The translations under genes were made by a program, and so were the position numbers. Positions 1 to 64,000 of a stretch of 64,000 nt of DNA are shown here, piece by piece (position 1 is the first letter of the stretch; every line of letters starts with the position of its first letter). The DNA comes from Oceanithermus profundus DSM 14977 (GTDB lineage Bacteria; Deinococcota; Deinococci; Deinococcales; Marinithermaceae): the NCBI RefSeq assembly GCF_000183745.1, contig NC_014753.1, positions 1-64,000 on the forward strand. The letters run 5' to 3'. The notes under the pieces were generated by a model. It did not search any database, had not been told where the DNA came from, and saw only the letters and a list, made by a program, of their open reading frames with translations.

Positions 1-9
1 GGCATGTCG

Positions 10-37
10 ACCAACCCCCACACGCGCGGGGAAAACC
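10..37 (+). CRISPR. single type I-E-like CRISPR repeat at the window edge
   Basis: Positions 15-37 match the layout of the E. coli I-E repeat over the same 23-base span: a C-run, a short palindromic stem ending in GCGGGG, then AAAACC. Only one copy is visible, and no second copy follows at about 61 bases, so this would be the last repeat of an array lying to the left. The sense orientation is plus, so the array would run towards cas6e. Calling it CRISPR rests on the repeat form and on the adjacent cas operon. Confidence 0.55.
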
Positions 38-91
38 CTTCTTCGCAACGCCTCTGCTTCGTGCGCACCCCCTGGAAGGGGTACGGACTTT

Positions 92-706
92 TCAAGTACC
101 TCCGGCGCTCCTGGCCCGCTTCAAGGATAGCATCCCGAGCCCCATGGACCGTCCGCGGCCTATGCCCTCGAGCATCATCCTTTGGGCTTCGGCCACTGCA
201 TCCCGCCCCACTTCAAGCCGCCCCTCAAAGAGCACGGCGTGGAGGGTGTACTTGTGACCGCCTGGCTTCTTGATTTCGAGGGGCACGGTACGAACGGGCA
301 CCACCTCGAGCAGCTTCATTGGGGCAAGCCGTTCCCCGAGCCACCGCACCTGCTCCTCAGGGTCGAGAAGCGGCCGTGCGCGCTGCTCATGCCTGCGCAC
401 CGCGTTGGCCTCGAGTCGGAAGGCGAAGGAGCCCGGGGTCAGACGCAGCTCGATGCGGCGGGTTTCGGCGTGCCCCAGGCCCCGCTCGAGCACGTAGCTC
501 AGGTCGGGGGTGTAGGGGGTTTGTACGAGGATCACTGCACCGGCCCGGCCGTTCGGGGGCTCGAGGCGCCACAGCAGCCTTCCTTCTCGCCCCTCCCCCT
601 TCAGGGAGTAGGCGATCCGGTGGAGGGCGTAGCGGTCCTCGAGGGCCCGACGGACTTCCTTGGCGTACGGGTTGAGCGTGAGCTTGGTCAGGTAGACGGC
701 GCTCAT
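92..706 (-). CDS. cas6e: Cas6e (CasE/Cse3) CRISPR RNA endonuclease
   Basis: Cuts pre-crRNA within each repeat and stays on the repeat hairpin as part of Cascade. The 204-residue protein has the family N-terminus (YLTKLTLNP), His29 in the YALHRI stretch aligned with the catalytic His26 of Thermus Cse3 as I recall it, and the C-terminal glycine-rich loop GIGRGRSMGLGMLSL. It is the last gene of the Cascade operon; its start overlaps the end of cas5e by 4 bases. No cas1 or cas2 lies between it and the repeat at the window edge. Confidence 0.95.
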   Translation of the reverse strand: MSAVYLTKLTLNPYAKEVRRALEDRYALHRIAYSLKGEGREGRLLWRLEPPNGRAGAVILVQTPYTPDLSYVLERGLGHAETRRIELRLTPGSFAFRLEANAVRRHEQRARPLLDPEEQVRWLGERLAPMKLLEVVPVRTVPLEIKKPGGHKYTLHAVLFEGRLEVGRDAVAEAQRMMLEGIGRGRSMGLGMLSLKRARSAGGT

Positions 707-1362
707 GCGGTTTCCTCCTGAGTGGGCCGCGCCACGATCTGGTAACGCCTCACGGCTCGCACCCCGATGGTGCGCGGGGTTCCGAACTCCGCCAGTGCCC
801 GCTCCGGGGCGTCATGGACCAGAAGCTCCCCTTCCGGGTCGTCCACGTAGACGTCGACGCTGCGGGATTCGCGCGCCGGGACGATCAGGGGCTCGCTCTC
901 GAGGGCTCCCTCGAGCCCCAACTCCAGCCGCAGTCCCCGGTAGAGCGGGGCGGCGGGGTAGAAGCCCTTCTGCCCCAGGTAGGGCACGAAGTGCGGAGCC
1001 TGAAGTGCCTGCGCGAGCTCCTTGAGGGGCGCCCTCTCCCCTTCCAGCCCCACGAGGAACGCGGCGTCCGCGAGGTAGGTGCGCCAGGTCTGGGCGTCCT
1101 TGAGGCCGCGCCCCTTGGCCTGGACGACGTTCTTGACCGTCTGGTAGTCCACCTCCAGGACCCCGGGGCGGTCGACTCGAACCCCCATCCGCAGGGCCGT
1201 GAGGTCGGCGATGTCGCTGCCGCGCGGACGCCCCAAGGCTCCGGCGAGCAGACCGATCACCCCTGACTTCGTAGGCAACGGTTGGGTCGGCCGGCGCTCG
1301 AGGCGCGGCCCCGTGCGCCAGCTTTGCATCGGGCCGTAGAGCTGCACGAGCAGGGTGGCCAC
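703..1362 (-). CDS. cas5e: Cas5e (CasD) Cascade subunit
   Basis: Binds the 5' handle of the crRNA and caps the Cas7 backbone. The 219-residue protein has the typical N-terminus (LLVQLYGPMQSWR), the TKSGVIGLLAGALG segment and the glycine-rich GTPRTIGVRAVRRYQIV end. The start is GTG at 1362, behind a GGAGG box four bases away and one base after the cas7e stop, so translation is probably coupled. Length is normal for the family. Confidence 0.95.
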   Translation of the reverse strand: MATLLVQLYGPMQSWRTGPRLERRPTQPLPTKSGVIGLLAGALGRPRGSDIADLTALRMGVRVDRPGVLEVDYQTVKNVVQAKGRGLKDAQTWRTYLADAAFLVGLEGERAPLKELAQALQAPHFVPYLGQKGFYPAAPLYRGLRLELGLEGALESEPLIVPARESRSVDVYVDDPEGELLVHDAPERALAEFGTPRTIGVRAVRRYQIVARPTQEETA

Positions 1363-1363
1363 G

Positions 1364-2509
1364 CTACCTCCGGGTCACGGCATTCACGACGTCTTGCATG
1401 GCGTCCTCGATCGAGCGGGACGCGACGATGCCGGCGTCGTCGGGAAGCCGCACGTCCAAAGACGGAAGCGCCACCCAGCGCGCCGTGCTCGCGGGCCGGG
1501 AGCCGTACATGGTCTCGAGGTCCTGCCAGCGGCGCAGCAAGGCGCGGATGGACGGCAGGGTGTAGCCGCCCTCCCCCGCGGTCACCGGACGGTCGAAGGC
1601 GCCGGCCAGGCTGCGGGGTTCCCCGGCGTGGGCGACCAACAGTACCGCCTCCGGCAGGGTGTAGGCGGCGTGCGACGATTGCATCCCGCCCGGCAGCTCC
1701 TTGACGAAGGCCTCGACGAAGGCCTTCAGAAACTCCGCGGCCAAGGCCTGGTCGCCCTCGAGGCCCCGCACGAGCTCGGTGTAGTCGACGGCGGCGTAGC
1801 GGTAGAGGGTGGCCGCCGAGTAGCTGCGCTCGCCGATCATGCCTGCGGTCGCCTCGCCGTCCGCGGCCAGGTCGTCGCTGGTGATGAAGTAGTCGCTCTC
1901 GGGGTAGGCGGCGTGGGTCGAGAAAGCGTGCGCCACGTGCGCGGCGGCGTTGACGTTCCCCTCCGGGAGGCTGGCCATCATCCGCCCGAAGAGTGCGATG
2001 TCGCCCGCTTTCGCCTTGAGGAGGAGCCGCTGCACCTCGTCGACCAACCCCTTGGGCAAGGACTTCTTGGCGGGCGCCTTCTTACCGCCCTCCTCGGCCT
2101 TGACCTGGGCCTCGCGGTTGGCCATGATCGTCTGCTCGATGGTCCCCCAGTTCGCCCTCAGCAGCTCGGCGAGCTCCTCGACCTGCCCCCACGACAGAAA
2201 GATGAGGGTGTCGAGGACGCCCTTCTTGAGCTTGAAGCCCACGAGTTCGAGGGCCTCCTCGAGGACCCCCAGCTCGACGTCGGGCAGGTGTTCGGTCAGG
2301 GCCCGGGCGAGCTGGCGGGTGCGAACACCCAGCTTCGAGCGGTCGAACTGCTCGCGGAAGCGACGGCGCATGGCGTACTTTTGCGACTGCGAGCTCAGGC
2401 GGATCCGCGGCACGCCTCCGAAGGTGACTTGCTTGGGGAAGCCGGCGTCGTCGCGGTTCAGGTTGGCGGCGGGGACGGTCTGGATGAGGTGGATTTCCAG
2501 TACGTTCAT
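1364..2509 (-). CDS. cas7e: Cas7e (CasC/Cse4) Cascade backbone subunit
   Basis: Forms the helical backbone that coats the crRNA spacer and aligns it with target DNA. The 381-residue protein starts MNVLEIHLIQTVPAANLNRD, a hallmark of the family, and contains the RIRLSSQSQKYAMRRRF segment and a central FGRMMASLPEGNVNAA region. It is the third gene from the 3' end of the operon, 13 bases after cas11e, with a GGAGG-type ribosome binding site. No disruption is visible. Confidence 0.96.
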   Translation of the reverse strand: MNVLEIHLIQTVPAANLNRDDAGFPKQVTFGGVPRIRLSSQSQKYAMRRRFREQFDRSKLGVRTRQLARALTEHLPDVELGVLEEALELVGFKLKKGVLDTLIFLSWGQVEELAELLRANWGTIEQTIMANREAQVKAEEGGKKAPAKKSLPKGLVDEVQRLLLKAKAGDIALFGRMMASLPEGNVNAAAHVAHAFSTHAAYPESDYFITSDDLAADGEATAGMIGERSYSAATLYRYAAVDYTELVRGLEGDQALAAEFLKAFVEAFVKELPGGMQSSHAAYTLPEAVLLVAHAGEPRSLAGAFDRPVTAGEGGYTLPSIRALLRRWQDLETMYGSRPASTARWVALPSLDVRLPDDAGIVASRSIEDAMQDVVNAVTRR

Positions 2510-2522
2510 TCGTAGCTCCTCC

Positions 2523-3005
2523 CTACTTGGTCGGCTGGTCGGCTTTCGCTAGGCGGTAGTAGGTTCGCGCCCAGGCGATGCGGGGGTCGGGGTTTCTTCT
2601 GGTTTCGATGCGCTCGAGGTCCGCGAACAGGTAGCCGTAGTCGAAGCCCTGGTCAGCGGTCTTGAGCCTGCGTACCATCTGGCGCAACAGTTCGGGCAGG
2701 ACGGACCACTCGGCAACGAGCAGCCGCTCCATCCGCCGGTCGAGGGCCTCGTCGCGCCCCAGACGCCTCACGGCCTCGGCGAACGGCACCAAGGGTTCGT
2801 GAGCGGGATGGTAGGCGAAGAGAACCGCGACGACGAAGGGGGAGCGCAGCGGGCCGAGGGCGCTCTCCCCCGCCCAGCCGGCCAAGTGCTTGATTGCGGT
2901 GACGTCTTCGTGGGCGGTCGCGGGCGCCACCCGACGCAGTTCAGCCAGCGCGCGCGGGCGGGCCTTCAGCCCGAGAAGGTAATTGGCGAAGGGGTGTTCA
3001 GGCAT
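2523..3005 (-). CDS. cse2: Cas11e (CasB/Cse2) Cascade small subunit
   Basis: An all-helical small subunit, two copies of which stabilise the R-loop in Cascade. The 160-residue protein contains the Arg-rich stretch PRALAELRRVAPAT near the N-terminus and the RFxx-like C-terminal YGYLFADLERIET segment. It overlaps the end of cas8e by 8 bases and precedes cas7e, the standard order. The family is divergent; position in the operon is the strongest evidence. Confidence 0.92.
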   Translation of the reverse strand: MPEHPFANYLLGLKARPRALAELRRVAPATAHEDVTAIKHLAGWAGESALGPLRSPFVVAVLFAYHPAHEPLVPFAEAVRRLGRDEALDRRMERLLVAEWSVLPELLRQMVRRLKTADQGFDYGYLFADLERIETRRNPDPRIAWARTYYRLAKADQPTK

Positions 3006-4416
3006 GCGAGACCTCCTTGGGGTTGCGGGCGAGGGGGCGGAGCCGGTTCGCCAGCAGGGCCAGGATACGGGGGTGGTTGGCGTAGGGCACGGCTAGGGCC
3101 TCCTCCACCCGGCGCAGCGCCGTGGCCAGGACGTCGGGAGCGTCCCCCGACCCCGCCGTGTACGCCTCGAAGACCGCATTCCAGTACGGAGCCAGGGGGT
3201 TGAGCGTGCGGTAGCGCGCGGCCACCTGGCTGTTCGACCAGTGCGGGTGCGCCTCGTGGAGCACGTGGAAGACTACCTTCCGCGCGGCTTCGGCGGTTTC
3301 TTCGGCCGCCTCGAGCAGGGCGAGGGTGGCTTCGCCGGGGAGCGCGCTCGCGCGCAGCTGCTCGAGCCGGTGTCCGAGGACCTTCGCCGGCCGCTTGGGG
3401 TCGGTGAGGAGGGCGCCGACCGCGACGTAGCGCGGCAACTCCCCGGTGAGGGCGAGGGCGTGGCGCAGGGTCGAGGGGTACCGCGCCCCCTCCCCTACCG
3501 GCAGGGCGGCGAGCAAGTCGAACGCCGCTTCGCGCTCGGGGTCGAGCCGGTGGGGTACGCGGCCCTGGGTGCGGTGCTCGGTCCAGGCCAGCATGGGGTC
3601 GTTGGGAAGGTCATCGTAGCGCCACCCCGCAGCGTAGCGCACCTGGGCGTAGCGGCCGCCGGGGGTGGGGATCAGGCGAACGGCGCGCGAGAGGTAGGTG
3701 TACGCCGTGGCCGGACCCAGGGGCTGGACGCGGGTGCGGTAGGCCTCGACGTCGGCCGCCGTGGGCTGGGGACGTTCCCAGAACGGAAGGTCGGCGGGCT
3801 CGCTGGGGCCGGCCAGGTTGAGCAGCAGGGTGCGGGCAAGGGTCTCCCCCACCGCGTGGAACTGAGCGAAGCGCGCGCTGGGGGCGTCGAGAACCGACGT
3901 AACCCCGTTGCGGTTAAGCAAGCCCCCGACGGCGAAGGTCTGGTGGGCGAGGAGGGTGCGCGCGGCTTGGGCCGGCGAGAGGGGCGGGGGGTCGCTATCC
4001 GGGCGGCCGGTGAGCAACGGCCAGCCTCCCTGCGGCAGGTCGGCGGTGAGTACGGTGATCGCGGTCGGGGTCGTCTCCACGTCGGGAACTTGCAGGAAGG
4101 GGGTATCGCCCTCGAGGGCGAAGCGCTCGCGGTGCTCGTTCAGGTAGGTCCCGATCGCGTCCGCGGGCAACCGGCCTTCGCGGTAGAGCCGTTGCAGGTC
4201 GGCGAGGTCGCGCCCAGGGGTAAGGACCCGGTAGAGGATCGCAAGCAAAAGCCGCAGCACGGCCATGTGCTCGAGGGGGTGGGCTAGCGCGAGGCCCCGG
4301 AACTCGTGAGCCCGCTCGAGGGCCTCCAAAAGCCCCACTTCCCGGGGTGAACCCGAGGTCGGGAGTATCGGTATCCAGGCATCCGTAATCAGATTGAACG
4401 CGCCGGTGTTCTTCAT
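2998..4416 (-). CDS. cas8e: Cas8e (CasA/Cse1) Cascade large subunit
   Basis: Recognises the PAM and recruits Cas3. The 472-residue protein has the family opening (FNLITDAWIPI), the GLALAHPLEHMAVLRLLLAI segment and a C-terminal helical bundle; E. coli CasA is about 502 residues. The start ATG at 4416 has AAGGAA seven bases upstream. Upstream lies dcd rather than cas3, the usual first gene, so the operon as seen here lacks the Cas3 nuclease-helicase; it may be encoded elsewhere. Confidence 0.95.
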   Translation of the reverse strand: MKNTGAFNLITDAWIPILPTSGSPREVGLLEALERAHEFRGLALAHPLEHMAVLRLLLAILYRVLTPGRDLADLQRLYREGRLPADAIGTYLNEHRERFALEGDTPFLQVPDVETTPTAITVLTADLPQGGWPLLTGRPDSDPPPLSPAQAARTLLAHQTFAVGGLLNRNGVTSVLDAPSARFAQFHAVGETLARTLLLNLAGPSEPADLPFWERPQPTAADVEAYRTRVQPLGPATAYTYLSRAVRLIPTPGGRYAQVRYAAGWRYDDLPNDPMLAWTEHRTQGRVPHRLDPEREAAFDLLAALPVGEGARYPSTLRHALALTGELPRYVAVGALLTDPKRPAKVLGHRLEQLRASALPGEATLALLEAAEETAEAARKVVFHVLHEAHPHWSNSQVAARYRTLNPLAPYWNAVFEAYTAGSGDAPDVLATALRRVEEALAVPYANHPRILALLANRLRPLARNPKEVSHA

Positions 4417-4510
4417 GTTTATTCCTTGATTCGCCTCACTTCAAGACTCTTCGCCCGAGCCGAATCCATCATCGCATGAGTCGATTCGCCCCTTGGGCTC
4501 ATTACTGCCT

Positions 4511-5059
4511 CTAGATCTTGGGCAGGGTGATGCCCCGCTGGCCCTGGTACTTGCCGCCGCGGCTCTTGTAGGTGACCTCCGGGGTCTCGCCCTCGAAGAA
4601 GAGGAGCTGGACGATGCCCTCGCCGGCATAGACGCGGGCGGGCAGCGGGGTGGTGTTGGAGATCTCCAGGGTGACGTGGCCTTCCCAGCCCGGTTCCAGC
4701 GGGGTGACGTTGGCCACGATGCCGCAACGGGCGTAGGTGGACTTGCCCAGCGCGATGGCGATCACGTTTTCGGGCATGCGGATGTACTCGATCGAGCGGG
4801 TGAGCGCGAAGGAGTTGGGCGGGATCAGGACCTCGTCGGCCTCGATCTCCACGAAGCTCTGAGGGTCGAAGGCCTTGGGGTCGACCACGGCGCCGTAGGC
4901 GTTGGTGAAGACCTTCCACTCGGGCGCGGCGCGCAGGTCGTAACCGAACGAGCTGAGGCCGTAGGAGATCACGCCTTCCCGCACCAGGTTTTCCTCGAAA
5001 GGCTCGATCATGCCGTGTTCCCGGGCCATCCGCCGGATCCACCGGTCGGGTTTAATCAT
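4511..5059 (-). CDS. dcd: dCTP deaminase
   Basis: Converts dCTP to dUTP, feeding thymidylate synthesis, which fits with ThyX and NrdJ elsewhere in the window. The 182-residue protein contains [18 protein letters not shown] and [13 protein letters not shown], the last carrying the catalytic Glu region of the family. I chose ATG at 5059, seven bases from a GGAGG box; the frame also opens with GTG at 5062, only four bases from it. About 95 bases separate the stop from cas8e, with no clear promoter between them, so dcd and the cas genes may be co-transcribed. Confidence 0.95.
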
Positions 5060-5254
5060 CACCCGGCCTCCTTCCTCCTAGGGTTTCCTGAAGCCTTCGA
5101 CCAAAAGCTCTTCGTTGGGCGATAAGGGCAGAAACGGCCACCGGCATGTTGCCACCCTCGGGGATGTCGCCGGCACGCTCTCGCCCTTTGGATTTCGTGA
5201 GGGCCAGCTCGGCTGCCATGGACCAACAGTAGCGAAAGGCTCGCGTGGAATGGG

Positions 5255-5291
5255 AGAAAAATAAAAAGGCCCCTAGGCGTGGTAGGGGCTC
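5255..5291 (-). terminator. Rho-independent terminator
   Basis: Read on the minus strand, GCCCCTA and TAGGGGC arms (5269-5275 with 5283-5289) form a hairpin followed by CCTTTTTATTTTT. It would end the transcript of the helicase-methyltransferase operon before dcd. Confidence 0.8.
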
Positions 5292-5567
5292 GAGGTTAGG
5301 TGACTGCTCGGATAAGCTGACCCATTTTTGACTTCGGATGGGAATCGCCCACGCCGCGATCCTGGATTCAGGGTAGCGGGTTCGGTGCGCGGGCTGGGGG
5401 GCAAAACGGGGTAACTCGTTTTGAGCCAACAAGGAGCGGGGCGGCGCGGCGCCCCGGGAAAGCAATATTCGCGCAAGCGTGGACCTTGTACCTGACTCCT
5501 CCGCGCAGGAGTGCCGCCAATGGCTTCACGATCGGCGCCGCGAAGCCCTGATTGCAGGAACCGACGC

Positions 5568-5616
5568 GCCGGCGCGCGGCGCCGTCGTCCTCCATGGTAG
5601 TGCGCCGCGCGCCGGC
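5568..5616. repeat. 15-bp perfect inverted repeat after the helicase stop
   Basis: Arms 5568-5582 and 5602-5616 are exactly complementary (GGCGCGCGGCGC core) around a 19-base loop. The stop codon of the minus-strand helicase gene is 8 bases away. There is no T-run, so it may protect the mRNA end, pause polymerase or bind a protein. Confidence 0.6.
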
Positions 5617-5623
5617 CGTGGGT

Positions 5624-7711
5624 TCATCCTGCCTTGAGCAGTTCAGGAAAGAGCACGGCCGCTTCCTTTGGAGGACGTTTCCTTCCTGGCAGCTCGACCC
5701 CCTCCTTCTCAAGTTCTCCCACGGTGGGGAGCTCGAGGGGCGCCGAGGGGATGTGACCGGCGCACTGGCGCTTGGGGGGTAGCTCCTTGTTTTCGGGGAG
5801 CTTGTTAGCGGACGCGCCCTCGAGACCAAGGGTCGCGATCCGGATCTTGGACGGATCAAAGCTGGTGTCGCGTGCGCCGGCCAAGGCGCGGGCAAGGCTA
5901 ACGGAGGCCTCGTCGTTCGCCATGGCGTTGAGGCCACCCTCGACCAGGAGCCCTTCAATGGCGTGGCTCGCCTGGGCCTTGGCGGCAAGCAACCCCAGGG
6001 CCTTGGTTTGCAGCGTCGCCCGGTAGACGAAGTACACGACCCGAACCGGGTGTTTTTGCCCGATGCGCCAACTTCTGCGAGCGGCCTGCCGAAGCACGTA
6101 GACGCTCGGCTCGACCTGGTAGTAGACGAGCGTGGGGAAGTCGATGAGGTCGAGGCCCGTCTGCACGAGACGCGGATGCAGGATGAGCACATCGAGGCCC
6201 TCTCGCACCGCCTTTTGGATCCAGGCCTCGCGTTTGCGGGCGCTTGCGGTGCTGGAATAGAGCGCCCGCGCGCGAAAGCCGCTCGTGGTCAGAATCCGCT
6301 CGAGCCTTCCAGCCAGGTTCCGCTCACCGGTGTTCTGCACGAACACGATGACGCGCCGGCCCCGTGCACGCTCTTGCCTGACGAGCTCGACGAGCTCTTC
6401 TTCCTTCGGCAACGTTTCCAGCTCGAGGGGAGGGTGCGCATACTCGTCGGCTACATTGAAACCCTCCGTGGCGGTGTCGATGCTGAACACGCCGGCGTGG
6501 AAGTAGGCCCCGAGGAGATGCGGCTCTTTGCGAAGGTCCTTGTCGTCGAACCAGCCCATCAGGGAGTCGTACCACTCCTCCAGAAGCGGGCCCGGGTCGA
6601 TCTCCCGAACTTCTTCGCCATAGGGCGGCAAGCCTCCGGCCACGTCCGATAGCTTCAGGAAGACGGTGAACGGCAATAAAAAGTAGAGCAGCATTGGGCT
6701 CGTGGCCGGGATCTCCTTGGTCCTCAACGCCGTGCGCCCGCGCCGCGTCGTGATCCCGCGGTTTTCCTTGTCGACAACCTCCACACGCTCGACCGCGCCA
6801 TAGGTCTCGATGAACTTCTTGACCTCGTCGCGCGCGAAGTGCTCGCGGAACGGGCGAACGAAGCGCCACAGGAGGAAGAACAAAGTGGAGGCGTACCCGC
6901 CGAAGAGCGTTCCGGTAAGGATCAGCGAGCGCGGTATGGCTTCCGCAAGCATCCCTGCCGCCACGCCCTGGGCGCTGTCCGCCGCCTTGTACTCGTGGGC
7001 TTCGTCAAGGATCAGCAGGTCGAAGAACCCCCGCATGCGTCGTTTGACGTACTCCGCGAGCGGGTACTTGACCGAGCCATCCTTGCGACGGGCGCGTTTG
7101 GGGTCAGGCGCGTAGAGCGGCTCGCCGCAGCGCGCGCACACGGGGCGTTGCAGCTTGGCGATGCTGGCCGGCCCGGGAATGGCACCGCTCTTCTCGTCCC
7201 TGAAGACTTGCCCGCAGCGGATGCAGCGGGGTATACCGCGAGAGAAGTAGATCCCCTGAGGCACGGTGGGAGCCCCGAGCTTGGCGCGCTCCCTGCTCAA
7301 GACGACGAAGAGGGGGCGGTCGGAAGGCAGCTTGCGCGCCTGCTCGAGGTCGGTGATGGTCTCCGCAATCACGACCTGCGCCTTCGGGACGGTGGCTTCG
7401 ATCTCCGCGCGCCACTTCTCTACGAGGTGGGGCGGGCAAAGGACGAGCGTGCGCTCCGAGGCGGCCGCCGCGGTGGCGGCGGCGATGAACGACTTCCCGG
7501 AGCCCATCTCCCCTACGACGATCGCCGTTCCGTACGTTTCGAGGGCTCGACGGGCGGCGTGGATCGCGAGCGCTTGGCGCCCGAGCGGCTTCCGGAGCAG
7601 CTCGGGCAGTTTGCCCGGTTCACGCACGACCGCAGGGAAAGCACGGTCCACGTGGGAGAGAAGCGCGCTGGCGTACTGCGCCAGGAAGCTGCCGAGGTCC
7701 TGGATCTTCAT
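5624..7711 (-). CDS. SNF2-like superfamily 2 helicase with inserted zinc finger
   Basis: A 695-residue DNA translocase. Visible are a Walker A GEMGSGKS near residue 68, a DEAH box in LLILDEAHEY, motif III in LILTGTLFGG, and motif VI QAARRSWRIGQ near the C-terminal third, typical of SNF2 ATPases. A CxxC...CxxC pair (CIRCG and CARCG) is inserted between motifs Ia and II. The start overlaps the stop of the methyltransferase gene by 4 bases, so the two are translationally coupled. Helicase-methyltransferase pairs of this kind occur on phages and conjugative elements; a role in DNA modification or counter-defence is inferred. Confidence 0.8.
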   Translation of the reverse strand: MKIQDLGSFLAQYASALLSHVDRAFPAVVREPGKLPELLRKPLGRQALAIHAARRALETYGTAIVVGEMGSGKSFIAAATAAAASERTLVLCPPHLVEKWRAEIEATVPKAQVVIAETITDLEQARKLPSDRPLFVVLSRERAKLGAPTVPQGIYFSRGIPRCIRCGQVFRDEKSGAIPGPASIAKLQRPVCARCGEPLYAPDPKRARRKDGSVKYPLAEYVKRRMRGFFDLLILDEAHEYKAADSAQGVAAGMLAEAIPRSLILTGTLFGGYASTLFFLLWRFVRPFREHFARDEVKKFIETYGAVERVEVVDKENRGITTRRGRTALRTKEIPATSPMLLYFLLPFTVFLKLSDVAGGLPPYGEEVREIDPGPLLEEWYDSLMGWFDDKDLRKEPHLLGAYFHAGVFSIDTATEGFNVADEYAHPPLELETLPKEEELVELVRQERARGRRVIVFVQNTGERNLAGRLERILTTSGFRARALYSSTASARKREAWIQKAVREGLDVLILHPRLVQTGLDLIDFPTLVYYQVEPSVYVLRQAARRSWRIGQKHPVRVVYFVYRATLQTKALGLLAAKAQASHAIEGLLVEGGLNAMANDEASVSLARALAGARDTSFDPSKIRIATLGLEGASANKLPENKELPPKRQCAGHIPSAPLELPTVGELEKEGVELPGRKRPPKEAAVLFPELLKAG

Positions 7712-8733
7712 CGGATCTCCTTGAGCTCGTGAGTCTGGAGGTTGAAGGCCTGGATCGTGGATACGTAACGTTCGCGCACGAGCTGGATCTTGCGCTCCCC
7801 GTCGTCTTCCGGGGGCAACTCCTCACGGACCTTCTCGACGCGACCGCGCAGCAGCAGCGGCCCCTCGTCGGTGGCCACGACGGTTTCGTTCAGGTGGCCT
7901 GCGGCGACCAGCAGGGCGAGGTGTTCGCGGCTCAGCGGAACGAGCGGGGGCATCTTCGCGGGCGCCTCGACGCTGCGGGCACGAGCGCGCAAGCTGTCCC
8001 ATGCGGGGCTTCGGGCGGCCAGCTTGAGGTAGTCTTCGGGCTCGAGCCCCCGGTCGACGAGCCGTATTGCATCGAGGTCGCCTTTCGGCACCGTGTAGCG
8101 CAAAGTACGGGAAAGGGCAACGTGCCTTAGGTCTTGCTCTTCAGGTTCGAGGCGAGGATCTTCGACGATGACGGGGTCCTTGCGCTTCCTGCCCAGGACG
8201 ACCACCTGGCGAAACGCCCGGTACTCGGGTTCGGGAAAGCGCAGGGCGCGCACTTCCTCGTAGTGGCTGAGCAGCAACCCGGCGGCGGCGGGCAAGGAAT
8301 ACTCCGGAATGATGTAGACCAGCACCCCCTGAGGAACCAGGGCGTCCACGAAACGTTCGAGGAACTCGACCTCGAGGCGCTTCCCGCCGCCCGCGTCATC
8401 GTAGGGAGGATTGAGGAAGAGCAACGAGAACCCCGCTGCTTCGAACCCCAGGGCGTTGCCAACGGCCACCTTCTCGACCTTGCCTCGGGCCTTGGTCGCT
8501 CGATGTCGGTCGAGCTCGATGCCGTAAGCCTTTACGTAAACCTTGTGCGACTCACCAACCAACCCCGTGAGGGCGCCGAAGGCCTCGCCATCCCCGACGG
8601 CGGGGTCGAGGGCGGCCAGGCTCACGTACTCCCCGCTCCATGTCATCGGGGGTAAGACGATCCGGCCGATCCACTCGATTACGCTCAAAGGGGTGGGAAA
8701 GAAGCCTGCCTTGACTCGACCAGCGTGCCTCAT
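7708..8733 (-). CDS. adenine-specific DNA methyltransferase-like protein (NPPY motif, DUF6094 type)
   Basis: A 341-residue Rossmann methyltransferase. Motif I is in ALDPAVGDGEAFGAL and the catalytic motif IV is LLFLNPPYDD, as in N6-adenine DNA methylases. The N-terminus KAGFFPTPLSVIEWI resembles Eco57I-like and DUF6094 proteins (family from memory). It has no obvious target-recognition domain, so specificity may come from the helicase. Start overlaps the preceding gene's stop by 4 bases, and its own stop overlaps the helicase start by 4 bases: a tight operon. Confidence 0.78.
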   Translation of the reverse strand: MRHAGRVKAGFFPTPLSVIEWIGRIVLPPMTWSGEYVSLAALDPAVGDGEAFGALTGLVGESHKVYVKAYGIELDRHRATKARGKVEKVAVGNALGFEAAGFSLLFLNPPYDDAGGGKRLEVEFLERFVDALVPQGVLVYIIPEYSLPAAAGLLLSHYEEVRALRFPEPEYRAFRQVVVLGRKRKDPVIVEDPRLEPEEQDLRHVALSRTLRYTVPKGDLDAIRLVDRGLEPEDYLKLAARSPAWDSLRARARSVEAPAKMPPLVPLSREHLALLVAAGHLNETVVATDEGPLLLRGRVEKVREELPPEDDGERKIQLVRERYVSTIQAFNLQTHELKEIR

Positions 8734-9359
8734 GCGGCCTCCTGTGCGTGTGCGGGACGCGGCGTTTCCAGCTCTCCGGAACGAAGGGCGTTCGTCAAGA
8801 GGTCGAAGAGACCCTTCCGGTTGCGCTGGATTTCTTCACTCTCCACGGCCGTCGCGTAGAACCCCGGGCTCGTTGGTAGCGGGGTCAGGTAATCCAACTC
8901 CAACAGGGTCTCGACCCACCACTCTGACCACAAGGGGTGGGTTGGGAAGGGAAGGTGGTCCGAGATCGCGCGGTGGAGTGCGCGCTCGTGCTCGTCTTTC
9001 GAACGCCCGAAGGCGACGTGCCCCTCGCTAAACTCCTTAGAGGTCATCAGTACGTGCTGGGCCGTACCTTGGCGGTGAACGATGCTGAGCCCGTAGGCCT
9101 TGTCGGTTTGCCAGTGCTCCGTTCCAAGGAACGCCAGTTTGAAAATCTCCCCTTTGTCCGTCAGGGCATGGATCGAGCCACCGGGGATAAAGAGTGCAGA
9201 TTGGACGGCGCGCACCGCCTCTCGGGGCCCGCTAAGGCTGAGCAGGGCAATGCCGAACTTCGTTTGCTCGTAGGCCGTCGGGTAGAGCGCGAAGGTATCG
9301 GAAAATGCAGTCAGGCCCTCGTAGAAGACGCGAAGCGGTGCAGGTGGGGTCGTCATCAT
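8730..9359 (-). CDS. conserved hypothetical protein upstream of methyltransferase
   Basis: I do not recognise this 209-residue soluble protein. It has a central region with Gly and hydrophobic residues (FGIALLSLSGPREAV) and a C-terminal helical stretch ending in PRPAHAQEAA. Its stop overlaps the methyltransferase start by 4 bases and its start overlaps the stop of the zinc-ribbon gene, so it belongs to the same operon and probably to the same process. ATG at 9359 has a GGAGG box. Confidence 0.65.
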   Translation of the reverse strand: MMTTPPAPLRVFYEGLTAFSDTFALYPTAYEQTKFGIALLSLSGPREAVRAVQSALFIPGGSIHALTDKGEIFKLAFLGTEHWQTDKAYGLSIVHRQGTAQHVLMTSKEFSEGHVAFGRSKDEHERALHRAISDHLPFPTHPLWSEWWVETLLELDYLTPLPTSPGFYATAVESEEIQRNRKGLFDLLTNALRSGELETPRPAHAQEAA

Positions 9360-9645
9360 GGTTCCTCCTTCGTCGGTTGGGGAGAAATCTGCTTCTTACC
9401 GGTCGTCTCGTTCGGAAAGCCGGGCGGCGCATTTCGGCGCGAGAGCGGTCGGCGCTCCTGGAACTTGGGGTCGTTCGTGTCGAACTTCTTCAGAGCGGCA
9501 AGGGTGCGTGCGTCCTGGGGGTCCTCGAGGTTGAAGTGCGCCCTTCCTCCGCAGAGGGGGCAGCCGAGTTCGTCAGCGTACGGGTGAAAGTCAAGTTCAC
9601 GGGGATCTTGCCGCGGTCGCAAACGGGGCAGGTTGCGGTTTGCAT
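9356..9645 (-). pseudogene. zinc-ribbon protein with apparent frameshift
   Basis: A strong AGGAGG box precedes ATG at 9645, whose frame reads MQTATCPVCDRGKIP and then degenerates. The continuation of a zinc ribbon, FHPYADELGCPLCGGRAHF, lies in another frame that has only a TTG start without a ribosome binding site. The two join exactly if the C4 run (plus-strand GGGG at 9601-9604) had five bases, giving a CPVC...CPLC zinc knuckle protein of about 95 residues. Either an assembly or replication error, or a -1 slip on the CCC codon. First gene of the helicase operon. Confidence 0.6.
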
Positions 9646-9697
9646 GGGACCTCCTTTTTTTGGGGGCAGTTTATTTTATAAAGAAATTGGAAGGAGC

Positions 9698-9726
9698 TTG
9701 ACAGGAAGGGCGGGAGGTGATATAGT
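9698..9726 (+). promoter_or_regulatory. consensus sigma-70 promoter of the tRNA-like gene
   Basis: A perfect -35 TTGACA (9698-9703) and -10 TATAGT (9721-9726) are separated by 17 bases. Transcription would begin near 9733, just before the tRNA-like 5' end at 9738. This is the best promoter match noticed in the window. Confidence 0.85.
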
Positions 9727-9737
9727 TGTTCTTGGCT

Positions 9738-9880
9738 GGGCCCGTAGTCAAATGGGAAGACAGCCGGCTTCAAGGTAATCTGGATTGCTCTGCGTTGAGC
9801 ACCCCGTTCGAATCGGGGCACCTTGTTCCTAAACTTGAGTCAACCGGCAGGTAGGGGTTCGAATCCCCTCGGGTCCACCA
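9738..9880 (+). tRNA. tRNA-like gene interrupted in the anticodon loop by a 69-nt structured insert
   Basis: Outer parts make a complete tRNA: acceptor GGGCCCG (9738-9744) with CGGGTCC (9870-9876), D stem GTC/GAC with GG in the loop, anticodon stem GCCGG (9763-9767) with CCGGC (9844-9848), variable loop AGGT, T arm AGGGG-TTCGAAT-CCCCT, discriminator A and encoded CCA. The anticodon loop holds 69 extra bases, too few for a group I intron. The insert folds as a three-way junction: CAAGGT (9771-9776) with ACCTTG (9820-9825), hairpin TGCTC/GAGCA, and a second T-arm-like hairpin CCCCG-TTCGAAT-CGGGG (9802-9818). Depending on the boundary, removal leaves anticodon UUC, UCC, UCA or GUC. It has its own promoter and terminator. 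Confidence 0.65.
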
Positions 9881-9884
9881 GACG

Positions 9885-9916
9885 AGACCGCCCGTGCATG
9901 CACGGGCGGTCTTTTT
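9885..9916 (+). terminator. Rho-independent terminator of the tRNA-like gene
   Basis: A near-perfect palindrome with arms AGACCGCCCGTG and CACGGGCGGTCT is followed by TTTTT on the plus strand. It begins 4 bases after the encoded CCA and overlaps the last bases of the convergent AcrVA2-like gene. Confidence 0.9.
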
Positions 9917-11003
9917 ATGCCTTTACCCGCCAGATGACGCTGGGAAGCTCTTCGTCCCGTGAAGCGCCCACCAGGATGGGCGGCAGCCAGCGCAGCTCCA
10001 GGCGGCGCTCCTCGGGCTTGGAGCGTGGGCCCACCCAGTAGCCGTGCCAGTGGGCGCGGCGGACGTGGGGGCGTTTGGACGTACCCGAAGCGTTGGCTGA
10101 GCCGCTTCGGGCGTAGGCTCCCCGGAGTAGGTTGCCGAAACGGACGCCCACGTCCCAGTGGCGCGGCCCGGGAGCGGCGGCGAGCTTGCTCTTTCCCTTG
10201 CGCGTGGTCGGCTGCGGGCGATGGGGTTTTTCTGGTTGCCCGGGTTTGGCTGGCCGCACGTCGCCCGATGCGATCAGGTAGAGCAGCAGGGAGACGGCGC
10301 GCTTGGCCACCTCGAGGTTGAGTTCGGTACTGCGCTCGTTGAGCTCCTCGAGCGGCGCGCCGTGGGCCTTCTCGAGGGATCGTCGCAGCTCGGGCGACAG
10401 CTTGTCGACGTTGGTTATCCCCTCTTCCGCGCCGTAGCGCAGGGAGTCCTCGAGGGTCGGGTGGTCGAGGTGGAGCACCGTACTGATCAGCGCCGCCCCC
10501 TCGTTTTCCATGTCCACGTCCCACACCAGGTAAAGCTCGTTGTGGTGGGTGTTCAGGTCGAACTCGAGGAAGGCAAAGAATCCGTGAAGCTGCGCGGCCC
10601 CTCGCCAGATGGTGATTCCCGGGGTTTCGATGTAGACCGCCCATTCGGGAAGCTGGCGCAGCGGCTCGAGGGTGATCGGGCCTTCGTATTCCGACGCCCA
10701 TAGCTCCTCGAAGAGGACGGGGTCGTAGCGGTAGATCCCCTTGGTCATGCGCCACGCCCCCAGGGCGGCGACGCTGGAAACGTCCAGCATTCGTGGGTCC
10801 GCGGGGGTTAGAAAGTCTCCCTGGGAAACGACGGCGTAGGCCCCCGCCACGGGCACGTAGACCCAGTTCGGCCAGGAGAGCTCCGGCTTGGAACCGCGCA
10901 TGGCGCGGAACTTCTGGAGGGTGTCCCAGGCGTGCGGGTACTTCTGGCCGAGCGTTCGCAGCCAGGTTAGAGGGCGTGGCTCGGCTGCTTCCATCGAACT
11001 CAT
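9915..11003 (-). CDS. AcrVA2-like anti-CRISPR family protein
   Basis: The 362-residue protein resembles AcrVA2 of Moraxella (compared from memory). The C-terminal block KRPHVRRAHWHGYWVGP followed by LELRWLPPILV matches the AcrVA2 pattern RPHIRRGHWHGYW...FRVRWQPAVFV. ALGAWRMTKGIY and LPEWAVYIETP match further conserved blocks, and HGFFAFLEFDLN lies at the equivalent place. AcrVA2 lowers Cas12a by acting on its mRNA during translation; homologues are found on many mobile elements lacking Cas12a hosts, so the target here is unknown. I chose ATG at 11003, one base after the upstream stop; ATG at 10994 is possible. Confidence 0.8.
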   Translation of the reverse strand: MSSMEAAEPRPLTWLRTLGQKYPHAWDTLQKFRAMRGSKPELSWPNWVYVPVAGAYAVVSQGDFLTPADPRMLDVSSVAALGAWRMTKGIYRYDPVLFEELWASEYEGPITLEPLRQLPEWAVYIETPGITIWRGAAQLHGFFAFLEFDLNTHHNELYLVWDVDMENEGAALISTVLHLDHPTLEDSLRYGAEEGITNVDKLSPELRRSLEKAHGAPLEELNERSTELNLEVAKRAVSLLLYLIASGDVRPAKPGQPEKPHRPQPTTRKGKSKLAAAPGPRHWDVGVRFGNLLRGAYARSGSANASGTSKRPHVRRAHWHGYWVGPRSKPEERRLELRWLPPILVGASRDEELPSVIWRVKA

Positions 11004-11004
11004 C

Positions 11005-11301
11005 CTAACCGGGGAGGTGGGGTTTGAGGACCGTGAGGGCTTCCTCGCGTTCGCGCGCGCAAAGGGCGTACTTTGTAGCATAGTAGAGCGCTCGGCTGAT
11101 CAAGGAACGTGCTGCCTCCGTTTGCGGCACCCCGAAGAACGGTCCGTTGACGAGGAAGATGGCGGAGTCGAGTCGGCTCCTCACCTCATGGGTGCAAAAG
11201 CGGTCTGAAAGGGCGCGGGCGGTTTGGATGACGCCGTTTTTGTCGAGCGTTGCGGCGTAGGCCCGCGCTGCTGTCTTGAGCTCGTCTTCGTTGGGCTTCA
11301 C
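11005..11301 (-). CDS. small hypothetical protein in AcrVA2-like operon
   Basis: An unrecognised 98-residue helical protein. The stretch EAARSLISRALYYATKYA resembles EAARDLIAQALDFAF in the gene just upstream, so the two may be distant paralogues. Start and stop are coupled: 4-base overlap with the upstream gene, and one base before the AcrVA2-like start. Confidence 0.55.
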   Translation of the reverse strand: MKPNEDELKTAARAYAATLDKNGVIQTARALSDRFCTHEVRSRLDSAIFLVNGPFFGVPQTEAARSLISRALYYATKYALCAREREEALTVLKPHLPG

Positions 11302-11693
11302 GAGTCCTCCTCTCCTTCTTCCTTGAGGATCTCCTTGAGGAGGCGTTGGAGGTCCGCGGGGTCTAAGACCTTGTTGCCGAGGTCCACGTTCCGGCGAAGC
11401 CAGGCCGGACCCTCTTCGATGAAGGCGTGGGCGGCCTGACCCAGATCGCCCCCCTCGAGGAAGGCAAAGTCGAGTGCCTGGGCAATGAGGTCACGCGCGG
11501 CTTCGGGGTACGTGTCGCAGAAGTCTCCGCCCAAGAGCTCGAGGGCGGAGTTCAGCATGTCGTTCGCGGTGGAACGGGGCAAGCGGTCAAGCAGGTCGAT
11601 GATGACGCCTTCGAGGAATGTGTTGTCGAGGCCTCGGACGTATTCGTGGATTCGGCTTCGGGCCTCTCCGAAGGTTTTCGGGTACGGTCGCAT
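11298..11693 (-). CDS. hypothetical protein in AcrVA2-like operon
   Basis: An unrecognised 131-residue protein, predicted helical with an acidic C-terminus (KEILKEEGEEDS). It shares a helix motif with the next gene downstream (EAARDLIAQALDFAF). It overlaps its neighbours by 1 and 4 bases. Function unknown; a counter-defence role is only suggested by location. Confidence 0.55.
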   Translation of the reverse strand: MRPYPKTFGEARSRIHEYVRGLDNTFLEGVIIDLLDRLPRSTANDMLNSALELLGGDFCDTYPEAARDLIAQALDFAFLEGGDLGQAAHAFIEEGPAWLRRNVDLGNKVLDPADLQRLLKEILKEEGEEDS

Positions 11694-12169
11694 TAGATTC
11701 TCCCGATGCTAACTCCGAGTTCGGTAAGCCAGTAAGTGCTCCAGTAACACAGGGAGCTGGCCACGGCTTCGCTGGCTTCCTCCGGCGCGTCGCAGGGCAG
11801 CGCCCACTCGGCGCTCTTTTCGGGATCGAGAAGGGCCTCGCGTATCTTGAGGAGTTCGGCGATGGCCCGGTGCGCGCGAGCGCGGGCGTGGGCGCCTTCG
11901 ATGTTTAGTTCGATGTTGTTGGCGACGCGGAGGTCCAGTTCATGTTTCCGCTGCTTGTAGCTCTCGTGGAGCTCCTTGGCTCGGCGAGCAAACTCCTCGT
12001 GCTTTTTGAGGGCTTCTTCGGTAGTTTTCGGCCAGGGGAGTTTTGCCCCCAGAAAGGCAAACCCCGCCATATGCAAGGCGCCGTCGATGACGGAGGCAAG
12101 CTCCTTGGGGCTTTCAACGAGAGCGAAGTAGGAAGCCGTGGGATTGAGCAGGCAGCACCTTTGCTCCAC
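11693..12169 (-). CDS. hypothetical protein, first gene of AcrVA2-like operon
   Basis: An unrecognised 158-residue protein with a long charged helical centre (EEALKKHEEFARRAKELHESYK...). Starts at GTG 12169 with AAGGAGA five bases upstream. It heads a four-gene minus-strand operon ending with the AcrVA2-like gene. No helix-turn-helix, so it is not an obvious anti-CRISPR-associated regulator. Confidence 0.55.
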   Translation of the reverse strand: MEQRCCLLNPTASYFALVESPKELASVIDGALHMAGFAFLGAKLPWPKTTEEALKKHEEFARRAKELHESYKQRKHELDLRVANNIELNIEGAHARARAHRAIAELLKIREALLDPEKSAEWALPCDAPEEASEAVASSLCYWSTYWLTELGVSIGRI

Positions 12170-12301
12170 TTGGTCTCCTTTCCTATCAGCTTAAAGCTCC
12201 CCGGTTGATGAGAACGCAACATGCTCCCAACCCGCGGGTCTGTTTAGGTAAAACAAGTTCAGCCCTCCTTTGAGGGGAGGAGGGTGGGTTCTTGAAAAGA
12301 A

Positions 12302-12415
12302 GCGCCGGGAAAGGTCGAGGTTTTCGTGCCCGCCTTTCCCGGCGAGCAAGGAAGCCCCTTTCCCGGCGCCCCCGGGTAAGACCTCACCCGCTACGGGGAG
12401 GCGCCGGGAAGGAGG
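12302..12415 (+). promoter_or_regulatory. structured leader with four mutually complementary segments, one holding the ribosome binding site
   Basis: Segment A (12302-12314, GCGCCGGGAAAGG) pairs with B (12333-12344, CCTTTCCCGGCG). Segment C (12355-12370, ending CCCGGCGCC) pairs with D (12400-12415), and D ends in the GGAGG box of the gene starting at 12421. Because all four share the same core, A:B with C:D and alternatives such as A:C or B:D exclude each other. C:D would hide the ribosome binding site. This looks like a translational switch. Confidence 0.5.
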
Positions 12416-12420
12416 TATGT

Positions 12421-12954
12421 ATGAGGAAGAGGATCAAGAATATTCCCGCCTTCAAGCGGATGTTGCGCAAAGCTGCGCGCAAAGCGCACAGCTTTACGGT
12501 CGCTGCCAGTGCCCACGCGGCGCTGTCGGCGGTGCTCAAGGGTCTCTACACCTTTGAGCACGTCTCCCCGGGCGACCGCCCGGGGTACGGGACCGAGGTC
12601 CGGGGCACAGCGTACGCTCTGGACCTTGGCGGCCGCACCGCTCTGCTCGTTCACTACAAGCTCGTGGACGAGTGGGGCTCGCTCGATTACAACCACTCCG
12701 AGGAAGGGGTCGCGTTGTACGACCCCTTCCTCGGAGAGCTCCGCGTGCTGGCCTACTGGGGCCAGCACGCGGGCAAGCACTCCTTCAAGAGCAAGCTCAC
12801 GAAGGAGATTGTCGCCCCCAAGGGGTCCCTCTGGGCCTTGGTGGTGAAGGCGACCCATGATGGCCCCCTGGGTAAGGACTGGGAGCTCCGGGTGAAATAC
12901 CCCGGGGCCCGTTCCCTGCGTCGCCCCCGGCAACTGCGCCGGGGTGCCGCGTAA
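12421..12954 (+). CDS. hypothetical protein behind a structured leader
   Basis: An unrecognised 177-residue basic protein; the only plus-strand protein gene in the first 32 kb. N-terminus MRKRIKNIPAFKRMLRKAAR is strongly basic and could bind nucleic acid; the centre is mixed (ALDLGGRTALLVHYKLVDEW). ATG at 12421 lies five bases after GGAGG; a longer frame begins at 12292 but has no ribosome binding site and would translate the leader repeats. Two terminators follow. Confidence 0.65.
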   Translation: MRKRIKNIPAFKRMLRKAARKAHSFTVAASAHAALSAVLKGLYTFEHVSPGDRPGYGTEVRGTAYALDLGGRTALLVHYKLVDEWGSLDYNHSEEGVALYDPFLGELRVLAYWGQHAGKHSFKSKLTKEIVAPKGSLWALVVKATHDGPLGKDWELRVKYPGARSLRRPRQLRRGAA

Positions 12955-12961
12955 TCCCCTC

Positions 12962-12992
12962 CCCCCGCGCGAAAGCGCGGGGGCCCCTTTTT
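12962..12992 (+). terminator. Rho-independent terminator
   Basis: CCCCCGCGC and GCGCGGGGG arms with a GAAA loop are followed by CCCCTTTTT. It begins a few bases after the stop of the gene at 12421-12954. Confidence 0.85.
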
Positions 12993-12998
12993 CATTCA

Positions 12999-13028
12999 CC
13001 CCCGCGCAGTGGCGCGGGGGTTCTTTTT
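12999..13028 (+). terminator. second Rho-independent terminator
   Basis: CCCCCGCGC and GCGCGGGGG arms with an AGTG loop are followed by TTCTTTTT. It is a near copy of the preceding hairpin and ends 3 bases before the convergent ArdC-like gene. Confidence 0.8.
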
Positions 13029-13030
13029 GG

Positions 13031-13882
13031 TCAGGCCGCCTTGCGCAACCTCGTCGACCCCTCGAGGGCCTCGAGGATCTTCGCCGCGGCCGTCGCGCTA
13101 CGCTTGAGCGCCTCGAAGAGTTCGGCAGGGTCCTTGGTGTAGCGGCTGAGGTAGTACGCGCTCGCTTCGTCGATCCCATCGAGCTTCAGCGCGTGCCCCA
13201 CGAGATAGGCGGCGAGCTCCGCCTCCCGCTCGACCTGAGCGGTTTCGGCACCCTCGAGGCTGCGATGCAAGAGGGCGTGCGCGGCTTCGTGCAGCAGCGT
13301 ATGAAGCCGGACCGCGTCGGGGGCGGCGTAGAGCACTATGCGGTGCTCTTTGGGGTCGTAAGACCCTTTCAGGCGCGGGTGCGAAGTAGGAAGGAGCTTC
13401 ACCGGGGCGATGGTGTTGTTGACCGCACGAACGGCGCTCCCCAGGTCCACGGCTCCGCTGATGCGCATATCCGGTGTGGGGTAAACCTCCGGGGGTGCGG
13501 TGGTCTGGGCGATGTCGAATACCGGCACGGTGATGAAGCCCTTCAGCTCACGCACGTCCTCCTCTCCGTCCCCCCTTTCCCCATCGACCTTCTTCGCAAA
13601 GCGGGGAGCGAAGATCCAGATGGCGCGCTCGCCCCGCCTCACCGGGTAGCCTTCCTTTTCCCAGGCGCGGAAGCCCTGAACCCGCGTCGCCGCGGGGTAC
13701 TGGGCAGCAATCATCACGACGTTGGTTGGGGAAAAGGATCCGCGCAGGTTTACGAGGACCTGTGCTGCGGCCCGGGCAACGATCCCGGCTCCTTCTGTCG
13801 CTATCTTTTGGGCGAGGGACGCCGTGAGCGCTTCGAAGCGCTCACGGGTACGCGACTTCTTTTGTTGGCGACGTTTGGGCAT
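13031..13882 (-). CDS. ArdC-like antirestriction protein with metallopeptidase domain
   Basis: ArdC proteins protect entering plasmid DNA from restriction. The 283-residue protein has the ArdC N-terminal ssDNA-binding pattern (residues about 45-100: SPTNVVMIAAQYPAATRVQGFRAW, here split, then RRGERAIWIFAP) and a C-terminal zinc-peptidase motif LLHEAAHALLH. ATG at 13882 follows GGAAGG; the frame could extend to 13912 without a ribosome binding site. Ten bases separate it from the upstream gene, so they are probably one operon. Length matches ArdC (about 290-300 residues). Confidence 0.85.
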   Translation of the reverse strand: MPKRRQQKKSRTRERFEALTASLAQKIATEGAGIVARAAAQVLVNLRGSFSPTNVVMIAAQYPAATRVQGFRAWEKEGYPVRRGERAIWIFAPRFAKKVDGERGDGEEDVRELKGFITVPVFDIAQTTAPPEVYPTPDMRISGAVDLGSAVRAVNNTIAPVKLLPTSHPRLKGSYDPKEHRIVLYAAPDAVRLHTLLHEAAHALLHRSLEGAETAQVEREAELAAYLVGHALKLDGIDEASAYYLSRYTKDPAELFEALKRSATAAAKILEALEGSTRLRKAA

Positions 13883-13892
13883 GCTTCCTTCC

Positions 13893-14402
13893 TTAAGCGG
13901 TCTCAGCACCACCGACGAACGCTTCTTGCAGTTCCCGCGGCCACGGAATCGCCTTTTCCATGATGGCAGTAAGGGCGCGGTACTTCCTTGTCATTTCCTG
14001 CACCGTTTCACACGCTTTGCGAAGAACGTCGGGTTTGTCTGTCAATGGGACGCTGATGACCGGTCCTTCGTGCTCTAGCCTGGGAGCCCTGAAGACTAAA
14101 TCGCGATGAAGCGCGCCGTAGCAGGCATCGTAGCTGCCACCGCTGTCAGCGAAGAGCTCTACGAGGAGCTTTCCGGCCTTCGTGAGGTTACCAAGGGTTT
14201 TGTACTGCTCACCAAGCTGCTCGACCATGGGGTAGTTCCACTCTTCACAGCTTGCGCGGAGGACCTTGCCATCTGGTTCCGCTTCCTGATAACCCGTGCG
14301 CTTACGTAACAACTCGAGTTCGCTCTTCAGCGCATTCGCTTCGTCTTCGTCAAGTGGTTCGATGAGCCATAGTTCCCACGTAGCCTGAGTTCGGTCGCCC
14401 AT
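13893..14402 (-). CDS. hypothetical protein upstream of ardC-like gene
   Basis: An unrecognised acidic protein of 169 residues with WELWLIEPLDEDEANALKSE near the start and a helical C-terminal half. ATG at 14402 follows GAGGAGG. It probably forms an operon with the ArdC-like gene. Confidence 0.6.
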   Translation of the reverse strand: MGDRTQATWELWLIEPLDEDEANALKSELELLRKRTGYQEAEPDGKVLRASCEEWNYPMVEQLGEQYKTLGNLTKAGKLLVELFADSGGSYDACYGALHRDLVFRAPRLEHEGPVISVPLTDKPDVLRKACETVQEMTRKYRALTAIMEKAIPWPRELQEAFVGGAETA

Positions 14403-14503
14403 GGTTCCTCCTCTTGCCTTTCTTTTTTTGTTCCCCGAAGACAAAACGCCGAAGCCGGGAAGTGGCCCCGTGTACTAGCCGAACGGCATCCTTTTGATGT
14501 CAT

Positions 14504-14534
14504 CACGGCCTACCCCAAGAAACGGTAGGCCGTG
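14504..14534. repeat. 11-bp perfect inverted repeat
   Basis: CACGGCCTACC (14504-14514) and GGTAGGCCGTG (14524-14534) form a hairpin between two minus-strand genes. No T-run follows on either strand, so it may be a weak terminator or processing site. Confidence 0.5.
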
Positions 14535-14553
14535 CGTTGCCGTGCTTCCCCGG

Positions 14554-15609
14554 CTACGGCCGGGGCTCCCTCTTTTTCAGGGCGTCGATCAGTTCTCCGG
14601 GTTTGAAGTCACTGCCGAGGTAGCGGCCCCCGAGTTCCCGAAGCGTACGTTCGAGCTCGCGAGCGTTTTCGAAAACGTACGGGGGGGCGGTGATGAGGGC
14701 TTCTCCCCCACCCTCCAGCTCGGTTAGGCGGAAGGGCACGGCATAGTTCACCTCGTGCCCCAGCCCCTTCCTCTTAAGGAAGCGCGGCCAGCCCACGTTC
14801 ACGAGAGGGGCGACGACGAGGACGCCTGGCCGGTCCGCGTGGTCGGGGACCAAGTGCCCCAGGCGCTCGAGCAGGTAAAACTTGGCCTCCCCGCGGTCCA
14901 TGTAGACTCGCAGCAGCTCGACCAGGAAGACCTCGCTCGCGATCTGCCCCGCCAGGGCCTCGAGCTCGTGATCGATTCGCTCGGGAACCGCCGGAAGCGG
15001 GTGGTCGTGGGGGAGGCCGGCTACGAAACGGACCTCATCCGCCACGTCGGCCTCGAAGTCGTCGAACAGGGCCTGGATTTCCTCGGGGATGGCCTCGATC
15101 ACCCACGACGCAGCCAGTGCGGCCGCCCGGGCGCGGACTTCCTCGCTGGGCACGCCGGAGATCCTCTTGAGCTTGCCATGGAGCCGCTCGTCGTTGGCGA
15201 AGCGCCTCAGCTCGCCCAGGTTACGCGCCGCGCCCAGATGCTCGAGTCCGTCGGGCAGCCCCGGCGCGAGGGTCCCGGAAAAGGCGAGCTGCTTTCCGGG
15301 CAAAAGCACGTAGAGGAGGACCGCGGGCGCTTTGGGGTGGTGCAGGAGCAGCGCTGGCCCACCGAAGCAGGCCGAGGCGAGCCGCGGGTCGGCCGACCGC
15401 TCGATCGCTTCTCGCGCGTCGCCGGTCAGATAGACCTCGAAGCGGTTCCGCTCGAAGAACTTGAGCGCGGCCAGGGCGTTCGCGAGGATCCGCACCGCGT
15501 AGGGGCCTTCGGGGCTGAAGCAGGGCGGCAGTTTCCGACCAAGGCGCTCGGCCTCGGCTGGCTCGAGTCCGGCGATGCGGGCGGCGGGCAGTAGGAGTTC
15601 TTGGTTCAA
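14554..15609 (-). CDS. hypothetical protein, 351 residues
   Basis: I do not recognise this protein. It is soluble, with Leu- and Glu-rich helical segments and a C-terminal ELERTLRELGGRYLG region. I place the start at TTG 15609, five to six bases after AAGGAGG; the frame extends to 15693 but that would overlap the RES toxin gene. It lies directly downstream of the toxin-antitoxin pair on the same strand. Confidence 0.6.
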   Translation of the reverse strand: MNQELLLPAARIAGLEPAEAERLGRKLPPCFSPEGPYAVRILANALAALKFFERNRFEVYLTGDAREAIERSADPRLASACFGGPALLLHHPKAPAVLLYVLLPGKQLAFSGTLAPGLPDGLEHLGAARNLGELRRFANDERLHGKLKRISGVPSEEVRARAAALAASWVIEAIPEEIQALFDDFEADVADEVRFVAGLPHDHPLPAVPERIDHELEALAGQIASEVFLVELLRVYMDRGEAKFYLLERLGHLVPDHADRPGVLVVAPLVNVGWPRFLKRKGLGHEVNYAVPFRLTELEGGGEALITAPPYVFENARELERTLRELGGRYLGSDFKPGELIDALKKREPRP

Positions 15610-15664
15610 AGGGCCCTCCTTGGGGTGCTTCGTAGATGCGCGCGAAACACCATCACGCGGCTGC

Positions 15665-16144
15665 TCAAAGGCGCTCAGCGAGACGGCGATCAAGCGGATA
15701 GGTGGTGGTCCGCAACCGCCTCAGGTGCACCGTGTCGTCGATGCGCACCAGGTAGTTCGTCCCCTCGGGGACCAAGACCGAGGGAACCTCGAGGACGGGG
15801 TTCAGGTCGCTCATATACCAGGCGTTCCCGAAGGTGCGCGTCGCGCTTACGTCGTCGAGGTTCTCCACCACGGAAGCCGGCGCCCGGGCCACGCCCGGTG
15901 CCTCGACGAGGAACTCGACGAGGGTGTAGCGGTGCAGGGCGTGCTCGATGTGGACGTAGAGCTCGAGTAGGGCAAGGGCTGGATGCTCGGCGGCGTAGAC
16001 GATCCGCACGTCCGGCCGGGCGGTGTGCCAGCGCCCGCTGACGAACGAGGCCCCTTCGCCGGAGAGCGGATCGAAGTCCGCTCTCCGGGTGTAGGGCCGG
16101 TCGGGGTCGTAGGCGCGCCAGAGGCGCAGCTCAGTAGACCCCAT
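15665..16144 (-). CDS. RES-domain toxin of a RES-Xre module
   Basis: RES toxins deplete NAD+ in the cell. The 159-residue protein has the R-x-W and SGRWH motifs (LRLWRAYDP, FVSGRWHTARPDVRIVYAA), the E in LALLELYVH, and the C-terminal PSVLVPEGTNYLV, which in this family carries the catalytic Ser region and a N-Y-L segment. It overlaps the antitoxin gene by 14 bases, the standard antitoxin-first order. Confidence 0.9.
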   Translation of the reverse strand: MGSTELRLWRAYDPDRPYTRRADFDPLSGEGASFVSGRWHTARPDVRIVYAAEHPALALLELYVHIEHALHRYTLVEFLVEAPGVARAPASVVENLDDVSATRTFGNAWYMSDLNPVLEVPSVLVPEGTNYLVRIDDTVHLRRLRTTTYPLDRRLAERL

Positions 16145-16490
16145 AGACCCCCTGCTTCGCGGTTTCCAGAACTGCTTCGTACCCCCTCAGGCTCCGCAGC
16201 AGGTTCAGGGGCCGCTCGCGACCCAGCGCCAGGTTGGGGTAGAGAAGCCAGTTGCGCACGTCCTCTTCGTTTCCGAAGAGCTCGAGCAGATGCTCGTAGG
16301 CCCGCGGCAGGTACTCCGCCAGGGCAGCCACACCGGGGTCCACCTCCTGCGCTTTTAGGTAGCGGAAGTAGCTGCTCCGCGACAGCCCCAAGAACTTCGC
16401 CTGCTCCTCGCGGCTCATTCCCAGAGACGTCGCGACTTCGGCGAATCGCGGCAAGGGGTTGGCGGGGCGTGCCGGGCTGGAAAGTGCCAT
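16131..16490 (-). CDS. Xre/MbcA/ParS-type antitoxin of a RES-Xre module
   Basis: Binds and blocks the RES toxin and probably represses its own promoter. The 119-residue protein has an N-terminal helix-turn-helix (EEQAKFLGLSRSSYFRYLKA) and a C-terminal toxin-binding domain (LFGNEEDVRNWLLYPNLAL...PLNLLRSLRGYEAV), including the conserved WL..PN pattern. AGGAGG lies seven bases before ATG 16490. Confidence 0.9.
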   Translation of the reverse strand: MALSSPARPANPLPRFAEVATSLGMSREEQAKFLGLSRSSYFRYLKAQEVDPGVAALAEYLPRAYEHLLELFGNEEDVRNWLLYPNLALGRERPLNLLRSLRGYEAVLETAKQGVYGVY

Positions 16491-16511
16491 TATGAAACCT
16501 CCTAAGTATCA

Positions 16512-16547
16512 GGATAGCACACCCCTACGCTCCGAGCCTTGCTATCC
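16512..16547 (-). promoter_or_regulatory. likely autoregulated promoter/operator of RES-Xre module 1
   Basis: GGATAGCA (16512-16519) and TGCTATCC (16540-16547) are an 8-bp inverted repeat. On the minus strand the first arm overlaps an extended -10 box, TGCTATCCT, placed upstream of the antitoxin gene. Binding of the antitoxin here is inferred. Confidence 0.5.
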
Positions 16548-19325
16548 ACACTTAGAGTAGCCGCAGGCGTGGCAGGTCCAGCACCCTTCACTGCGCACCA
16601 TGGGCTCGCCGCATTCGGGACAGGCGTGACCAGACTCCGCGGCTGCTCCGCCAGCGAGAACCACCGCAGGGGCAGGGGCCGGCTCGGGGGCGACGGTCTT
16701 CTTGGGTTCTGCGGCAGGCTCCTTTGCCCTTTCCTTCGTGGCGAGCTCCAGCGCCACCGCTATGAGATCGGCCTTGCTCGTCACGAAGCGCTTGGCGTAG
16801 CTCCCGTAGAGACCTCCGTTGATGCCCCGGAGCGTCTTGATGATCGCCTCGGGCGGCACCCCGTACTGAAGGGCGATGCTCACCACCCGGCCCAGGGCCT
16901 CGCTGTCGGCGTTGGTCTCGTCTCCGGCCTTGCCGGTGGTGATGATGACCTCGATGGGGTTGCCCTCGAAGTAGTTGACGGTCACCAAGTAACTGTGGGG
17001 GCGGCCGTCGCCGTTGGTGAGCTTCACCATGTCGGTGTGGCCGATCAGGCGGCTCGGGCGTTCGTATACGGGTACGGTGGGCTCCTCCGCCGGCAGCTCG
17101 GGCTCCTTGGGTGCGTCGTCGTCTTGCTTGGAGGTGGCGAGCACTTGCAAATCGCGGCTGCCGTCGCGGTAGACCGTGATCCCCTTGGCGCCGAGCTTCC
17201 AGGCCGTGCGGTAGACGGTAAGGACGTCTTCGACGGTCGCCTCGTTCGGAAGGTTGGTCGTCTTGGAGATCGCGTTGCCGACGAGCTGCTCGCTGGCGTC
17301 GAAAGCGCGTTGGACGGCGGCCTGCATGGCGACGTGGTCTTCCGGGGCCACATCGTGGGCGGTGACGAAGACGTCACGGATCGCTTGCGGCAAGAAGTCG
17401 AGTTGCTGCGGCGAACCGTGATGCTCCTGGAGAGCCGCCAGAACCGACTCCATGTTCCAACGTCCTTCGGGGGTGCGGTACCCCTCGGGGGGTTCGAACC
17501 CCTCGAGGAGGCGCGCGAACAGCGGGTGGACGAGGGGGACGTACTGCTCTCCGATGCGCCGCCAGACGAAGGCGGCGAAGATGGGCTCGATGCCGCTCGA
17601 GACGCCCGCAACCATGCTCACGGTGCCGGTCGGGGCGACGGTGAGGAGGGCCAGGTTGCGCCGCGGACGGATCCCCAGGGCCTCGAACTCCTTCTGGTGC
17701 TGCGCGTAGAGGGGGAAGACGCCACGCTCTTCGGCCAGGCGCTCGCTTTCGGCGAGGGCCTCGTCCCTGAGGATGCCGACGACGTGTTCCACGACCTCGC
17801 GCGCTTCGGGGTCGTCGTAACGGTACCCCATGAGGATGAGCATGTCGGCCAGGCCCATGACCCCGAGGCCCAGACGACGCGTGAGCGCCTGGGTTTCCTC
17901 GTTGTCCTTCACCGCATAGCGCGTGACGTCCAGGACGTTGTCGAGGAACCGCACGGCCAGACGCACGTCGCGGCGGAAGGCCGCTTCGTCGAAGGCGCCG
18001 TCCTTCACGTAGCTGGGCAGGATCATGGCCCCCAGATCGCACGCCTCGCCCTTGGCAAGGGGGATTTCACCGCAAGGGTTGGTCGCCGTGATGCGCCAGC
18101 GCTCATCCAGCACCTTCAGCGGGGACTTCTCGTTGATCCGGTCGATGAAGATCAGGCCGGGTTCCCCGGTAGCCCAGGCGTGCTCGGCGATCTGCTCGAG
18201 GATCCACGGACGGACGTCGGAAAGGGTGGGGAGCGAATCGTACTTCCCGGGGACCGGGTGGAGGTAGCCGGAGTCCACCGCGGGGCCGTCGAAGAGTTCG
18301 TTGTCGGCGAGCACGCTGATGTTGAAGGTGGCGATGTCGCCTTCGGCTTCCTCGCGGTCCAGGTCCTTGGCGGTGAGGAAGTCGAGCACGTCGGGGTGCT
18401 GCCACGAGAGGGTGGCCATCCCCGCGCCGCGGCGTGTGCCGCCCTGGCGCACGACCCGAAGGATCGGCGCGTAGACGTAGCGAAGGGTGGCCACCGGACC
18501 CGACTCGACCCCGCCGAGGCGCGCCCAGTAGAGGAAGTGGTCGAAGATCTCGCTGAGGAAGCTCACGGGGCCGCTGGCTGTACCGCCCGAACGCTTGACC
18601 GGCGCTCCTTCGGGGCGAAGCGCCGAGAAGTCGACGTAGACCTGCTCGCCGGCGAGGGCGCGACGCACCGCTTCGGTGGCGGCGTCGATGATGCCCCCCA
18701 TGTCGTCCGGCACCTCGATCGCACCTTGCGGCAACGCTTCCCGGACGATCACGCCCTGCTCCCTGGCGAGGGCGCGCAGCTCGTCCGAGAGCTCGCCGTA
18801 GACGGCCCGCAGGAAGATGCGACCGGCGAAGACCCCGCGGTCGGGGCGGGCCGGGTCGGTGGGCGGGTAGTCGCCGCGGATGAAGCTCCGCACGTCGGGA
18901 TGATCCGCCCGCATGAACGCAACGGGGTCCGGGAAGATGACCTGTACCCCACGGCGCGCGGGCGGCAGCGCGTCCAGGTTGACGCCGTTGCCGCCCCCGA
19001 CCTTGGTGACCAGGGCGAGCTTGCGGGCGATCTCCATGACGCCCTCGAGGGAGCCCTCGGGGTGCTCGAGCGCTCCCTGGACGTGGCAGTTGAGCAGGTT
19101 GCCGTGACCGGTCCCGGCCCCCGCGAGGATCCGCCCTCCGGGCAGGAAGCGCTTCTCGGCCATCAGCTCGTAGAAGCGCTCCTCCCACACTTCTCGTTCC
19201 GGGCCTTCGGGGCGGGCGATCTCCCGCGCGACCCGCCTGAGGACGTCCTCGACCGAGTCTTCGCCGGGTTGGGCATACTGCCGTCGGACGATCGCTTGGG
19301 CGTGTTCGTCGAAGGGTGTAGGCAT
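16542..19325 (-). CDS. nrdJ: vitamin B12-dependent (class II) ribonucleotide reductase
   Basis: Reduces ribonucleotides to deoxyribonucleotides using adenosylcobalamin. The 927-residue protein carries NLLNCHV near residue 115 (redox Cys), the active-site NPCGEIPLAKGEACDLG, SGIEPIFAAFVWRR, and a C-terminal zinc-ribbon-like tail with CPECGEPM and CHACGYSKCG that shuttles electrons. ATG 19325 follows GGAGG. Together with Dcd and ThyX it gives this replicon its own supply of DNA precursors. Its stop lies inside the promoter region of the RES-Xre module. Confidence 0.96.
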   Translation of the reverse strand: MPTPFDEHAQAIVRRQYAQPGEDSVEDVLRRVAREIARPEGPEREVWEERFYELMAEKRFLPGGRILAGAGTGHGNLLNCHVQGALEHPEGSLEGVMEIARKLALVTKVGGGNGVNLDALPPARRGVQVIFPDPVAFMRADHPDVRSFIRGDYPPTDPARPDRGVFAGRIFLRAVYGELSDELRALAREQGVIVREALPQGAIEVPDDMGGIIDAATEAVRRALAGEQVYVDFSALRPEGAPVKRSGGTASGPVSFLSEIFDHFLYWARLGGVESGPVATLRYVYAPILRVVRQGGTRRGAGMATLSWQHPDVLDFLTAKDLDREEAEGDIATFNISVLADNELFDGPAVDSGYLHPVPGKYDSLPTLSDVRPWILEQIAEHAWATGEPGLIFIDRINEKSPLKVLDERWRITATNPCGEIPLAKGEACDLGAMILPSYVKDGAFDEAAFRRDVRLAVRFLDNVLDVTRYAVKDNEETQALTRRLGLGVMGLADMLILMGYRYDDPEAREVVEHVVGILRDEALAESERLAEERGVFPLYAQHQKEFEALGIRPRRNLALLTVAPTGTVSMVAGVSSGIEPIFAAFVWRRIGEQYVPLVHPLFARLLEGFEPPEGYRTPEGRWNMESVLAALQEHHGSPQQLDFLPQAIRDVFVTAHDVAPEDHVAMQAAVQRAFDASEQLVGNAISKTTNLPNEATVEDVLTVYRTAWKLGAKGITVYRDGSRDLQVLATSKQDDDAPKEPELPAEEPTVPVYERPSRLIGHTDMVKLTNGDGRPHSYLVTVNYFEGNPIEVIITTGKAGDETNADSEALGRVVSIALQYGVPPEAIIKTLRGINGGLYGSYAKRFVTSKADLIAVALELATKERAKEPAAEPKKTVAPEPAPAPAVVLAGGAAAESGHACPECGEPMVRSEGCWTCHACGYSKCG

Positions 19326-19430
19326 ACTTCCTCCTTACGGGCGATGAGACGCCGTGGACTCATCCCCGAGGCTAGCGGTGGTGGTGCGGGGATTGGGCGG
19401 ATTTCGCAGTTTGCTGCCGGAACGCGCGGG

Positions 19431-19742
19431 CTAGGTCCGAGAGGGCGGCCTGCCTTCGTCCAGGCGAGCGGACTCGGTGGCCACATGCCGCGCGAGCGCC
19501 GCAACGAGTTGCTCGAGGCGAGCGAGTAGCTCGCGTGCCTCGTGGCGCAGGTCGCTCGAATCTTTGTTTCCGGTCAGGAGGTCCAAGGCGTGCTGGAGGT
19601 CCCTCAGGCTCTCACAGAGGGGTTGGATGGAGCCGAGGTTGCCCCTGCGAGCCCGGTCCAGGACGTCCCGAGCCCGACGTACCTTGATCTTGGCTTGCGA
19701 GGCGAGAAGGTCTTCGAGTTCGCTTCGCTTCTTCTCGGCCAC
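19431..19742 (-). CDS. small coiled-coil hypothetical protein
   Basis: An unrecognised 103-residue protein, helical throughout with heptad-like Leu spacing (LLARLEQLVAALARHV). Starts at GTG 19742 behind AAAGGA. It sits between two unknown genes, upstream of nrdJ on the same strand. Confidence 0.55.
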   Translation of the reverse strand: MAEKKRSELEDLLASQAKIKVRRARDVLDRARRGNLGSIQPLCESLRDLQHALDLLTGNKDSSDLRHEARELLARLEQLVAALARHVATESARLDEGRPPSRT

Positions 19743-19830
19743 GGTTCGCTTTCCTTTCTCGGGGGTTCGGGGCGGGTCGCCGTCACCCGCGCGTAGGTTA
19801 CGCAGGCGCCCGCTTCTCGAGGGCGGGTGG

Positions 19831-20142
19831 TCACGACACCGGTGAGATGTAGTGCGGGTTGATCATGGGGCCAATACGCATGGGCCGTTCCGCCCAGCCA
19901 TCGAGCAGGGCCTCGACCTCGTCGCGCTCGGCGTACTGACCGAGTAGGATCGCGCGCCGATGGCCGAGTGGCGCGACCTCCACGGCGTAGAGCTCCCCGG
20001 TGCGCTCGATCCAGGACACGCGCCAGGGGGAAGGAGAACGGTCATCGAGCATGCGCCAGTGCACGCCGAAGTCGATTTCGCGACTGATCTTCCGGTCGGG
20101 GCGTTCGATGAAGGTGGTGTAGTCCAGAAGTTCGTAGTTCAT
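19831..20142 (-). CDS. hypothetical protein next to DNA adenine methylase
   Basis: A 103-residue protein of unknown function (WRVSWIERTGELYAVEVAPL, then AERDEVEALLDGWAE). Its ATG overlaps the stop of the dam-type gene by 4 bases, so the two are coupled. It has the look of small plasmid proteins with a beta-sheet core and a helix. Confidence 0.55.
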   Translation of the reverse strand: MNYELLDYTTFIERPDRKISREIDFGVHWRMLDDRSPSPWRVSWIERTGELYAVEVAPLGHRRAILLGQYAERDEVEALLDGWAERPMRIGPMINPHYISPVS

Positions 20143-21041
20143 GATGCCTTCGTGCAGGCGGGTGGATCGAAGAGCGGCGAGGCCTTGGCGGCGGTTCGGG
20201 GATTCGCCCTCAGAAAGGCCTCCGGCAGCGGGTAGTTGGCGACCAGGAGCTCCAGGCCCTGCCCGGAGCTTTGGGTGCGCAAGCCCCAGGGCACGTTCAG
20301 CGGGTAGTAGCGCACGCCATCACCAAGGATTCTACCCATTTCCTCGCGCAGCTCGGGGTCGTCGTAGGTCGAGAGCAGCCATCTCCCCTCGAGGTTCACG
20401 AGCGTCCGCCACAACTCTCGGTGGCCCTCGATCCCCCGCATCCCGACGCCGTAGCGCACCTGGTGGCCCGGGTACGGCGGGTCGACGTAGAAAACCGTGT
20501 CGGGGCCGTCGTAGCGCTCGAGGACCTCCTGCCAGGGCAGGGCTTCGATGAGGACGCCCTGGAGCCTTCGGTGCACCGGCGCGATGCGCTCTTCGAGGCT
20601 CGCCAAGGCCCCGATCAAGCGGTTGCCCCCACCCTTGTCGTTCACGGCGGTCTGGAAACGCGGCCGGCCCGCCTCCGCGCCCCACCCGCCCATGACCAGG
20701 TAGAAGAACCGGTAGGCGCGCTCGACCGGCGAGAGCTCGGCCGGGTCGAGCGCGGCCAGGCGCTCGTACTCGCTCCGCGCGACCAGGGCCCAGCGGAAGG
20801 CCCGCACGAAGGCCTCGGGTTCGTCGCGAACGACCTGGAAAAAGTTGACCAGCTCGCCGTCGAGGTCGTTGTAGACCTCGACGGAGCTCCTAGGTTTGGC
20901 CAGCAGCACCGAAGCGGCCCCTCCGAAGGGTTCGACGTAGGTGTGGTGGGAGGGAAGCGCCCGAACGATCAGGCCGGCAACGCGGCCCTTGCCCCCGGCC
21001 CAGCGCAGGGGGCTCTTGACGCGTGCAGTGCTGGGCGTCAT
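20139..21041 (-). CDS. D12-class N6-adenine DNA methyltransferase (Dam-like)
   Basis: Methylates adenine in DNA. The 300-residue protein has motif X/I PLRWAGGKGR at the N-terminus, VEPFGGAASVLL and the catalytic YVDPPYPG, in the order of alpha-class Dam/DpnM enzymes. ATG 21041 lies four bases after the upstream stop. The open frame extends further but the extra residues are not methylase-like. Whether it pairs with a nuclease is not visible; it may be a solitary enzyme. Confidence 0.93.
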   Translation of the reverse strand: MTPSTARVKSPLRWAGGKGRVAGLIVRALPSHHTYVEPFGGAASVLLAKPRSSVEVYNDLDGELVNFFQVVRDEPEAFVRAFRWALVARSEYERLAALDPAELSPVERAYRFFYLVMGGWGAEAGRPRFQTAVNDKGGGNRLIGALASLEERIAPVHRRLQGVLIEALPWQEVLERYDGPDTVFYVDPPYPGHQVRYGVGMRGIEGHRELWRTLVNLEGRWLLSTYDDPELREEMGRILGDGVRYYPLNVPWGLRTQSSGQGLELLVANYPLPEAFLRANPRTAAKASPLFDPPACTKAS

Positions 21042-21045
21042 GGAT

Positions 21046-21387
21046 TCAGGCGGCTTGCCAGCGTTGGCCGCGGTATTCTTCGGCTTCGACCTGGACCGGA
21101 GGGGCGTCGGGCCACTCCACGCGCTGGATCTGCCGTGCGAGGTATTCCGCGGTGATGCGGGTGCGCGGGCGCGTTTCGAACGACGACCGGGGGCGGAACG
21201 AACCAGGCCCGAGGCGCTCGGCAACGACCCAGGTGCGCTTCATCCCGGGGAGGTAGCTCCCCTCGTTGATGATCGCGAACGTCTTGCCCCGGGCGGGCAC
21301 GAGGACGCCGCCGCCGGGGTGGCTTCCGGCGTCGTTCAGCCGCCGGGCCGCAACCTCGAGGTCGGGAACGTGCCACAGGTGGTACAT
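21046..21387 (-). CDS. hypothetical protein upstream of DNA adenine methylase
   Basis: A 113-residue protein, MYHLWHVPDLEVAARRL..., with a central SYLPGMKRTWVVAERLG and an acidic C-terminus. Not recognised. AGGAGG precedes ATG 21387 and the stop is four bases from the methylase start. Confidence 0.6.
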   Translation of the reverse strand: MYHLWHVPDLEVAARRLNDAGSHPGGGVLVPARGKTFAIINEGSYLPGMKRTWVVAERLGPGSFRPRSSFETRPRTRITAEYLARQIQRVEWPDAPPVQVEAEEYRGQRWQAA

Positions 21388-21413
21388 GCGAACCTCCTTT
21401 CGCTTGCGGGCGG

Positions 21414-21818
21414 TCAGCCCAAGTCTTCCCAGGGGGCGCCTTCGATCGGGTACCACTCGATCTCCTCGGGGACGTCTTCTTCTTCGTCCTCTACCGGCTC
21501 GCTGTAGAGGACGTAGATCGCGGTTTCTCCGGAGTCGGTATGCAGGGGGTTGAGCTCGCGGTCTTGCAGCTCGAGGTCGATGCGCCAGTGATCGCCTTCG
21601 GCGAGGGCGCGCTTTGCGGCCTCGAGGGCCTCCTCCAGGGTTTCGAACGAGCCGAGGATGGTCTCGTTGTCCACGCCGATGGCGTAGAAGCTGGGAAGCG
21701 TGTTGAGCTCGTCGAGGGCGATTTCGATGGGATCGCCGACCCCGGGGTGTTCCGCTTCGACCGTGTCCTTGTAGAGAAGTACGACGGGGGGCAGGGTGGG
21801 GGCGTGTTTCGCATGCAC
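21414..21818 (-). CDS. hypothetical protein with C-terminal EIEWYPIEGAPWE tag
   Basis: A 134-residue acidic protein starting at GTG 21818, seven bases after GGAGG. Its last 16 residues (PEEIEWYPIEGAPWED) recur in the otherwise different small protein at 26665-26892. The remainder has an IDLELQDRELNPLHTDSG stretch. Function unknown; the shared tail suggests a common partner or a copied segment. Confidence 0.6.
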   Translation of the reverse strand: MHAKHAPTLPPVVLLYKDTVEAEHPGVGDPIEIALDELNTLPSFYAIGVDNETILGSFETLEEALEAAKRALAEGDHWRIDLELQDRELNPLHTDSGETAIYVLYSEPVEDEEEDVPEEIEWYPIEGAPWEDLG

Positions 21819-21832
21819 TTTGTACCTCCACG

Positions 21833-21861
21833 AAAAGACCCGGCGGTTGCTCCGCCGGGTC
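21833..21861 (-). terminator. Rho-independent terminator
   Basis: On the minus strand, GACCCGGCGG and CCGCCGGGTC arms around a 5-base loop are followed by TTTTCG. It separates the ThyX-membrane protein unit from the gene starting at 21818. Confidence 0.8.
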
Positions 21862-21881
21862 GCCAGGAAACTTTGGCTCGC

Positions 21882-22283
21882 TCAGGGCGAGCAGCCGAAC
21901 CAGAGCCTTAGCTGCCACCGTCCGATGGTGCGCAGGTAGACGTAGCCCAGCGCGTAGCTGATCACCAACACTTCAGGCGGCCAGCCGACCTGAGCAGCGA
22001 CCAGGGCAACGACGGCGGGAACGGCCGTCGGTTCTCCGGGCCAGGTGGGGCGGAACCGAGGCAGAGAGATGACCGGAAGAGGCTGGGCGAAGAGGGAGCC
22101 GGCCCAGGTTAGCGCTACGGTATAGGCCAGGGTAAGCCGCAGGGACGTGGCCAGGTCGCCGGGCACGAAGGGGAGCGAGAAGACGGCGGCCGCAAGCGCG
22201 GCGACCAGGAAGATGGCTTCGAGGTACTGCCAAACAAGGACGGCTCGAGGACAGCGGGGATCCGGTCGCCTGGAAGGCTTCAT
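21882..22283 (-). CDS. small integral membrane protein downstream of thyX
   Basis: A 133-residue protein with about four hydrophobic segments: YLEAIFLVAALAAAVFSLPF, LRLTLAYTVALTWAGSLF, VPAVVALVAAQVGW and VLVISYALGYVYL. No recognised family. Its ATG overlaps the thyX stop by 4 bases (ATGA), so it is translated with ThyX. A terminator follows it. Confidence 0.65.
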   Translation of the reverse strand: MKPSRRPDPRCPRAVLVWQYLEAIFLVAALAAAVFSLPFVPGDLATSLRLTLAYTVALTWAGSLFAQPLPVISLPRFRPTWPGEPTAVPAVVALVAAQVGWPPEVLVISYALGYVYLRTIGRWQLRLWFGCSP

Positions 22284-23335
22284 GACCCTACCGCGCTTTC
22301 GAGGTAGCGGTAGCCCTGCCCGTCGCACACCGGGCAGGTCTCCTCCTCCGGGGGCAACCAGGAGGGGTCGCGGTCGGGGTACTGGTCGTCGGCGATCCCC
22401 AGTTCGCTGGCGAGTTCCCGCAGGCGGGCGTATTCCTCTTCGCCTATGCCGCGAGTTGCTGCGGCTTCCCAGAAGCCCCAACGGTCGGCGACGACCCCTT
22501 CGCCGCGGCACTCCGAGCACGTAGTCCGGACGTAGCCCAGCTTTTCCAGCGCTTCCCGCGCTCGGCTGTTCGAAAGGTCGGCTTTCTTGAGAGCGGCTTC
22601 GTAAGCGTAGGGGTCGATCTGCCTGCGCAGCGTGGCGATCTCGCTCGCGCTCAGCGTGCGCGCGTACAGCACGTGCTCTTCGAACGAGCGCCACACCAGC
22701 GGTACCCGCGCCTTCACGAACTCGGCCACCGCGCGGGCGTACGCGCGTATCTCGGCCTGGGCGTGATGGTCGAGCCGCAGCTTGAGAAAGTGCAGCAGGT
22801 TGTGCAGGTCTTGCTTCCAGTAGAACTCGGTGTAGATGCCCACGGGCAGGACGCTGCGGGCCTGTTCGCGCGCCACCCCAAGCTCGAGCAGTTTCTGATA
22901 GTGGGCATAGGCTTCGCGCTCGGATTCGGCCAGCAGCCGGGCGGCTTTTTCGGCCGCTTCCGCCGGCAGCTCGCCTTCACCCACCTGTTTATTCAGCTCG
23001 CTTTGCGCCCGCAGCTCGCCGGGCTCGGGCTCGTAGAACTCGTCTTTCAGTACCGAATACCGCGCCGAGATCTCGTTGACGCTGGCGGTGCGGTGGCGGA
23101 ACCACTGCCGGGTGACGAAGATGGGCGCCTTGACGTGAAAGGTGAACTCCACCATCTCGAAGGGGCTGGTGTGCCGGTGGCGCATCAGGTAGTCGATCAG
23201 GGCCGCGTCCTCGCGCACGGTCTTGGTGCCTTCGCCGTAGCTCACGCGCGCCGCCTGGACGATGCGTCGGTCGTCGCCCATCGCGTCCACCAGGCGCACG
23301 AAGCCCTTGTCGAGCACGGGTATCGTCTTGGTCAT
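22280..23335 (-). CDS. thyX: flavin-dependent thymidylate synthase with C-terminal zinc-binding extension
   Basis: Makes dTMP from dUMP using FAD and methylene-tetrahydrofolate. The ThyX signature RHRx7S is at residues 80-90 (RHRTASVNEIS), with YSVLKDEFY and the QDLHNLLHFLKLR region later. The family is usually 220-270 residues; this one has 351. The extra 80-100 residues carry CSECRGEG and CPVCDGQG, like one DnaJ-type zinc finger split by a helical segment. ATG 23335 follows AGGAGG; an upstream extension of the frame lacks a ribosome binding site. Confidence 0.93.
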   Translation of the reverse strand: MTKTIPVLDKGFVRLVDAMGDDRRIVQAARVSYGEGTKTVREDAALIDYLMRHRHTSPFEMVEFTFHVKAPIFVTRQWFRHRTASVNEISARYSVLKDEFYEPEPGELRAQSELNKQVGEGELPAEAAEKAARLLAESEREAYAHYQKLLELGVAREQARSVLPVGIYTEFYWKQDLHNLLHFLKLRLDHHAQAEIRAYARAVAEFVKARVPLVWRSFEEHVLYARTLSASEIATLRRQIDPYAYEAALKKADLSNSRAREALEKLGYVRTTCSECRGEGVVADRWGFWEAAATRGIGEEEYARLRELASELGIADDQYPDRDPSWLPPEEETCPVCDGQGYRYLESAVGS

Positions 23336-23400
23336 GAGGCCTCCTGGGTTCAGGATAGGGCGGCCGCCGCCTGCCATGGGTGCGCGACCACTCCTCCTCG

Positions 23401-23826
23401 CTACCCGTTTAACGGTAGCTCGCGAGGATCCAGCGGCTCGGAGCGGTAGACGGCGCCGCTCTCGCTTTCGTGGACTTCCAGAACCACGTCGCCGGTTTGC
23501 TGGACGACGACGTGAAAGGCGTCCACCTTCCCGACGGCAAGGGGCAGGTCTTCCGTAGAAGGAACGAGCGCGACGTCGCGCTCTTCCTCCATCAGGGGCT
23601 TCGCCCACTCGGCGGTGTCGAGGGGGTACAGGGCTGCTCCGTCTAGGCAGTGGACCAGGTTGCGGGACGCGGCTTCGACGAAGCCCCATTCCGCGAGCTC
23701 GCTGGCGTAGCTGGCCAGCGAGCCGAGTTCCTGGGCGAAGGACGGACCGGCGAGGACCACGCCGACCTCGCTTGCCTGTTCGTCGATTTCGTGGGCCACT
23801 CGGATGGCCAGAAAGTGGTGTTCCAT
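23401..23826 (-). CDS. hypothetical protein
   Basis: A 141-residue acidic protein of unknown function, MEHHFLAIRVAHEIDEQ..., ending in a beta-rich VVLEVHESESGAVYRSEPL. AGGAGG lies just before ATG 23826. It is the last of a run of three small genes transcribed towards thyX. Confidence 0.6.
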   Translation of the reverse strand: MEHHFLAIRVAHEIDEQASEVGVVLAGPSFAQELGSLASYASELAEWGFVEAASRNLVHCLDGAALYPLDTAEWAKPLMEEERDVALVPSTEDLPLAVGKVDAFHVVVQQTGDVVLEVHESESGAVYRSEPLDPRELPLNG

Positions 23827-23845
23827 GCTTCCTCCTTTGGTGCGG

Positions 23846-24343
23846 CTAACGGGTCGCTCCTTCGAGGTCCGGTGAAGCAAGGGGGACGGCGGTGCGGTAC
23901 CCCCGTACGGAAACGGCCAGGACGCGGCCCTCGAGGTCGAGCTCGATTGCAACGTTCTGCAAGGGGCCGTCCTGGAAGCGGTAGACCCCGTCCCCACCGC
24001 ACTCCATTTGGCTGAGCGCCCAGGGAAGGCCTCCGGGTTGGGAGAGAAGCGCGGTCCATTTGCCCACGAAGAAGTGCACGGTCTGGACGCTACTGCCGAC
24101 GACCGACTTGGGAAGCTCGTCGAAGCTCGATGTGCGAAGTTCCTCGAGCGGCTCGGCCTCTTCCGGATGAGGGAGGCTTTCGACGAACTGCGCACCTGCC
24201 GGGAGCTCTTCGGGGCGCGGCAGCCGATCTACAGCTTTCTCGGCTTCCTTCAGGGCCCCCTCTAAGCTGTCCGCGGTGACCACGACCGCTTCTTCGATCG
24301 CGAGCTGGTAGTAGGTGGTGACCGGAATACGCCAGGTTTTCAT
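23846..24343 (-). CDS. hypothetical protein
   Basis: A 165-residue protein of unknown function. N-terminus MKTWRIPVTTYYQLAIEEAV and then a helix DSLEGALKEAEKAVDRL resemble the small DpnD/PcfM-like plasmid domain that reads an amino-terminal strand followed by a helix; this is only a resemblance. ATG 24343 overlaps the upstream stop by 4 bases. Confidence 0.6.
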   Translation of the reverse strand: MKTWRIPVTTYYQLAIEEAVVVTADSLEGALKEAEKAVDRLPRPEELPAGAQFVESLPHPEEAEPLEELRTSSFDELPKSVVGSSVQTVHFFVGKWTALLSQPGGLPWALSQMECGGDGVYRFQDGPLQNVAIELDLEGRVLAVSVRGYRTAVPLASPDLEGATR

Positions 24344-24846
24344 CGGGCCTCCTCCGTGGGGAACCGGGCCAGAATTTCTTCCACGACCTCGTTCGGGACT
24401 TCGGCATAGAAGCGGCCGCTCCCGTACTTCGGATATCCGTAGAACTCGATGTTGACGCCCTCCGGGTGCTGTGGGCTGACGTCGAGCCAAAGGGCGTGCT
24501 CGGTGCGGAGTACCTCGAACGTGTTGCCGGGGTCGGGAAGCTCTCTCGTGGGGATGGCAAAGGGCTTTTGTTTTTCGAGTGCGGTGAGGATGGCTTCCGT
24601 CAAGTGCTCTGCACCGATGGCCTGGGTGAGGGGTTCCTCACCCCAGAGGAGCCCGGTTGCAGGGGCCACGTGGTTGGGGAGAAAGACGGCGCGGACAAGC
24701 TCCTGTTCGCGCAAGCAATTTTCGAGTGTCCGAGCTTTAGCGAATGCTTGAGCCAGGTCGGCATCCGGGTGGACGAGCAACCAGTAGTCTTCGGGGCCGT
24801 CCGAAGTCGTCAGAGTGGCCGGCAAAGCCAGCAGTTCTTCTTGCAT
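24340..24846 (-). CDS. hypothetical protein
   Basis: A 168-residue acidic protein of unknown function with VNIEFYGYPKYGSGRFYAEV near the C-terminus. ATG 24846 follows AAGGAGA. It heads a coupled run with the two next genes. Confidence 0.6.
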   Translation of the reverse strand: MQEELLALPATLTTSDGPEDYWLLVHPDADLAQAFAKARTLENCLREQELVRAVFLPNHVAPATGLLWGEEPLTQAIGAEHLTEAILTALEKQKPFAIPTRELPDPGNTFEVLRTEHALWLDVSPQHPEGVNIEFYGYPKYGSGRFYAEVPNEVVEEILARFPTEEAR

Positions 24847-24912
24847 GTCCGTCTCCTTTCTGGACCGTTGGGGGCTTGCGTACTTGCCATCAGGGCGGAA
24901 GGAGGTTCAGAC

Positions 24913-24944
24913 GGGCCAGCAAGCGATCATGCTGGCCCGTCTCG
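24913..24944. repeat. 12-bp perfect inverted repeat
   Basis: GACGGGCCAGCA (24913-24924) and TGCTGGCCCGTC (24933-24944) flank an 8-base loop between two minus-strand genes. No T-run follows on either strand. It may limit read-through or stabilise the upstream mRNA. Confidence 0.5.
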
Positions 24945-25033
24945 TTTGTGAGCCGAGAGCTCGCAAACGCAGGCGGGATGCCTATCCAGCCAAGCAGGCT
25001 GACTTTCTTGCTTGTTCGTCTGCCCCGCCGACC

Positions 25034-25924
25034 TCACGCGGCCAGCGCCCATACCCCCCGCGCTAGCGGGCGGAAGTCGCCGTGGCGCTGAAGCACCTGG
25101 CGAACCTTGGCCTTCCAATGGGGATTGTTGCGCACCCTTTCCGGCGCCCCCTCCTCCAGGGTCCGGTAGAGGTCCGCCAGCGCGGCCTCTCCGCCGTGTT
25201 CGACCATGGCCTGGCGCACGAGCGCCCGCCAGGTTCCCTCGAGGCGGCGCTTCTGGGGGAAGGCCATCGCCCCGATGACCTGATAGGTGCTGCGGTCCTG
25301 CTTGCGCCACAGTAGGGCGTACTCGTGCATGATGCGCGGGTAGCGGAGCCGGTAATTGCGCGCGTTGGAGCTGACGTTGTGCTGGACCTTCACCAGCACG
25401 GCGGCGAGCTCGTCGGTGGGTAGGCGGGCGATGAGCTCCGCCTGGAAGCTGTAGTAACGTCCTTGCCGCCGCAGGTCGCCGATGAGCACGCCGTAGTGGC
25501 CGCCGGGCTTGGTCGCGGTGCGCTGGTTGAGCACGGCCTGGTGCAGCTTGTCTGCAAACTCCTCGACGCTGCCGGCGCGCGAGAGGTCGTCGGGGTGGGG
25601 CTCGTCGCCCCAGACCTCGCCCGAGTAAACGATCATGTCGTGGTAGGGCGGGTGGCTGAAGACCAGGTCGGCGGGCCGGCCGACGATCTCGAGGATGCTG
25701 TCGCGCAGGATGTTGAAGCCGCTGTGCAGGTCCAGGCCCACGGCTTCGATGCCCATCTCGCGGGCGACCTCGACGCTGGTGCCGCTGCCCACCATGGGGT
25801 CGACGAAGGTCTTAGGCCCCAGGGCCTCGAAGAGGTCCTTGTAAAAGTAGCCGCTGGCGTTGCCGCGCCAGCGGGGGTTGCCCCAGGGCCCGCGTTCGGG
25901 GTGGCTGCTGATGCTCGTTTCCAA
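25034..25924 (-). CDS. DNA methyltransferase-like protein (SHPPY motif)
   Basis: A 296-residue Rossmann methyltransferase. Motif I is TFVDPMVGSGTSVEVARE near residue 35-50 and motif IV is LVFSHPPYHDMIVYS near residue 95-110; HPPY in place of the usual D/N/S-PPY triad start preceded by Ser fits the S-x-PPY-like N4-cytosine or adenine enzymes loosely. The C-terminal third resembles a winged helix (YRTLEEGAPERVRNNPHWKAKVRQVLQRH) found in phage-encoded methylases. A solitary modification enzyme is likely. Confidence 0.75.
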   Translation of the reverse strand: METSISSHPERGPWGNPRWRGNASGYFYKDLFEALGPKTFVDPMVGSGTSVEVAREMGIEAVGLDLHSGFNILRDSILEIVGRPADLVFSHPPYHDMIVYSGEVWGDEPHPDDLSRAGSVEEFADKLHQAVLNQRTATKPGGHYGVLIGDLRRQGRYYSFQAELIARLPTDELAAVLVKVQHNVSSNARNYRLRYPRIMHEYALLWRKQDRSTYQVIGAMAFPQKRRLEGTWRALVRQAMVEHGGEAALADLYRTLEEGAPERVRNNPHWKAKVRQVLQRHGDFRPLARGVWALAA

Positions 25925-25933
25925 GGTTCCTCC

Positions 25934-26311
25934 CTAGGCAGCTTCGCCAAGGTTGAACTTCAGCACGCCCCGTTTGAGGTAGGGGTCGTGGCTGGCCAGG
26001 ACCAGGGGTTTAAGGAGCTCGTGTACGAGGGTGTCGTCTTCGGTCGCGATCGCCTCACTCCAGGGGTCCGTGAGCCCGTCGACGAAGCCGGGCTCGTTTT
26101 CGGCCCGCTCGTCGATCACCCGGTCGAGCCTCACCGTCGTCCCATCCCGGCGCTCGACCTCGATGGCCTCGAGGGAGTAGTCGGGGTAGAGCGCTTCGCC
26201 GTAGTCCAGGATCTCGTACTCGTAGCGGATGCGCGCGCGCACCGCGTCCGGAACGTAGCTCCGAACGAAATCCATGAACTCCTGCCTTTCCTGTTCCACT
26301 TCGTTTTTCAT
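25934..26311 (-). CDS. hypothetical protein
   Basis: A 125-residue acidic protein, MKNEVEQERQEFMDFV..., with a pattern RIRYEYEILDYGEALYPDYSLEAIEVERRDG that looks like a compact beta domain. Unknown. ATG 26311 follows AAAGGAGA. It precedes the methyltransferase by 9 bases, so they are probably co-transcribed. Confidence 0.6.
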   Translation of the reverse strand: MKNEVEQERQEFMDFVRSYVPDAVRARIRYEYEILDYGEALYPDYSLEAIEVERRDGTTVRLDRVIDERAENEPGFVDGLTDPWSEAIATEDDTLVHELLKPLVLASHDPYLKRGVLKFNLGEAA

Positions 26312-26328
26312 GGCATTTCTCCTTTCGC

Positions 26329-26649
26329 TCACTCGTCGCTTCCTCGCAACCACACGAGCCCCTCGAAGTGGTCGAAGCCGGCGTCCCTTAGGGCCTCGAC
26401 GATGACGTCGACGGCTTTCTGGGGCACGCCCTCGAGGTTCGTAGCGACGTCGCTGCCTTCGAGGTTGTGCTCCCCGGTTTCGTGGTCGTAGTCGTAGAGA
26501 ACATGGGTGAAGAGGCTGTCGCAGCAGGCCGATTCCTCGCTCCAGCGAGCCCGGGGCTCCTTCTCGAGCCAGACGCGGAAGTCAGGGTCCTTGAAGAGCT
26601 CGGGGGCGTCGACGGCCACGAACACCCCTACGTACGCGTGTTTCGCCAT
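26329..26649 (-). CDS. small hypothetical protein
   Basis: A 106-residue protein, MAKHAYVGVFVAVDAPELF..., with a CCDSLF pair of cysteines and an acidic surface. Unknown. AGGAGGAACC precedes ATG 26649. Part of a run of closely spaced small genes. Confidence 0.6.
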   Translation of the reverse strand: MAKHAYVGVFVAVDAPELFKDPDFRVWLEKEPRARWSEESACCDSLFTHVLYDYDHETGEHNLEGSDVATNLEGVPQKAVDVIVEALRDAGFDHFEGLVWLRGSDE

Positions 26650-26664
26650 GGTTCCTCCTTGGGT

Positions 26665-26892
26665 CTAGTCAAAGAAGTCGTCGCACTCCCCGAACGCACT
26701 CTGCGCCCCGTCGCAAGCCTCCTCCCAGGGGGCGCCCTCGATCGGGTACCACTCGATTTCTTCGGGGAAGTCTTCCCCGGAGTCGTAGGCGTCGGCCGGC
26801 CCCGCCTCGAGGGAGGGGCCGTCGTCGCGGGCCCCGAAGAGCCGCGTGCGGAGACGCGAAAACAGATCGAGCCAAAACCTGCTCGGGTTCAT
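26665..26892 (-). CDS. small protein with EIEWYPIEGAPWE tag
   Basis: A 75-residue protein with an amphipathic basic N-terminus (FWLDLFSRLRTRLFG) that could sit on a membrane, an acidic linker, and the PEEIEWYPIEGAPWEE segment also found at the end of the protein at 21414-21818. The nucleotide sequence is shared too (around 26717-26765 compared with 21423-21471), mostly differing at third codon positions. Function unknown. Confidence 0.6.
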   Translation of the reverse strand: MNPSRFWLDLFSRLRTRLFGARDDGPSLEAGPADAYDSGEDFPEEIEWYPIEGAPWEEACDGAQSAFGECDDFFD

Positions 26893-26916
26893 GGATGCCC
26901 TCCTTTGCTGGCCGGG

Positions 26917-27432
26917 TCAGCGCGTGGCCCGGGCCACCCCTGCGGATGGAGCGAAGGCCACGACCTCGGCGGTGCAGCGGCCGATGGCCAGGGCCTCTTC
27001 CCTGCTCGGTCGCCAGACGTCGACCTGCTGTCGCTTGCGCGGGTGCATCCGATCCTGCACCTCGAGGACCCGCCCCACGAGCGCCTGGGCCTCGGGGCCG
27101 CAGCCGGGCCCGGTGACGCGGGTGACGACGACCTTGCTCCCGAAACGCAGCCCCTGCTGCTCGAGGTCGCGGCTCACGGCGACGATGCCGTCGCGCACCC
27201 GCTGGCCCGACGCGGTGACGAAGGGGGTGCTGTCGGTTTGGTCGGGGGTGCTCGAGTAGGCGGTCAAGGTGAGCTCGAGGACGAGCGCGCGCTCGGGCAG
27301 GCCCGTCGGGGTGACGACCGGTACGGGAACGGGGCGTTCGACGACGACGGTTTCGATCTCGGGTGGCCGGCTCCAAGCAAGCAGCAAGAAGACCAGGACA
27401 CCCAGGGAAAACGACAGCAAGTGTTTCTTCAT
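26917..27432 (-). CDS. membrane-anchored 3D-domain (double-psi beta-barrel) protein
   Basis: The N-terminus MKKHLLSFSLGVLVFLLLAW is a signal anchor, so the rest is outside the cytoplasmic membrane. The body has the 3D-domain pattern: LTAYSS, then TPFVTASGQRVRDGIVAVSR (three Asp-type positions spread over about 70 residues) and GRVLEVQDRMHPR...VDVWRPS. These domains are found in cell-wall hydrolases and lytic transglycosylases. A role in opening peptidoglycan, for instance during DNA transfer, is possible. Start chosen at 27432 because the ATG at 27438 is too close to the ribosome binding site. Confidence 0.75.
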   Translation of the reverse strand: MKKHLLSFSLGVLVFLLLAWSRPPEIETVVVERPVPVPVVTPTGLPERALVLELTLTAYSSTPDQTDSTPFVTASGQRVRDGIVAVSRDLEQQGLRFGSKVVVTRVTGPGCGPEAQALVGRVLEVQDRMHPRKRQQVDVWRPSREEALAIGRCTAEVVAFAPSAGVARATR

Positions 27433-27444
27433 GGGCATTCTCCC

Positions 27445-27786
27445 TTAGCGCTCTACGGGCGCGACGGCCAGCAGGTAGCTTTCGTAAGCGTCTCCTTTGC
27501 GTACGTTGGCCACGGTCAACGCCAGGCGTTCGGGTTCGATCTCCGTGAGGCCCGCTTCGGCGAGTCGCTCGAGCACCGCATTCTGGAGGTCTTCGTAGAC
27601 CTCCTGGGTCAGCCGGGCCGGGGTCAGCGCGACGGTGAGAACTACCGTGGGCCTTCCGGGAATCTCGGCTTCGAGCAAGATGCGGGCGTGGTCGGGGTTG
27701 TTGGCGGAGTAGTCGCGGCGGGCGGCCACGATTCGATGCGTTCCTGCGCCCTCCTTCTTGAGGACGGCGCCGCTGAACTGCTCCAT
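27445..27786 (-). CDS. hypothetical protein
   Basis: A 113-residue protein of unknown function, alpha/beta by appearance (TVVLTVALTPARLTQEVYEDLQNAVLERL). GGAGG precedes ATG 27786. It sits just upstream of the 3D-domain gene with 12 bases between them. Confidence 0.6.
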   Translation of the reverse strand: MEQFSGAVLKKEGAGTHRIVAARRDYSANNPDHARILLEAEIPGRPTVVLTVALTPARLTQEVYEDLQNAVLERLAEAGLTEIEPERLALTVANVRKGDAYESYLLAVAPVER

Positions 27787-27843
27787 GGCTCCTCCTGTGC
27801 GTCTTGGGGGTGTGGGATTGGTGGATGGGGATGGTGCTCGGTT

Positions 27844-28116
27844 CTATCCTCGAGAATCCGCCCCACCGCTCACAAGCCTCTCGAGCAACGCGCGTCGCTC
27901 CTGCTCGAGCTGGTCCAGGTCGATGCCCAGGAACTCGGCGACGAGCTCCGAGTGCGGCCGGTGGGCGGGGTGGAGGTGCTCGTCGTTGCGCCAGACCGCG
28001 AGCTGGATACCCCGCTCGCGCAACCACTCGAGGAACGCCCCGAGGGTTTCCCGCTCGCATTCGGTCTCGCTGAAGCGCTCGAGCATGGAAGTGGAGGCGT
28101 CGTCAGGCCGCGGCAT
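27844..28116 (-). CDS. small hypothetical protein
   Basis: A 90-residue helical protein. ERETLGAFLEWLRERGIQLA and LVAEFLGIDLDQLEQERRALLERL resemble a short domain often annotated as unknown in phage and plasmid genomes; I know no function for it. It overlaps the end of the upstream gene by 14 bases. Confidence 0.6.
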   Translation of the reverse strand: MPRPDDASTSMLERFSETECERETLGAFLEWLRERGIQLAVWRNDEHLHPAHRPHSELVAEFLGIDLDQLEQERRALLERLVSGGADSRG

Positions 28117-29176
28117 CTTCGCTTTCCTCCTCGAGGATCCCGAACCCCCGTAGCCGAGCCTTCATCTGCTCGAGGGTGGGGTCTTGTACGGGCTGCGCTT
28201 TGGCGAGGGCGTGTTCGATGGCCCGGGCCAGCCAGTCGAGGCGGTCTGCGAACGACCCCTCGAGCTCTCGTTCGTACCAGTCGCGCAGAGCTCGTTGCAG
28301 GCTGTCTGCCACATCCCGCAAAGGGTCGTCCCCATCGCGGTCGTTGAACTCGACGTGGAACGCGGCTTCGGCTTTCTCCAGCCAGTCCGCGTCGATTGCT
28401 TCGGCCAGATCGGCAGCGTTGAGTTCCCCGGTGGCATCCGCGAAGCCGTCGAGGTCCCCGGTCACGAGGAAGAGGAGCAAGGTTCGGTACCTCGCATGCC
28501 CGGCTTTCTTGAGGAGCCCCATCAGGTCCCGGGTCACGCTCGGCTCGTAGGCCTCCTCGAGCAGGCCTTTCGCGGCGGCGTAGCGGGCGGCCTCGTAGTA
28601 GAGCTCTGAGGCGGCCGCGGCGACCGGATCCGGAAGCACCTCTTCGATTTCCGCGAGGGCCCGCTTGCTGAAGGTGCCGCTGACGCGCCCCTTGAGGTAG
28701 TTGCGGTAGCCGAACGGCTCCACGCTGTACTCCGTCAATTCGAAGCCCTGCCGCTTGAGTTCCCCCATGAGGTCGTCGAACCACAGGCTGGCGCTGTCGT
28801 TGAGCGACCGTCCGTAGTCGTGCTCGAGGGTTTCGTCGGGAAAGGCGTCGAAGCCCTCCTCCGACCAGCGGAGCAGGAAGCGGCCGAGCTCCTTCAGCGA
28901 ATCCTCTTCAGGAAGCCGGGTGAGGAGTTGCGCCAAATGCCCAAGGGCCTTTTTGTTGAAGCTCAGGCCCAGGCGTTGCGGTGGGCGTTCGACCTCCTCG
29001 AGGGCTTCCCGCACCGCTTCCCGGTAAGCCCGGTAGGGTTCCGCCAGCGCCGCGCGGTCGGCTATGGCGAAGAGCTGCTCAGACGGCTCCGGTCGGCTTG
29101 GGTCGAAGGTCAGGTAGAAGGGGTTCTCCGTAGAAGCGGAGAACCCCAGCTGGGCCAGGACTTCGGCGTTGCTCAT
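28103..29176 (-). CDS. hypothetical protein, 357 residues
   Basis: A long helical acidic protein, MSNAEVLAQLGFSASTENPF..., with many Leu-Glu-Ala helices and no known motif. ATG 29176 has GGGAGG upstream and overlaps the stop of the next upstream gene by 4 bases, so the two are coupled. Confidence 0.62.
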   Translation of the reverse strand: MSNAEVLAQLGFSASTENPFYLTFDPSRPEPSEQLFAIADRAALAEPYRAYREAVREALEEVERPPQRLGLSFNKKALGHLAQLLTRLPEEDSLKELGRFLLRWSEEGFDAFPDETLEHDYGRSLNDSASLWFDDLMGELKRQGFELTEYSVEPFGYRNYLKGRVSGTFSKRALAEIEEVLPDPVAAAASELYYEAARYAAAKGLLEEAYEPSVTRDLMGLLKKAGHARYRTLLLFLVTGDLDGFADATGELNAADLAEAIDADWLEKAEAAFHVEFNDRDGDDPLRDVADSLQRALRDWYERELEGSFADRLDWLARAIEHALAKAQPVQDPTLEQMKARLRGFGILEEESEDAAA

Positions 29177-29916
29177 GCTGCCTCCCGCTGGCTCAGGTCG
29201 TCCGGGAAGAGGATCGAACCGAAGCGCCGGCGCCCGAACCCCGGAATCGGCCTCCTTGTATGCAACAGCAACGCCGCTCGGTCGAAGCGTTCGCGCCGCA
29301 GCGCTGCGAACACGTCGGCGTCGAGCCGCTCGCCGGCCTCGCTGCGGCTGTCTTTGGCCAGGTACTCGAGGGTGCTCTTCGCCCATTCGAGGGTTGCCTG
29401 CTCGATTCGTTCGGACTCATGCCTCAGCTCGAGCACGACCTCGAAGCCGCGGGGGAAGCGCAGCCAGGCGTAGCTCACGTCGAAGAGCTCCCGCACCGGG
29501 ATCACGTAGCCGAACTCGATCTCGAGCATCTCCAGCGCCGGCTCCCAATCCGCAAGCTCGCCGTCGCTGCCTACCTCGATCGACTTGCCCGAGTGCCACC
29601 ACCAAAGGGCGTAGGCGGCCATGACGGCCAGGTCGTAAGGTTCCCGGCCCGTCTTCGTGAAGTAGAAGCGCTCGCTCTCTCCCGGGAAAGGGTCGGTCGG
29701 GCCGAGGTAGCAGGTTTCGGCGGCCTGCGAACCCACACCGTTGAACGCGATCTCGGCGTCGCCGAACTCCGGCCGCCCGCGGCCCAGGGGACCAGCGAGC
29801 GGCGGCAGCACGCGGTCGCGGTGGAGCCGGCGCAGGTCCCGGGCCACCAGGGGGATCGCCCCAAGGGCCTTCGGGTAGTGCTTTTCCTTGATCCTGACGC
29901 TGTGGCTGTAGCCCAT
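29173..29916 (-). CDS. phage/plasmid-type hypothetical protein (MGYSH family)
   Basis: A 247-residue protein. The opening MGYSH and the internal pattern EIAFNGVGSQAAETCYLG recall a group of phage proteins that begin MGYTHYW and contain FNG...ETF; function unknown. A Trp-rich helix (YALWWWHSG) lies in the middle. It stands between the VWA-MoxR genes and the 357-residue protein. Confidence 0.62.
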   Translation of the reverse strand: MGYSHSVRIKEKHYPKALGAIPLVARDLRRLHRDRVLPPLAGPLGRGRPEFGDAEIAFNGVGSQAAETCYLGPTDPFPGESERFYFTKTGREPYDLAVMAAYALWWWHSGKSIEVGSDGELADWEPALEMLEIEFGYVIPVRELFDVSYAWLRFPRGFEVVLELRHESERIEQATLEWAKSTLEYLAKDSRSEAGERLDADVFAALRRERFDRAALLLHTRRPIPGFGRRRFGSILFPDDLSQREAA

Positions 29917-29935
29917 GTCATGCCCTCCTTTCGCG

Positions 29936-31153
29936 CTAGTCGAGCGCGATCGTTTCGATCCACCCGGGCGGGCGGCCGTAAATTCCTTGGGTAAGTACGG
30001 TCATCACCCGCTCCCCCCGCTCGGGGCCCCGAGGCCAGCCGGTGCCGCCGTCGGTGAGCACCACGATCGAGCGATAACCCGCCTCGAGTGCGGCTCGGAT
30101 GCCGGCCCCCATGTCCGTGGCGCCGCCGCCGCGAAGCTCGAGCCGCCTCAGACTGCGCAAGCGGCCCTGGGCGGTGACCGCGGCGTCCACGGCGAAGTAG
30201 TGGACGTCGTCTGCGGCGCGCAGGATCCCCTTCACCTCGGCAAGTACCTGGTCGAAGTCCTCCTGACCCATGGAGGCGGAAGTGTCGATGACCAAGGCCA
30301 GCCGGGGCTTCCTCGCCTCGGTGCGCGGCAGGAGCAGCCGGCCGCGATTGCGCAGCCGCTGGAAGGTGTAGTCGTCGGCTCCCCCGCTGCTGCGCCCGAC
30401 CTCGTTCTGCACCCACCGGCGCAGCCGCGTGCGCCAGTCGACCTGCGGCGGGGCAAGGATCCGCTCGGCCCAGGCGACGAGCGCCTTGTGTGAGAAGGGA
30501 CCGTACCCCGACTGGAAGCTGTTTTGGTACTCTCGGGCGCTTTCCTCGATCAGAACGTCCACGAGGGGGTTGAGCAGCCCGGGGTGTTCGGGGTCGTCCG
30601 GGGCGAGCTCCCAGGGCCTGGCCTGGCCGTCGGCGGCTGAGCTCGAAGAGCCGGGGCCCATGGGGAGGCCCCCCTCTTCGCCTTCGTCCGTCCCGTGCTC
30701 TTCCTGGGCAGACCCGTCCGCTTCCTGGGGCGCGTCGGGACGTTTCAGAAGGGCGTAGTATTCCTCGGCGACGCCCTCCGGCGGAAGGCCGATTTGGCTG
30801 GGCAGGTAGGCTCCCGCGGGCAGGCGGAAGGTGCGCTGGGCGATGGGATTGACCTCCAGGTCCGCCGCCAGGTTCCAGTGGTAGGCGTCCCCCGGTCCGA
30901 CCCCGGCCTCGGCGGCGCGGTCGAAGTGCCTCAAGGCCAGGTGAAGGACCTCGTGGAGGACGACGCCGGCGCGTTCTTCCTCCTCGAGGGCGGCGAAGGA
31001 CTCGGGGTTGTAGTAGAGGCGGCCGTGCTGGTCCACCGCGAGGACGGGGACCTTGGTGGTGGCCACCACGGGCATGTGCAGTACCAGCCGAGAGAAGAAG
31101 GGCAAGGCTTCTAGCACGCGCCAGCGCGCTTCTTCTACGAGGGGGTCGGGCAT
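29936..31153 (-). CDS. VWA-like metallopeptidase-type protein (DUF2201 family)
   Basis: A 405-residue protein with two domains. The N-terminal part has VVLHEVLHLALRH around residues 65-76, a zinc HExxH motif. The C-terminal part is a von Willebrand factor A fold with the metal-ion site LALVIDTSASM. Such proteins are encoded beside MoxR ATPases, as here, where the MoxR gene lies 13 bases upstream. Together they would act as a chaperone-like pair that remodels a target complex; the target is unknown. Confidence 0.88.
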   Translation of the reverse strand: MPDPLVEEARWRVLEALPFFSRLVLHMPVVATTKVPVLAVDQHGRLYYNPESFAALEEEERAGVVLHEVLHLALRHFDRAAEAGVGPGDAYHWNLAADLEVNPIAQRTFRLPAGAYLPSQIGLPPEGVAEEYYALLKRPDAPQEADGSAQEEHGTDEGEEGGLPMGPGSSSSAADGQARPWELAPDDPEHPGLLNPLVDVLIEESAREYQNSFQSGYGPFSHKALVAWAERILAPPQVDWRTRLRRWVQNEVGRSSGGADDYTFQRLRNRGRLLLPRTEARKPRLALVIDTSASMGQEDFDQVLAEVKGILRAADDVHYFAVDAAVTAQGRLRSLRRLELRGGGATDMGAGIRAALEAGYRSIVVLTDGGTGWPRGPERGERVMTVLTQGIYGRPPGWIETIALD

Positions 31154-31166
31154 CTCGGTCCTCCTC

Positions 31167-32267
31167 TCAGGCCGCCCTGGCCCCGAGGACGTTCTGGCTC
31201 ACCGACTCCAGGAAAGCGACTTCTTCGTCTCCGAGAGCCCGGGCGCAGGCGTCCTCAACCTCGTTCTCGAGCGCGGCCTTGGTGATCTGTTGCGCGGTGG
31301 CAAGGGCCACCGCCCGATGCCCGGCTGCGTCCACGCGCCGGAGGTAGGCGATCAGACGGGCGTAAAGCTGCTGGGCGTCGTCGCGGCCCCCCTCGAGGGC
31401 TTCGGCCACCCGCTTCACCAGGGTTTCAGCGAGGCGCGCCAGGACGTCGCTGCGGCTGGGGATGGCCGCGCCAGCCGGATCGGCAAGGACCTGGTCAGGG
31501 GGGATGTCGTTTTGCGCCTTGTACTCCTGGTACCAGGCCACGAAGGTCGTCGCCGCGGCCTTGCCCACGAGCCCCTTGCCGGCCGAGTAAAGCCCCTCTT
31601 CGGGAAAGCGCTCCTCGAGGACCTCCTCCAGCGCCCGGGCGAACTTGTCCCAGGTGCGGGCGCTCGGCCAGGCGAGTTCGCCGGCGTGCGTGGGGAAGTC
31701 GTGGAAGTGTTGCGGGTGGGCATCCAGGAAGTGCGCGACGATGCGGTGGGCTTCGCCCTGTTCCTCGGCCCAGGCGCGCCAGGCCTGAAAGTCGGGGCGG
31801 ACCTCGACGTGCAGGAACCGGTTGGCTAGGGCCGCGGAGAGCTCCCACAGACCATCGACGCGGTCCGGCGGGTTGGCCGCGGCGAGGAGGATCACCCCTT
31901 CGGGCAGCGGCACGTCCCCTACGACCCGTTCGTTGAAGATGCCCAGGGCGGTGTCCTGGACCGTGGGCGCGGCGGTGGTGAGCTCGTCGAAGAAGACGAC
32001 GGCGCGCCGACCCTGCTTGGCGGCCTCGAGGACCCGCGCCAGCCAGGCGGGAACGGCGCGTTCGGCGCGGCGCGCGCCCTCGGTGGCGACGTAGATGCCG
32101 GCCACCTCGGTGGGGTCGTGCTGCGAGAGCACCAGCCGTTCGAGGTGGTAGCCCTTCGCCTTCGCCCACTGCTCGATGCGGGCGGTCTTCCCCACGCCGG
32201 GGTCACCCCAGAAGAAGGGGACGATGCCGGTGCGGTCGGCCAGTTCCAAGTAGTCCTCCAGTTTCAT
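31167..32267 (-). CDS. MoxR-family AAA+ ATPase
   Basis: A 366-residue AAA+ ATPase. Walker A is FFWGDPGVGKT at residues 17-28, Walker B is AVVFFDELTTA, and the sensor 1 region is VILLAAANPPDRVDG. It works with VWA-domain proteins, and the next gene encodes one. ATG 32267 follows AGGAGA. MoxR-VWA pairs on plasmids and phages are of unknown function. Confidence 0.9.
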   Translation of the reverse strand: MKLEDYLELADRTGIVPFFWGDPGVGKTARIEQWAKAKGYHLERLVLSQHDPTEVAGIYVATEGARRAERAVPAWLARVLEAAKQGRRAVVFFDELTTAAPTVQDTALGIFNERVVGDVPLPEGVILLAAANPPDRVDGLWELSAALANRFLHVEVRPDFQAWRAWAEEQGEAHRIVAHFLDAHPQHFHDFPTHAGELAWPSARTWDKFARALEEVLEERFPEEGLYSAGKGLVGKAAATTFVAWYQEYKAQNDIPPDQVLADPAGAAIPSRSDVLARLAETLVKRVAEALEGGRDDAQQLYARLIAYLRRVDAAGHRAVALATAQQITKAALENEVEDACARALGDEEVAFLESVSQNVLGARAA

Positions 32268-32367
32268 GGTTCTCCTTTCCCGTGCGGCGCTTCGCTCGAA
32301 GATGCGCCCGCATGCAAGAAGCCGCCCCGGGCCGGTCGTGTGACCGCGCACCCGGGGCACGTCGTGG

Positions 32368-32373
32368 TGTAAT
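32368..32373 (+). promoter_or_regulatory. extended -10 box of a leaderless promoter
   Basis: TGTAAT preceded by TGG lies 9 bases before ATG 32383, so transcription would start at or next to the start codon. No ribosome binding site exists. This is the divergent promoter of the restriction-modification gene. Confidence 0.55.
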
Positions 32374-32382
32374 GGACCCAAT

Positions 32383-35300
32383 ATGCCAGCGGTCGACCTT
32401 CAAGAGGCCCTAGAGCGGTTCGCCGAGGGGATGCGCTCGGCCTACTCGGTCGCGGGCGCGGCCGGCGATCCGGAAGACCAGCTCAAGCCCCTGATCAAAG
32501 ACCTCCTCGAGGCCCACCCCGGGGTCAGCGCCCAAACCGAGATCCGCATCGACGAGGGCCGCCCCGACGTGGGCGTGTACCTGAACGGCGCCCTGGTCGG
32601 CTTCATCGAGCTCAAGGAGCCCGGCAAGAGCATCGCCCCTTCGAGCTTCCGGGGGCACGATCGGCGGCAGTGGAACAGGTTTCGGAACCTGCCGAACCTC
32701 ATCTACACGAACGGCCGGGACTGGATCCTCTACCGCAAGGGGAAGGCTGAGCGCCGGGCCTCCCTCGCGGCCGACCCGCTCGAGGCCGGCTCGGAAGCCG
32801 TCGACGAGCGCGTCACGCAGGAGATCGAGGCCCTCTTCGCCGACTTCCTCAGCTGGAGCCCGATCGTTCCCTCGCGCCCGCGGGAGCTCGCGGACTTGCT
32901 CGCGGACCTGACGCGGATCGTCCGCCAGCGTGTCGCCGATGCCGTGATCGTCTCCGATTCGGGAATCAGGGAGCTTTGGGAGACGTGGCAGAACACCCTC
33001 TTCCCCGAGGCGAACGAGAAGCGCTTCGCCGACGCCTATGCCCAGACGCTCACCTTCGCCCTTCTGCTGGCCCGAATCGAGGGCGCCGCCGAGCTCCACG
33101 ACCCGCGCCGCGCCGCGGACGCCCTGCGGGACCACCACGGGCTGCTCGGCTCGGTGCTCGAGGTCCTCGCCTACCCGGGGTCGAGGGCTTACGAAGAGGT
33201 TCGCGTCGAGTACGAGCTGCTCGCGCGCGTCCTCGAGGCCCTGGACCCGGCGGCTTTACGCAACGGCGGGACGCACGGGCGCGATCCCTGGCTCTATTTC
33301 TACGAGGACTTCCTGGCGGCCTACGACCCCAAGATGCGCAAGGACTACGGGGTCTACTACACCCCCGTGGAGGTGGTGGGCGCGATGGTGCGCCTCACCC
33401 ACGACGCCTTGCGGCGCATGGGCAAGCCCGCGGGGCTGGCGGACGAGGGCGTCCTGGTCCTCGATCCGGCCGCGGGGACCGGAACCTTTCCGCTCGCCAC
33501 CTTCGACCTGGCCCTCGAAGAGGCTCGGTCCCGGTTCGGGGAAGGCATCGTGCCCGCAAAGGCTGCGGAGCTCGCCCAGAGGCTGTTCGCCTTCGAGATC
33601 CTGATCGGCCCCTACGCGGTGGCGCACCTGCGGCTGCAACGCGCCTACCTGGAAGAGGGGGCGGAAGGAAAGCCCCAGGTCTACCTCACCGACACACTGG
33701 AGGCGCCCGAGCTGCGGCCGCTGGCCCACCTGGGGGTTCTTGAGAAGCCCCTGGTGAAGGAGCACGAGGAAGCCATGGCGGTCAAGCGGGACGCCCCGGT
33801 GCTGGTCGTCATCGGAAACCCCCCGTACGACCGCCACAGTGCTGATGATCCCAAGGGGGGTTGGGTCCGCTTCGGTTTCGGAGCCACGTCAGAGCAGGCC
33901 CGCAGGCAAGCTCGGGAAAAGCTCTTCGGCCCCTACGCCGAGCGGCGTCTGCTGGACGATTTCATCGATCCCGTGCGGGAAGCCGGCGCGAGCGTTCACC
34001 TCAAGAACGTCTACAACCTCTACGTCTACTTCTGGCGCTGGGCCCTGTGGAAGGTCTTCGAGTCGCCGGGCGCCCCCGGGCCCGGCATCGTGACCTTCAT
34101 CACCGCCAGCTCCTACCTGCGCGGGCCCGGCTTCGCCGGCATGCGCAAGTTCATGCGCGAGGTCTTCGACGACCTCTGGATCCTCGACCTGGGGGGCGAC
34201 AACCGCGCGCCCTCCTGGGCCCGTGACGACGAGAACGTTTTCAACATCGAAACCCCGGTGGCGATCGCGGTGGGGGTCCGCTACGCGCGCGAGAAAGCCC
34301 GCGCCCGTGCTCGGGTTCGCTACGTGCGCCTGCGGGGTCCCCGCGAGGCCAAGCTCAAGCGGCTGGCTGCGCTTTCGAACCTCGACGACCTGCCCTGGAA
34401 GGACGCCCCCGAAGCCCCCGATGCCCCCTTCGTGCCGGGCGCATCCGGCGACTACCTGTCGTTTCTTCCTCTGCGTGACCTCTTTCCCTGGCAGTACTCG
34501 GGTGTGGAGTTCAAGCGCACGTGGCCCATCGCCCCCGATCCGGAAGTTCTGAGGGCGCGCTGGAGAAGGCTTCTCGAAGCCTCGCTGGACGAGCGGCAAA
34601 GGTTGTTCAAAGAAACGGATGACCGGACGGTTTTCTCGGAGGTAGATGACCCCGTTACCGGTAAATCGCTAGATCCGATAGGCGAGCTGTCACCTTCGTT
34701 TCCCCCGACTGAACCGGTTCGATACGGCTTCCGGAGCCTGGACCGGCAGTGGGCCCTGCTCGACCCTCGCTTGGCCAGTCGCCTTCGGCCGCCCCTCGTC
34801 GCGAGCCACGGCCCGGGGCAGCTCTACCTCACGACGTTGATGAGCATACCCCTGGGGGCGGGTCCTGCGATCATGGCGACGGCGCTCATCCCCGACAGGC
34901 ATTACTTTTCGGGTAGAGGCGGCAAAGACGTCCTTCCCCTTTTCCGTGACCCCGCCGGTGAACGACCCAACCTGGCCCCGGCGCTGCTTTCGTCCCTGAA
35001 AGACGAGTTGGGTTTTGACGTCTTGCCGGGGGACTTCGCCGCCTACGTCTACGGCCTGCTTTCCAACCCGGCCTACACCGCCGCTTTTCACGAAGAGCTC
35101 GAGGCGGAGCCCGGCCCCCGGGTGCCGGTGACGAAGGACCCGCGCCTCTTCGAGCGGGCGGTCGCCCTCGGACGGGAACTCCTCTGGCTGCACACCTACG
35201 GGGAGCGCTACGCCGACGGGCGCACCTGGCCGCCCCCCTTGCGTGCGAAGGTGGTGCAGGCCATCCCCCACACCGAGGAGGGCTATCCCGAGGACTTCTC

Positions 35301-35691
35301 CTACGACCCCGAAACACAGACGCTTCGCGTCGGCGAAGGCGCCGTCGCCCCGGTTTCCAGAGCCGCCTGGGACTACGAGATCTCGGGCTGGAAGCCGTTG
35401 CGGCGCTGGCTCAAGTACCGGATGAAGAAGCCTGCGGGCAAGTCCTCGAGCGCACTCGATGCCATCGTTCCCAGCCGTTGGCCCGCCCGTTTCACGGAGG
35501 AGCTGCTCGAGCTCATCGAGGTCCTCGAGCGAACGGTCGAGATCAACCGCGAGCAGGCGCCCTTACTCGAGGAGGTGCTCGCCTCCCCACTCTTCACCCC
35601 TGATGAGCTCGGTCTGGACGAGATCCCGGAGGAGCTGCGGCAGCCGCCAAAATTCAAGGTGGACGACGAGCAAAAGCCCCTTTTTGACTAG
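32383..35691 (+). CDS. single-chain restriction-modification enzyme (type IIG/ISP-like, no helicase)
   Basis: A 1102-residue enzyme that would both cut and methylate DNA. Residues 55-80 hold a PD-(D/E)xK nuclease site, EGRPDVGVYLN then FIELKEPG (Asp62, Glu76, Lys78). The middle has N6-adenine methylase motif I (VLDPAAGTGTFPLATF, about residue 360) and motif IV VIGNPPYDRH (about residue 480). The C-terminal half resembles the target-recognition region of ISP-type enzymes. No helicase motifs are present. It is the only long plus-strand gene in this part and is monocistronic, with a leaderless promoter. Confidence 0.88.
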   Translation: MPAVDLQEALERFAEGMRSAYSVAGAAGDPEDQLKPLIKDLLEAHPGVSAQTEIRIDEGRPDVGVYLNGALVGFIELKEPGKSIAPSSFRGHDRRQWNRFRNLPNLIYTNGRDWILYRKGKAERRASLAADPLEAGSEAVDERVTQEIEALFADFLSWSPIVPSRPRELADLLADLTRIVRQRVADAVIVSDSGIRELWETWQNTLFPEANEKRFADAYAQTLTFALLLARIEGAAELHDPRRAADALRDHHGLLGSVLEVLAYPGSRAYEEVRVEYELLARVLEALDPAALRNGGTHGRDPWLYFYEDFLAAYDPKMRKDYGVYYTPVEVVGAMVRLTHDALRRMGKPAGLADEGVLVLDPAAGTGTFPLATFDLALEEARSRFGEGIVPAKAAELAQRLFAFEILIGPYAVAHLRLQRAYLEEGAEGKPQVYLTDTLEAPELRPLAHLGVLEKPLVKEHEEAMAVKRDAPVLVVIGNPPYDRHSADDPKGGWVRFGFGATSEQARRQAREKLFGPYAERRLLDDFIDPVREAGASVHLKNVYNLYVYFWRWALWKVFESPGAPGPGIVTFITASSYLRGPGFAGMRKFMREVFDDLWILDLGGDNRAPSWARDDENVFNIETPVAIAVGVRYAREKARARARVRYVRLRGPREAKLKRLAALSNLDDLPWKDAPEAPDAPFVPGASGDYLSFLPLRDLFPWQYSGVEFKRTWPIAPDPEVLRARWRRLLEASLDERQRLFKETDDRTVFSEVDDPVTGKSLDPIGELSPSFPPTEPVRYGFRSLDRQWALLDPRLASRLRPPLVASHGPGQLYLTTLMSIPLGAGPAIMATALIPDRHYFSGRGGKDVLPLFRDPAGERPNLAPALLSSLKDELGFDVLPGDFAAYVYGLLSNPAYTAAFHEELEAEPGPRVPVTKDPRLFERAVALGRELLWLHTYGERYADGRTWPPPLRAKVVQAIPHTEEGYPEDFSYDPETQTLRVGEGAVAPVSRAAWDYEISGWKPLRRWLKYRMKKPAGKSSSALDAIVPSRWPARFTEELLELIEVLERTVEINREQAPLLEEVLASPLFTPDELGLDEIPEELRQPPKFKVDDEQKPLFD

Positions 35692-35707
35692 GCCGTCGCT
35701 TCACCGA

Positions 35708-36238
35708 TCACGTTCCTGACTTCACCGGCAACCGGTACACGGGGGCGTTCGCGGGCAACCTGCGCGGGCTGAAGCGCCACACCTCGATGGGAAGGTCCCA
35801 CCAGAACTCCTCGAGGACGGCCTGCACGGACATGCGGTCCAGCCGTCCGAGCCCAACCCCGGGGAAGTTCACCCCGATGCGCAGGCCTGGATTCCGCGAG
35901 GTGAAGACCGCGAGCTTCTGCGCGGCCAGGGCGATCAGGTCGATGCTGGCGCGCCCTCTGTAGTGGAACTTGGTCTGGAAGGCCCCGAGGCCCAGCTCCC
36001 GGTCCACCAGCAGCCCGTAGACGTAGGCCCCGTAGCGTTCGTCGTAGGCGCCCTCCTCCCGCGCGAGCCGGCCGAAGACGGCCGGCGCGGTGGGGTCGAG
36101 CTGCTTCGCCATCTTGGCCGCGCCCGCGCCCATCACGAGCTCCCCGTTGCGCTTCACCACCCCGTTGGCCGTGAAGAGCCGCAGGTCGGGGGCGTCCTTC
36201 AGGTTGGGGTCAAACAGGTTCCCACTCTTCAAGATCAT
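35708..36238 (-). CDS. macro-domain-like protein
   Basis: A 176-residue protein resembling ADP-ribose-binding macro domains: LFTANGVVKRNGELVMGAGAA is the nucleotide-binding segment, and GVNFPGVGLGRLDRMSVQAVL is the second loop, where macro proteins have PxxGxGxxG. It could hydrolyse or bind ADP-ribose derivatives or 1''-phosphates. Two RES toxins in the window act on NAD+, but a link is only a guess. ATG 36238 follows GGAGG. It converges on the restriction-modification gene. Confidence 0.7.
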   Translation of the reverse strand: MILKSGNLFDPNLKDAPDLRLFTANGVVKRNGELVMGAGAAKMAKQLDPTAPAVFGRLAREEGAYDERYGAYVYGLLVDRELGLGAFQTKFHYRGRASIDLIALAAQKLAVFTSRNPGLRIGVNFPGVGLGRLDRMSVQAVLEEFWWDLPIEVWRFSPRRLPANAPVYRLPVKSGT

Positions 36239-36296
36239 GGTTACCTCCTCTGGTTCGGCGGGCCCGGCGCCCCGAGCCCCGCCTGGCCGGCGGACC

Positions 36297-36518
36297 TCAG
36301 TGCGCCCGGCGCCGGACGCGGTAGCCGTACACCGCCTCCTCGTCCTCGGGGTCGTAGAGGTCGATGCGTTCGCTCCCTGCCTCGTCGAAGACCATCTCCA
36401 CGCCGAGGCCCAGACGCTCGGCCAGGCGCTCGGCCAGCTCCTCGAGGCACGGCTCGCAGAGGTCCTCCAGGCCGGGGTCGTCGACGCAGTACACGAAGCC
36501 TCGTTCTCCCTTGGGCAT
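36297..36518 (-). CDS. small hypothetical protein
   Basis: A 73-residue acidic protein with three cysteines (YCVDDPGLEDLCEPC) that may bind metal, followed by a helix and a beta strand. Start placed at ATG 36518, five bases from AGGAGG, rather than GTG 36524. Unknown function. Confidence 0.55.
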   Translation of the reverse strand: MPKGERGFVYCVDDPGLEDLCEPCLEELAERLAERLGLGVEMVFDEAGSERIDLYDPEDEEAVYGYRVRRRAH

Positions 36519-36600
36519 GCCCACCTCCTTTCTCGGATCGCCGCGACCATGAAAAAATCGGCCCCGAAGGGCCGCTTGCTCGATGGACGAAGGGGTGGGG

Positions 36601-36921
36601 CTATCCGCCTTGGTTCCTGGCCACCCCCCGGGTCACGCCGAAGACCTTCTCCTCGAGCCTGCGGCGAACCTCCTCGTAGCGGCGCCTAGGCTCCGCCTCC
36701 TCGCACTGCCCCAGCACGATGCAGCGCTCGAGCTCCCTTTCGAGCTCCCCGAGCTCCTGCACCGCATCGCCGAGCAGCGCGTCCTGGGTGGCGTAGTGCT
36801 CCCACTTGCCGGGCTCGCGGTAGCGATGGATCGTCGCCATCGCCTCCCTGACCCCCCGCCAGGTCTCCTCCGCGGCCCGGGCCAGCTCTCGCACCTCGTC
36901 CAACAAACCCACGAGCTCCAT
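36601..36921 (-). CDS. small helical hypothetical protein
   Basis: A 106-residue charged helical protein (QELGELERELERCIVLGQCEE). No recognised family and no strong ribosome binding site. Upstream is a low-complexity G/C-asymmetric region. Confidence 0.45.
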   Translation of the reverse strand: MELVGLLDEVRELARAAEETWRGVREAMATIHRYREPGKWEHYATQDALLGDAVQELGELERELERCIVLGQCEEAEPRRRYEEVRRRLEEKVFGVTRGVARNQGG

Positions 36922-36977
36922 GACCTCACGCTAGCGCACCCCAGGCCCCCACCCCGGCGCTCATGACCCAAACCATA

Positions 36978-37152
36978 CACACCCCCCCAACTACCCTCAC
37001 CACCACCCCCAAACCCCCTCTCCCCTCCCCTCCCCAACCCGCTTTCGCGCACGCGCTCGCGCCCGCGCAAGCCTCCGCGAAAGCGGCGAGGGTGGGGAAG
37101 GGGGGAGGTTGGGGTGGGTGGGGGGTGTGGGGTAGGGGGAGGGGTGGGTATG
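36978..37152. repeat. large C-rich/G-rich imperfect inverted repeat
   Basis: The left half is C-tracts (36981-37039) and the right half G-tracts (37090-37152), with a perfect 10-bp inner stem CGCTTTCGCG (37040-37049) and CGCGAAAGCG (37076-37085), and CCCCAACC against GGTTGGGG further out. Nine or more G-runs of three to six could form G-quadruplexes on the plus strand. It separates divergent genes, so a promoter or replication role is possible. Confidence 0.7.
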
Positions 37153-37164
37153 GGTTAAGCGGGG

Positions 37165-37173
37165 TGCTAGCAT
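37165..37173 (+). promoter_or_regulatory. extended -10 promoter, leaderless start
   Basis: TGCTAGCAT matches an extended -10 box and ends 7 bases before ATG 37181. Transcription would start close to that ATG. No ribosome binding site precedes it. Confidence 0.5.
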
Positions 37174-37180
37174 GGTTGGG

Positions 37181-37996
37181 ATGGCTCGGATCAAGGCGGT
37201 GGCGTCGTGGCTCGTCGGCCTGGCCGGGGCCCTGGTCCTCTCCGGTCTCCTCGCCTACCTCGTCTACGGGGTGCTCCTGCGCTTCGGCCTCGAGCCGGAT
37301 CGGGCGGCCAGCTTCGCGGCCCCCACCTGGCCGGGCTTCGTGGTCGCCCTCTTCACCGTGGCCTTGTGGCGCTCCACCCAGGCCCAGGCGGAGGCCACCC
37401 GGGCGATGCAGGAGCTCCAGGCGCGCATGGCCGCGGCGGACCTCGCACCGCTCCTGGGCGTCCGGGTGGTGAAGGAGTTCGACGATGCGCTCGGGCGGCA
37501 AAGCTCGTGGATCGAGGTCTCCAACCTGGGCAAGTACGGCGTCCTCTTGCTATCGGCCTACTTTCTGGAGTCGTGCACCACGAAGGTGCCAACAAGGAAG
37601 CCCTTGGAGGAGCTGGGCAGGCGAAGCGACTTCCCCGCAGCCATACCCAGCGGCGCAACCGTGCGGATCCTCAGGTTGGATCCCGTCGACGGGGTTCTCA
37701 AGGAGGGGCAAACGGAAGAGCTGGGCTGCCTCGTCCTCTCGTTGCTCTACGGGAGCGAGGACCTCGTGCGCTGCTACGACGCGACGAGGGTCGTGGATGC
37801 GGTAATCCGAATCGTCTACGAAAGGCCCGATTCGCGGGAGCACGTCTCGTTGTTCGAGCCCCCCAAGGATTTCCCATACGAAAAGGCTCGATACGGAGAA
37901 GTCGAGGAAACGATCGTCGTTCCCGCCACCGTACTGAAGGAGCGCCCCTGCCCGCGCTGGGTAGCCCGGGCCCTGGATGCCGCCGAGGGCGCGTAG
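37181..37996 (+). CDS. membrane-anchored hypothetical protein
   Basis: A 271-residue protein with two N-terminal membrane segments (VASWLVGLAGALVLSGLLA and PTWPGFVVALFTVALW), a short helical linker and a large cytoplasmic domain rich in beta strands. I do not recognise the family. I prefer ATG 37181 over ATG 37172 because the -10 box would overlap the earlier codon. Confidence 0.6.
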   Translation: MARIKAVASWLVGLAGALVLSGLLAYLVYGVLLRFGLEPDRAASFAAPTWPGFVVALFTVALWRSTQAQAEATRAMQELQARMAAADLAPLLGVRVVKEFDDALGRQSSWIEVSNLGKYGVLLLSAYFLESCTTKVPTRKPLEELGRRSDFPAAIPSGATVRILRLDPVDGVLKEGQTEELGCLVLSLLYGSEDLVRCYDATRVVDAVIRIVYERPDSREHVSLFEPPKDFPYEKARYGEVEETIVVPATVLKERPCPRWVARALDAAEGA

Positions 37997-38027
37997 CGGC
38001 CCGGTCGCGGCGCCTTCCCGGGGCCGG

Positions 38028-38429
38028 TCAGGCGGCCCGCGGCCTGCGGGCGACGAAGTCGGGCCAAGCGGCCGCGAGTTCCCCGGGGGCGAGGCGCTCC
38101 AGGGGGAGGACGAGGTCGGCGGCGCCTTCGCGCTCGAAGCGCACCCACCCCCCTTCGAGGACCTCGAAGCGCAGGGCGCCGGGCCCGGGGAGGGCCTTCC
38201 CTTCCAGGTGGAAGCGCAGCGGCCAGGGCTCCGCGCCGGAGCCGGGGGCGTTGGCGTAGGCGGGGACGGAGAGGTAGCGTTCCCCCAGGCCGCGGGCGAC
38301 CAGGCGGTTCAGGCGGGGGAAGAGCAGCCAGTCGACCTGGTGCTGGGGGGCGAAGATGGGGCGGCGCAGGGCGTCGGCGACCTCGGCGGGGACGAGGACG
38401 ACGGCGAGGGCTTCACCGGGGTTCGGCAT
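38028..38429 (-). CDS. hypothetical protein
   Basis: A 133-residue protein with MPNPGEALAVVLVPAEVADALRR at the start and a beta-rich C-terminal half. Not recognised. AGGAGG precedes ATG 38429. It follows dnaN and one small gene on the same strand. Confidence 0.55.
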   Translation of the reverse strand: MPNPGEALAVVLVPAEVADALRRPIFAPQHQVDWLLFPRLNRLVARGLGERYLSVPAYANAPGSGAEPWPLRFHLEGKALPGPGALRFEVLEGGWVRFEREGAADLVLPLERLAPGELAAAWPDFVARRPRAA

Positions 38430-38449
38430 GGGACCTCCTTTCGTAGGCG

Positions 38450-38773
38450 TCAGGCGGCCTCGCGCTCCGGGGCCGCATGGGCCTCGCGCACGAGTTCGGG
38501 GAAGAGCGGTATACGCTTCGGGGCCGCGGCCAGGGCGGCCCGGGCGGCCTGCACGACCTCCTCCGGGAGCTGGCCCGCGTGGCGCACGGCCAGCTCGGCG
38601 AGGGCGGCGTTCGCCCGCACCCGCCGGGCCAGGATCCGGGCGACCTTGGGCTCCGAGAAGAGCCCTTCGAAGTAGCGGCTTTCCAGCAGGCCGGGGTCGG
38701 CCGCGGCCATGAGCAGGAAGAGGGCCGCGCGCCCGGCGCGGCCCGCGGGGGTCTTGGGATAGGGCTGGAGCAT
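38450..38773 (-). CDS. small hypothetical protein downstream of dnaN
   Basis: A 107-residue Ala-rich helical protein, MLQPYPKTPAGRAGRAALFL.... It begins 6 bases after the dnaN stop, so they are probably co-translated. Function unknown. Confidence 0.55.
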   Translation of the reverse strand: MLQPYPKTPAGRAGRAALFLLMAAADPGLLESRYFEGLFSEPKVARILARRVRANAALAELAVRHAGQLPEEVVQAARAALAAAPKRIPLFPELVREAHAAPEREAA

Positions 38774-38779
38774 GGCCGG

Positions 38780-40000
38780 CTAGACGCGCAGCGGCACCAC
38801 GACGGCGAGGTAGCCGTCCAGCGCCTCGGCGTCGCGCACCGCCAGCGGCGTGGTCGGGCCGGTGAGGTCGAGGCGCGCCCGGCGCGCCACCGGGCCGAGG
38901 GCGTCCTCCAGGTAGCTGGCGTTGAGGGCCGTGGTCAGGGGCTCGCCCTGGTAGTCGATCCCCTCCAGGACCTCCTCGCCGCGGCCGTAGTCGCCCTCGC
39001 TCACCAGCCGCACCCGGCCCTCCTCGAAGGTGAGGTCGACGCGGTGGTTGGTGGCGTCACTCATCACCGTGGTGCGCCGGAGGGCCTCGCGGAAGGGGCG
39101 GACGTCGAACTCGGCCACGAAGGGGGCCTCGGCGGGGATCACCCGGGCGTACTCGGGGTAGGTCCCGTCGAGGAGGGCGGTGGCGTAGCGCACCCCCTCG
39201 GCGTGGAGGGCGAGGCGGCCGGGGCGGTGGTGGAGCTGGACCACCCCCTCCACCCCCCGGAGGACCCGCAGCAGCTCCACCACCGAGGCCTTCGGGACGA
39301 CCAGCGCCAGCGGCTCGGGGGCGGCGCCGTCGCCGTCCTCGGGAACGGGGAAGGTGCGGTGCACCGCGGCCCCTTCGGGCAGGGGGCGGTCGACGAGCGC
39401 CAGGCGGAAGCCGTCGGAGGCCACCCCGCGCAGCCGCTCGGGGTGGACTTCGAGCTGGACGCCGGTGAAGACGGCGCGGTAGTTCTCGTTGGAGGTGGCG
39501 TAGGCCACCGGCTCCAGCAGCGCGGCCAGCTCGGCCGCGGGGAGGCTCGCCAGCGGGTCCCCGCCGAAGTCGAGGGGGAGCTCCAGGTCCCCGGCGGAGA
39601 GGTGCAGGCGGGTGGCGAAGCGGCCGGCCTCCAGGGTGAGCGTCTCCCCTTCCAGCGTCAGGGTCACGGTCCCGGCGCCCAGCGAGCGCACCACCTGGGT
39701 CAGCGGCGCCGCCGGCACTAGCCGGGTGGGGCCGGGAGGGGCCTCGGCGGGGAGGACGAGCTCCAGGTCCTGGGCGCCGTTCGTGCCGGCGAGGACCAGC
39801 GCCCCCTCGGCGGGGGTGAGGGCGACGCTGAGGTAGGCGGGCTCGCTGCTGCGGGCGGGCAGGACGCGCGCCAGCCGGTCGAGGGCCCCCTTGAGGGCCT
39901 TCGTCTCCACGGTGATCGTGACGGCGTCGGCGGCGTCGGCGGCGTCGGCAGTCTGGGGTTCGGGGGCGGTTTCCTGCGGGCGTCTCAGCGTGGCTTCCAT
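38780..40000 (-). CDS. dnaN: DNA polymerase III beta sliding clamp (plasmid copy)
   Basis: The clamp holds DNA polymerase III on DNA. The 406-residue protein has the three-domain beta-clamp pattern: VETKALKGALDRLARVLPAR, the RLHLSAGDLELP region, SNENYRAVFTGVQLEV, and LLDGTYPEYARVIP in domain 2-3. An Asp-Ala-Ala-rich N-terminal tail encoded by a small GGCGTC tandem repeat precedes domain 1, and the protein is longer than usual (about 370). ATG 40000 follows AAGGAGA. A second clamp gene on a mobile replicon is uncommon. Confidence 0.92.
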   Translation of the reverse strand: MEATLRRPQETAPEPQTADAADAADAVTITVETKALKGALDRLARVLPARSSEPAYLSVALTPAEGALVLAGTNGAQDLELVLPAEAPPGPTRLVPAAPLTQVVRSLGAGTVTLTLEGETLTLEAGRFATRLHLSAGDLELPLDFGGDPLASLPAAELAALLEPVAYATSNENYRAVFTGVQLEVHPERLRGVASDGFRLALVDRPLPEGAAVHRTFPVPEDGDGAAPEPLALVVPKASVVELLRVLRGVEGVVQLHHRPGRLALHAEGVRYATALLDGTYPEYARVIPAEAPFVAEFDVRPFREALRRTTVMSDATNHRVDLTFEEGRVRLVSEGDYGRGEEVLEGIDYQGEPLTTALNASYLEDALGPVARRARLDLTGPTTPLAVRDAEALDGYLAVVVPLRV

Positions 40001-40118
40001 GCGGTCTCCTTCCTGCCCCACACGGGGGCTTCGTGCGAAGGACGCGCCCATTCGGAGGGGCGTCCGGGGTAGGCTTGGGTTAGATAGGGGGGCGGGTATG
40101 CTCTCCGGGGAGGTGAGG

Positions 40119-41081
40119 ATGGAACAGCTCGGCCTCTTCGAGGACCACGGTTGGCTCGACCCCGACGAGCGGCGCCGCCGGATCGCGGCGGCCCTCCAGG
40201 GGCGGGACGTCGCGGGGGTGCTCGCCGGCTTCGACGCCTTCCTGCGCGGCTTCGGCCACCCGGAGTCGAGCCGGGGCGTCTGGGGCGCGGCCCTGGGCGA
40301 CTTCCTCGCCTGGCTGTGGCTGTGGCAGGGGCGGGAGGGCCTCGACCTGCGGCCGGGCGACGTCGAGGCCTGGGCGGCGGCGCTGACCACGGCCGGTCGC
40401 CACCGGCTGGAGGGCAACGCCCCGCGCCGGCCGCTGGCCGCGGGCAGCCTGCGCACCTGGCTGCACGGGCTGCGGCGGGCGGTGGACTTCTTCGCCTGGG
40501 CCGGCCACCCCTGGCCGGACGAGGTGCGCTGGCCGGTGCTGCGCAAGGACCGGGCCGACCAGCAGCCCCCGGTGACCCACGAGGAGTTCGGCCGCCTGCT
40601 CGCGGCCGCGGACGGCCGGCCGGAGCCGGAGCGGACGCTCCTGCGGGCCATCCTCTACCTGGCCGGCGACGCGGGGCTGCGCCAGCGGGAGATGGAGCAC
40701 CTGCGCCTCGGCGACTACGCCGAGGGGCGGCTGGGGGTGCGCAAGACCCCCTACTACGTCGAGCGGCGGATCGACCTCTCCCCCGCCGCGCGCGAGGCGG
40801 TCGAGGCCTGGCTGGAGGCCCGGGCCCGACTGGGCGCGCTCCCCGAGGAGGAGGCCTTCTTCGTGAGCCCCAGGCGGCGGGTGCCGCTCAAGCAGGACGC
40901 CTTCGCCCGGCGCCTCGCCGAGCTCTTCGAGGAGGCGGGCGTGGGCAAGGGGCGGCGGATGGCGGCGCGCCGGCTGCGCTCGCGGGCCCGCGAGCTCGCC
41001 TGGCAGCGCCTCGGCAAGCGCGAGGCGGTGGCCGAGTTCCTGGGGGTGGACCACCCCGAGGGGCCGGTCTGGACCCTCTAG
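40119..41081 (+). CDS. tyrosine-recombinase-like protein lacking the catalytic tyrosine
   Basis: A 320-residue protein with the XerC/D layout: an N-terminal SAM-like core-binding domain (residues 30-150) and a C-terminal catalytic-type domain. Box I AGDAGLRQREMEHLRLGDY keeps the first Arg. Box II should read HxLRHTFA but is ARRLRSRARELA, and the terminal LGHxxxxxxxxY is FLGVDHPEGPVWTL, with Trp in place of Tyr. It is therefore probably not a recombinase and may bind DNA. Start at ATG 40119 (GGGGAGG five bases upstream); ATG 40098, just after a TTAGAT -10 box, is an alternative. Confidence 0.7.
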   Translation: MEQLGLFEDHGWLDPDERRRRIAAALQGRDVAGVLAGFDAFLRGFGHPESSRGVWGAALGDFLAWLWLWQGREGLDLRPGDVEAWAAALTTAGRHRLEGNAPRRPLAAGSLRTWLHGLRRAVDFFAWAGHPWPDEVRWPVLRKDRADQQPPVTHEEFGRLLAAADGRPEPERTLLRAILYLAGDAGLRQREMEHLRLGDYAEGRLGVRKTPYYVERRIDLSPAAREAVEAWLEARARLGALPEEEAFFVSPRRRVPLKQDAFARRLAELFEEAGVGKGRRMAARRLRSRARELAWQRLGKREAVAEFLGVDHPEGPVWTL

Positions 41082-41090
41082 GAGGAAGAC

Positions 41091-41516
41091 GTGAGGCTGA
41101 AGGTGCGTTTCGAGACCCCCATCGGCGTCCCCGTCGAGGCCGAGCTCGAGGACGGGGAGGACCTCTACGCGGTGCTGCGCGAGCGCGGCGCCGCCGGCTG
41201 GACCGCGGTGCGGTTGCGCTACCAGGGGATCGTGCTGCCGCTCGCCTGCGAGCGCTGCTTCGACTGGCGGCTGCTCGGGGCCAAGGTGGTGGAGTCGGGC
41301 GGCTTCGTCGAGGCGGTGACCCTGGGGGGCGCGGTCTACAAGCGGCGCGACCTCGCCGAGCGGCGGGACCTGCCGCGGGTGATCAAGTATTCCCGCGGCG
41401 CCCGCGAGGGCGACCCGCCCCACCTGGTCGAGGGCTCGAACCAGGACCGCTACGTCACCCTGGTGCGCTTCGTGGGCGAGGGGTCCTGCCCGCCGGAGTT
41501 CTGCCGGGAGGGCTAG
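41091..41516 (+). CDS. hypothetical protein downstream of recombinase-like gene
   Basis: A 141-residue protein beginning at GTG 41091 behind GGAGGAAG. It has a beta-rich opening (RLKVRFETPIGVPVEAEL) and two cysteine pairs (ACERCFDW and SCPPEFC) that could bind metal. Unknown function. It lies 9 bases after the recombinase-like stop. Confidence 0.6.
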   Translation: MRLKVRFETPIGVPVEAELEDGEDLYAVLRERGAAGWTAVRLRYQGIVLPLACERCFDWRLLGAKVVESGGFVEAVTLGGAVYKRRDLAERRDLPRVIKYSRGAREGDPPHLVEGSNQDRYVTLVRFVGEGSCPPEFCREG

Positions 41517-41932
41517 GGCGGCCGGGCCGCGACCCGGAGGAAGGCGCCGCCGGGATCGAGGCGGCGCAGGGCGGCTTCGAGCTGGGGGCGGTGCACCCAG
41601 CGGCCGCCCTGGCGCATCAGGAAGAGGCCGCGGTCGGGCGCGTCCTCGCCCTGGACGACGAGGGCGAGCGCGCGCATGCCGGACTCCGGCGGCAGGTAGG
41701 GCACCGCGTACACCCGCGGCGCTTCGAGGCCCAGCGGCTCCAGGCGCTCGCACAGGCCGTGGACCGCGCTCGGGGGGAGCGGCTTGGCGCGGCGGCGCAG
41801 GCGCCCGAAGCGACGGGTGAGCCCGGGGTCGGTAAGGCGGGCGGCCAGGGCGGCCTCGAAGGCCTCGGGGAGGGGCCGGCCGGCTACGCTCTTCAGGCGC
41901 AGGTGCGGCGGCGGGGGCGGGTTTCGTGCCAT
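41513..41932 (-). CDS. hypothetical protein
   Basis: A 139-residue basic protein, Pro- and Arg-rich (MARNPPPPPHLRLK...). Not recognised. It converges on the 41091-41516 gene, overlapping at the stops by 4 bases. A GC-rich hairpin lies upstream of it. Confidence 0.55.
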   Translation of the reverse strand: MARNPPPPPHLRLKSVAGRPLPEAFEAALAARLTDPGLTRRFGRLRRRAKPLPPSAVHGLCERLEPLGLEAPRVYAVPYLPPESGMRALALVVQGEDAPDRGLFLMRQGGRWVHRPQLEAALRRLDPGGAFLRVAARPP

Positions 41933-41961
41933 CGTCGCTCCTTTCTTGGGGCCAAGGAAGA

Positions 41962-41985
41962 GCCCCCGCGCCTTCGCGCGGGGGC
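41962..41985. repeat. 10-bp GC hairpin
   Basis: GCCCCCGCGC and GCGCGGGGGC with a CTTC loop, nearly the same stem as the two terminators at 12962-13028. Here no clear T-run follows; on the minus strand the next bases are TCTTCCTTGG, a weak terminator tail. Confidence 0.5.
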
Positions 41986-42011
41986 CTTCGGTGGGAGGAG
42001 ACGGGGACCGT

Positions 42012-42248
42012 CTAGAGGCGGACGTAGTGGAAGCGTCCCCGGAGGTAGACCTGTAGTTCGATCGCTTCGGCGTCGGGCACGGCGCTCCTGGCGCGGGCGA
42101 CGGCGGCGTCGAGGTCCTCGCCGGAGTAGAGCGGCACCCGGTAGGGGGCCTGACCTTCCCCGGGGCGTACCAGCAGGACGGGTTCGGCGCCCTCGTCGAG
42201 GAGTTCCCTGGGGGACAGGTCGCCGTAGAGGCGTTCGTTCCTTTTCAT
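42012..42248 (-). CDS. small hypothetical protein
   Basis: A 78-residue protein with a central GEDLDAAVARARSAVPDAEAIELQVYL strand-helix-strand pattern. Unknown. ATG 42248 overlaps the upstream stop by 4 bases. Confidence 0.55.
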   Translation of the reverse strand: MKRNERLYGDLSPRELLDEGAEPVLLVRPGEGQAPYRVPLYSGEDLDAAVARARSAVPDAEAIELQVYLRGRFHYVRL

Positions 42249-42814
42249 CGTTCGACTCCTTGCAGTTCGTCGAGGATGCGGTGCAGCAGCTTGAGGCTCT
42301 GGTGCACCCGCCAGGGCCAGCCGGCCCACTCGGCCTCGAGGAACCAGAGGTCGCCGTCGCGGCGCAGCTCCAGGTTGCGGGGGGCGCGGGGCTCCCCTCC
42401 CCTGCGGTGGGCGATGGCGATCAGCGGCGGGACCTCGGCGAGGCGCTTCTCCTTGAGCGTGCGGGCCACCTCGTCCTCGGAGGGGGGCTCGCCCTTGGTG
42501 CGCTCCAGGTGCTCGAGGAGATCCTCGTAGACGTCGGGCATCAGGGTCAGGAAGAAGCTCCAGGGGCCGCGCTCGGCGCCGAACCCGAAGCGGCGCCAGC
42601 GGCCCTCGTAGCGGAGGCGTTGACCCAGGTTGAAGCGGTACCCGGCGGAGTGCTGCATGAGGTAGTTGCTGATCTGGCCGCCGTCCCGGGCCCGGCGCGC
42701 CCCCAGGTTCCGAACCTCGATCACGGCCGGCCTCCCGGAGCGGAGCGCGAGGTGGAGGGCCTCGGTGCGTGCTGGGGGAAGGAGGGTCGAAAGCGCGGTT
42801 CCCACATGCCACAC
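42245..42814 (-). CDS. hypothetical protein
   Basis: A 189-residue protein with WFLEAEWAGWPWRVHQSLKLL near the C-terminus. Not recognised. Start is uncertain: GTG 42814 has no close ribosome binding site; a GTG three codons later is equally possible. Coupled to the next gene by a 4-base overlap. Confidence 0.55.
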   Translation of the reverse strand: MWHVGTALSTLLPPARTEALHLALRSGRPAVIEVRNLGARRARDGGQISNYLMQHSAGYRFNLGQRLRYEGRWRRFGFGAERGPWSFFLTLMPDVYEDLLEHLERTKGEPPSEDEVARTLKEKRLAEVPPLIAIAHRRGGEPRAPRNLELRRDGDLWFLEAEWAGWPWRVHQSLKLLHRILDELQGVER

Positions 42815-42843
42815 AGTCTGGCAAAACTCCGGTCTTCCTTGGG

Positions 42844-42872
42844 CGCAAAAAGTGTCCCCCTGGGTGGGGGAC
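42844..42872 (-). terminator. Rho-independent terminator
   Basis: On the minus strand, GTCCCCC and GGGGGAC arms with a 5-base loop are followed by ACTTTTTG. It ends transcription from the AlbA-like gene at 42936-44153. Confidence 0.8.
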
Positions 42873-42935
42873 GGGTAGGTGCGGGATGCGGGGCAGCTCA
42901 GGAGGACTCGTCGAGACGTCTAGGCCAGGGCTTTG

Positions 42936-44153
42936 CTAACCCACCGCCTGGCGGATGCGGTCGAGGAAGGGGCGGATGGGGTGGGCGAGCCTCTCGTAGA
43001 AGTAGTCCTCCTGGGTCATCCCGTCCTCGGGGGAAAGGTCCAGGGTCCGCATGGGCGTGAGGGGGAGCCGGGCCTCGACGAGGAGCTCACCAGGCGCGAT
43101 GGGGTAGCCGCACGATGGGCCCCGAGAGAACCGCACGTCGGTGGACTCCCCCGCCCCGACCAGGGCGACGTAGAACGGCGGCTCGAAACCCATGGACACG
43201 AGGGACGCCAGGTTGGGGGTCAGCGCTTCGGGGACGGCCTCGAGGAGCTCGTCGGTGCTCAAACAAAAGCGCTTCCCCGAGACCTCGAAGGCTCGGGCGT
43301 CGGGCAATCCGAGGAGCATCTCGCCCCGGTGGGTCAGGTAGACGAGCTCCTCGACGCTCCCGTCCTTGGCGTCGGGTCGGGTCCCCAGGGCACCGAAGTG
43401 GGTGGGTCGTAACCCCACCCGCGCTTCGGGAGGGCCGAGGAGCAGGTGCATCGCAGGGAGCCCGTCGCCCGCGGGTCCGATTTCGACCTCGCGACCCGAC
43501 ACCGCGAGCGGCACGGAGGCCACGTAGAGGTAGAGGCCCACGCCGTCGGTCTCCTTCACTGGAACGTTCCGGCCGTGCTGGGCCGCGTCGGCAAGCTCGC
43601 GCGCCCGGGCACGGAACCCCTCGAGGACGGTCCGGCGGTGCGCCCGCACCCGGTCGATCTCCGCGGCCGTCATGACGACGGTCTCGCGGCCGGACCTCTG
43701 GGGGTAGACCCCGTTCACCTGGTGCGGGGCGTCGAGGCTCGGCGGAATCTCGACGACGATCGCGTAGCGGCCGTCGTCCAGGTCGACCGTGACCACTCGG
43801 TTGTCGATGGGCGGGTCGGCGTGCTCCTCGAGAGCGTCTCGAAGCAGCATCGCGACATGAAACGAGGGGGCGCCGTCGAAGCCCACGAGCCGCACGGGAA
43901 GGTCGCCGGTGGCTTCGATCCCCTGCACGACGACGCCGCCGTGGGCGTTCGCCAACGCCGCTGCGGCATGGACGAGCGCTTCGACTTGAGACTCCCCCTC
44001 GTCGCGACCCGCCTCCTCGCCCTGGGGGGCCTCTTCATCTTCATCGGAGGGCCTTGGGACGTAGACGAGGTGGTGGCCCGCGCGCACGCGGTCGGTGACG
44101 AGGCGCTCGAGGTCTTTTTCCGTTGGGGGCATGCTGCCAAAGATCTTTTCCAT
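42936..44153 (-). CDS. AlbA_2-like (Schlafen-type) protein, degenerate active site
   Basis: A 405-residue paralogue of the gene at 44313-45533. It keeps the ALANAHGGVVVQGIEATGD strand-turn region and the GRYAIVVEIPPSLDAPHQVNG region with the GVYPQRSGRETVVM segment, but the LDYKRE motif of AlbA_2 domains is replaced by an acidic linker (residues 33-57, VPRPSDEDEEAP...). A leaderless promoter, TAGGCT, lies 6 bases before ATG 44153. The C-terminal part matches its neighbour in layout. Probably a regulatory or defence-related protein; no function is established. Confidence 0.7.
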   Translation of the reverse strand: MEKIFGSMPPTEKDLERLVTDRVRAGHHLVYVPRPSDEDEEAPQGEEAGRDEGESQVEALVHAAAALANAHGGVVVQGIEATGDLPVRLVGFDGAPSFHVAMLLRDALEEHADPPIDNRVVTVDLDDGRYAIVVEIPPSLDAPHQVNGVYPQRSGRETVVMTAAEIDRVRAHRRTVLEGFRARARELADAAQHGRNVPVKETDGVGLYLYVASVPLAVSGREVEIGPAGDGLPAMHLLLGPPEARVGLRPTHFGALGTRPDAKDGSVEELVYLTHRGEMLLGLPDARAFEVSGKRFCLSTDELLEAVPEALTPNLASLVSMGFEPPFYVALVGAGESTDVRFSRGPSCGYPIAPGELLVEARLPLTPMRTLDLSPEDGMTQEDYFYERLAHPIRPFLDRIRQAVG

Positions 44154-44159
44154 GTTTTT

Positions 44160-44165
44160 AGCCTA
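44160..44165 (-). promoter_or_regulatory. leaderless -10 box
   Basis: Minus-strand TAGGCT is separated by 6 bases (AAAAAC) from ATG 44153. There is no ribosome binding site, so the mRNA should start at the ATG. Confidence 0.55.
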
Positions 44166-44312
44166 GGGGGGATACGAAGGGGGGCCTGGTGTGCTAGAAC
44201 ACCACCCAGAGGGGCTCCGTGGACCTAGTCGGTACCGGTGAGGGATGGAGATGTACGTTGGGGACGGACTTTGCGAGCGCCCTCTCTACCGCGTAGCGGG
44301 CGGCGCAGAGGT

Positions 44313-45533
44313 TCATCCTCCTTCACCCAGGTCGTGCGCGAGCTGGCTGTGCGTGAATCCTCCTGCCTGCCAAAGGCGATCGAGGACGGGCTGGAGGCGG
44401 GCCGCCACCACCCGCGTGCCCCTTTGCCACGCCTCTTCGTCGCGCTCGTCGCTGGAAGCCTTGGCGATCGCCTCTACGTCATCGTCGAGGAGCAGTTGGT
44501 CGAGGAGCAGGAATGGCCTTTGTAGTTCTCGCCCACTGTACCGGGGCTTGCCGATCCTGTAGCCGTGCGCTCTCACCAAGACGAGGGCGAGGTAGTAGGG
44601 GCCCTCGAACCCCACGTCCCCCAGGCGGGGCAGGTTCTTGCGCAGCATCCTGGTGACGTTCAGCTCTATCGCATGGGCATCGATGCATTGGGGCTCTTCC
44701 CCGTGCTGCTTGCAGTGGGTGTATTCGCGGAGGGGCCCCACGCCGTGAAAAAGCTCGCCCTCGTGCGTCATCAGCGCGAAGTCCACGTGTGGTTCGCGCT
44801 CCTCGGCCGCGAGCAGTCCGTCGGCGTGGTGACCGAGCCGATAGCGCCCAGCGAAGGCGCTTAGCCACCGTATCGAGTGGAGCTCCTCAGGCCCGAGCAC
44901 GCGAACGGCCGCGGCGTCGTAGGTCGGAACCGAGGCCACGTAGAGGAGCGCCCCGGCCCAAAGCTCCCAGCGAACGGGGCCGTAACCGCTTTCGAGGTCG
45001 TCGATGCGCTGGCGCAAACGCTCGCGCATCTTCCTGATCACGTCACCCTTCTCGGCGAAGGCGCGGCGAACGTCCATGTAGCTCATACGCTCGGAACTCC
45101 TTCCCACCCTGCGATAGAACCGACCATCGGCCATGAGCGGGGCATTCAGGCTGCGGGGCACCTCGACGACGATCGCGTAGTTGCCGTCCTCGAGGCGGAC
45201 CGGCTGGGCGTGTACCTCGACCGCGGGTTCGGTGAGGTCGCGGATGGCGTGCTCGAGGGTAGACGCGGCACGGTCCGGGTCGTCGAGCTCCATCCCCACG
45301 AGCTCCTTGGGGACTCCGCCCTCTTCCTCCACCCCGTAGATCAGGTAGCCCCCGTAGGCATTGGCGAAGGCGGCCGCGTCCTTGGCGGCCTCCTTTCGGC
45401 CCCCTTTGGTCCCCAGATCAGCCTCGCGCTTGTAGTCGAGGTAGGGCCCTTCGGAGACCTCGCGGTCGATCAGCGAGCGGAGGTCCTCCTCGGTGAGGGC
45501 GGAAGTGGGCACCCCGAAGATCTTGCGGTACAT
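44313..45533 (-). CDS. AlbA_2-domain (Schlafen-type) protein
   Basis: A 406-residue protein. Residues 30-75 show the AlbA_2 signature LDYKREADLGTKGG...AFANAYGGYLIYGVEEEGG, and further on NYAIVVEVPRSLNAPLM with GRFYRRVGRSSERMSYMD. Such proteins are often called putative DNA-binding or Schlafen-like and are linked with regulation or defence. It is followed by a divergent paralogue, suggesting tandem duplication. ATG 45533 is preceded by TAGAAT at 6 bases: leaderless. Confidence 0.82.
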   Translation of the reverse strand: MYRKIFGVPTSALTEEDLRSLIDREVSEGPYLDYKREADLGTKGGRKEAAKDAAAFANAYGGYLIYGVEEEGGVPKELVGMELDDPDRAASTLEHAIRDLTEPAVEVHAQPVRLEDGNYAIVVEVPRSLNAPLMADGRFYRRVGRSSERMSYMDVRRAFAEKGDVIRKMRERLRQRIDDLESGYGPVRWELWAGALLYVASVPTYDAAAVRVLGPEELHSIRWLSAFAGRYRLGHHADGLLAAEEREPHVDFALMTHEGELFHGVGPLREYTHCKQHGEEPQCIDAHAIELNVTRMLRKNLPRLGDVGFEGPYYLALVLVRAHGYRIGKPRYSGRELQRPFLLLDQLLLDDDVEAIAKASSDERDEEAWQRGTRVVAARLQPVLDRLWQAGGFTHSQLAHDLGEGG

Positions 45534-45539
45534 GCTTTC

Positions 45540-45545
45540 ATTCTA
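45540..45545 (-). promoter_or_regulatory. leaderless -10 box
   Basis: Minus-strand TAGAAT is followed by 6 bases (GAAAGC) and ATG 45533. The same TANNNT-N6-ATG layout occurs at the paralogous gene. Confidence 0.6.
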
Positions 45546-45585
45546 GGGGACCGGGTGGTGCGCCGGATGTGGCCCGGGATGGAAG

Positions 45586-45609
45586 GAAGGGGCCCGTAGG
45601 CCCCTTCCG
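45586..45609. terminator. terminator-like hairpin
   Basis: GGAAGGGGCC and GGCCCCTTCC are perfect 10-base arms with a CGTA loop, lying after the stop of the sigma-like gene on the minus strand and before the AlbA_2 promoter. The tail on the minus strand is TTCCATCC, so it is a weak intrinsic terminator. Confidence 0.5.
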
Positions 45610-45627
45610 CTACGCGCAGCCGGGCGG

Positions 45628-46470
45628 CTAGGCCGCCGCGGCCTTGCCCGTGAGACCCGCGGCCCAGCGCAGCTTGGCCTGGGCGCGTTCGTAGGCCGCC
45701 CGGAGGGCCTTGGGGACGTACCCCAGGCGCTTGAAGGCCTCGAGGGCCTCCTCCTCTTCGGTGGCCAGCTTGGCGGCCGCCTCGAGCTCGGCCAGGGTCT
45801 CCTTGGCCTCGCTTTCCCCGAGGGCCGCCTCGAAGGCGGCGGCGGGATCGTACCGCTCGTCGGCGATGAGCTCGCCGATGGTGGTCGACCCCTCCTCGCC
45901 CACGGGCCGGTCCAACTCCAGAACGGAGAGGAGCTGGAGGGCCCAACTCACCCGCTCGGGGTCGGCTTCGCGACCCCGGCGGCCATCGCGGGGCTTCGCG
46001 ATCTCCCCCGCGATGGCCTCGGGGGTGGCCGGAAGGCCCTTCCCCTCGAGGTTGCGCTTGACCGCCGCCACCTGGCGCAGGAAGCGCGCCATGGCGGTCG
46101 AGAGCGAGACGCCCCCGCGCTCCATGGCCATCTGGTCCTCCAGGTGGACCTTCAGGTCCGCCAGGAAGAGGCGGGCCATGGAGACCCGGCGTGCCAGCAC
46201 TCGCTTCGGGAGGCGGTGCACCCACTCACCCAAGAAGGCGAAGCCGTCCTGGACGAGGTCCTGGTACCGCTCGAGCGAGCCGTAGCTCAGCTCGAAGGCC
46301 ACCAGGTGGATCACCGGGGCCATGCCCCGGTAGAGCGCCTCCACCGCGGCGCCCCGCTCACCGTTCAGGTACGCGGCCGCGGCCGCGTACATCTCTCCAC
46401 GGCTGGGGGGAGACTCGGCCGCCCAGCGCTGGAGGACCTCCACGGACGTCATTGCTGCTCTTCTTCCCAT
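45628..46470 (-). CDS. putative sigma-70 family factor
   Basis: A 280-residue protein with sigma-like features: a region 2-like helix with LERYQDLVQDGFAFLGEWVH, then VSLSTAMARFLRQVAAVKRNLEGKGLPATPEAIAGEI like region 3, then LDRPVGEEGSTTIGELIADERYDPAAAFEAAL, a hallmark of sigma-70 linkers, and a C-terminal helix-turn-helix-like LKRLGYVPKALRAAYERAQAKL region. Promoter-binding residues of region 2.4 are not obvious, so it may direct RNA polymerase to element genes or be a derived protein. Start could also be ATG 46452. Confidence 0.6.
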   Translation of the reverse strand: MGRRAAMTSVEVLQRWAAESPPSRGEMYAAAAAYLNGERGAAVEALYRGMAPVIHLVAFELSYGSLERYQDLVQDGFAFLGEWVHRLPKRVLARRVSMARLFLADLKVHLEDQMAMERGGVSLSTAMARFLRQVAAVKRNLEGKGLPATPEAIAGEIAKPRDGRRGREADPERVSWALQLLSVLELDRPVGEEGSTTIGELIADERYDPAAAFEAALGESEAKETLAELEAAAKLATEEEEALEAFKRLGYVPKALRAAYERAQAKLRWAAGLTGKAAAA

Positions 46471-46669
46471 CTTCTTCCTCCCACCCCGACGGGTGGCTTA
46501 CCAGCACGACCGGGGTGGGCTTCCTGGCCCCCTCCCGGCGCGCCGGCGCCGTCGGGGACCAGTTCGAGCCTAGCGCACCAGCGGTCCGGGCTGGGCGCGA
46601 AAAAGGAGCCGCCGGATCGCGCCGGCGGGCCATACACTTTTTCCCTTCATTGTTGGAAGGGAGCCGGGG

Positions 46670-46857
46670 TATCATTGGGACTATGAGCGGCTAGGCACGA
46701 GACACCATATGCGAACCGCCCGGATTGGGGAGTCCGGGCAGCGCAGAAGCCATCTTGACGTGGGCGATCTCTCTAAAGCCCACTTTACAAGAAAACCGGC
46801 CTCTGCGCAAGGGGGAGCGTATTGTCTCGAATCCCGGCCTACCGCTCGGGAGGTCGT
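46670..46857 (+). promoter_or_regulatory. promoter and structured leader of the rep-like gene with a 3-codon ORF
   Basis: A TATCAT -10 box (46670-46675) lies 7 bases before ATG 46683, which opens a complete three-codon frame (ATG AGC GGC TAG). The 175-base leader has hairpins at 46718-46739 and 46760-46783 and two competing pairings: CTCTGCGCAA (46801-46810) with TTGCGCAGAG (46865-46874, inside the rep start) or TCTGCGC (46802-46808) with GCGCAGA (46741-46747). This looks like copy-number control by attenuation. The sigma-like gene points the other way, so its promoter must also lie in 46471-46670; I see no clear box. Confidence 0.45.
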
Positions 46858-47859
46858 ATGCCATTTGCGCAGAGCAGGACGGTAAATTCTCCACCTTCGT
46901 TCCTTCGAGGGATCGCCCAACCCAAAGACCTTTGGGTCGCGGGTGAGACGACGCGAGCCTGGGACCGGGTGCTGCCCCGGGACCGCAAGGCGTTCGCCCT
47001 CGAGCTCGCCCGGGAGCTCCTGGCGGGGCGCCACGTGGGCCGTACGCGCCAGGCCCGCGAGCACGCCGAGCGGGTCCTCCACTACCTGGTCTACCTGGGC
47101 CTCCAGCAGGCCCAGCGCAGCCGCCAGCGGCGGGCGTCCGAGGTGGCCGTGCACGTGGTGCAGAGCCTGGCCGCGGTGCGGCTGTGGCCCGAGGCCAAGC
47201 CCGAGACCGCGCGCAAGCGCTTCGGGGTGGCGCTGAGGCGCCTGGCCTCCCTGGGCCTGGTGCGCCACCGGGGGCACGTCGCCGACCTGCGCTCGAGCTC
47301 TGGCCGGATCCTCTACGACGGCACCGTTGTGCGGGTGCGGCTGCGGCCCGGGCAGGTGGGCGGCTTCCTGCCCGAGGACTTCACCCACCCCTGGCGCGAC
47401 CTGGCCGCCGACCTGGCCGCCGGGCGGACGGCGAAGGCCTTGATTCGTGCGCGCGAAGTTTCCCACACCTCTACCGAGGAAAGAGACTTCAAAACCAACA
47501 CCTTGAAAGACTTGGGGTTTTCTTCTCCCTCACGCGTTCTTGCTTCGGTAGATACCTGGGAAACTTCGCTCCCGCCCAAGCCCTCGCGGGGCCAGATGCG
47601 CGACGCGATCGTGGACCTCGAGCTGGTGGAGGAAGCCCGCCACCTCGCCGTGGACCGGGTGGCCCGCATGATGGCCGCTGCGCTCGACGACGCCGCTTCG
47701 GTACGCTACTTCGCCGGTCTCCTCTGGCGGGCGCTGCGTTCGGGGCGCCTCTACGCCCTCGCGCAGCAGCTCGAGCGCCTCATGGCCGAGGTCGAGGAGG
47801 GCGGCGTCCGGAAGCCGGGCGCCCTGCTCGCGTCGCGGATGGGGAAGCTGGCGGCGTAG
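46858..47859 (+). CDS. putative plasmid replication initiator
   Basis: A 333-residue basic protein with a winged-helix-like segment (ETARKRFGVALRRLASLGLVRHRG) and a C-terminal pattern of Rep proteins (RYFAGLLWRALRSG...LAEVEEGGVRKPGALLASRM), where many replication proteins end in a 'GGVxNPGALL' motif. Identification is by this resemblance. ATG 46858 lies four bases after GGGAGG; the frame extends to TTG 46822 through the leader. No iterons were seen. Divergent from the sigma-like gene. Confidence 0.55.
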   Translation: MPFAQSRTVNSPPSFLRGIAQPKDLWVAGETTRAWDRVLPRDRKAFALELARELLAGRHVGRTRQAREHAERVLHYLVYLGLQQAQRSRQRRASEVAVHVVQSLAAVRLWPEAKPETARKRFGVALRRLASLGLVRHRGHVADLRSSSGRILYDGTVVRVRLRPGQVGGFLPEDFTHPWRDLAADLAAGRTAKALIRAREVSHTSTEERDFKTNTLKDLGFSSPSRVLASVDTWETSLPPKPSRGQMRDAIVDLELVEEARHLAVDRVARMMAAALDDAASVRYFAGLLWRALRSGRLYALAQQLERLMAEVEEGGVRKPGALLASRMGKLAA

Positions 47860-47861
47860 GC

Positions 47862-47963
47862 TTAGTCATCGAAGACGTCTTCCGGGAAGGCGCTGCGGCT
47901 GGCGCGCATCTCGTCGAGGACCTGCACCACCTCCTGGTGGAAGCGGGCGAAGCGAGCCGTTGC
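47862..47963 (-). pseudogene. protein-like fragment without a start, in frame with the upstream gene beyond two TGA codons
   Basis: The 33-codon stretch ends TAA at 47862 and reads as a normal peptide (ARFHQEVVQVLDEMRASRSA, then FPEDVFDD). It has no start codon with a ribosome binding site. It is in the same frame as the gene at 48021-48275, separated from it by two TGA codons (47964-47966 and 48021-48023). A remnant of a longer gene, or a read-through extension. Confidence 0.35.
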
Positions 47964-48020
47964 TCAATCGAGACCCGCGGCTACGCCGGCAACGGGGTAA
48001 ATATGGGTCGAAGGTGGGGG

Positions 48021-48275
48021 TCATCCGAGTAGCCCCTCCCCCCTCAGCTCTGCCTTTGCGCGCTCGAGGACCTCGTTAGGGAAGGTGTCGAGGCCCCACA
48101 ACTGGGTTGCCTTCTCCCCTACCGCGATGATCGCGTAGCGCCAGCGGGGCTCCCTGCGGTCGACGAGGGCCAGCTCCGGCCGGCCGTGGTCGGGCGCCTC
48201 GGGCTGGTAAGAGAGGGCGAACCGCTCGTCGAGCTGGCGACTTTGCACTCCCCCGTTCGTTCGCTTGCGCGGCAT
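48021..48275 (-). CDS. small hypothetical protein
   Basis: An 84-residue basic-then-acidic protein, MPRKRTNGGVQSRQLDERF..., with a YAIIAVGEKATQLWGL strand pair. ATG 48275 follows AAAGGGGG. Unknown function. It is downstream of the 48288 gene. Confidence 0.5.
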   Translation of the reverse strand: MPRKRTNGGVQSRQLDERFALSYQPEAPDHGRPELALVDRREPRWRYAIIAVGEKATQLWGLDTFPNEVLERAKAELRGEGLLG

Positions 48276-48287
48276 TGAGCCCCCTTT

Positions 48288-48560
48288 CTAGAGCTCGCGG
48301 ACGGTGCGCTTGAGCTCTTCGAACAGCGGGGCGTGCTTGCGGGTGGGCACGACCCGGTAACCTTCGTTGATCAGTCGGCTCATGGCCTCGAGCACCTCTT
48401 GCAGGCGCTCGCGCCTTGCCCCGTCGTCGAGCAGGGCGTCTTCTACCCGCGCGCGCAGCCCCTGCAGGCGCTCAAGCTCGTGTTTCGGGGATGCCGGCTC
48501 TGCCTGTGCGAGCGAGGCAACCGCGGCCTTAAGGACGTCCTCGAGCGACTTATTGCTCAT
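48288..48560 (-). CDS. small helical hypothetical protein
   Basis: A 90-residue protein with two long helices and heptad Leu (LERLQGLRARVEDALLDD, ERLQEVLEAMSRLI). It may be a coiled-coil or small regulatory protein. GGAGA precedes ATG 48560. Confidence 0.5.
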   Translation of the reverse strand: MSNKSLEDVLKAAVASLAQAEPASPKHELERLQGLRARVEDALLDDGARRERLQEVLEAMSRLINEGYRVVPTRKHAPLFEELKRTVREL

Positions 48561-48650
48561 GGTCTTCTCCTTTCTCCTGCGACAACCCGGACGACTGCGA
48601 GGCCTGCACCCTGTGCAGCCTCGTTCCTTTCGCTTTCTTGTCAGGGGGTT

Positions 48651-49007
48651 CTATTGATGCTCTTCAGGGGCGCTTTCTTCGGCCAACCAGCGCTCGAAGA
48701 AAATGGCGTGATCTTCGAGCCGCATGGCCGCTTCGTGGGGGACTCGAACTTGCACGGTCTCGCGCACCAGCTCCGCAAGGCGTTCACTGGCCCAGAGGAC
48801 CTGCCGCGGAAGCGGATCCAGGGCCTCTCCGTAGCCATGCAGAACGTGGGCATCGCGCTCGAGATCGACGAGTAGGCGAACGGCTTCTTCGATCAGGGGT
48901 CCAGCGGTGGTAGGTGCATTGTGACGCGAGAGGCGGCGCAACAGGTCGGGGACCCGTGTCAGGTGCGACCGCGCGAGGAGCGCGGCTTCTTCTCGACTTC
49001 TGGACAC
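48651..49007 (-). CDS. hypothetical protein downstream of RES toxin
   Basis: A 118-residue helical protein starting at GTG 49007, which has AAGGAGGAGCC just upstream and lies inside the end of the RES gene (49-base overlap). The frame extends to 49115 but that part is inside the RES coding sequence. Function unknown; coupling suggests a role with the toxin-antitoxin module. Confidence 0.5.
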   Translation of the reverse strand: MSRSREEAALLARSHLTRVPDLLRRLSRHNAPTTAGPLIEEAVRLLVDLERDAHVLHGYGEALDPLPRQVLWASERLAELVRETVQVRVPHEAAMRLEDHAIFFERWLAEESAPEEHQ

Positions 49008-49723
49008 GGCTCCTCCTTCTTGCGTGCAGGCAGCAGGGGGTTTCTCTTTCCCGTTACCCACGCCAGTGTCGTGTGGAGTGCGATCACGGACCAGCGCCAC
49101 CACCCGGGCCGGCACGGGATGTCTAGTCCGTACAACGCGCGAAGCGATCCGTGGTGCACGTTCTCCACGAAGACCGCTAGGTTCTGGCTGCCCGGCTCGT
49201 GCCGCGAGGGGTAAAGCACACCCTGGATTCCTGCGCTCCGGGCAGCGAGGGCGAGCTCGTGGATGGGAACGTAGTCGCCACGAATGGCCTTCATGTCGTG
49301 ATAGCGGTCGCTCACCTCTTCCGGGGTGATGGGGAGCAGGCCCGGGGCTTTCGAAAGCAGCTCTTCAAGGTGAAGCACCCGCTCGAGGCGAACCCGCACC
49401 GGGACGATGCAAAGCGGCGCACGCTCGTGGCGCGGGCGCAAACCTCCATGCATCACAAACTGCCCACCATGACCAAGATCGTCGAGGCCGTACCGCGTTT
49501 CCAGCACCACCGCGGTGGGCGAAGCCGAGAGGTAGAGCGTAGGAAGTTTCGTGCAGCCATCGAAGCGACCCACGCTCTGTTCGGCCCCTTTTCCGTTCAG
49601 CAGCACGGAACCGGGGCAGTGATAGGGCGGCCGCATGGCCCGGTAGCCGACGTGGTCCTCGAGTGGACGAACGAACGCCCCGGCTTTCGCCAGGGCGCCG
49701 TCGAAATCGCGGCCCTCGTTCAC
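48959..49723 (-). CDS. RES-domain toxin of a second RES-Xre module
   Basis: A 254-residue protein with RES features: GVLLNG-like and LPTLYLSASPTAVVLETRYGL near residues 50-75 (the Y-x-x-E pair), ATxxE-like segment, and GIQGVLYPSRHEPGSQNLAVF near residue 180, the C-terminal Ser-containing motif. It starts at GTG 49723, overlapping the antitoxin stop by 4 bases (GTGA). It is longer than the RES toxin at 15665 (159 residues) and ends with a basic tail. Confidence 0.8.
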   Translation of the reverse strand: MNEGRDFDGALAKAGAFVRPLEDHVGYRAMRPPYHCPGSVLLNGKGAEQSVGRFDGCTKLPTLYLSASPTAVVLETRYGLDDLGHGGQFVMHGGLRPRHERAPLCIVPVRVRLERVLHLEELLSKAPGLLPITPEEVSDRYHDMKAIRGDYVPIHELALAARSAGIQGVLYPSRHEPGSQNLAVFVENVHHGSLRALYGLDIPCRPGWWRWSVIALHTTLAWVTGKRNPLLPARKKEEPCPEVEKKPRSSRGRT

Positions 49724-50115
49724 GTCTCGGGCTCCCCCCTGTAAAGGTTCGCTACGGTCTGGTACACCAGCTTCATTCCCCATGGCTCTTTCGCCATGAG
49801 CTCGATGGCGGAGAGGCTCCCCTCCTCGCTCCAGCGGGTGCTCGGGGTTTTCAGCCAGGCGACGGCGTAGTCGAGGTCCCCGTAGAGCTCCTCGAGCATC
49901 CTGAGGATGCGCTCGAGTTCAGCCGCGCGCTTGCGGATCTTCGGCGTGGCCGAGTTCCGGCTCAGGGTCGAGGAATCCACGCCGAGGATCGGGGCTAGTG
50001 TGGAGAGGGGGATGCCAAGCACTTCTGCGATCGCCCGCGCGTCGTAGTCCTTCTTCCGGTTCCGTAAAGGAAGGATGGGGGCGGGGCCAAAAACCCCGGT
50101 GTGGGCCAAAGGCAT
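49720..50115 (-). CDS. Xre/MbcA/ParS-type antitoxin of the second module
   Basis: A 131-residue protein with an N-terminal helix-turn-helix (DARAIAEVLGIPLSTLAPILGVDSS) and the C-terminal toxin-binding domain (LYGDLDYAVAWLKTPSTRW then SAIELMAKEPWGMKLVYQTV). It precedes the RES toxin with a 4-base overlap, as in the first module. A palindromic operator lies upstream. Confidence 0.85.
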   Translation of the reverse strand: MPLAHTGVFGPAPILPLRNRKKDYDARAIAEVLGIPLSTLAPILGVDSSTLSRNSATPKIRKRAAELERILRMLEELYGDLDYAVAWLKTPSTRWSEEGSLSAIELMAKEPWGMKLVYQTVANLYRGEPET

Positions 50116-50162
50116 ACCGATCTCCCTTCTAGATCAAAACGGCTCCGTCATGCTTACCTGAG

Positions 50163-50201
50163 TTTACTACCGCAGGGTAGTAAAGTGCAAAAACGCTGCA
50201 C
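50163..50201 (-). promoter_or_regulatory. palindromic operator of RES-Xre module 2
   Basis: TTTACTAC (50163-50170) and GTAGTAAA (50177-50184) are a perfect 8-bp inverted repeat; next to it GTGCA and TGCAC (50185-50201) form a second pair. On the minus strand TTGCAC and TAAACT, 18 bases apart, could be the -35 and -10. Binding by the antitoxin is inferred. Confidence 0.5.
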
Positions 50202-50222
50202 ATTTTTTGCTCATGATATGCC

Positions 50223-50714
50223 CTACTTGATCGCCAGCAGCCGCCGGCGGGCCTCGAGGTAATCGTCCGGGTTGGGGTGGTTCGCCAGCAGCTCCTCAAT
50301 CTGTTCGAGCGGCATGGCGGCGAATCCCGCGGCGGCGTAGGTCTGCTCGAGCTCATGGAGCCGTTCGGCCAGCGGTTCGCGCTTGCGTTCGGACTCCAGC
50401 TCACCGCGAACCAGAAAGAGGACGAAATCCTCGAGCAGGTCGGTCCATGCCTGGAGGAAATCCTGACCCCGCTGTTCGATCTCGGGAAGGCGGGCTCGCT
50501 GATCCACGGCGTTGTGAAAGGCGCCTAGAAAGGCGTCGACGCGCATACCCTCGTCTCCGTGAAAGTCCCAGGGATAGGAGAGCCACACGTCGAAGAGCCC
50601 AATGGCCCGATCGTAGTCCCCGCGACGGACGGCGGCGACGACGTTGTCCACGAAGGCGGCGGGGTACATTCGATCGAGGTCCCCCGCATTGAAGCGAGCA
50701 GGGCGGATGGTCAT
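50223..50714 (-). CDS. hypothetical protein
   Basis: A 163-residue acidic helical protein, MTIRPARFNAGDLDRMYP..., with a Trp-rich centre (FDVWLSYPWDFHGDEG). Unknown family. GGAGG lies seven bases before ATG 50714. It sits just upstream of the second toxin-antitoxin module. Confidence 0.6.
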   Translation of the reverse strand: MTIRPARFNAGDLDRMYPAAFVDNVVAAVRRGDYDRAIGLFDVWLSYPWDFHGDEGMRVDAFLGAFHNAVDQRARLPEIEQRGQDFLQAWTDLLEDFVLFLVRGELESERKREPLAERLHELEQTYAAAGFAAMPLEQIEELLANHPNPDDYLEARRRLLAIK

Positions 50715-50784
50715 TCTTGCACCTCCATCAAAGCAAGGGTAGCACCACGAAGGGGACCAATAGGCGCCTTTTTGCTTGTCGGGG

Positions 50785-51102
50785 TCAGCGAGCGCGCAGA
50801 CCCATCCAGAACCCGGGCACGAACCCGGCGGCGAAGGGCAGGTTGTAGGTGAGTACGGCTATGGCCTTCGACCACATCGACTCGATGCGCTCGGGGGCGA
50901 GCGCCGGGGCCAGGTCGCGCTGGATTCCAGCCCAGTCCACATGCAGGTAACCCTGGTAGGCCAGCACCTGCACCCCGATGAAGAAGAGCCCCACGACCAG
51001 GGCGACGATTCGCCCTACTTGTTTGAGGGCGAACCCGGCGGCGAAGCCCGCCAGGCCGCCCAGCCCCAGGGAGCCCCAGGGCAGCGTTACGCCGTCTTCC
51101 AT
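50785..51102 (-). CDS. FUN14-family membrane protein
   Basis: A 105-residue membrane protein with Gly-rich segments LGGLAGFAAGFALKQ and VGRIVALVVGLFFIGVQ followed by YLHVDWAGIQRDL, the layout of the FUN14 family. Function in bacteria is unknown. It begins 3 bases after the AddA-like stop, so it is the last gene of the recombinase operon. Confidence 0.8.
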   Translation of the reverse strand: MEDGVTLPWGSLGLGGLAGFAAGFALKQVGRIVALVVGLFFIGVQVLAYQGYLHVDWAGIQRDLAPALAPERIESMWSKAIAVLTYNLPFAAGFVPGFWMGLRAR

Positions 51103-51105
51103 GGT

Positions 51106-53775
51106 TCAACCTCCGGTGTAGCTGGCCAGGCCCTCTTTCAGCGCAGCAGCATCGAGGGGAACGACCTGGCCGGTGCGCAGGTAGACGAGGCGCACTTCGG
51201 GCTCGATGCCCCAGTGTTTGCGTACGGCCTCGCGATAGAGCGCGAGCTGGGAGTGGTAGCGCTCAGGGTGCACCTCGCGGTCGGTCTTGTAGTCTTCGAG
51301 GTACCAGACGTCGCCTACGCGGTACAGGCGGTCGATGACCCCCTCCCAGGCCGTAGCCCCGAGCGGGTAGACGAGGGGAAGCTCGGCCAGGTCCACTTCC
51401 CGCTCCTCGAGGCTCGGGATGGCGCTGCCCAGCAGGGTCCGGTAGACCCGCAGGAGCGTGGCCACCTCTTCGATCACGGCCGGCCGGCGATCCGCCGGAA
51501 CCTCCTCGAGGACCTGCTCCCCCTCAAGGGCCAGCAGCACCTCGGGATCGTCGGGGTCCCAATCGCGCTGAATGCCCTCGTGAACGAGGATGCCTACGAT
51601 CCGCCCGAGCAGCCGCGCCTCGGGGTCGGCGGGCCATGCCTCCTCGGGATCGGGGACCTCGAGCTCGCGCTCGGCCTTCAGCGCGGTGGGCGAGCTCACC
51701 GCCGGCGGGGCCGGGGGCAGGGGCGTGGCGAGCTCTGGATCCACGGGGAGGGTAGCGGCCTCTTGCTCGATGGGTTCTTCGAGGGCGATTTCTGCGAGGG
51801 TTACGTTGCGGTGTTCGAACTTCGACCCGAGGTTCAGAACCTCGGTGAGGTGGTGCAGCCACGAACCCTTTCTGGGCTCCTTCACCGCGGCGCTCACGAT
51901 GAGGCGCTCGGAGCTTCGCGAAAGGGCCACGTAGATCAGCCGGTGGTCCTCGCCCTCTTTGCGAGCCTTCAGCGCCTGTGCGATGGATTCGTATGCGTCC
52001 TCGCCGTTGAGGGCCACGCGGCCGGTGCGTGGTTCGATGACGAGCTCGTCGGAGTTGCCGTTGAAGGTGCGGTCGGCGTCGAAGATCACCACTACGGGAG
52101 CTTGTAGCCCCTTGGCGGCGTGCGCCGACATTACCCGCACGGCGTCCCCGCCCAACCGGGCGAGGCTGGCTTCTTCCTCGCCGCCGCTGCGGAAGCTCTC
52201 GAGGGTGGCCACCGCCTCGGGGTACGTGCGGGTGTGCTCAATCCGACCCAGGACGTAGAGGACGGTGTCCGCCATCTCGAGCTCGAGCAGGTCGAGGAAG
52301 GGAGGACCCTTGGCCGTCGGAGCCTCGATCAGTCGCGTCAGGGCCTCGGCGGGGCGCATCTTCTCGGCGTCGGCCCGGAGTCGCAGCAGGCGCTCGGCGG
52401 CCTCGGGGTGGTGCAGGGTCAGGTAGGACTCCGGAGCGTCCTGGGCCAGCACCTCGCGCACTTGCCCGAGCGTGAGCCCGCCAAAGGGGCCGCTGAGGAA
52501 GACGGCTAGGCTGTCGCGCGGCGCTTCGCCCGTGGCCAGACGCAGGGCATGGTAGAGCTCGCGAACCTCGGGCTCCTCGTAAAGCCCCCGCAGCCCAACG
52601 ACCGCGAAGGGCAGACCCGCTCCCCGCAAGGCCCGCAAGAGCGGCGGAAGCTGATGGCGTCGCCGGAACAGGACGAGCATCTGCCCGTAGTCGTAGCCCT
52701 CCTCGTCGTGCAGTCGGCGTAGCTCGCGGGCCAGCAAGCGAGCTTCCCCGTTCCGCAACGCATCCAGCGTGGCTTTGCCATCTCCGGGAGTCACGGTGAT
52801 CAGCTCCACGCGGGCGTCGCCCTCGCGGCCCGGCTTGACCTCGGGGGCCTCCTCGGCGGTGAACGCCTTTCCGAGGGCCGCCTCCGCGGACGTAAAGGCG
52901 TTGAGGAAGTCCGCGAGCGCAGGGGGATGACGGTAGCTCACCGTCAAGGTCTCGACGTTCCCGTTCTCGCGCGCGCGGCGATGGGCTTCGCGGAAACCCT
53001 CCACGTCGGCGTCGCGGAAAGCGTAGATCGACTGCTTGGGGTCGCCCACGACCTCGATGGGCACCCCGGCCTCCTCGAGGGCTTCGAAGACCCGAGCCTG
53101 GATCGGCGCGGTGTCCTGGTACTCGTCGACCAGCACCACTCCGAGCCGGGACCGTACACGCTCGAGGGCCTCCGGGTGGCGGATCAGGGCAAGCGCCCGA
53201 CGCTCGATCTCGCTGGGGTCGAGATAGCGGCCGCCCAGGCGTGTCAGCCAGCGGGCGTAGACCTTTTTGAACCCCGCGACCAGGCTCCGGCTTGCGTCGC
53301 CCGTTCCCTCGAAGGCTTCGGAGATCGAACGCCGCTTGAAGAGCTCGACCAGCGCCGTGGTCACGGTCTCGTCCACTTCAGCGCCCTCGATGATCGCGAG
53401 GTTGCGGACCTCCTCGAGGAACCACGCCCGCGCGGTCGCCGGGTCGATCACCTCGAAGTGAGGGTCGAGGCCCAGCATCGGCGCCGTCAACCGAAGCAGG
53501 TACCCGAAGAAGCTGTGAATGGTGCCGATGGGGGCCTCGAGCACCCTCACCTGGTAGTCGGCTAGCCGCTCCGCCAGGGCGGGCGAGGGGGTGAAGTCGT
53601 AGAACGATCCCCGGCCCAGGGCCTCGAAGATGCGCTCCCGAAGCTCGGCCGCGGCCTTGTTCGTGAACGTTACCGCAGCGACGCGCTGCGGCGGATGCTG
53701 CTCGAGGTGTTCGAGGTAGCGCTGGGTGAGCCGGGTCGTCTTCCCCGTCCCCGCGCTTGCGACGATGACCTTCAT
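51106..53775 (-). CDS. addA: UvrD-like helicase with C-terminal nuclease (AddA-like)
   Basis: Unwinds DNA ends and degrades them with its AddB-like partner. The 889-residue protein has Walker A ASAGTGKTT at residues 6-14, helicase motifs AVTFTNKAAAELRERI, VLVDEYQDTAPIQARVF and VMSAHAAKGLQAPVVVI, and a C-terminal PD-(D/E)xK site in EGVIDRLYRVGDVWYLEDYKT (Asp...Asp-Tyr-Lys). It starts at ATG 53775, overlapping the upstream gene's stop. The protein is shorter than B. subtilis AddA (about 1230). Confidence 0.85.
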   Translation of the reverse strand: MKVIVASAGTGKTTRLTQRYLEHLEQHPPQRVAAVTFTNKAAAELRERIFEALGRGSFYDFTPSPALAERLADYQVRVLEAPIGTIHSFFGYLLRLTAPMLGLDPHFEVIDPATARAWFLEEVRNLAIIEGAEVDETVTTALVELFKRRSISEAFEGTGDASRSLVAGFKKVYARWLTRLGGRYLDPSEIERRALALIRHPEALERVRSRLGVVLVDEYQDTAPIQARVFEALEEAGVPIEVVGDPKQSIYAFRDADVEGFREAHRRARENGNVETLTVSYRHPPALADFLNAFTSAEAALGKAFTAEEAPEVKPGREGDARVELITVTPGDGKATLDALRNGEARLLARELRRLHDEEGYDYGQMLVLFRRRHQLPPLLRALRGAGLPFAVVGLRGLYEEPEVRELYHALRLATGEAPRDSLAVFLSGPFGGLTLGQVREVLAQDAPESYLTLHHPEAAERLLRLRADAEKMRPAEALTRLIEAPTAKGPPFLDLLELEMADTVLYVLGRIEHTRTYPEAVATLESFRSGGEEEASLARLGGDAVRVMSAHAAKGLQAPVVVIFDADRTFNGNSDELVIEPRTGRVALNGEDAYESIAQALKARKEGEDHRLIYVALSRSSERLIVSAAVKEPRKGSWLHHLTEVLNLGSKFEHRNVTLAEIALEEPIEQEAATLPVDPELATPLPPAPPAVSSPTALKAERELEVPDPEEAWPADPEARLLGRIVGILVHEGIQRDWDPDDPEVLLALEGEQVLEEVPADRRPAVIEEVATLLRVYRTLLGSAIPSLEEREVDLAELPLVYPLGATAWEGVIDRLYRVGDVWYLEDYKTDREVHPERYHSQLALYREAVRKHWGIEPEVRLVYLRTGQVVPLDAAALKEGLASYTGG

Positions 53776-56126
53776 GCGTTCCCCTTTCTCCGCACGACGC
53801 GGTGGCGACAAATGTCGGCGAAGCGACAGCTGCGACAGCGATAATCGCTACGTGCAATTCGGTACACACCGCGTTCGGCGTTGGCAACCATGCGCACGGC
53901 CCTCTCTACTCCACGTACGAAATTCTCGTTTCGAAGGACCCATCTCCCGAAAGGAGTCTGGCGTGTAGCGATTCGGCGGCGCAGAGGGATCGAGTGGACG
54001 CTCACCATTACCTCGCGCCCGTCGCGGGCTAACCGCCTAACCGCGAGGTAATAGCTCGGACGTTTGCTTGCGTGCTCCCAGGCACTCCTGCTGCTCTTTA
54101 TCTCCTTGGTCGTCACGTAGATGATCTCGGCAAGCTCGTCGTCGCTGACTACGATGTGGAGCTTCACCGGGAAACCCATCTCACCGCCCACCTTCTCCAT
54201 GACGGTGAACTCAGGTAAAAAGTGCCAGCGCTCGTCTACCTCGGAAGGATCAAACCCTAGCCCTTCCAGGGCTTCCCGGTCCGTTCGATCCCCCTTCAAA
54301 CGTTCGAGTAGTTCGTACCACTCAAGCGCGCCCTCGTCTTCTTCGCCCAGGTTCATCCGCTGAAGAAAGGCCTGGTACCCGCATTCGTCGAGCATGCGCA
54401 CCTGATCAATGTGGCGATAGGTCAAGGGTGCGGCGACTTCGGGCGGGCTGTAGATGCCCTCCTTGCGCTCGGCGGGGAGGGGCGCAGGATCGGCGAGGGG
54501 CACCTTTTCCTTTTTCATGCCGATCAGCGCAACTTCCGGTTCGACCGGCCCGCTCGCGCTGGCCAGCGGGAAGCTGAGGGTCGTCGTCCGGCCGGCGCCA
54601 CGCAGCTCGTCCCACAGAGAGAGGGTCCGGTTGCGAAGGCGCTCGGGCAGCCCCAGCTCTTCGAAGGCAGCGTCCCAGGGCAGGCGCACCCCGGGATCGT
54701 CGGGCAGGAAGTAGTCTTCCTGCTCACCCGTGAGGTAGGCGCCCGCAAAGGCGCCGGCGACGAAGGCGTGTTCGAAGCGGCGCCCCCCAAGCCGCCCCGC
54801 CGTGGTGAAGGTCACTCCGCGAGCCTCCTGGCGCACGGGGCGCAAGGTTCCCAAGAGGGCGCGCCACCAGTCGCGCATGCGCGCGGGGTCGTAGTCGTGG
54901 CCGTTTACGAAGCGCGCGGCGAGGAAGCCGGCGCGCATGAACTCGTCCGCCCAGGGCGAAGACGCGAGTAGCGGATCCTCTTGGATCAACCTGCGCACCC
55001 AGTCTTCGGGATCCTCCGAGGGTTCGGGCTCGAGCATCCGCCGGGCCTCCTCGAAGCGCTCTTCCAGGCCCAGCTCGGAAGCTAGCCGTTCGGTGGCTTC
55101 CATGCCCGAGACCCCCAGGGCGTAGAGGCGGGCGGCCAGCGGCTCGAGCCCGGGCACACGCCGCAGGGCGTCCGCCGTAGGGTGGTCGGCCAGCGCGAGC
55201 CGGTCGAGAAGGTGGCGGCCCTCGTCGAGGTCGGCTAGGCTCTCGGTGTGCTCGTCGGCGAGCGGGACTTCGAAACGCTGCGCGAAGTGGCGGTAGTGGC
55301 TCGCCAGGCCCGGGGGCGTAACGACGACGATCTCGCTTGGGGAAACGCCGTCGACCAGCAGGCGCTTCACCCGGGCCATCACCCAGCGCGCCTCCTCCAC
55401 CACGTTGGGGAGCGCGAACCGCTCGAGTTCGACATGGGACTCCTCGAGGAGCTGGCTCGTGGGAAGCGTGGGGACCGGTGCGGGCGACGTGACGACGACC
55501 TCGCCCCCGAGCTTCGCGTACGCCTTGAGGAAGCGCACCTCTACCGGCGACAGCTCACGGAAGCCGTCCACGATCAGGGTGGCGTACGGTAGGCGCTCGA
55601 GCTCTCCCAGGTGCTCGAGGGCCTCGTTGCGCCGGTCGTCGGGGTCCTGGTAACGCCGGCCCTGGCGCAACTCTTCGTAGCGCGCGTAGACTTGCCGGAG
55701 CCGCGCCGCTTCCCGGTCGGGCTCGGGCACGCTGTCGGGCTTCACCCCGTAGCGCTTGAGCTCGGCGATGGCCCGGGCAAATAGGCTGGCCTCGCCCGGG
55801 CCCGGGGTGCGGCCGTCGACCTCGCGCAGGGCCTCCCCCACCAGCGCGATGCGCTCAAGCGCGTCGAGCGGCGGACCCAGGCGGCCAAGCTCCGCCAGGA
55901 TCTCGGTGTAGAGGGCCTGCCAGTGGAGCACCTTGAAGCCGGGCGCTCCACCCTGTTCCCGGGCAAAGCGGGCGAGCAGGTGCCTGCGTGCCTGCGGCAG
56001 GGTGACGACGCCCACGCGGTGGGGGGTAGGCTCGCGGAGCCGCTCCGCGGCCAGGGACAGGACGTGGGCGGTCTTCCCCGCCCCCGCGGGCCCCACCACG
56101 GTATGAAGCGCTGCCTCGTTTTTCAC
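53772..56126 (-). CDS. addB: AddB-like nuclease subunit with iron-sulphur cysteines
   Basis: A 784-residue partner of the AddA-like helicase. The N-terminus has a Walker A GPAGAGKT (residues 11-18). The C-terminus has CRSCRFADICRH and an upstream single Cys (DECGYQAFLQ), the four-Cys layout of AddB iron-sulphur clusters. The nuclease core is altered: where GxxDRxD...DYKT is expected, I see VKLHIVV... and YVTTKEIKSS, so only the E-x-K part fits. It starts at GTG 56126 with GAGGAGG upstream, not at the earlier frame start. Overlaps AddA by 4 bases. Confidence 0.75.
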   Translation of the reverse strand: MKNEAALHTVVGPAGAGKTAHVLSLAAERLREPTPHRVGVVTLPQARRHLLARFAREQGGAPGFKVLHWQALYTEILAELGRLGPPLDALERIALVGEALREVDGRTPGPGEASLFARAIAELKRYGVKPDSVPEPDREAARLRQVYARYEELRQGRRYQDPDDRRNEALEHLGELERLPYATLIVDGFRELSPVEVRFLKAYAKLGGEVVVTSPAPVPTLPTSQLLEESHVELERFALPNVVEEARWVMARVKRLLVDGVSPSEIVVVTPPGLASHYRHFAQRFEVPLADEHTESLADLDEGRHLLDRLALADHPTADALRRVPGLEPLAARLYALGVSGMEATERLASELGLEERFEEARRMLEPEPSEDPEDWVRRLIQEDPLLASSPWADEFMRAGFLAARFVNGHDYDPARMRDWWRALLGTLRPVRQEARGVTFTTAGRLGGRRFEHAFVAGAFAGAYLTGEQEDYFLPDDPGVRLPWDAAFEELGLPERLRNRTLSLWDELRGAGRTTTLSFPLASASGPVEPEVALIGMKKEKVPLADPAPLPAERKEGIYSPPEVAAPLTYRHIDQVRMLDECGYQAFLQRMNLGEEDEGALEWYELLERLKGDRTDREALEGLGFDPSEVDERWHFLPEFTVMEKVGGEMGFPVKLHIVVSDDELAEIIYVTTKEIKSSRSAWEHASKRPSYYLAVRRLARDGREVMVSVHSIPLRRRIATRQTPFGRWVLRNENFVRGVERAVRMVANAERGVYRIARSDYRCRSCRFADICRHRVVRRKGNA

Positions 56127-56201
56127 GTCGACCTCCTCTTCGTATTGTTCCAAGAAATCGGGCGCCCCGAAGGGCGCCCTGCACCGTTTTGGCGATTACA
56201 A

Positions 56202-56801
56202 CTAAGAAAGCAAGCCCTCTCCTGAGGCTCGCCCTGCTAGGGGGAGTTCACGTTCCGCATCGGCCACACGCCCGCTGGCGCGCGTGTACTGGCGGAACCT
56301 TTGCCGAATTGTCTTGAGTGGGATTCCGGTTAAGGAGCTCAAGGACTTGCTGTTGAGGTGCCCGACGGCCTGAAAGACGTCCTGTACGCGCTCCATGCGG
56401 TTGCGCGTATCCCGCCACACCACCCAGTCCGTCATGCGGCGCAGCTCAAACCCAACGAGGCGGCCAAAGGCCGCCTCGACTTCTGCTGGCCAGCGCCGCT
56501 CCGTGTCCAACTCGAGGACCCGGGCGCCGATCGGAAGCAGAGGTTCGCGCCCGCTGTACTGGTCGTTGGGGTCGAGGGGCATTCCCACGGCGCCGGGGAC
56601 AAGCAGGTAGGTCGGGCGCAGGTCGAGCTCGAGGTCCAGGTACCCGACGCCCACGAAGCCGTCCAGCACGATGATCGGCCGGGACAGGGAGACCGGGGAG
56701 GTCCATTCGAACTCGCGGAGGTGGGCATAGGGGCGAACGATTTCAATAAAAGTTTTGGCCTCGTCGGGAACACTAAACGGCGCGACGTTGATACGGGTCA
56801 T
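56202..56801 (-). CDS. hypothetical protein with C-terminal helix-turn-helix
   Basis: A 199-residue protein with a beta-rich N-terminal domain (PVSLSRPIIVLDGFVGVGYLDLELDL) and a C-terminal helix-turn-helix (SKSLSSLTGIPLKTIRQRFRQYT). It may be a transcription or DNA-structure regulator of the recombinase genes. ATG 56801 follows GGGAGG. An AAT-centred CCCCC/GGGGG dyad lies just upstream of it at about 56863-56876. Confidence 0.55.
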   Translation of the reverse strand: MTRINVAPFSVPDEAKTFIEIVRPYAHLREFEWTSPVSLSRPIIVLDGFVGVGYLDLELDLRPTYLLVPGAVGMPLDPNDQYSGREPLLPIGARVLELDTERRWPAEVEAAFGRLVGFELRRMTDWVVWRDTRNRMERVQDVFQAVGHLNSKSLSSLTGIPLKTIRQRFRQYTRASGRVADAERELPLAGRASGEGLLS

Positions 56802-56909
56802 GCACGATCCTCCCGGGCAGTCAACCTGAGAAAACGATAAGGCGGGAATTAATCCCTGTACATCCCCCAAATGGGGGTATCAGTCCAAAAAACAACGTCC
56901 CCATCGGCG

Positions 56910-58730
56910 TTAACCCCGCAAGAGTACGTCCAACCAGGTGTACCGCCGGCTCGCCTGCACCGCACGGGCTCGGTAGAGGGCCTCCGGGTGGAAGAGCAGC
57001 GTATGGTACTGCTTGCTGCGCGTCAGCGCCGTGTAGACGAGTTCCCGCGAGAGCAAGGCCATGTGGGCCTTGGGAAGGATCGTGATGACTGCGGGCCACT
57101 CCGAGCCCTGGGACCGGTGTACCGTCATCGCGTAGGCGAGGACGAGCCGGCTGCGTTTGTTCCCGGGGATGGCGAAGCGGTCGGTCGGGGTTTCGAAGGT
57201 GAGGCCCAGGCTTCCCCCGCCCCGCAGCACCCCCACCTCACCGTTCATGATTCCCAACTCGTAGTCGTTGTGGATCCACACCGCGGGGTCCCCTTCGCGG
57301 GCCTCCATGCCCCAACCGATCGGCCCCAGCGGTTTCCCCCCGGGATTGAGCTGCTGCTGGAGGAAGGGGCTGAGGCGACGCACCCCCAGGGGGCCCCGGT
57401 TCCCGGGCACTAGCACCTGGGGCCGTTCGCCGACGATCTGCTCGAGCCTCTGGAGCTCGTCGAGTAGCGTCCGCAACGTCGTTTGCGCGGCTTCTTCCTC
57501 GAAAGGCAAAAGGCGCAAACGTTCGCCGTCGGCCAAGGGCATCCTGCCCTCGCGCAAGGCGTAGGCCCCGTTCACGATGGGGCTGTCCTGCGCTTGACGA
57601 AAGATCTGCGTCAGCCGCAAGGTGGCCACTCGGGTCATCAGATCGCGCAGGAACTGCCCGGGACCTACGGGCGGAAGCTGGTCGGGGTCGCCGACGAAGA
57701 TGACCGAGGTGCTCGGCGCGAGCGCGTCTACCAGGAAGGCTGCGATCTCGGCGTCGAGCATCGAGGTCTCGTCGATCACCAGCAGGTCGTACGGCAGAGG
57801 GTTGCGCGCGTGGTAGAGAGGCCGGCGCGCCTCCCCCAGCCCCAGCAGCCGGTGAATCGTTTCCGCAGGCAGACGCGCGACCTCGGCGATGCGACGGGCC
57901 GCCTTCCCGGTAGGAGCCGCGATCCCGAACCGCATCCGATGCAGCTCGGGGGCGGCGAGTAGCGTGGCGATCGTCGTCGTCTTGCCGCTCCCGGGACCAC
58001 CGGTGAGGACGACCACGCGGTTTTCGCGCACCAGCTTGAAGATGCGAGCCTGCTCGTCGGAGAGGCCGTGGCCGGCCGGAGGCGTAAGGCGCAACCCGCG
58101 GCCGGGCTTCAGGCGAAAAAGGAGCCCGTCGGCGATGCTGCGCTCGGTTCGGTAGGGCTGAACCAGGCCGTAGCGCCCCTGCTCCTCAACGATGAGCCGC
58201 TGCTTTCGGGCTTCCCGGGCCAGCTCCTGGATCTCTTCCTTGCCGAGGCCGCTGCGTTCCGCGAGCAAAAAAAGAGGAGCGGCCGTGTGTCCTTCCCCAA
58301 GCAGGTCGATCAATCCACCCAGCAACCGCTCGAGGCGCGGGAAGACCCGCCGGAGAACTTCACGCGGCACCCCGGGCACGAGCAGCTCTTGGGGCTTGTC
58401 GAAGGCCCGTTCCGGCCGCGAGCCGAAGCGGGCCGCGAGCCAGCTCGCGGCTTCCTCGCTAAAGCCTAGCTTCAGATAGCCCTCGATCTTGGCGAGCTCC
58501 TTCGAGGGCGGCGGCGCGAGGCCCAGGAAACGCACCACCCTGAGCCGAGGCCCGTATCGGGGGTGGACCGTGTGCTCGGTCTCCATGCGCACCCACGTCC
58601 CCTCTACGGGGGTGGGCATCTCGCCCACGGCGGTGTGGCGCTCCCCGGCTTCGTTGCGGACCGCAACGACGGCGAAGCCGTCTTTCAGGTAGACGACCCG
58701 CTCGATCTTCCAGCGGCCCTCGCTTACCAA
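56910..58730 (-). CDS. RecD2-like superfamily 1 helicase
   Basis: A 606-residue 5'-3' DNA helicase. It has Walker A LTGGPGSGKTTTIATLL, DLLVIDETSMLDAEI (motif II), FVGDPDQLPPVGPGQ (motif III) and AYAMTVHRSQGSEWPAVI (motif VI). The N-terminal 200 residues resemble the RecD2 N-terminal region but are shorter; RecD2 is about 720 or more. It starts with TTG 58730 behind GAGGAGG. The gene lies between ClpX and the regulator-like gene on the same strand. Confidence 0.85.
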   Translation of the reverse strand: MVSEGRWKIERVVYLKDGFAVVAVRNEAGERHTAVGEMPTPVEGTWVRMETEHTVHPRYGPRLRVVRFLGLAPPPSKELAKIEGYLKLGFSEEAASWLAARFGSRPERAFDKPQELLVPGVPREVLRRVFPRLERLLGGLIDLLGEGHTAAPLFLLAERSGLGKEEIQELAREARKQRLIVEEQGRYGLVQPYRTERSIADGLLFRLKPGRGLRLTPPAGHGLSDEQARIFKLVRENRVVVLTGGPGSGKTTTIATLLAAPELHRMRFGIAAPTGKAARRIAEVARLPAETIHRLLGLGEARRPLYHARNPLPYDLLVIDETSMLDAEIAAFLVDALAPSTSVIFVGDPDQLPPVGPGQFLRDLMTRVATLRLTQIFRQAQDSPIVNGAYALREGRMPLADGERLRLLPFEEEAAQTTLRTLLDELQRLEQIVGERPQVLVPGNRGPLGVRRLSPFLQQQLNPGGKPLGPIGWGMEAREGDPAVWIHNDYELGIMNGEVGVLRGGGSLGLTFETPTDRFAIPGNKRSRLVLAYAMTVHRSQGSEWPAVITILPKAHMALLSRELVYTALTRSKQYHTLLFHPEALYRARAVQASRRYTWLDVLLRG

Positions 58731-58739
58731 GGCCCCTCC

Positions 58740-59960
58740 TCAGGCCGCTAGATCGCGGCTTCGCGCCTCCTCGAGCGCCCGCTCTGGATCGTCCAGGTGG
58801 CCGGGTTCCAAGCGAATCTGCGACACTTCGGGATCGGGCAGGTGGAAGAGCAGTTCGTGCACGATGGGCTCCAGTACGGCCTGGGGCGCACGCCCGCCCG
58901 CGCGCCGGTGGTTCTTCAGGCTCCGGCGCACCACCTCGTCGACGAAGGCTTCGCTCATTTCGAGCCGTACGCCGTAGGCGTCGAAGATCCGGCGGTACCG
59001 CTCGAGGTAGGAGTTCTCCACCTCCGCGACGATGCGCCGCAAGGTGTCCCCGTCCAGCGGGTCGAGGCGCACGAGCTGCGGCACCCGGCCCATGAACTCG
59101 GGGATCAACCCGTAGCGGATCAGGTCTTCGTGGGTCACTTCAGGAAGGGTCTCATCGGGCTCCGGCGTGTCCGCTCCGAAACCGATGCCCGGGCGCCCCT
59201 TGCGCTCCTCGAGGATCATCTCCAGCCCCTCGAAGGCCCCAGCGAAGATCCACAGGATCCCATCGGTCTTCATCTGCACGGTATCCTCGCCGGGGTGCTT
59301 GCGACCCTCCTTGAAGGGCACGTTGGCGACGGTGCCTTCGACGAGCTTGAGCAGTGCCTGCTGAACCCCTTCGCCGGAAACGTCGCGGGTGATCGAGGGG
59401 TTCTCCCCGCCTTTGCGGGCGATCTTGTCCACCTCGTCTACGAAGATCACCCCGCGCTGAGCAAGCTCGAGATCGCCTCCCGCGGTCGCGAGCAGCCGGG
59501 TGAGGACGCTCTCCACGTCGTCGCCCACGTACCCCGCTTGGGTCAGGCTGGTGGCGTCGGCGATGGCCACGGGCAGGCCGGCGACGCGCGCGGCTTCCTT
59601 CACGAGCAAGGTCTTCCCCGTCCCGCTCGGCCCGACGAGCAGCACGTTGGCCTTCGGGAGGTCGGGGTTTTTGAAACGCAGCGCGTGGGTCGCAAAAGCG
59701 ACGGACAGAGCGCGCTTGGCCCGCTCCTGGCCCGCAACCCTCCGGTCGAGCTCCTGCTTGATCTCGCGAGGAGGGCGGGCGCGTTCTGGCAAGCGCGCAG
59801 CGGCCGGCGCCGGGGCGGGTTCGAAGCGGTCCTCGTTCTCGAGGTAGCGCATCCCCTCGTTGAGGCACTGCTCGCAGATGTACTGCGGCGGCCCCTTACC
59901 GTCGCCGTATTCGACCAGGAGGGCCTGCTCGGGCCCCGCCTCACACACGATGCATTTCAT
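58740..59960 (-). CDS. clpX: ClpX-like AAA+ unfoldase
   Basis: ClpX unfolds proteins and passes them to ClpP. The 406-residue protein has the N-terminal zinc finger (CIVCE...ICEQC), Walker A LLVGPSGTGKT, the pore loop GYVGDD, Walker B VIFVDEVDKIARK, and the IGF loop (GIGFGAD) that docks ClpP. No ClpP gene is in the window, so it may use the host ClpP, possibly to redirect proteolysis. ATG 59960 follows AAGGAGA. It overlaps nothing upstream; 14 bases separate it from the next gene's stop. Confidence 0.9.
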   Translation of the reverse strand: MKCIVCEAGPEQALLVEYGDGKGPPQYICEQCLNEGMRYLENEDRFEPAPAPAAARLPERARPPREIKQELDRRVAGQERAKRALSVAFATHALRFKNPDLPKANVLLVGPSGTGKTLLVKEAARVAGLPVAIADATSLTQAGYVGDDVESVLTRLLATAGGDLELAQRGVIFVDEVDKIARKGGENPSITRDVSGEGVQQALLKLVEGTVANVPFKEGRKHPGEDTVQMKTDGILWIFAGAFEGLEMILEERKGRPGIGFGADTPEPDETLPEVTHEDLIRYGLIPEFMGRVPQLVRLDPLDGDTLRRIVAEVENSYLERYRRIFDAYGVRLEMSEAFVDEVVRRSLKNHRRAGGRAPQAVLEPIVHELLFHLPDPEVSQIRLEPGHLDDPERALEEARSRDLAA

Positions 59961-59974
59961 GGCGTCTCCTTTCG

Positions 59975-60622
59975 TCATCCGCGGATTTCTCGCAGCTTCT
60001 TTGGTAGGAATTGCTTGGCCTTGATGGTCAGGGGTTCATGGTGGGCGTACTCCTTGGTGTCTTGCAGCCGCAACACCACCTGACGCATCAGGTCGGCCGC
60101 CACGAAGGGGTCGGTGATGAAGTTCGTGATGAGGGTTACCGCCCGCGCACCCGCCAGGGTGTAGCTTTCAGGGGCCGTCTGGGCCCAGTGGCGCAGGGTC
60201 AGGTAGACCTTCTTCACCTCGTCGCCCTTGTACTCGCGCAGGGGGCGCCAGATCTTGGCCATGGTTTGTATGGTGTTCCGCGCCGGCTTGTTGCCCGCGT
60301 GGAACTTAGGGATCTCCGGGTCCTCGAGCAGAATGCGCGCGAGGTTCGAGGCCCCCAGGACCGGGTTGTACCCGCGCTCGATCCGCTGGAGCCCCTCGAC
60401 GTAGAGCGAGGCGATGCGCCCAAGGGCGTTCAGCGGAAGTCGCGCCCCCGCCTCGATGAAGGGGAGCGCGCGCCGCAGGCGGCGCTCGCCCAGGTCCTTG
60501 ATCGCCAGATCGAAGACGAATTCCCGGGGGAAATCGGGATTCGGCACAATCCACTGCGCGAAATCCTCCAGCCGCACACGCTGGAGCTCCGGAACCATCG
60601 TGGGAGCGGACTCTTTCATCAT
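59975..60622 (-). CDS. hypothetical protein upstream of clpX
   Basis: A 215-residue helical basic protein, MMKESAPTMVPELQRVRLED..., ending KAKQFLPKKLREIRG. Unknown family. A leaderless promoter precedes it, and it is the first gene of the ClpX-RecD operon. It may be the operon's regulator or a substrate adaptor; no evidence. Confidence 0.6.
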   Translation of the reverse strand: MMKESAPTMVPELQRVRLEDFAQWIVPNPDFPREFVFDLAIKDLGERRLRRALPFIEAGARLPLNALGRIASLYVEGLQRIERGYNPVLGASNLARILLEDPEIPKFHAGNKPARNTIQTMAKIWRPLREYKGDEVKKVYLTLRHWAQTAPESYTLAGARAVTLITNFITDPFVAADLMRQVVLRLQDTKEYAHHEPLTIKAKQFLPKKLREIRG

Positions 60623-60628
60623 GCCGCC

Positions 60629-60634
60629 AATCTA
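60629..60634 (-). promoter_or_regulatory. leaderless -10 box of the clpX operon
   Basis: Minus-strand TAGATT is followed by 6 bases (GGCGGC) and then ATG 60622. No ribosome binding site. Same layout as at 44160 and 45540. Confidence 0.6.
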
Positions 60635-60686
60635 GAACGCCGCCCCCGGGGAATGGGCGTCTTTTTTGTGGGCGGTTCGGAGCGGG

Positions 60687-61796
60687 CTACAGACCCCGGT
60701 GACCGGCCGCGATCTGCGCGACGCCTTCGTCGATCAGCCCTTGCACCGTCAGGTTTTCCAGGCTCTCCCGCATCGTCCGGTGCCCTTCCGCCTTGTTTTC
60801 CAGCTCGGCCGCGAGCTGGTGCAGGTGGCCCTCCCGAATCTTGGAGCGCACGGCCGTCGTCCCGCGCATGAGCTCGAAGGCCAGGACCAGGCCGTTGCCG
60901 TCCTTGCGCGGAAGGAGCCTCTGGCTCAGCACGCCGATGAGCTGCTCGCTGAGCTGGGCGCGACCTTGGGCCTGCAACCCCTCCGGCAGAGCGTCAAGGA
61001 TCCGCGACACGGCCCCCACCGCTCCAGAGGTGTGCAGCGTCCCGAGCACCAGGTGTCCGGTCTCCGCTGCGGTCAAGGTGAGCGCGATCGTCTCCGGGTC
61101 GCGCAACTCGCCCACCATGATGACGTCGGGCGCTTGTCGCATCCCGGACCGCAAGGCCTCGTAGAAACCGCGGGTGTCGCTGCCCACCTCGCGCTGCACC
61201 ACGTACCCGCGCTTGTTCTTGTGGAGGTGTTCGATCGGGTCTTCGATGGTGAGGATCTTCCGGGCGTAGCGCGTGTTGATGTAGTCGATCAGTGCGGCGA
61301 GCGTGGTCGACTTGCCTGAAGCCGTCGCGCCGGTGACCAGGAAGAGCCCCGATCGAGCATCGACCATCCGCAGGATTTCGGTGGGCAGCCCCAGCTCCTC
61401 GAAGGCGGGAATGCGGCCGGGCACCACGCGGAAGACGGCGGCAGGCGCCCCCATCCGGTAGTAGAGGTTCACCCGAAAGCGGCCCAGCTGCGGAACCGCC
61501 ACCGAAAGGTCGCGGTCGAGCACCTGCCGGTCCGCTACCTCCTTGAGCGCATCGGGTGGAATGGCCTCCCGAAGCGCGTCGAAGAGGTTTGGCATCGTCC
61601 ATTCCTCGGGAAGGGGCACCACCTCTCCGTTCAGTTTGAACATCGGCGGAGCCCCGTCGGCCACCTCGAGGTCCGACGCCCCCACCCGCACCGCGGCCCC
61701 GAGCAGGGCCGGGAGCATCTCGTTGGGCAGGGGCACTTCGTCGGGCAGGTGTTGGAGGACACGACGTAGGATCTTGGGCAGCGGCGTTGGCTTCAC
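60687..61796 (-). CDS. PilT-like type IV pilus/secretion ATPase
   Basis: A 369-residue ATPase of the PilT family, which powers pilus retraction. It has Walker A VTGATASGKSTT, the Asp box ILTIEDPIEHLHKN, Walker B VIMVGELRDPETI and the His box LVLGTLHTSGAVGAVSRI. The N-terminal PAS-like part is as in PilT. No pilin or secretin gene is nearby, so it may serve the host's pili or DNA uptake, or act alone. Starts with GTG 61796 at a leaderless promoter. Confidence 0.88.
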   Translation of the reverse strand: MKPTPLPKILRRVLQHLPDEVPLPNEMLPALLGAAVRVGASDLEVADGAPPMFKLNGEVVPLPEEWTMPNLFDALREAIPPDALKEVADRQVLDRDLSVAVPQLGRFRVNLYYRMGAPAAVFRVVPGRIPAFEELGLPTEILRMVDARSGLFLVTGATASGKSTTLAALIDYINTRYARKILTIEDPIEHLHKNKRGYVVQREVGSDTRGFYEALRSGMRQAPDVIMVGELRDPETIALTLTAAETGHLVLGTLHTSGAVGAVSRILDALPEGLQAQGRAQLSEQLIGVLSQRLLPRKDGNGLVLAFELMRGTTAVRSKIREGHLHQLAAELENKAEGHRTMRESLENLTVQGLIDEGVAQIAAGHRGL

Positions 61797-61803
61797 GCCG
61801 TGG

Positions 61804-61809
61804 ATTATA
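61804..61809 (-). promoter_or_regulatory. consensus -10 box of a leaderless promoter
   Basis: A perfect TATAAT on the minus strand lies 7 bases before GTG 61796, so the pilT mRNA would begin at its start codon. No ribosome binding site is present. Confidence 0.65.
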
Positions 61810-61819
61810 GGCGAGGCGC

Positions 61820-63736
61820 CTAAGCGGCTGGGCGCACTTTTTGCAGGCGCACGAGCCCCTCGTCCAGGGCTTCCTCGAGGTACCGCGACGGCTGGAGGAT
61901 CTTGCCCCGCGGTCCGTAGGTCGGTGCCGAAAGGTAGAGGCGACGCTTCGCCCGGGTGGCGGCCACGTAGAAGAGCCGCCGCTCTTCCTCCGGGTCGCTG
62001 TCGTCGGCAAGGATCGGAAAGGCGCCCTCGACCATGCCCACCACGAAGACGACCTCGAACTCCAGACCCTTCACCGCATGCACCGTTCCCAGCGTCACCG
62101 CGGGGCCGTCCTGCTGCTCGAGGAAAGCCAGCCGCGCGAGCAGGTCGTCGAGGCCGCCTTCGGCCTCTTCCCGCGCGAACGCCTCCACGGTGGCGACGAA
62201 GCGCTCGAGATGGCGCCGGCGCGCTTCCTCGTTGGGGCCCTGCTTGCCGATCCGGGCCAGGTACCCGGGCAACAGCTCCCCGTAGAGGTCCTGCGCGAAC
62301 TCGCGGAAGCGCTCCGCGAACGCCTCACCGGTCACGCCCTCGAAGGTGGCCCGGGCAAGCTGCAACAGCGTGCGGGTCATGAAGAGGCCCTGCTGCACCC
62401 GGGTGCTGAAGCCGCGGACGAAGGCCCCGTCGTTCATGATCCGGTCCACGAGGTTGTAGGGGCGGGCGGCGTGCTCCACGCGGGTGAGGGTGCGCTCTCC
62501 AAGGCCGGGCACGGCCTCCTCGATGAAGTCCACCAGAGCGCGCTCGTGCAGGCTCCACGCGGCTTTGAGGAGCTGCACGAGGGTCTTGACCTCACGGCGC
62601 TCGCTCAACCGGATCCCCCCGAGCAGCCGGGTGGCCACCCCCAAGCGCGCCAGCCGGTCCTCGACGCCGGCGAGCTGCATGCTCGAGCGCGCAAGGACCG
62701 CGATCTCCTCGGGGGGCACCCCCGACGCCACGGCCCGTGCGACTTCCCGGGCCACGTCGGTGGCCTCGGCCGCGGCGTTCGGCGGGGTGAGCAGCACGGG
62801 GGGCTCCCCTTCTTCCTTCACCCCCTCGAGGCGGTAGTAGGCCTCCTGGCCGGAGCGGTACAGCCTGGCGATCGCCCGCTCGGCCAGACGCAACACCGCC
62901 CGGGTGGACCGGTAGTTCTTGCGCAGGGGGTAGAGGACCGCCTGCGGGTAGCGCGCCTGAAAACGCTCGAAGGTTCGCGAGCCGGCGCCGCGCCAGCCGT
63001 AGATGGCCTGGTTGGGATCGCCGATCACCATCAGGTTGGGCGCCTCTCCCGGCATCAGCGCCGCAAGGAAGGTCTCCTGCGCGCGGCTGGTGTCCTGGTA
63101 CTCGTCGACGATCAGGAAGGGGAAGCGGCGATCCGCCCATTTGCGCACGTCCTTGTCCCCCAGGGCCCGCGAAGCCCCCTCGATCAGGTCGTCGAAGGAG
63201 GCCAGGCCGGCTTCCCGCTTGCGGAGCTGGAAGCTGATCATCAGGGCCTCGAGCATCTCGGCGTCGAGCTCCAGGCTCTCCCCTGCCCGCGCCGCCCAGC
63301 CCTCGAGGGCCTCTTCGGCCCGGGCCTTGCGGAAGAACCCCAGGGCCTTCACCAGCTTGCGGCGAAGCTCGGCGTCGAGGTCCTGGTCCAGGAGCTCGGC
63401 CCACAGGCGCCGGAAGAGCCGCAGCTCGTCGTTCGGCGTCAGGACCTCGGGAAACCCCTCGTAGCCTCCGGCCTCGGGGAACTGGCGCAGGATTTGGAAG
63501 GCCAGGCTGTGAAAGGTCCCGGCCCAGACGTGCTTCGCGGGGACGTCCTCGGCGAGGACGCGTTGCCGCATTTCCTCAGCGGCCGAGGCGGTGAAGGTCA
63601 CCAGCCCCACGCGCTCCCCCGTGCGCGCCAGCCGCGCTGCGCGCAACGTCGCGGCCCGGGTTTTCCCGGAACCCGCTCCGGCGACCACCGCGGCGGGCCC
63701 CACCTCGTGCGCGATGACGCGCTCGTGTTCGTTCAT
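61820..63736 (-). CDS. UvrD/PcrA-like DNA helicase
   Basis: A 638-residue 3'-5' superfamily 1A helicase. Motifs seen are AGAGSGKTRAATLRA, GLVTFTASAAEEMRQRV, FPFLIVDEYQDTSRAQ, VIGDPNQAIYGWRGA, YPLRKNYRSTRAVL, LGTVHAVKGLEFEVVFVVGM. No extra nuclease domain. It is shorter than chromosomal UvrD (about 720). ATG 63736 follows GAGGAGG. Downstream is the pilT gene (23 bases). Confidence 0.92.
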   Translation of the reverse strand: MNEHERVIAHEVGPAAVVAGAGSGKTRAATLRAARLARTGERVGLVTFTASAAEEMRQRVLAEDVPAKHVWAGTFHSLAFQILRQFPEAGGYEGFPEVLTPNDELRLFRRLWAELLDQDLDAELRRKLVKALGFFRKARAEEALEGWAARAGESLELDAEMLEALMISFQLRKREAGLASFDDLIEGASRALGDKDVRKWADRRFPFLIVDEYQDTSRAQETFLAALMPGEAPNLMVIGDPNQAIYGWRGAGSRTFERFQARYPQAVLYPLRKNYRSTRAVLRLAERAIARLYRSGQEAYYRLEGVKEEGEPPVLLTPPNAAAEATDVAREVARAVASGVPPEEIAVLARSSMQLAGVEDRLARLGVATRLLGGIRLSERREVKTLVQLLKAAWSLHERALVDFIEEAVPGLGERTLTRVEHAARPYNLVDRIMNDGAFVRGFSTRVQQGLFMTRTLLQLARATFEGVTGEAFAERFREFAQDLYGELLPGYLARIGKQGPNEEARRRHLERFVATVEAFAREEAEGGLDDLLARLAFLEQQDGPAVTLGTVHAVKGLEFEVVFVVGMVEGAFPILADDSDPEEERRLFYVAATRAKRRLYLSAPTYGPRGKILQPSRYLEEALDEGLVRLQKVRPAA

Positions 63737-63761
63737 GTCCCCTCCTCTCGGTAAAACGAAG

Positions 63762-63787
63762 AAGGGCCCGGCGACGGCCGGGCCCTT
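63762..63787 (-). terminator. Rho-independent terminator
   Basis: AAGGGCCCGGC and GCCGGGCCCTT arms around a short loop are followed on the minus strand by CTTCGTTTTACC. It ends the gene entering from the right edge. Confidence 0.75.
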
Positions 63788-63804
63788 GGCGGTTGGCGTT
63801 TGCG

Positions 63805-64000
63805 TTAGAGCGCCCAGTCGGTTCCCAGGGCGAAGCGCTGGTACACGGCGCCGCTGCCGCTGAGCAGGTCGACCTGGGCGCGCAACCCCGCGTAGCTTGC
63901 GGAGAAGCTGAACCCGTGGAACTCGAAGTCGGCCGTCCCGCCGCCGTAGATCCCGGGGTAGTCGGGATCGAGCGGATCGATGGCGGCGGCGGTGGGACCG
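63805..64000 (-). CDS. C-terminal end of a possible envelope/beta-barrel protein (5' part outside window)
   Basis: The last 64 codons are visible, ending TAA at 63805. The residues (ADFEFHGFSFSASYAGLRAQ then FALGTDWAL) alternate polar and hydrophobic as in outer-membrane beta strands, and it ends in W-A-L. The remainder of the gene and its identity lie outside the window. Confidence 0.5.
   Translation of the reverse strand, partial: GPTAAAIDPLDPDYPGIYGGGTADFEFHGFSFSASYAGLRAQVDLLSGSGAVYQRFALGTDWAL

Follow-up and report, generated by a model that had tools for sequence, protein, structure and literature searches.

In bacteria, no route for removing tRNA introns is known other than self-splicing by group I or group II ribozymes. 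Devoto et al. (2019) described enigmatic introns in the tRNAs of Lak megaphages; of one intron they state that it "itself may encode a tRNA", and alleles with and without the insert exist (PMC6784885). The authors tested these introns against Rfam, and the main text names no class for them (PMC6784885). Our survey of the literature, mostly outside subscription journals, found no report of such introns in bacterial plasmids or Patescibacteria. An interrupted tRNA gene on a plasmid of the heat-loving bacterium Oceanithermus profundus DSM 14977 has in common with the Lak introns, compared here by their published description, an insert within a tRNA, which in the plasmid contains a T arm. The Lak phages are phages of gut bacteria and carry up to four interrupted tRNAs each, whereas the Thermales plasmid carries a single such gene with its own promoter and terminator. 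The plasmid insert is thus not without precedent, since similar T-arm introns occur in phage tRNAs and have been published for Lak megaphages (PMC6784885).

The window analysed here is a stretch of 64,000 nucleotides (NC_014753.1, positions 1 to 64,000) of a 135,351-bp plasmid contig, which belongs to a genome of 2.44 Mb with a chromosome of 2.30 Mb. Bridged across its 69-nt insert, the tRNA gene matches Rfam RF00005 at 9738-9877 (+) over 71 of 71 model positions; the score of 54 bits (E 4.8e-11) against a curated cut-off of 29 places it among tRNAs. ARAGORN reported no tRNA at 9738-9880 with the intron option off, and with introns allowed it returned a 74-nt tRNA-Glu(ttc) at 9738-9880 (+) with a 69-nt insert at 9771-9839. 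In intron mode the program made many false spanning calls that fuse neighbouring tRNAs, and these were filtered with a purpose-written finder. All stems of the outer tRNA are paired (acceptor 7/7 with one G-U, D 3/3, anticodon 5/5, T 5/5), the CCA is encoded, and the plasmid gene is the only interrupted one among the 47 tRNAs of the genome. The promoter ends 11 bp before the tRNA gene, with a predicted start a few bases upstream of the tRNA; a promoter of such match is expected 0.0 times in shuffles. The terminator was recognised by hairpin folding, and the automated terminator scan did not list this hairpin. Therefore, Rfam, ARAGORN and the promoter and hairpin analysis confirm the first-pass annotation in its description of a free-standing interrupted tRNA gene with promoter, encoded CCA and terminator, and the first two also in its placement of a 69-nt insertion in the anticodon loop. 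The coordinates are collected in Table 1, in which the 5' exon boundary was derived from ARAGORN and the tRNA-Glu features.

Table 1. Features of the interrupted tRNA gene and its insert (window coordinates).
Feature	Position	Strand	Description
Sigma-70-type promoter	9698..9726	+	TTGACA-17-TATAGT; 11/12 consensus bases; TG before -10
5' exon	9738..9770	+	Acceptor 5' strand, 3-bp D arm, anticodon-stem 5' strand, C32 U33 U34
Candidate helix UUCAAG (9769-9774)/CUUGAG (9834-9839)	9769..9839	+	Extends anticodon stem; excludes inner closing stem
Insert (putative intron)	9771..9839	+	69 nt; follows nt 34 of anticodon loop; up to 3 nt of boundary ambiguity
tRNA-like unit	9771..9825	+	CAAGGT/ACCTTG closing stem, AATCTGGAT (GG as in D loop), 5-bp hairpin, T arm
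Inner T arm	9802..9818	+	CCCCG-TTCGAAT-CGGGG; 171/200,000 shuffles
3' exon	9840..9880	+	UCAA, anticodon-stem 3' strand, 4-nt variable loop, T arm, acceptor 3' strand, A73, CCA
Intrinsic terminator	9884..9918	+	13-bp hairpin, 4-nt loop, U-rich tail; -26.0 kcal/mol

Neither the gene nor the insert matched group I or group II intron families in Rfam up to E 10, so that the earlier statement that the insert is no such intron holds at Rfam sensitivity. The insert does carry its own T arm with a TTCGAAT loop, as had been claimed, and a 5-bp T arm of this kind is rarer than chance in dinucleotide shuffles (171 of 200,000). The combination of the T arm and the 6-bp closing stem occurred in 11 of 200,000 shuffles, and in none of 200,000 when a further 5-bp hairpin was added; these descriptors were picked after the sequence was seen. 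The three-way junction proposed in the first-pass annotation stands only in part: its closing stem can pair, but an equivalent stem arises in 17% of shuffles, its pairing probability is about 6-7%, and it is not the favoured fold. The partition function instead favours UUCAAG/CUUGAG over CAAGGT/ACCTTG, with a probability of 61-76% for most of its pairs, although this helix alone is also within chance (13% of shuffles). In the predicted fold, 1-nt and 4-nt bulges lie beside the 6-bp helix, and the whole RNA folds no more stably than its shuffles (z -0.93). Moreover, the insert alone gave no tRNA match in Rfam at E<=10; with the closing stem within chance, the description as a minimal tRNA nested in another was overstated. 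Of the parts of the tRNA-like unit taken singly, only the T arm exceeds chance.

Using a double-T-arm pattern in viral contigs and follow-up patterns, we traced at least 12 phage tRNA introns of 82-124 nt that contain a T arm (one each in L058, L101, L124, L318, L319, L351 and L355, two in L323 and three in L142). The T arm has 5 bp in 11 of the 12 and 4 bp in L124, and is stacked directly on an 8-bp stem (7 bp for L058), whose 5' strand starts at intron nt 25-34 and whose 3' strand ends 0-2 bases before exon 2. The sequence of the stem varies while its pairing is kept, and 0.2 to 4% of shuffles reach such a stem in 11 of the 12 introns (13% for L058). Most of these introns open with AUACAG or a near variant, and those of L318, L319 and L101 have a nearly identical 5' domain and a differing tRNA-like part. 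Searched against all Rfam families, L142 and L124 yielded no intron family. A tRNA-Glu is likewise interrupted after nt 34 in L142 and L248.

The plasmid insert resembles these phage introns in being neither group I nor group II by Rfam, as scanned for the phages in L142 and L124, in its similar size, in its position (after nt 34/35 in the phage tRNAs) and in its T arm on an acceptor-like stem. A 5' domain of the AUACAGAR type, about 26-34 nt long, is conserved at the start of most of the phage introns and is lacking in the plasmid insert. In the phage introns, 0-2 bases separate the acceptor-like stem from exon 2, whereas in the plasmid insert this stem starts at exon 1 and the tRNA-like unit is followed by a 14-nt tail. 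A closer arrangement is found in at least three Ser-like phage tRNAs with introns of about 50 nt (L098 1984-2042, L103 1611-1670 and L363 7698-7756). As in the plasmid, a closing stem beside exon 1 is followed by one hairpin, the T arm and a short 3' tail with AG at its end; among the three phage introns, the stems have changed yet remain paired. These three differ from the plasmid insert in interrupting another tRNA, in being shorter, in their 3-4-bp stems and in having no sequence similarity obvious by eye. Taken together, we regard the plasmid insert as a variant of the phage-type tRNA-like introns; it does not form a separate category. A common origin, hinted at by TAATCT..GATTGC in L142, was dropped, as shuffles score equally well; the summed alignment score of the insert against the phage T-arm introns lies below the shuffle mean and is reached by 289 of 300 shuffles.

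Two better-known kinds of tRNA intron share features with the insert. Bacterial group I introns, such as that of tRNA-Leu(UAA) after nt 34, use the same site, with a 5' exon ending in U and an insert ending in G; unlike them, the plasmid insert is only 69 nt long and shows no group I core in the Rfam scan. Protein-spliced tRNA introns of archaea and eukaryotes are also short, lie in the anticodon loop and pair with the anticodon, as UUCAAG/CUUGAG would. In contrast to these, the plasmid insert is not at 37/38 and has no canonical bulge-helix-bulge, and the genome lacks a splicing endonuclease: PF01974 found no match in it and did match the archaeal controls. The earlier statement that bacteria have no known tRNA-splicing endonuclease is thus valid for this genome.

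The loop halves CU(U)...(U)CAA permit the anticodons UUC, UCC, UCA or GUC, depending on the boundary, exactly the set listed earlier. Removal of the 69 nt after nt 34 restores a 7-nt loop, CUUUCAA, with U33, A37 and A38, which is identical to the loop of the host tRNA-Glu(UUC). The joint set of U11-A24, a 4-nt variable loop and A73 occurs in this genome only in the host tRNA-Glu(CUC), whereas of these features the host tRNA-Glu(UUC) shares with the plasmid tRNA the length of the variable loop, 4 nt, and A73. Glycine and aspartate are disfavoured, since the corresponding host tRNAs carry T73 and G73, with 5-nt variable loops. Judged by these sequence features, UUC would be the anticodon that best fits host glutamate tRNAs, and the host tRNA-Glu features (UUC or CUC anticodon, U11-A24, no nt 47, A73) would fit if removal occurs after nt 34. 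The plasmid tRNA departs from host tRNA-Glu in its acceptor sequence, at 13-22 and in G3-U70, which is foreign to Glu, and shares U11-A24 with the CUC isoacceptor only.

We propose, with a probability of roughly 45%, that the gene encodes the precursor of a tRNA-Glu(UUC)-like tRNA with a short, tRNA-like intron of neither group I nor group II after nt 34, which is processed via its tRNA-like element. We infer the transcription and splicing of the interrupted tRNA, as well as the cut positions and the agent. The insert may work in the same way as the "enigmatic" introns with T arms in phage tRNAs, and it is most likely through its tRNA-like element that enzymes of tRNA processing would recognise it. 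Cleavage on the 5' side would fall between UU and CAAGG, where the inner acceptor-like stem starts, which is the site expected for RNase P. If the bulge were then cut between GAG and UCAA, subsequent ligation would yield the UUC anticodon loop CUUUCAA, joining ...GCCGGCTT to TCAACCGGC. RtcB is present in the genome; this ligase acts on a 2',3'-cyclic phosphate or 3'-phosphate at one end and a 5'-OH at the other. It would therefore not join RNase P products, which have 3'-OH and 5'-phosphate ends, and the ligation step is unaccounted for in this model.

Splicing is supported by the stems, all intact across the insert, by the restored CUUUCAA loop and by the gene's own promoter and terminator, as well as by the T arm of the insert, which exceeds chance, and the precedent in Lak and other phage tRNA introns. 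It is weakened because no homologue of the insert or of the whole gene was found in phages, plasmids, viral contigs or 111 Deinococcota genomes, and hence there are no compensatory changes to show; because sequence similarity to the phage introns does not go beyond chance and the closing stem is both within chance and not favoured; and because the genome has no splicing endonuclease and no splicing route is known. The tRNA-Glu(UUC) assignment is further weakened by the alanine identity of the acceptor and by the host already encoding both tRNA-Glu(UUC) and tRNA-Glu(CUC).

This alanine identity leads to the first of the alternatives. The acceptor GGGCCCG/CGGGTCC contains G3-U70, A73 and G2-C71, and G20 completes the set. 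G3-U70 is the classical AlaRS signal, and together with A73 it occurs among host tRNAs in tRNA-Ala only, so that a spliced tRNA-Glu should be misacylated. With G3-U70 present, an alanylated RNA that stays unspliced is a serious rival: a regulatory or decoy RNA with tRNA ends that is never spliced, is charged by AlaRS via G3-U70 and A73 and does not decode, like the end of tmRNA, or that serves as bait for an anticodon nuclease. In its favour, no insert boundary reaches an alanine anticodon (NGC) on inspection of the sequence; folding favours a stable insert on a long extension of the anticodon arm; and a single gene with a strong promoter and a terminator, in a genome free of splicing endonuclease, is also in keeping with such an RNA. 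However, U33, A37 and A38 are kept although they are not needed without splicing, and the D arm is canonical, unlike that of tmRNA. The tmRNA_permuted model matches the generic T arm and acceptor end only, at 16.8 bits, far below its cut-off, and no tmRNA-type tag frame was recognised by eye; a short candidate frame was dropped because it has no LAA-type end. We consider an unspliced RNA unlikely.

The gene could also be a degenerate relic that is no longer functional, in which a tRNA gene of plasmid or phage origin was disrupted when a tRNA was duplicated locally. Phage arrays often contain stray T arms and half tRNAs, duplications of tRNA 3' halves are common in genomes, and the insert by itself gives no tRNA match. 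Conservation was also absent among 111 Deinococcota genomes: a DNA search of these returned ordinary T arms only, and the double-T-arm pattern matched this genome alone. Beyond them, a blastn search with the gene gave no match in phages or plasmids, the viral contigs with the D-arm stretch held no relative of the plasmid gene, and no allele without the insert was found in phages, plasmids or the 111 genomes. A covariance model built from the single sequence was discarded, as it is dominated by the outer tRNA and matches ordinary tRNAs. Against a relic, no decay is seen: the outer stems are perfect or have G-U pairs, the promoter retains 11 of 12 consensus bases and the terminator is present. 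Loss of function appears unlikely.

Complete tRNAs do lie within the anticodon loop of another tRNA at no fewer than seven loci, in Patescibacteria and one Cloacimonadota contig (L202, L207, L213, L248, L254, L271, L296). The inner isotype is as a rule that of the outer tRNA, and most of these elements are flanked by inverted repeats, such as CCTGCCCGCC/GGCAGGCGGG, which lengthen the anticodon stem. These loci are the precedent for reading the plasmid gene as two RNAs in one, in which the inner tRNA-like unit, freed by tRNA-processing enzymes, would be the product and the outer tRNA its carrier, but the plasmid unit lacks a D stem and a CCA, does not match the tRNA model and has an anticodon-like loop of just 6 nt, which makes this very improbable.

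The tRNA-Glu(UUC)-like precursor with a tRNA-like intron that we favour could belong to a general class of tRNA-shaped, non-ribozyme introns in phages, plasmids and reduced bacteria, removed via their tRNA-like fold by an undescribed bacterial route, with the plasmid gene as a compact, free-standing example. The existence of such a class is doubtful at present. The plasmid gene and the similar phage introns make protein-based tRNA splicing or tRNA-mimicking introns in bacteria directly testable.

The convergent neighbour of the tRNA gene (9915-11081, -) encodes an AcrVA2-family anti-CRISPR protein (PDB 7ci1, E 6.8e-16; PHROG 6160, E 3.5e-49). A link between the interrupted tRNA and this gene was considered and rejected, as one of its two viral relatives lies near an ordinary tRNA-Met and the other has no tRNA nearby. 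Apparent type I-E cas genes, judged from ORF translations only, occupy 92-4416.

Several other arrangements were seen during the survey. Another interrupted phage tRNA, at L142 5831-5955 (-), has an insert of about 45 nt without a T arm. Copies of the tRNA 3' end follow actinobacterial tRNA-Ser(GGA) genes in L199, L201, L204, L253, L256 and L282, as at integration sites. Stray T-arm minihelices, some with CCA, lie beside phage tRNAs in L137, L039, L027, L121 and others, one example being GAGTATAAGG-TTCGAAT-CCTTGTACTC-G-ACCA. A phage tRNA-Gln-like gene (L033 11057-11250, also L069 and L080) carries in its anticodon loop a tRNA-like unit whose 3' end is exactly an encoded CCA.

Follow-up and report, generated by a model that had tools for sequence, protein, structure and literature searches.

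Introduction

Plasmids of the IncFII (CopA/CopT-tap-repA) and IncI (RepYZ) types combine an antisense RNA, a folded leader and a small upstream ORF. In pT181 (RNAI/repC) and pIP501 (RNAIII/repR), control is exerted by transcriptional attenuation, in which a pairing A:B competes with a pairing B:C and the antisense RNA sidelines the pre-emptor (PMC5703833). In the staphylococcal RepA_N plasmid pSK41, RNAI is antisense to the leader ∼100 nt before the rep start and is thereby proposed to bring about a stem-loop in which the ribosome-binding site is hidden; the origin of pSK41-type plasmids lies inside the rep gene (PMC5703833).

The rep genes of the Thermus plasmids pTthSNM1-1d, -1e, -1-7e, -1-7f, and -3-3d support replication in T. 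thermophilus HB27 when cloned, and these five replicons are kept at 1.2–3.3 copies per chromosome (PMC12724237). The 5′UTRs of such Thermus replicons fall into two groups for a reason called unclear; plasmids known to share a cell (two each in strains SNM1-1 and SNM1-7) belong to different groups, and vectors of the pTT8 and pTthSNM1-1d types coexist (PMC12724237). Antisense RNA is nowhere mentioned in that study, and in the literature that we searched, control of plasmid replication by antisense RNA was not described for Thermus or its relatives.

The genome and plasmid of the hot-vent bacterium Oceanithermus profundus 506T have been published (PMC3111992). The genome of 2,439,291 bp consists of two contigs, of which the plasmid pOCEPR01 accounts for 135,351 bp. 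Here we analyze the rep region of pOCEPR01 within a stretch of 64 kb (the window, whose numbering is used throughout); the evidence on control by the rep leader is sequence-based in all its parts. The locus most likely represents plasmid replication under antisense control, which is known from other systems but would be new for this replicon family and phylum within the literature searched.

The rep-like gene and its internal repeat

The rep-like gene P0001 is, as judged by homology, a distant relative of the Thermus plasmid Reps shown to sustain replication. In tblastn searches it matched genes of small Thermus and Deinococcus plasmids at 26–49% identity, with E values down to 6e-16 for plasmid members and 1e-8 for pTthSNM1-1d. 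A profile match to the Rep family of pTthSNM1-1d and relatives spans most of the protein, which places P0001 among the initiators homologous to this family; among the pTT8/pIOK replicons of Thermus, the Rep of the pIOK series is also homologous to it. Matches to Pfam and NCBIfam families were absent, and Pfam gave no RepA_N domain that would assign P0001 to the RepA_N group. Used alone as a protein query against genome and viral collections, P0001 found no relatives, phages included, and a search of the O. profundus genome for the Rep_3 family was also negative. An AlphaFold model of the single protein had a pLDDT of 42 and was discarded. Because the homologues are proven Thermus replicons, the label 'rep-like' given by the first-pass annotation is sound, with P0001 as the putative plasmid replication initiator.

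The gene contains a perfect inverted repeat with 13 bp arms set 91 bp apart (codon-shuffle maximum 11), in DNA that is A+T-rich (G+C 0.48 versus 0.71 for the gene). Such an origin-like repeat inside rep is a family trait. Most members carry a perfect inverted repeat with arms of 10–17 bp about 79–98 bp apart, usually surrounding DNA that is A+T-richer than the gene, at a place within the gene that varies by lineage. The repeat is probably an origin embedded in the initiator gene (Table 1).

Table 1. Features of the pOCEPR01 rep region in window positions, followed by corresponding elements at related loci (L numbers).
Feature	Position	Strand	Details
Divergent gene	45628–46470	-	Upstream of rep leader
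Predicted antisense RNA, about 176 nt	46600–46775	-	Deduced from promoter and terminator
Intrinsic terminator	46600–46628	-	7 bp G+C stem, then CTCCTTTTT
Sense −10 box TATCAT (predicted)	46670–46675	+	Sequence
Structured rep leader RNA	46683–46857	+	Fold z −4.4; composition-corrected z −3.6
Leaderless mini-ORF ATG AGC GGC TAG	46683–46694	+	At predicted transcript start
Closing stem P1	46685–46847	+	46685–46696 pairs with 46837–46847, directly before SD
Segment A, GCGCAGAAGCC	46741–46751	+	Pairs with B in free leader; covered by predicted antisense RNA
Antisense −10 TAAAGT (predicted)	46782–46787	-	17 bases from −35; predicted start near 46775
Segment B, CTCTGCGCAA	46801–46810	+	3′ arm of main hairpin; overlaps antisense −35
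Antisense −35 TTGCGC (predicted)	46805–46810	-	Sequence pattern; spacing and permuted-motif controls
rep-like gene P0001, 333 aa	46858–47859	+	ATG start; SD GGGAGG 46848–46853
Segment C, TTGCGCAGAG, rep codons 3–6	46865–46874	+	10 bp complement of B
Origin-like inverted repeat in rep	47453–47569	+	Arms GCGAAGTTTCCCA (47453–47465) and TGGGAAACTTCGC (47557–47569)
rep genes with internal inverted repeat	47453–47569 (window)		Also L006–L013, L016, L025, L031, L037, L040
B/C pair, pTMY type			CCCCTCCC with SD GGGAGGGG
B/C pair, L006			GCCTCC with GGAGGC
B/C pair, L016			GCGCCTCC with GGAGGCGC
B/C pair, L062			GGGTACCACCTC with GAGGTGGTGCCC

Fold of the rep leader

Hairpins and two competing pairings that involve the rep start had been noticed in the first-pass annotation, and they are present in the sequence. 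The folding energy of the leader is −89 kcal/mol compared with −69.9 ± 4.4 for shuffles, and 0 of 320 equal-length stretches of the window lie further below the energy expected from composition. The duplex of the closing stem P1 has an energy of −20.9, compared with −7.5 ± 3.4 in shuffles (p 0.0005). B and C form 10 perfect base pairs (p 0.0065), a duplex whose energy by itself is unexceptional in the window (p 0.17). The second, putative competing pairing at the rep start is weaker, with 6 bp (CAUAUG/CGUAUG).

The fold is strong and compact and sets in at the predicted transcription start, as would also be expected of a ligand- or temperature-responsive RNA, a riboswitch or thermometer working without antisense control. 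However, searches with Rfam at gathering and relaxed thresholds returned no relevant family in the window or its relatives, and what the leaders of related rep genes share is an antisense promoter and not sequence, which makes such an RNA very unlikely here. Both strands of the leader fold about equally well, as they would if the repeats worked at the DNA level, perhaps in a single-strand origin or a Rep-binding site of the kind usual at rep starts, with the RNA fold incidental. We give this explanation hardly any weight: the origin-like repeat lies elsewhere, inside rep, and neither the promoter spacing nor the B:C complement would be accounted for.

A search at the DNA level for sequences related to the window leader yielded chance-level pieces only and nothing alignable. 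The leader types are mutually unalignable, and an alignment of 23 rows was too diverse for a pattern scan. Within the pTMY-type leaders, which are relatives and do not include the window, the helices show compensatory changes in 5 pairs, a count reached by 0 of 500 shuffles.

A promoter pattern on the opposite strand

An antisense RNA acting on the leader had been suspected from the outset, and the minus strand of the leader does carry a promoter pattern, TTGCGC-N17-TAAAGT, running from 46810 to 46782. Alignment of the pTMY-type Thermus leaders with the leader of L006 left few conserved blocks, one of which is GGCAA. It was dropped as an RNA motif, being the complement of TTGCC in the antisense −35. 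On the minus strand of every member of this alignment, TANNNT with varying N lies 17–18 bases past TTGCC, and the same TTGC/TANNNT arrangement occurs in leaders without sequence similarity to the pTMY type, the window included.

Among 20 leader types, a minus-strand TTG-N16–18-TANNNT precedes rep in 9 within 110 bases and in 10 within 150. At other spacings the two boxes were found in 0–2 of the 20 types and on the sense strand in none; permuted motifs were found in 1.4–2.0 types on average, with maxima of 4–6. Seven types, picked after the pattern was noticed, gave shuffle p values of 0.008–0.044 each for TTGC-TANNNT, and the −35 begins with TTGC in all of them. For the window alone, p is 0.012 with TTGC and 0.024 with TTG, so the case for an antisense promoter is made by the recurrence of the pattern across leader types and not by the window p value. 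The layout recurs before related rep genes across Thermus and relatives, with antisense terminators downstream in most types (e.g., L010, L012, L013, and L095); it is absent from the chromosomal relatives and some others.

In the window, the terminator is the first clear one on the minus strand past the antisense promoter. Placed with the rep promoter on one side and the divergent gene on the other, it has no other evident use. The region has the promoter pattern on the opposite strand (backed by the spacing control) and the terminator expected of an antisense-RNA-controlled rep gene. A promoter pointing this way could instead serve the divergent gene, and a TPR gene is so placed in several pTMY-type plasmids. 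This is quite improbable, since the window terminator separates the promoter from the gene, and the pTthSNM1 and pTB2 types keep the promoter, mostly together with a short antisense terminator, even though their upstream gene lies on the sense strand. The antisense promoter is the firm part of the antisense model, judged from these patterns, and the mode of action is its weaker part.

A proposed antisense switch in the rep leader

Replication of pOCEPR01 is probably controlled by a minus-strand antisense RNA that switches the rep leader between the pairings A:B and B:C. The rep mRNA would start at about 46683 and carry the long folded leader, in which pairing of A with B leaves the rep start usable. 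From the minus-strand promoter, a counter-transcribed RNA would extend from the hairpin loop to the terminator. At high plasmid copy number this RNA would be abundant and cover A, and the freed B could then pair with the first rep codons in C, so that less Rep is made. We infer that the antisense RNA is made, binds and blocks translation rather than acting in another way.

The same arrangement is found in several leader types: read on the sense strand, the antisense promoter doubles as the 3′ arm B of the main hairpin, and B in turn has a complement in the rep start region, C (Table 1). When the part covered by the antisense RNA was blocked in the calculation, the predicted access of the window start region fell from 0.49 to 0.25 at 37°C and from 0.54 to 0.32 at 65°C. 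Similar falls were predicted at the SD in L039, L014, and L016, and no loss of access in L010, L037, L095, L017, L087, and L062. A structure that hides the rep start upon antisense binding, as proposed for pSK41, is thus predicted in the window and some relatives but not in others.

The locus resembles pSK41 in the predicted antisense layout within the rep leader, which would drive attenuation, and in the probable origin inside rep. It differs in that its Rep lacks a RepA_N match, in that the predicted blocking helix falls on codons 3–6 and not on the SD, and in the phylum of the host. With pT181 and pIP501 it would share the logic of A:B versus B:C. A scan of 46300–48100 found no plus-strand intrinsic terminator before rep, in contrast to the pT181 type, and attenuation in pOCEPR01 would therefore act on translation. 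The predicted antisense RNA, the folded leader and the small upstream ORF are features in common with IncFII and IncI; however, the ORF in the window occupies the 5′ end of the leader, and about 160 nt separate its stop from rep. Since it ends at 46694 and rep starts at 46858, coupling by overlap as with the IncFII/IncI leader peptides is not available.

Copy-number control of a rep gene by antisense RNA or attenuation, the class named for the leader in the first-pass annotation, is well supported by Rep homology, the opposite-strand promoter, the terminators and the A:B/B:C pairs. The part of that proposal that gave the mini-ORF a role fared less well.

The leaderless mini-ORF

The TATCAT box stands 7 bases (TGGGACT) before ATG AGC GGC TAG, whose stop is at 46692–46694, exactly as first described. 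The 64 kb window has one such combination per strand, counting every TANNNT box with an ATG 6–7 bases further on that opens an ORF of no more than five codons. In Deinococcota, TANNNT boxes act as promoter elements of leaderless genes, and leaderless expression is common in the phylum (PMC12340547). From the box we infer a start of the rep mRNA at 46683. The −35 for this start is poor, another TANNNT (TACACT) lies 37 bases upstream, and a promoter scan gave no sigma-70-type site by its criteria.

Of 14 leaders, 5 have an AUG 6–8 bases after a TANNNT box, where shuffles would give 0.28, an expectation that is too low because shuffling destroys promoters and a real promoter is presupposed. The leader of L006 (2716–2966, minus strand) combines hairpins and the same antisense promoter with a 13-codon ORF that opens 6 bases past TATACT, and it shares short blocks with the pTMY-type Thermus leaders. 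Within the pTMY-type group the mini-ORF is not conserved: L039, L018, and L027 have the ATG, and L014, L015, L023, and L059 have none. The length ranges from 3 to >15 codons and the reading differs too, and an AUG at this place is missing from many relatives whose antisense layout is the same. In short, a leaderless three-codon ORF is present before rep and leaderless ORFs recur there above chance, but the ORF is not conserved as a control element. In our view it is optional or incidental; a regulatory role is possible.

One such role would be that of a sensor: P1 would be melted by a 70S ribosome sitting on the 5′ AUG, and translation, depending on its state, would determine the fold and with it the level of rep, as leader peptides do elsewhere. 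The recurrence of the AUG, the commonness of leaderless expression in the phylum and the position of the window ORF, which mostly coincides with the 5′ strand of P1, speak for a sensor, but the variable length and presence of the ORF even within the pTMY-type group, the shuffle expectation lowered in part by destroyed promoters, and the lack of evident coupling to rep make it unlikely. In a combined form, a 70S ribosome loaded at the leaderless AUG, right at the first base of the transcript, would open the closing stem, and rep would be set jointly by the antisense RNA and by the general capacity for translation. This form is a long shot; if true, plasmids of Thermaceae would have evolved such a device on several occasions.

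5′UTR groups and plasmid compatibility

Control by an antisense RNA would provide a concrete model of copy number and incompatibility for the plasmids that underlie Thermus vectors, and would offer a reason for the conserved 5′UTR groups left unexplained in 2025. The antisense pattern is present in both groups. The leaders of pTT8 and pTthSNM1-1d are 94% identical over 110 bases and have the same antisense promoter pattern, and their predicted antisense RNAs differ by few bases. Vectors of these two types nevertheless coexist, which counts against the model: either specificity is decided by a few bases of the loop, or incompatibility is determined by something other than the antisense RNA.

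Over the stretch compared, the leaders of the plasmids pTthSNM1-1e, -3-3d, and -1-7e (L062, L063, and L094) do not differ, and the antisense model therefore predicts that these three should be incompatible and not coexist. The prediction runs against the general statement in PMC12724237, whose data concern other pairs.

The rep genes of pTT8 (L105), pTB2 (L106), and pTthSNM1-1d (L037) follow a nearly identical antisense-bearing leader and are annotated as different kinds; the pTT8 Rep is recorded as a primase C-terminal domain protein. Near-identical leaders before reps annotated as primase C-terminal or as hypothetical Rep suggest that control module and initiator have been exchanged between plasmids.

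Genes near rep

Downstream of rep, a gene with a RES domain (48959–49783, minus strand) adjoins a gene with an Xre-like antitoxin domain (49720–50115, minus strand), and the two are probably a toxin-antitoxin pair. Further on, the minus strand of 51106–56153 encodes a UvrD-type helicase with a PD-(D/E)XK nuclease domain together with an AddB-like gene, a plasmid-borne AddAB-like pair. On the other side of the leader, two neighboring genes (42936–44153 and 44313–45533, both on the minus strand) each contain a Schlafen AlbA_2 domain.
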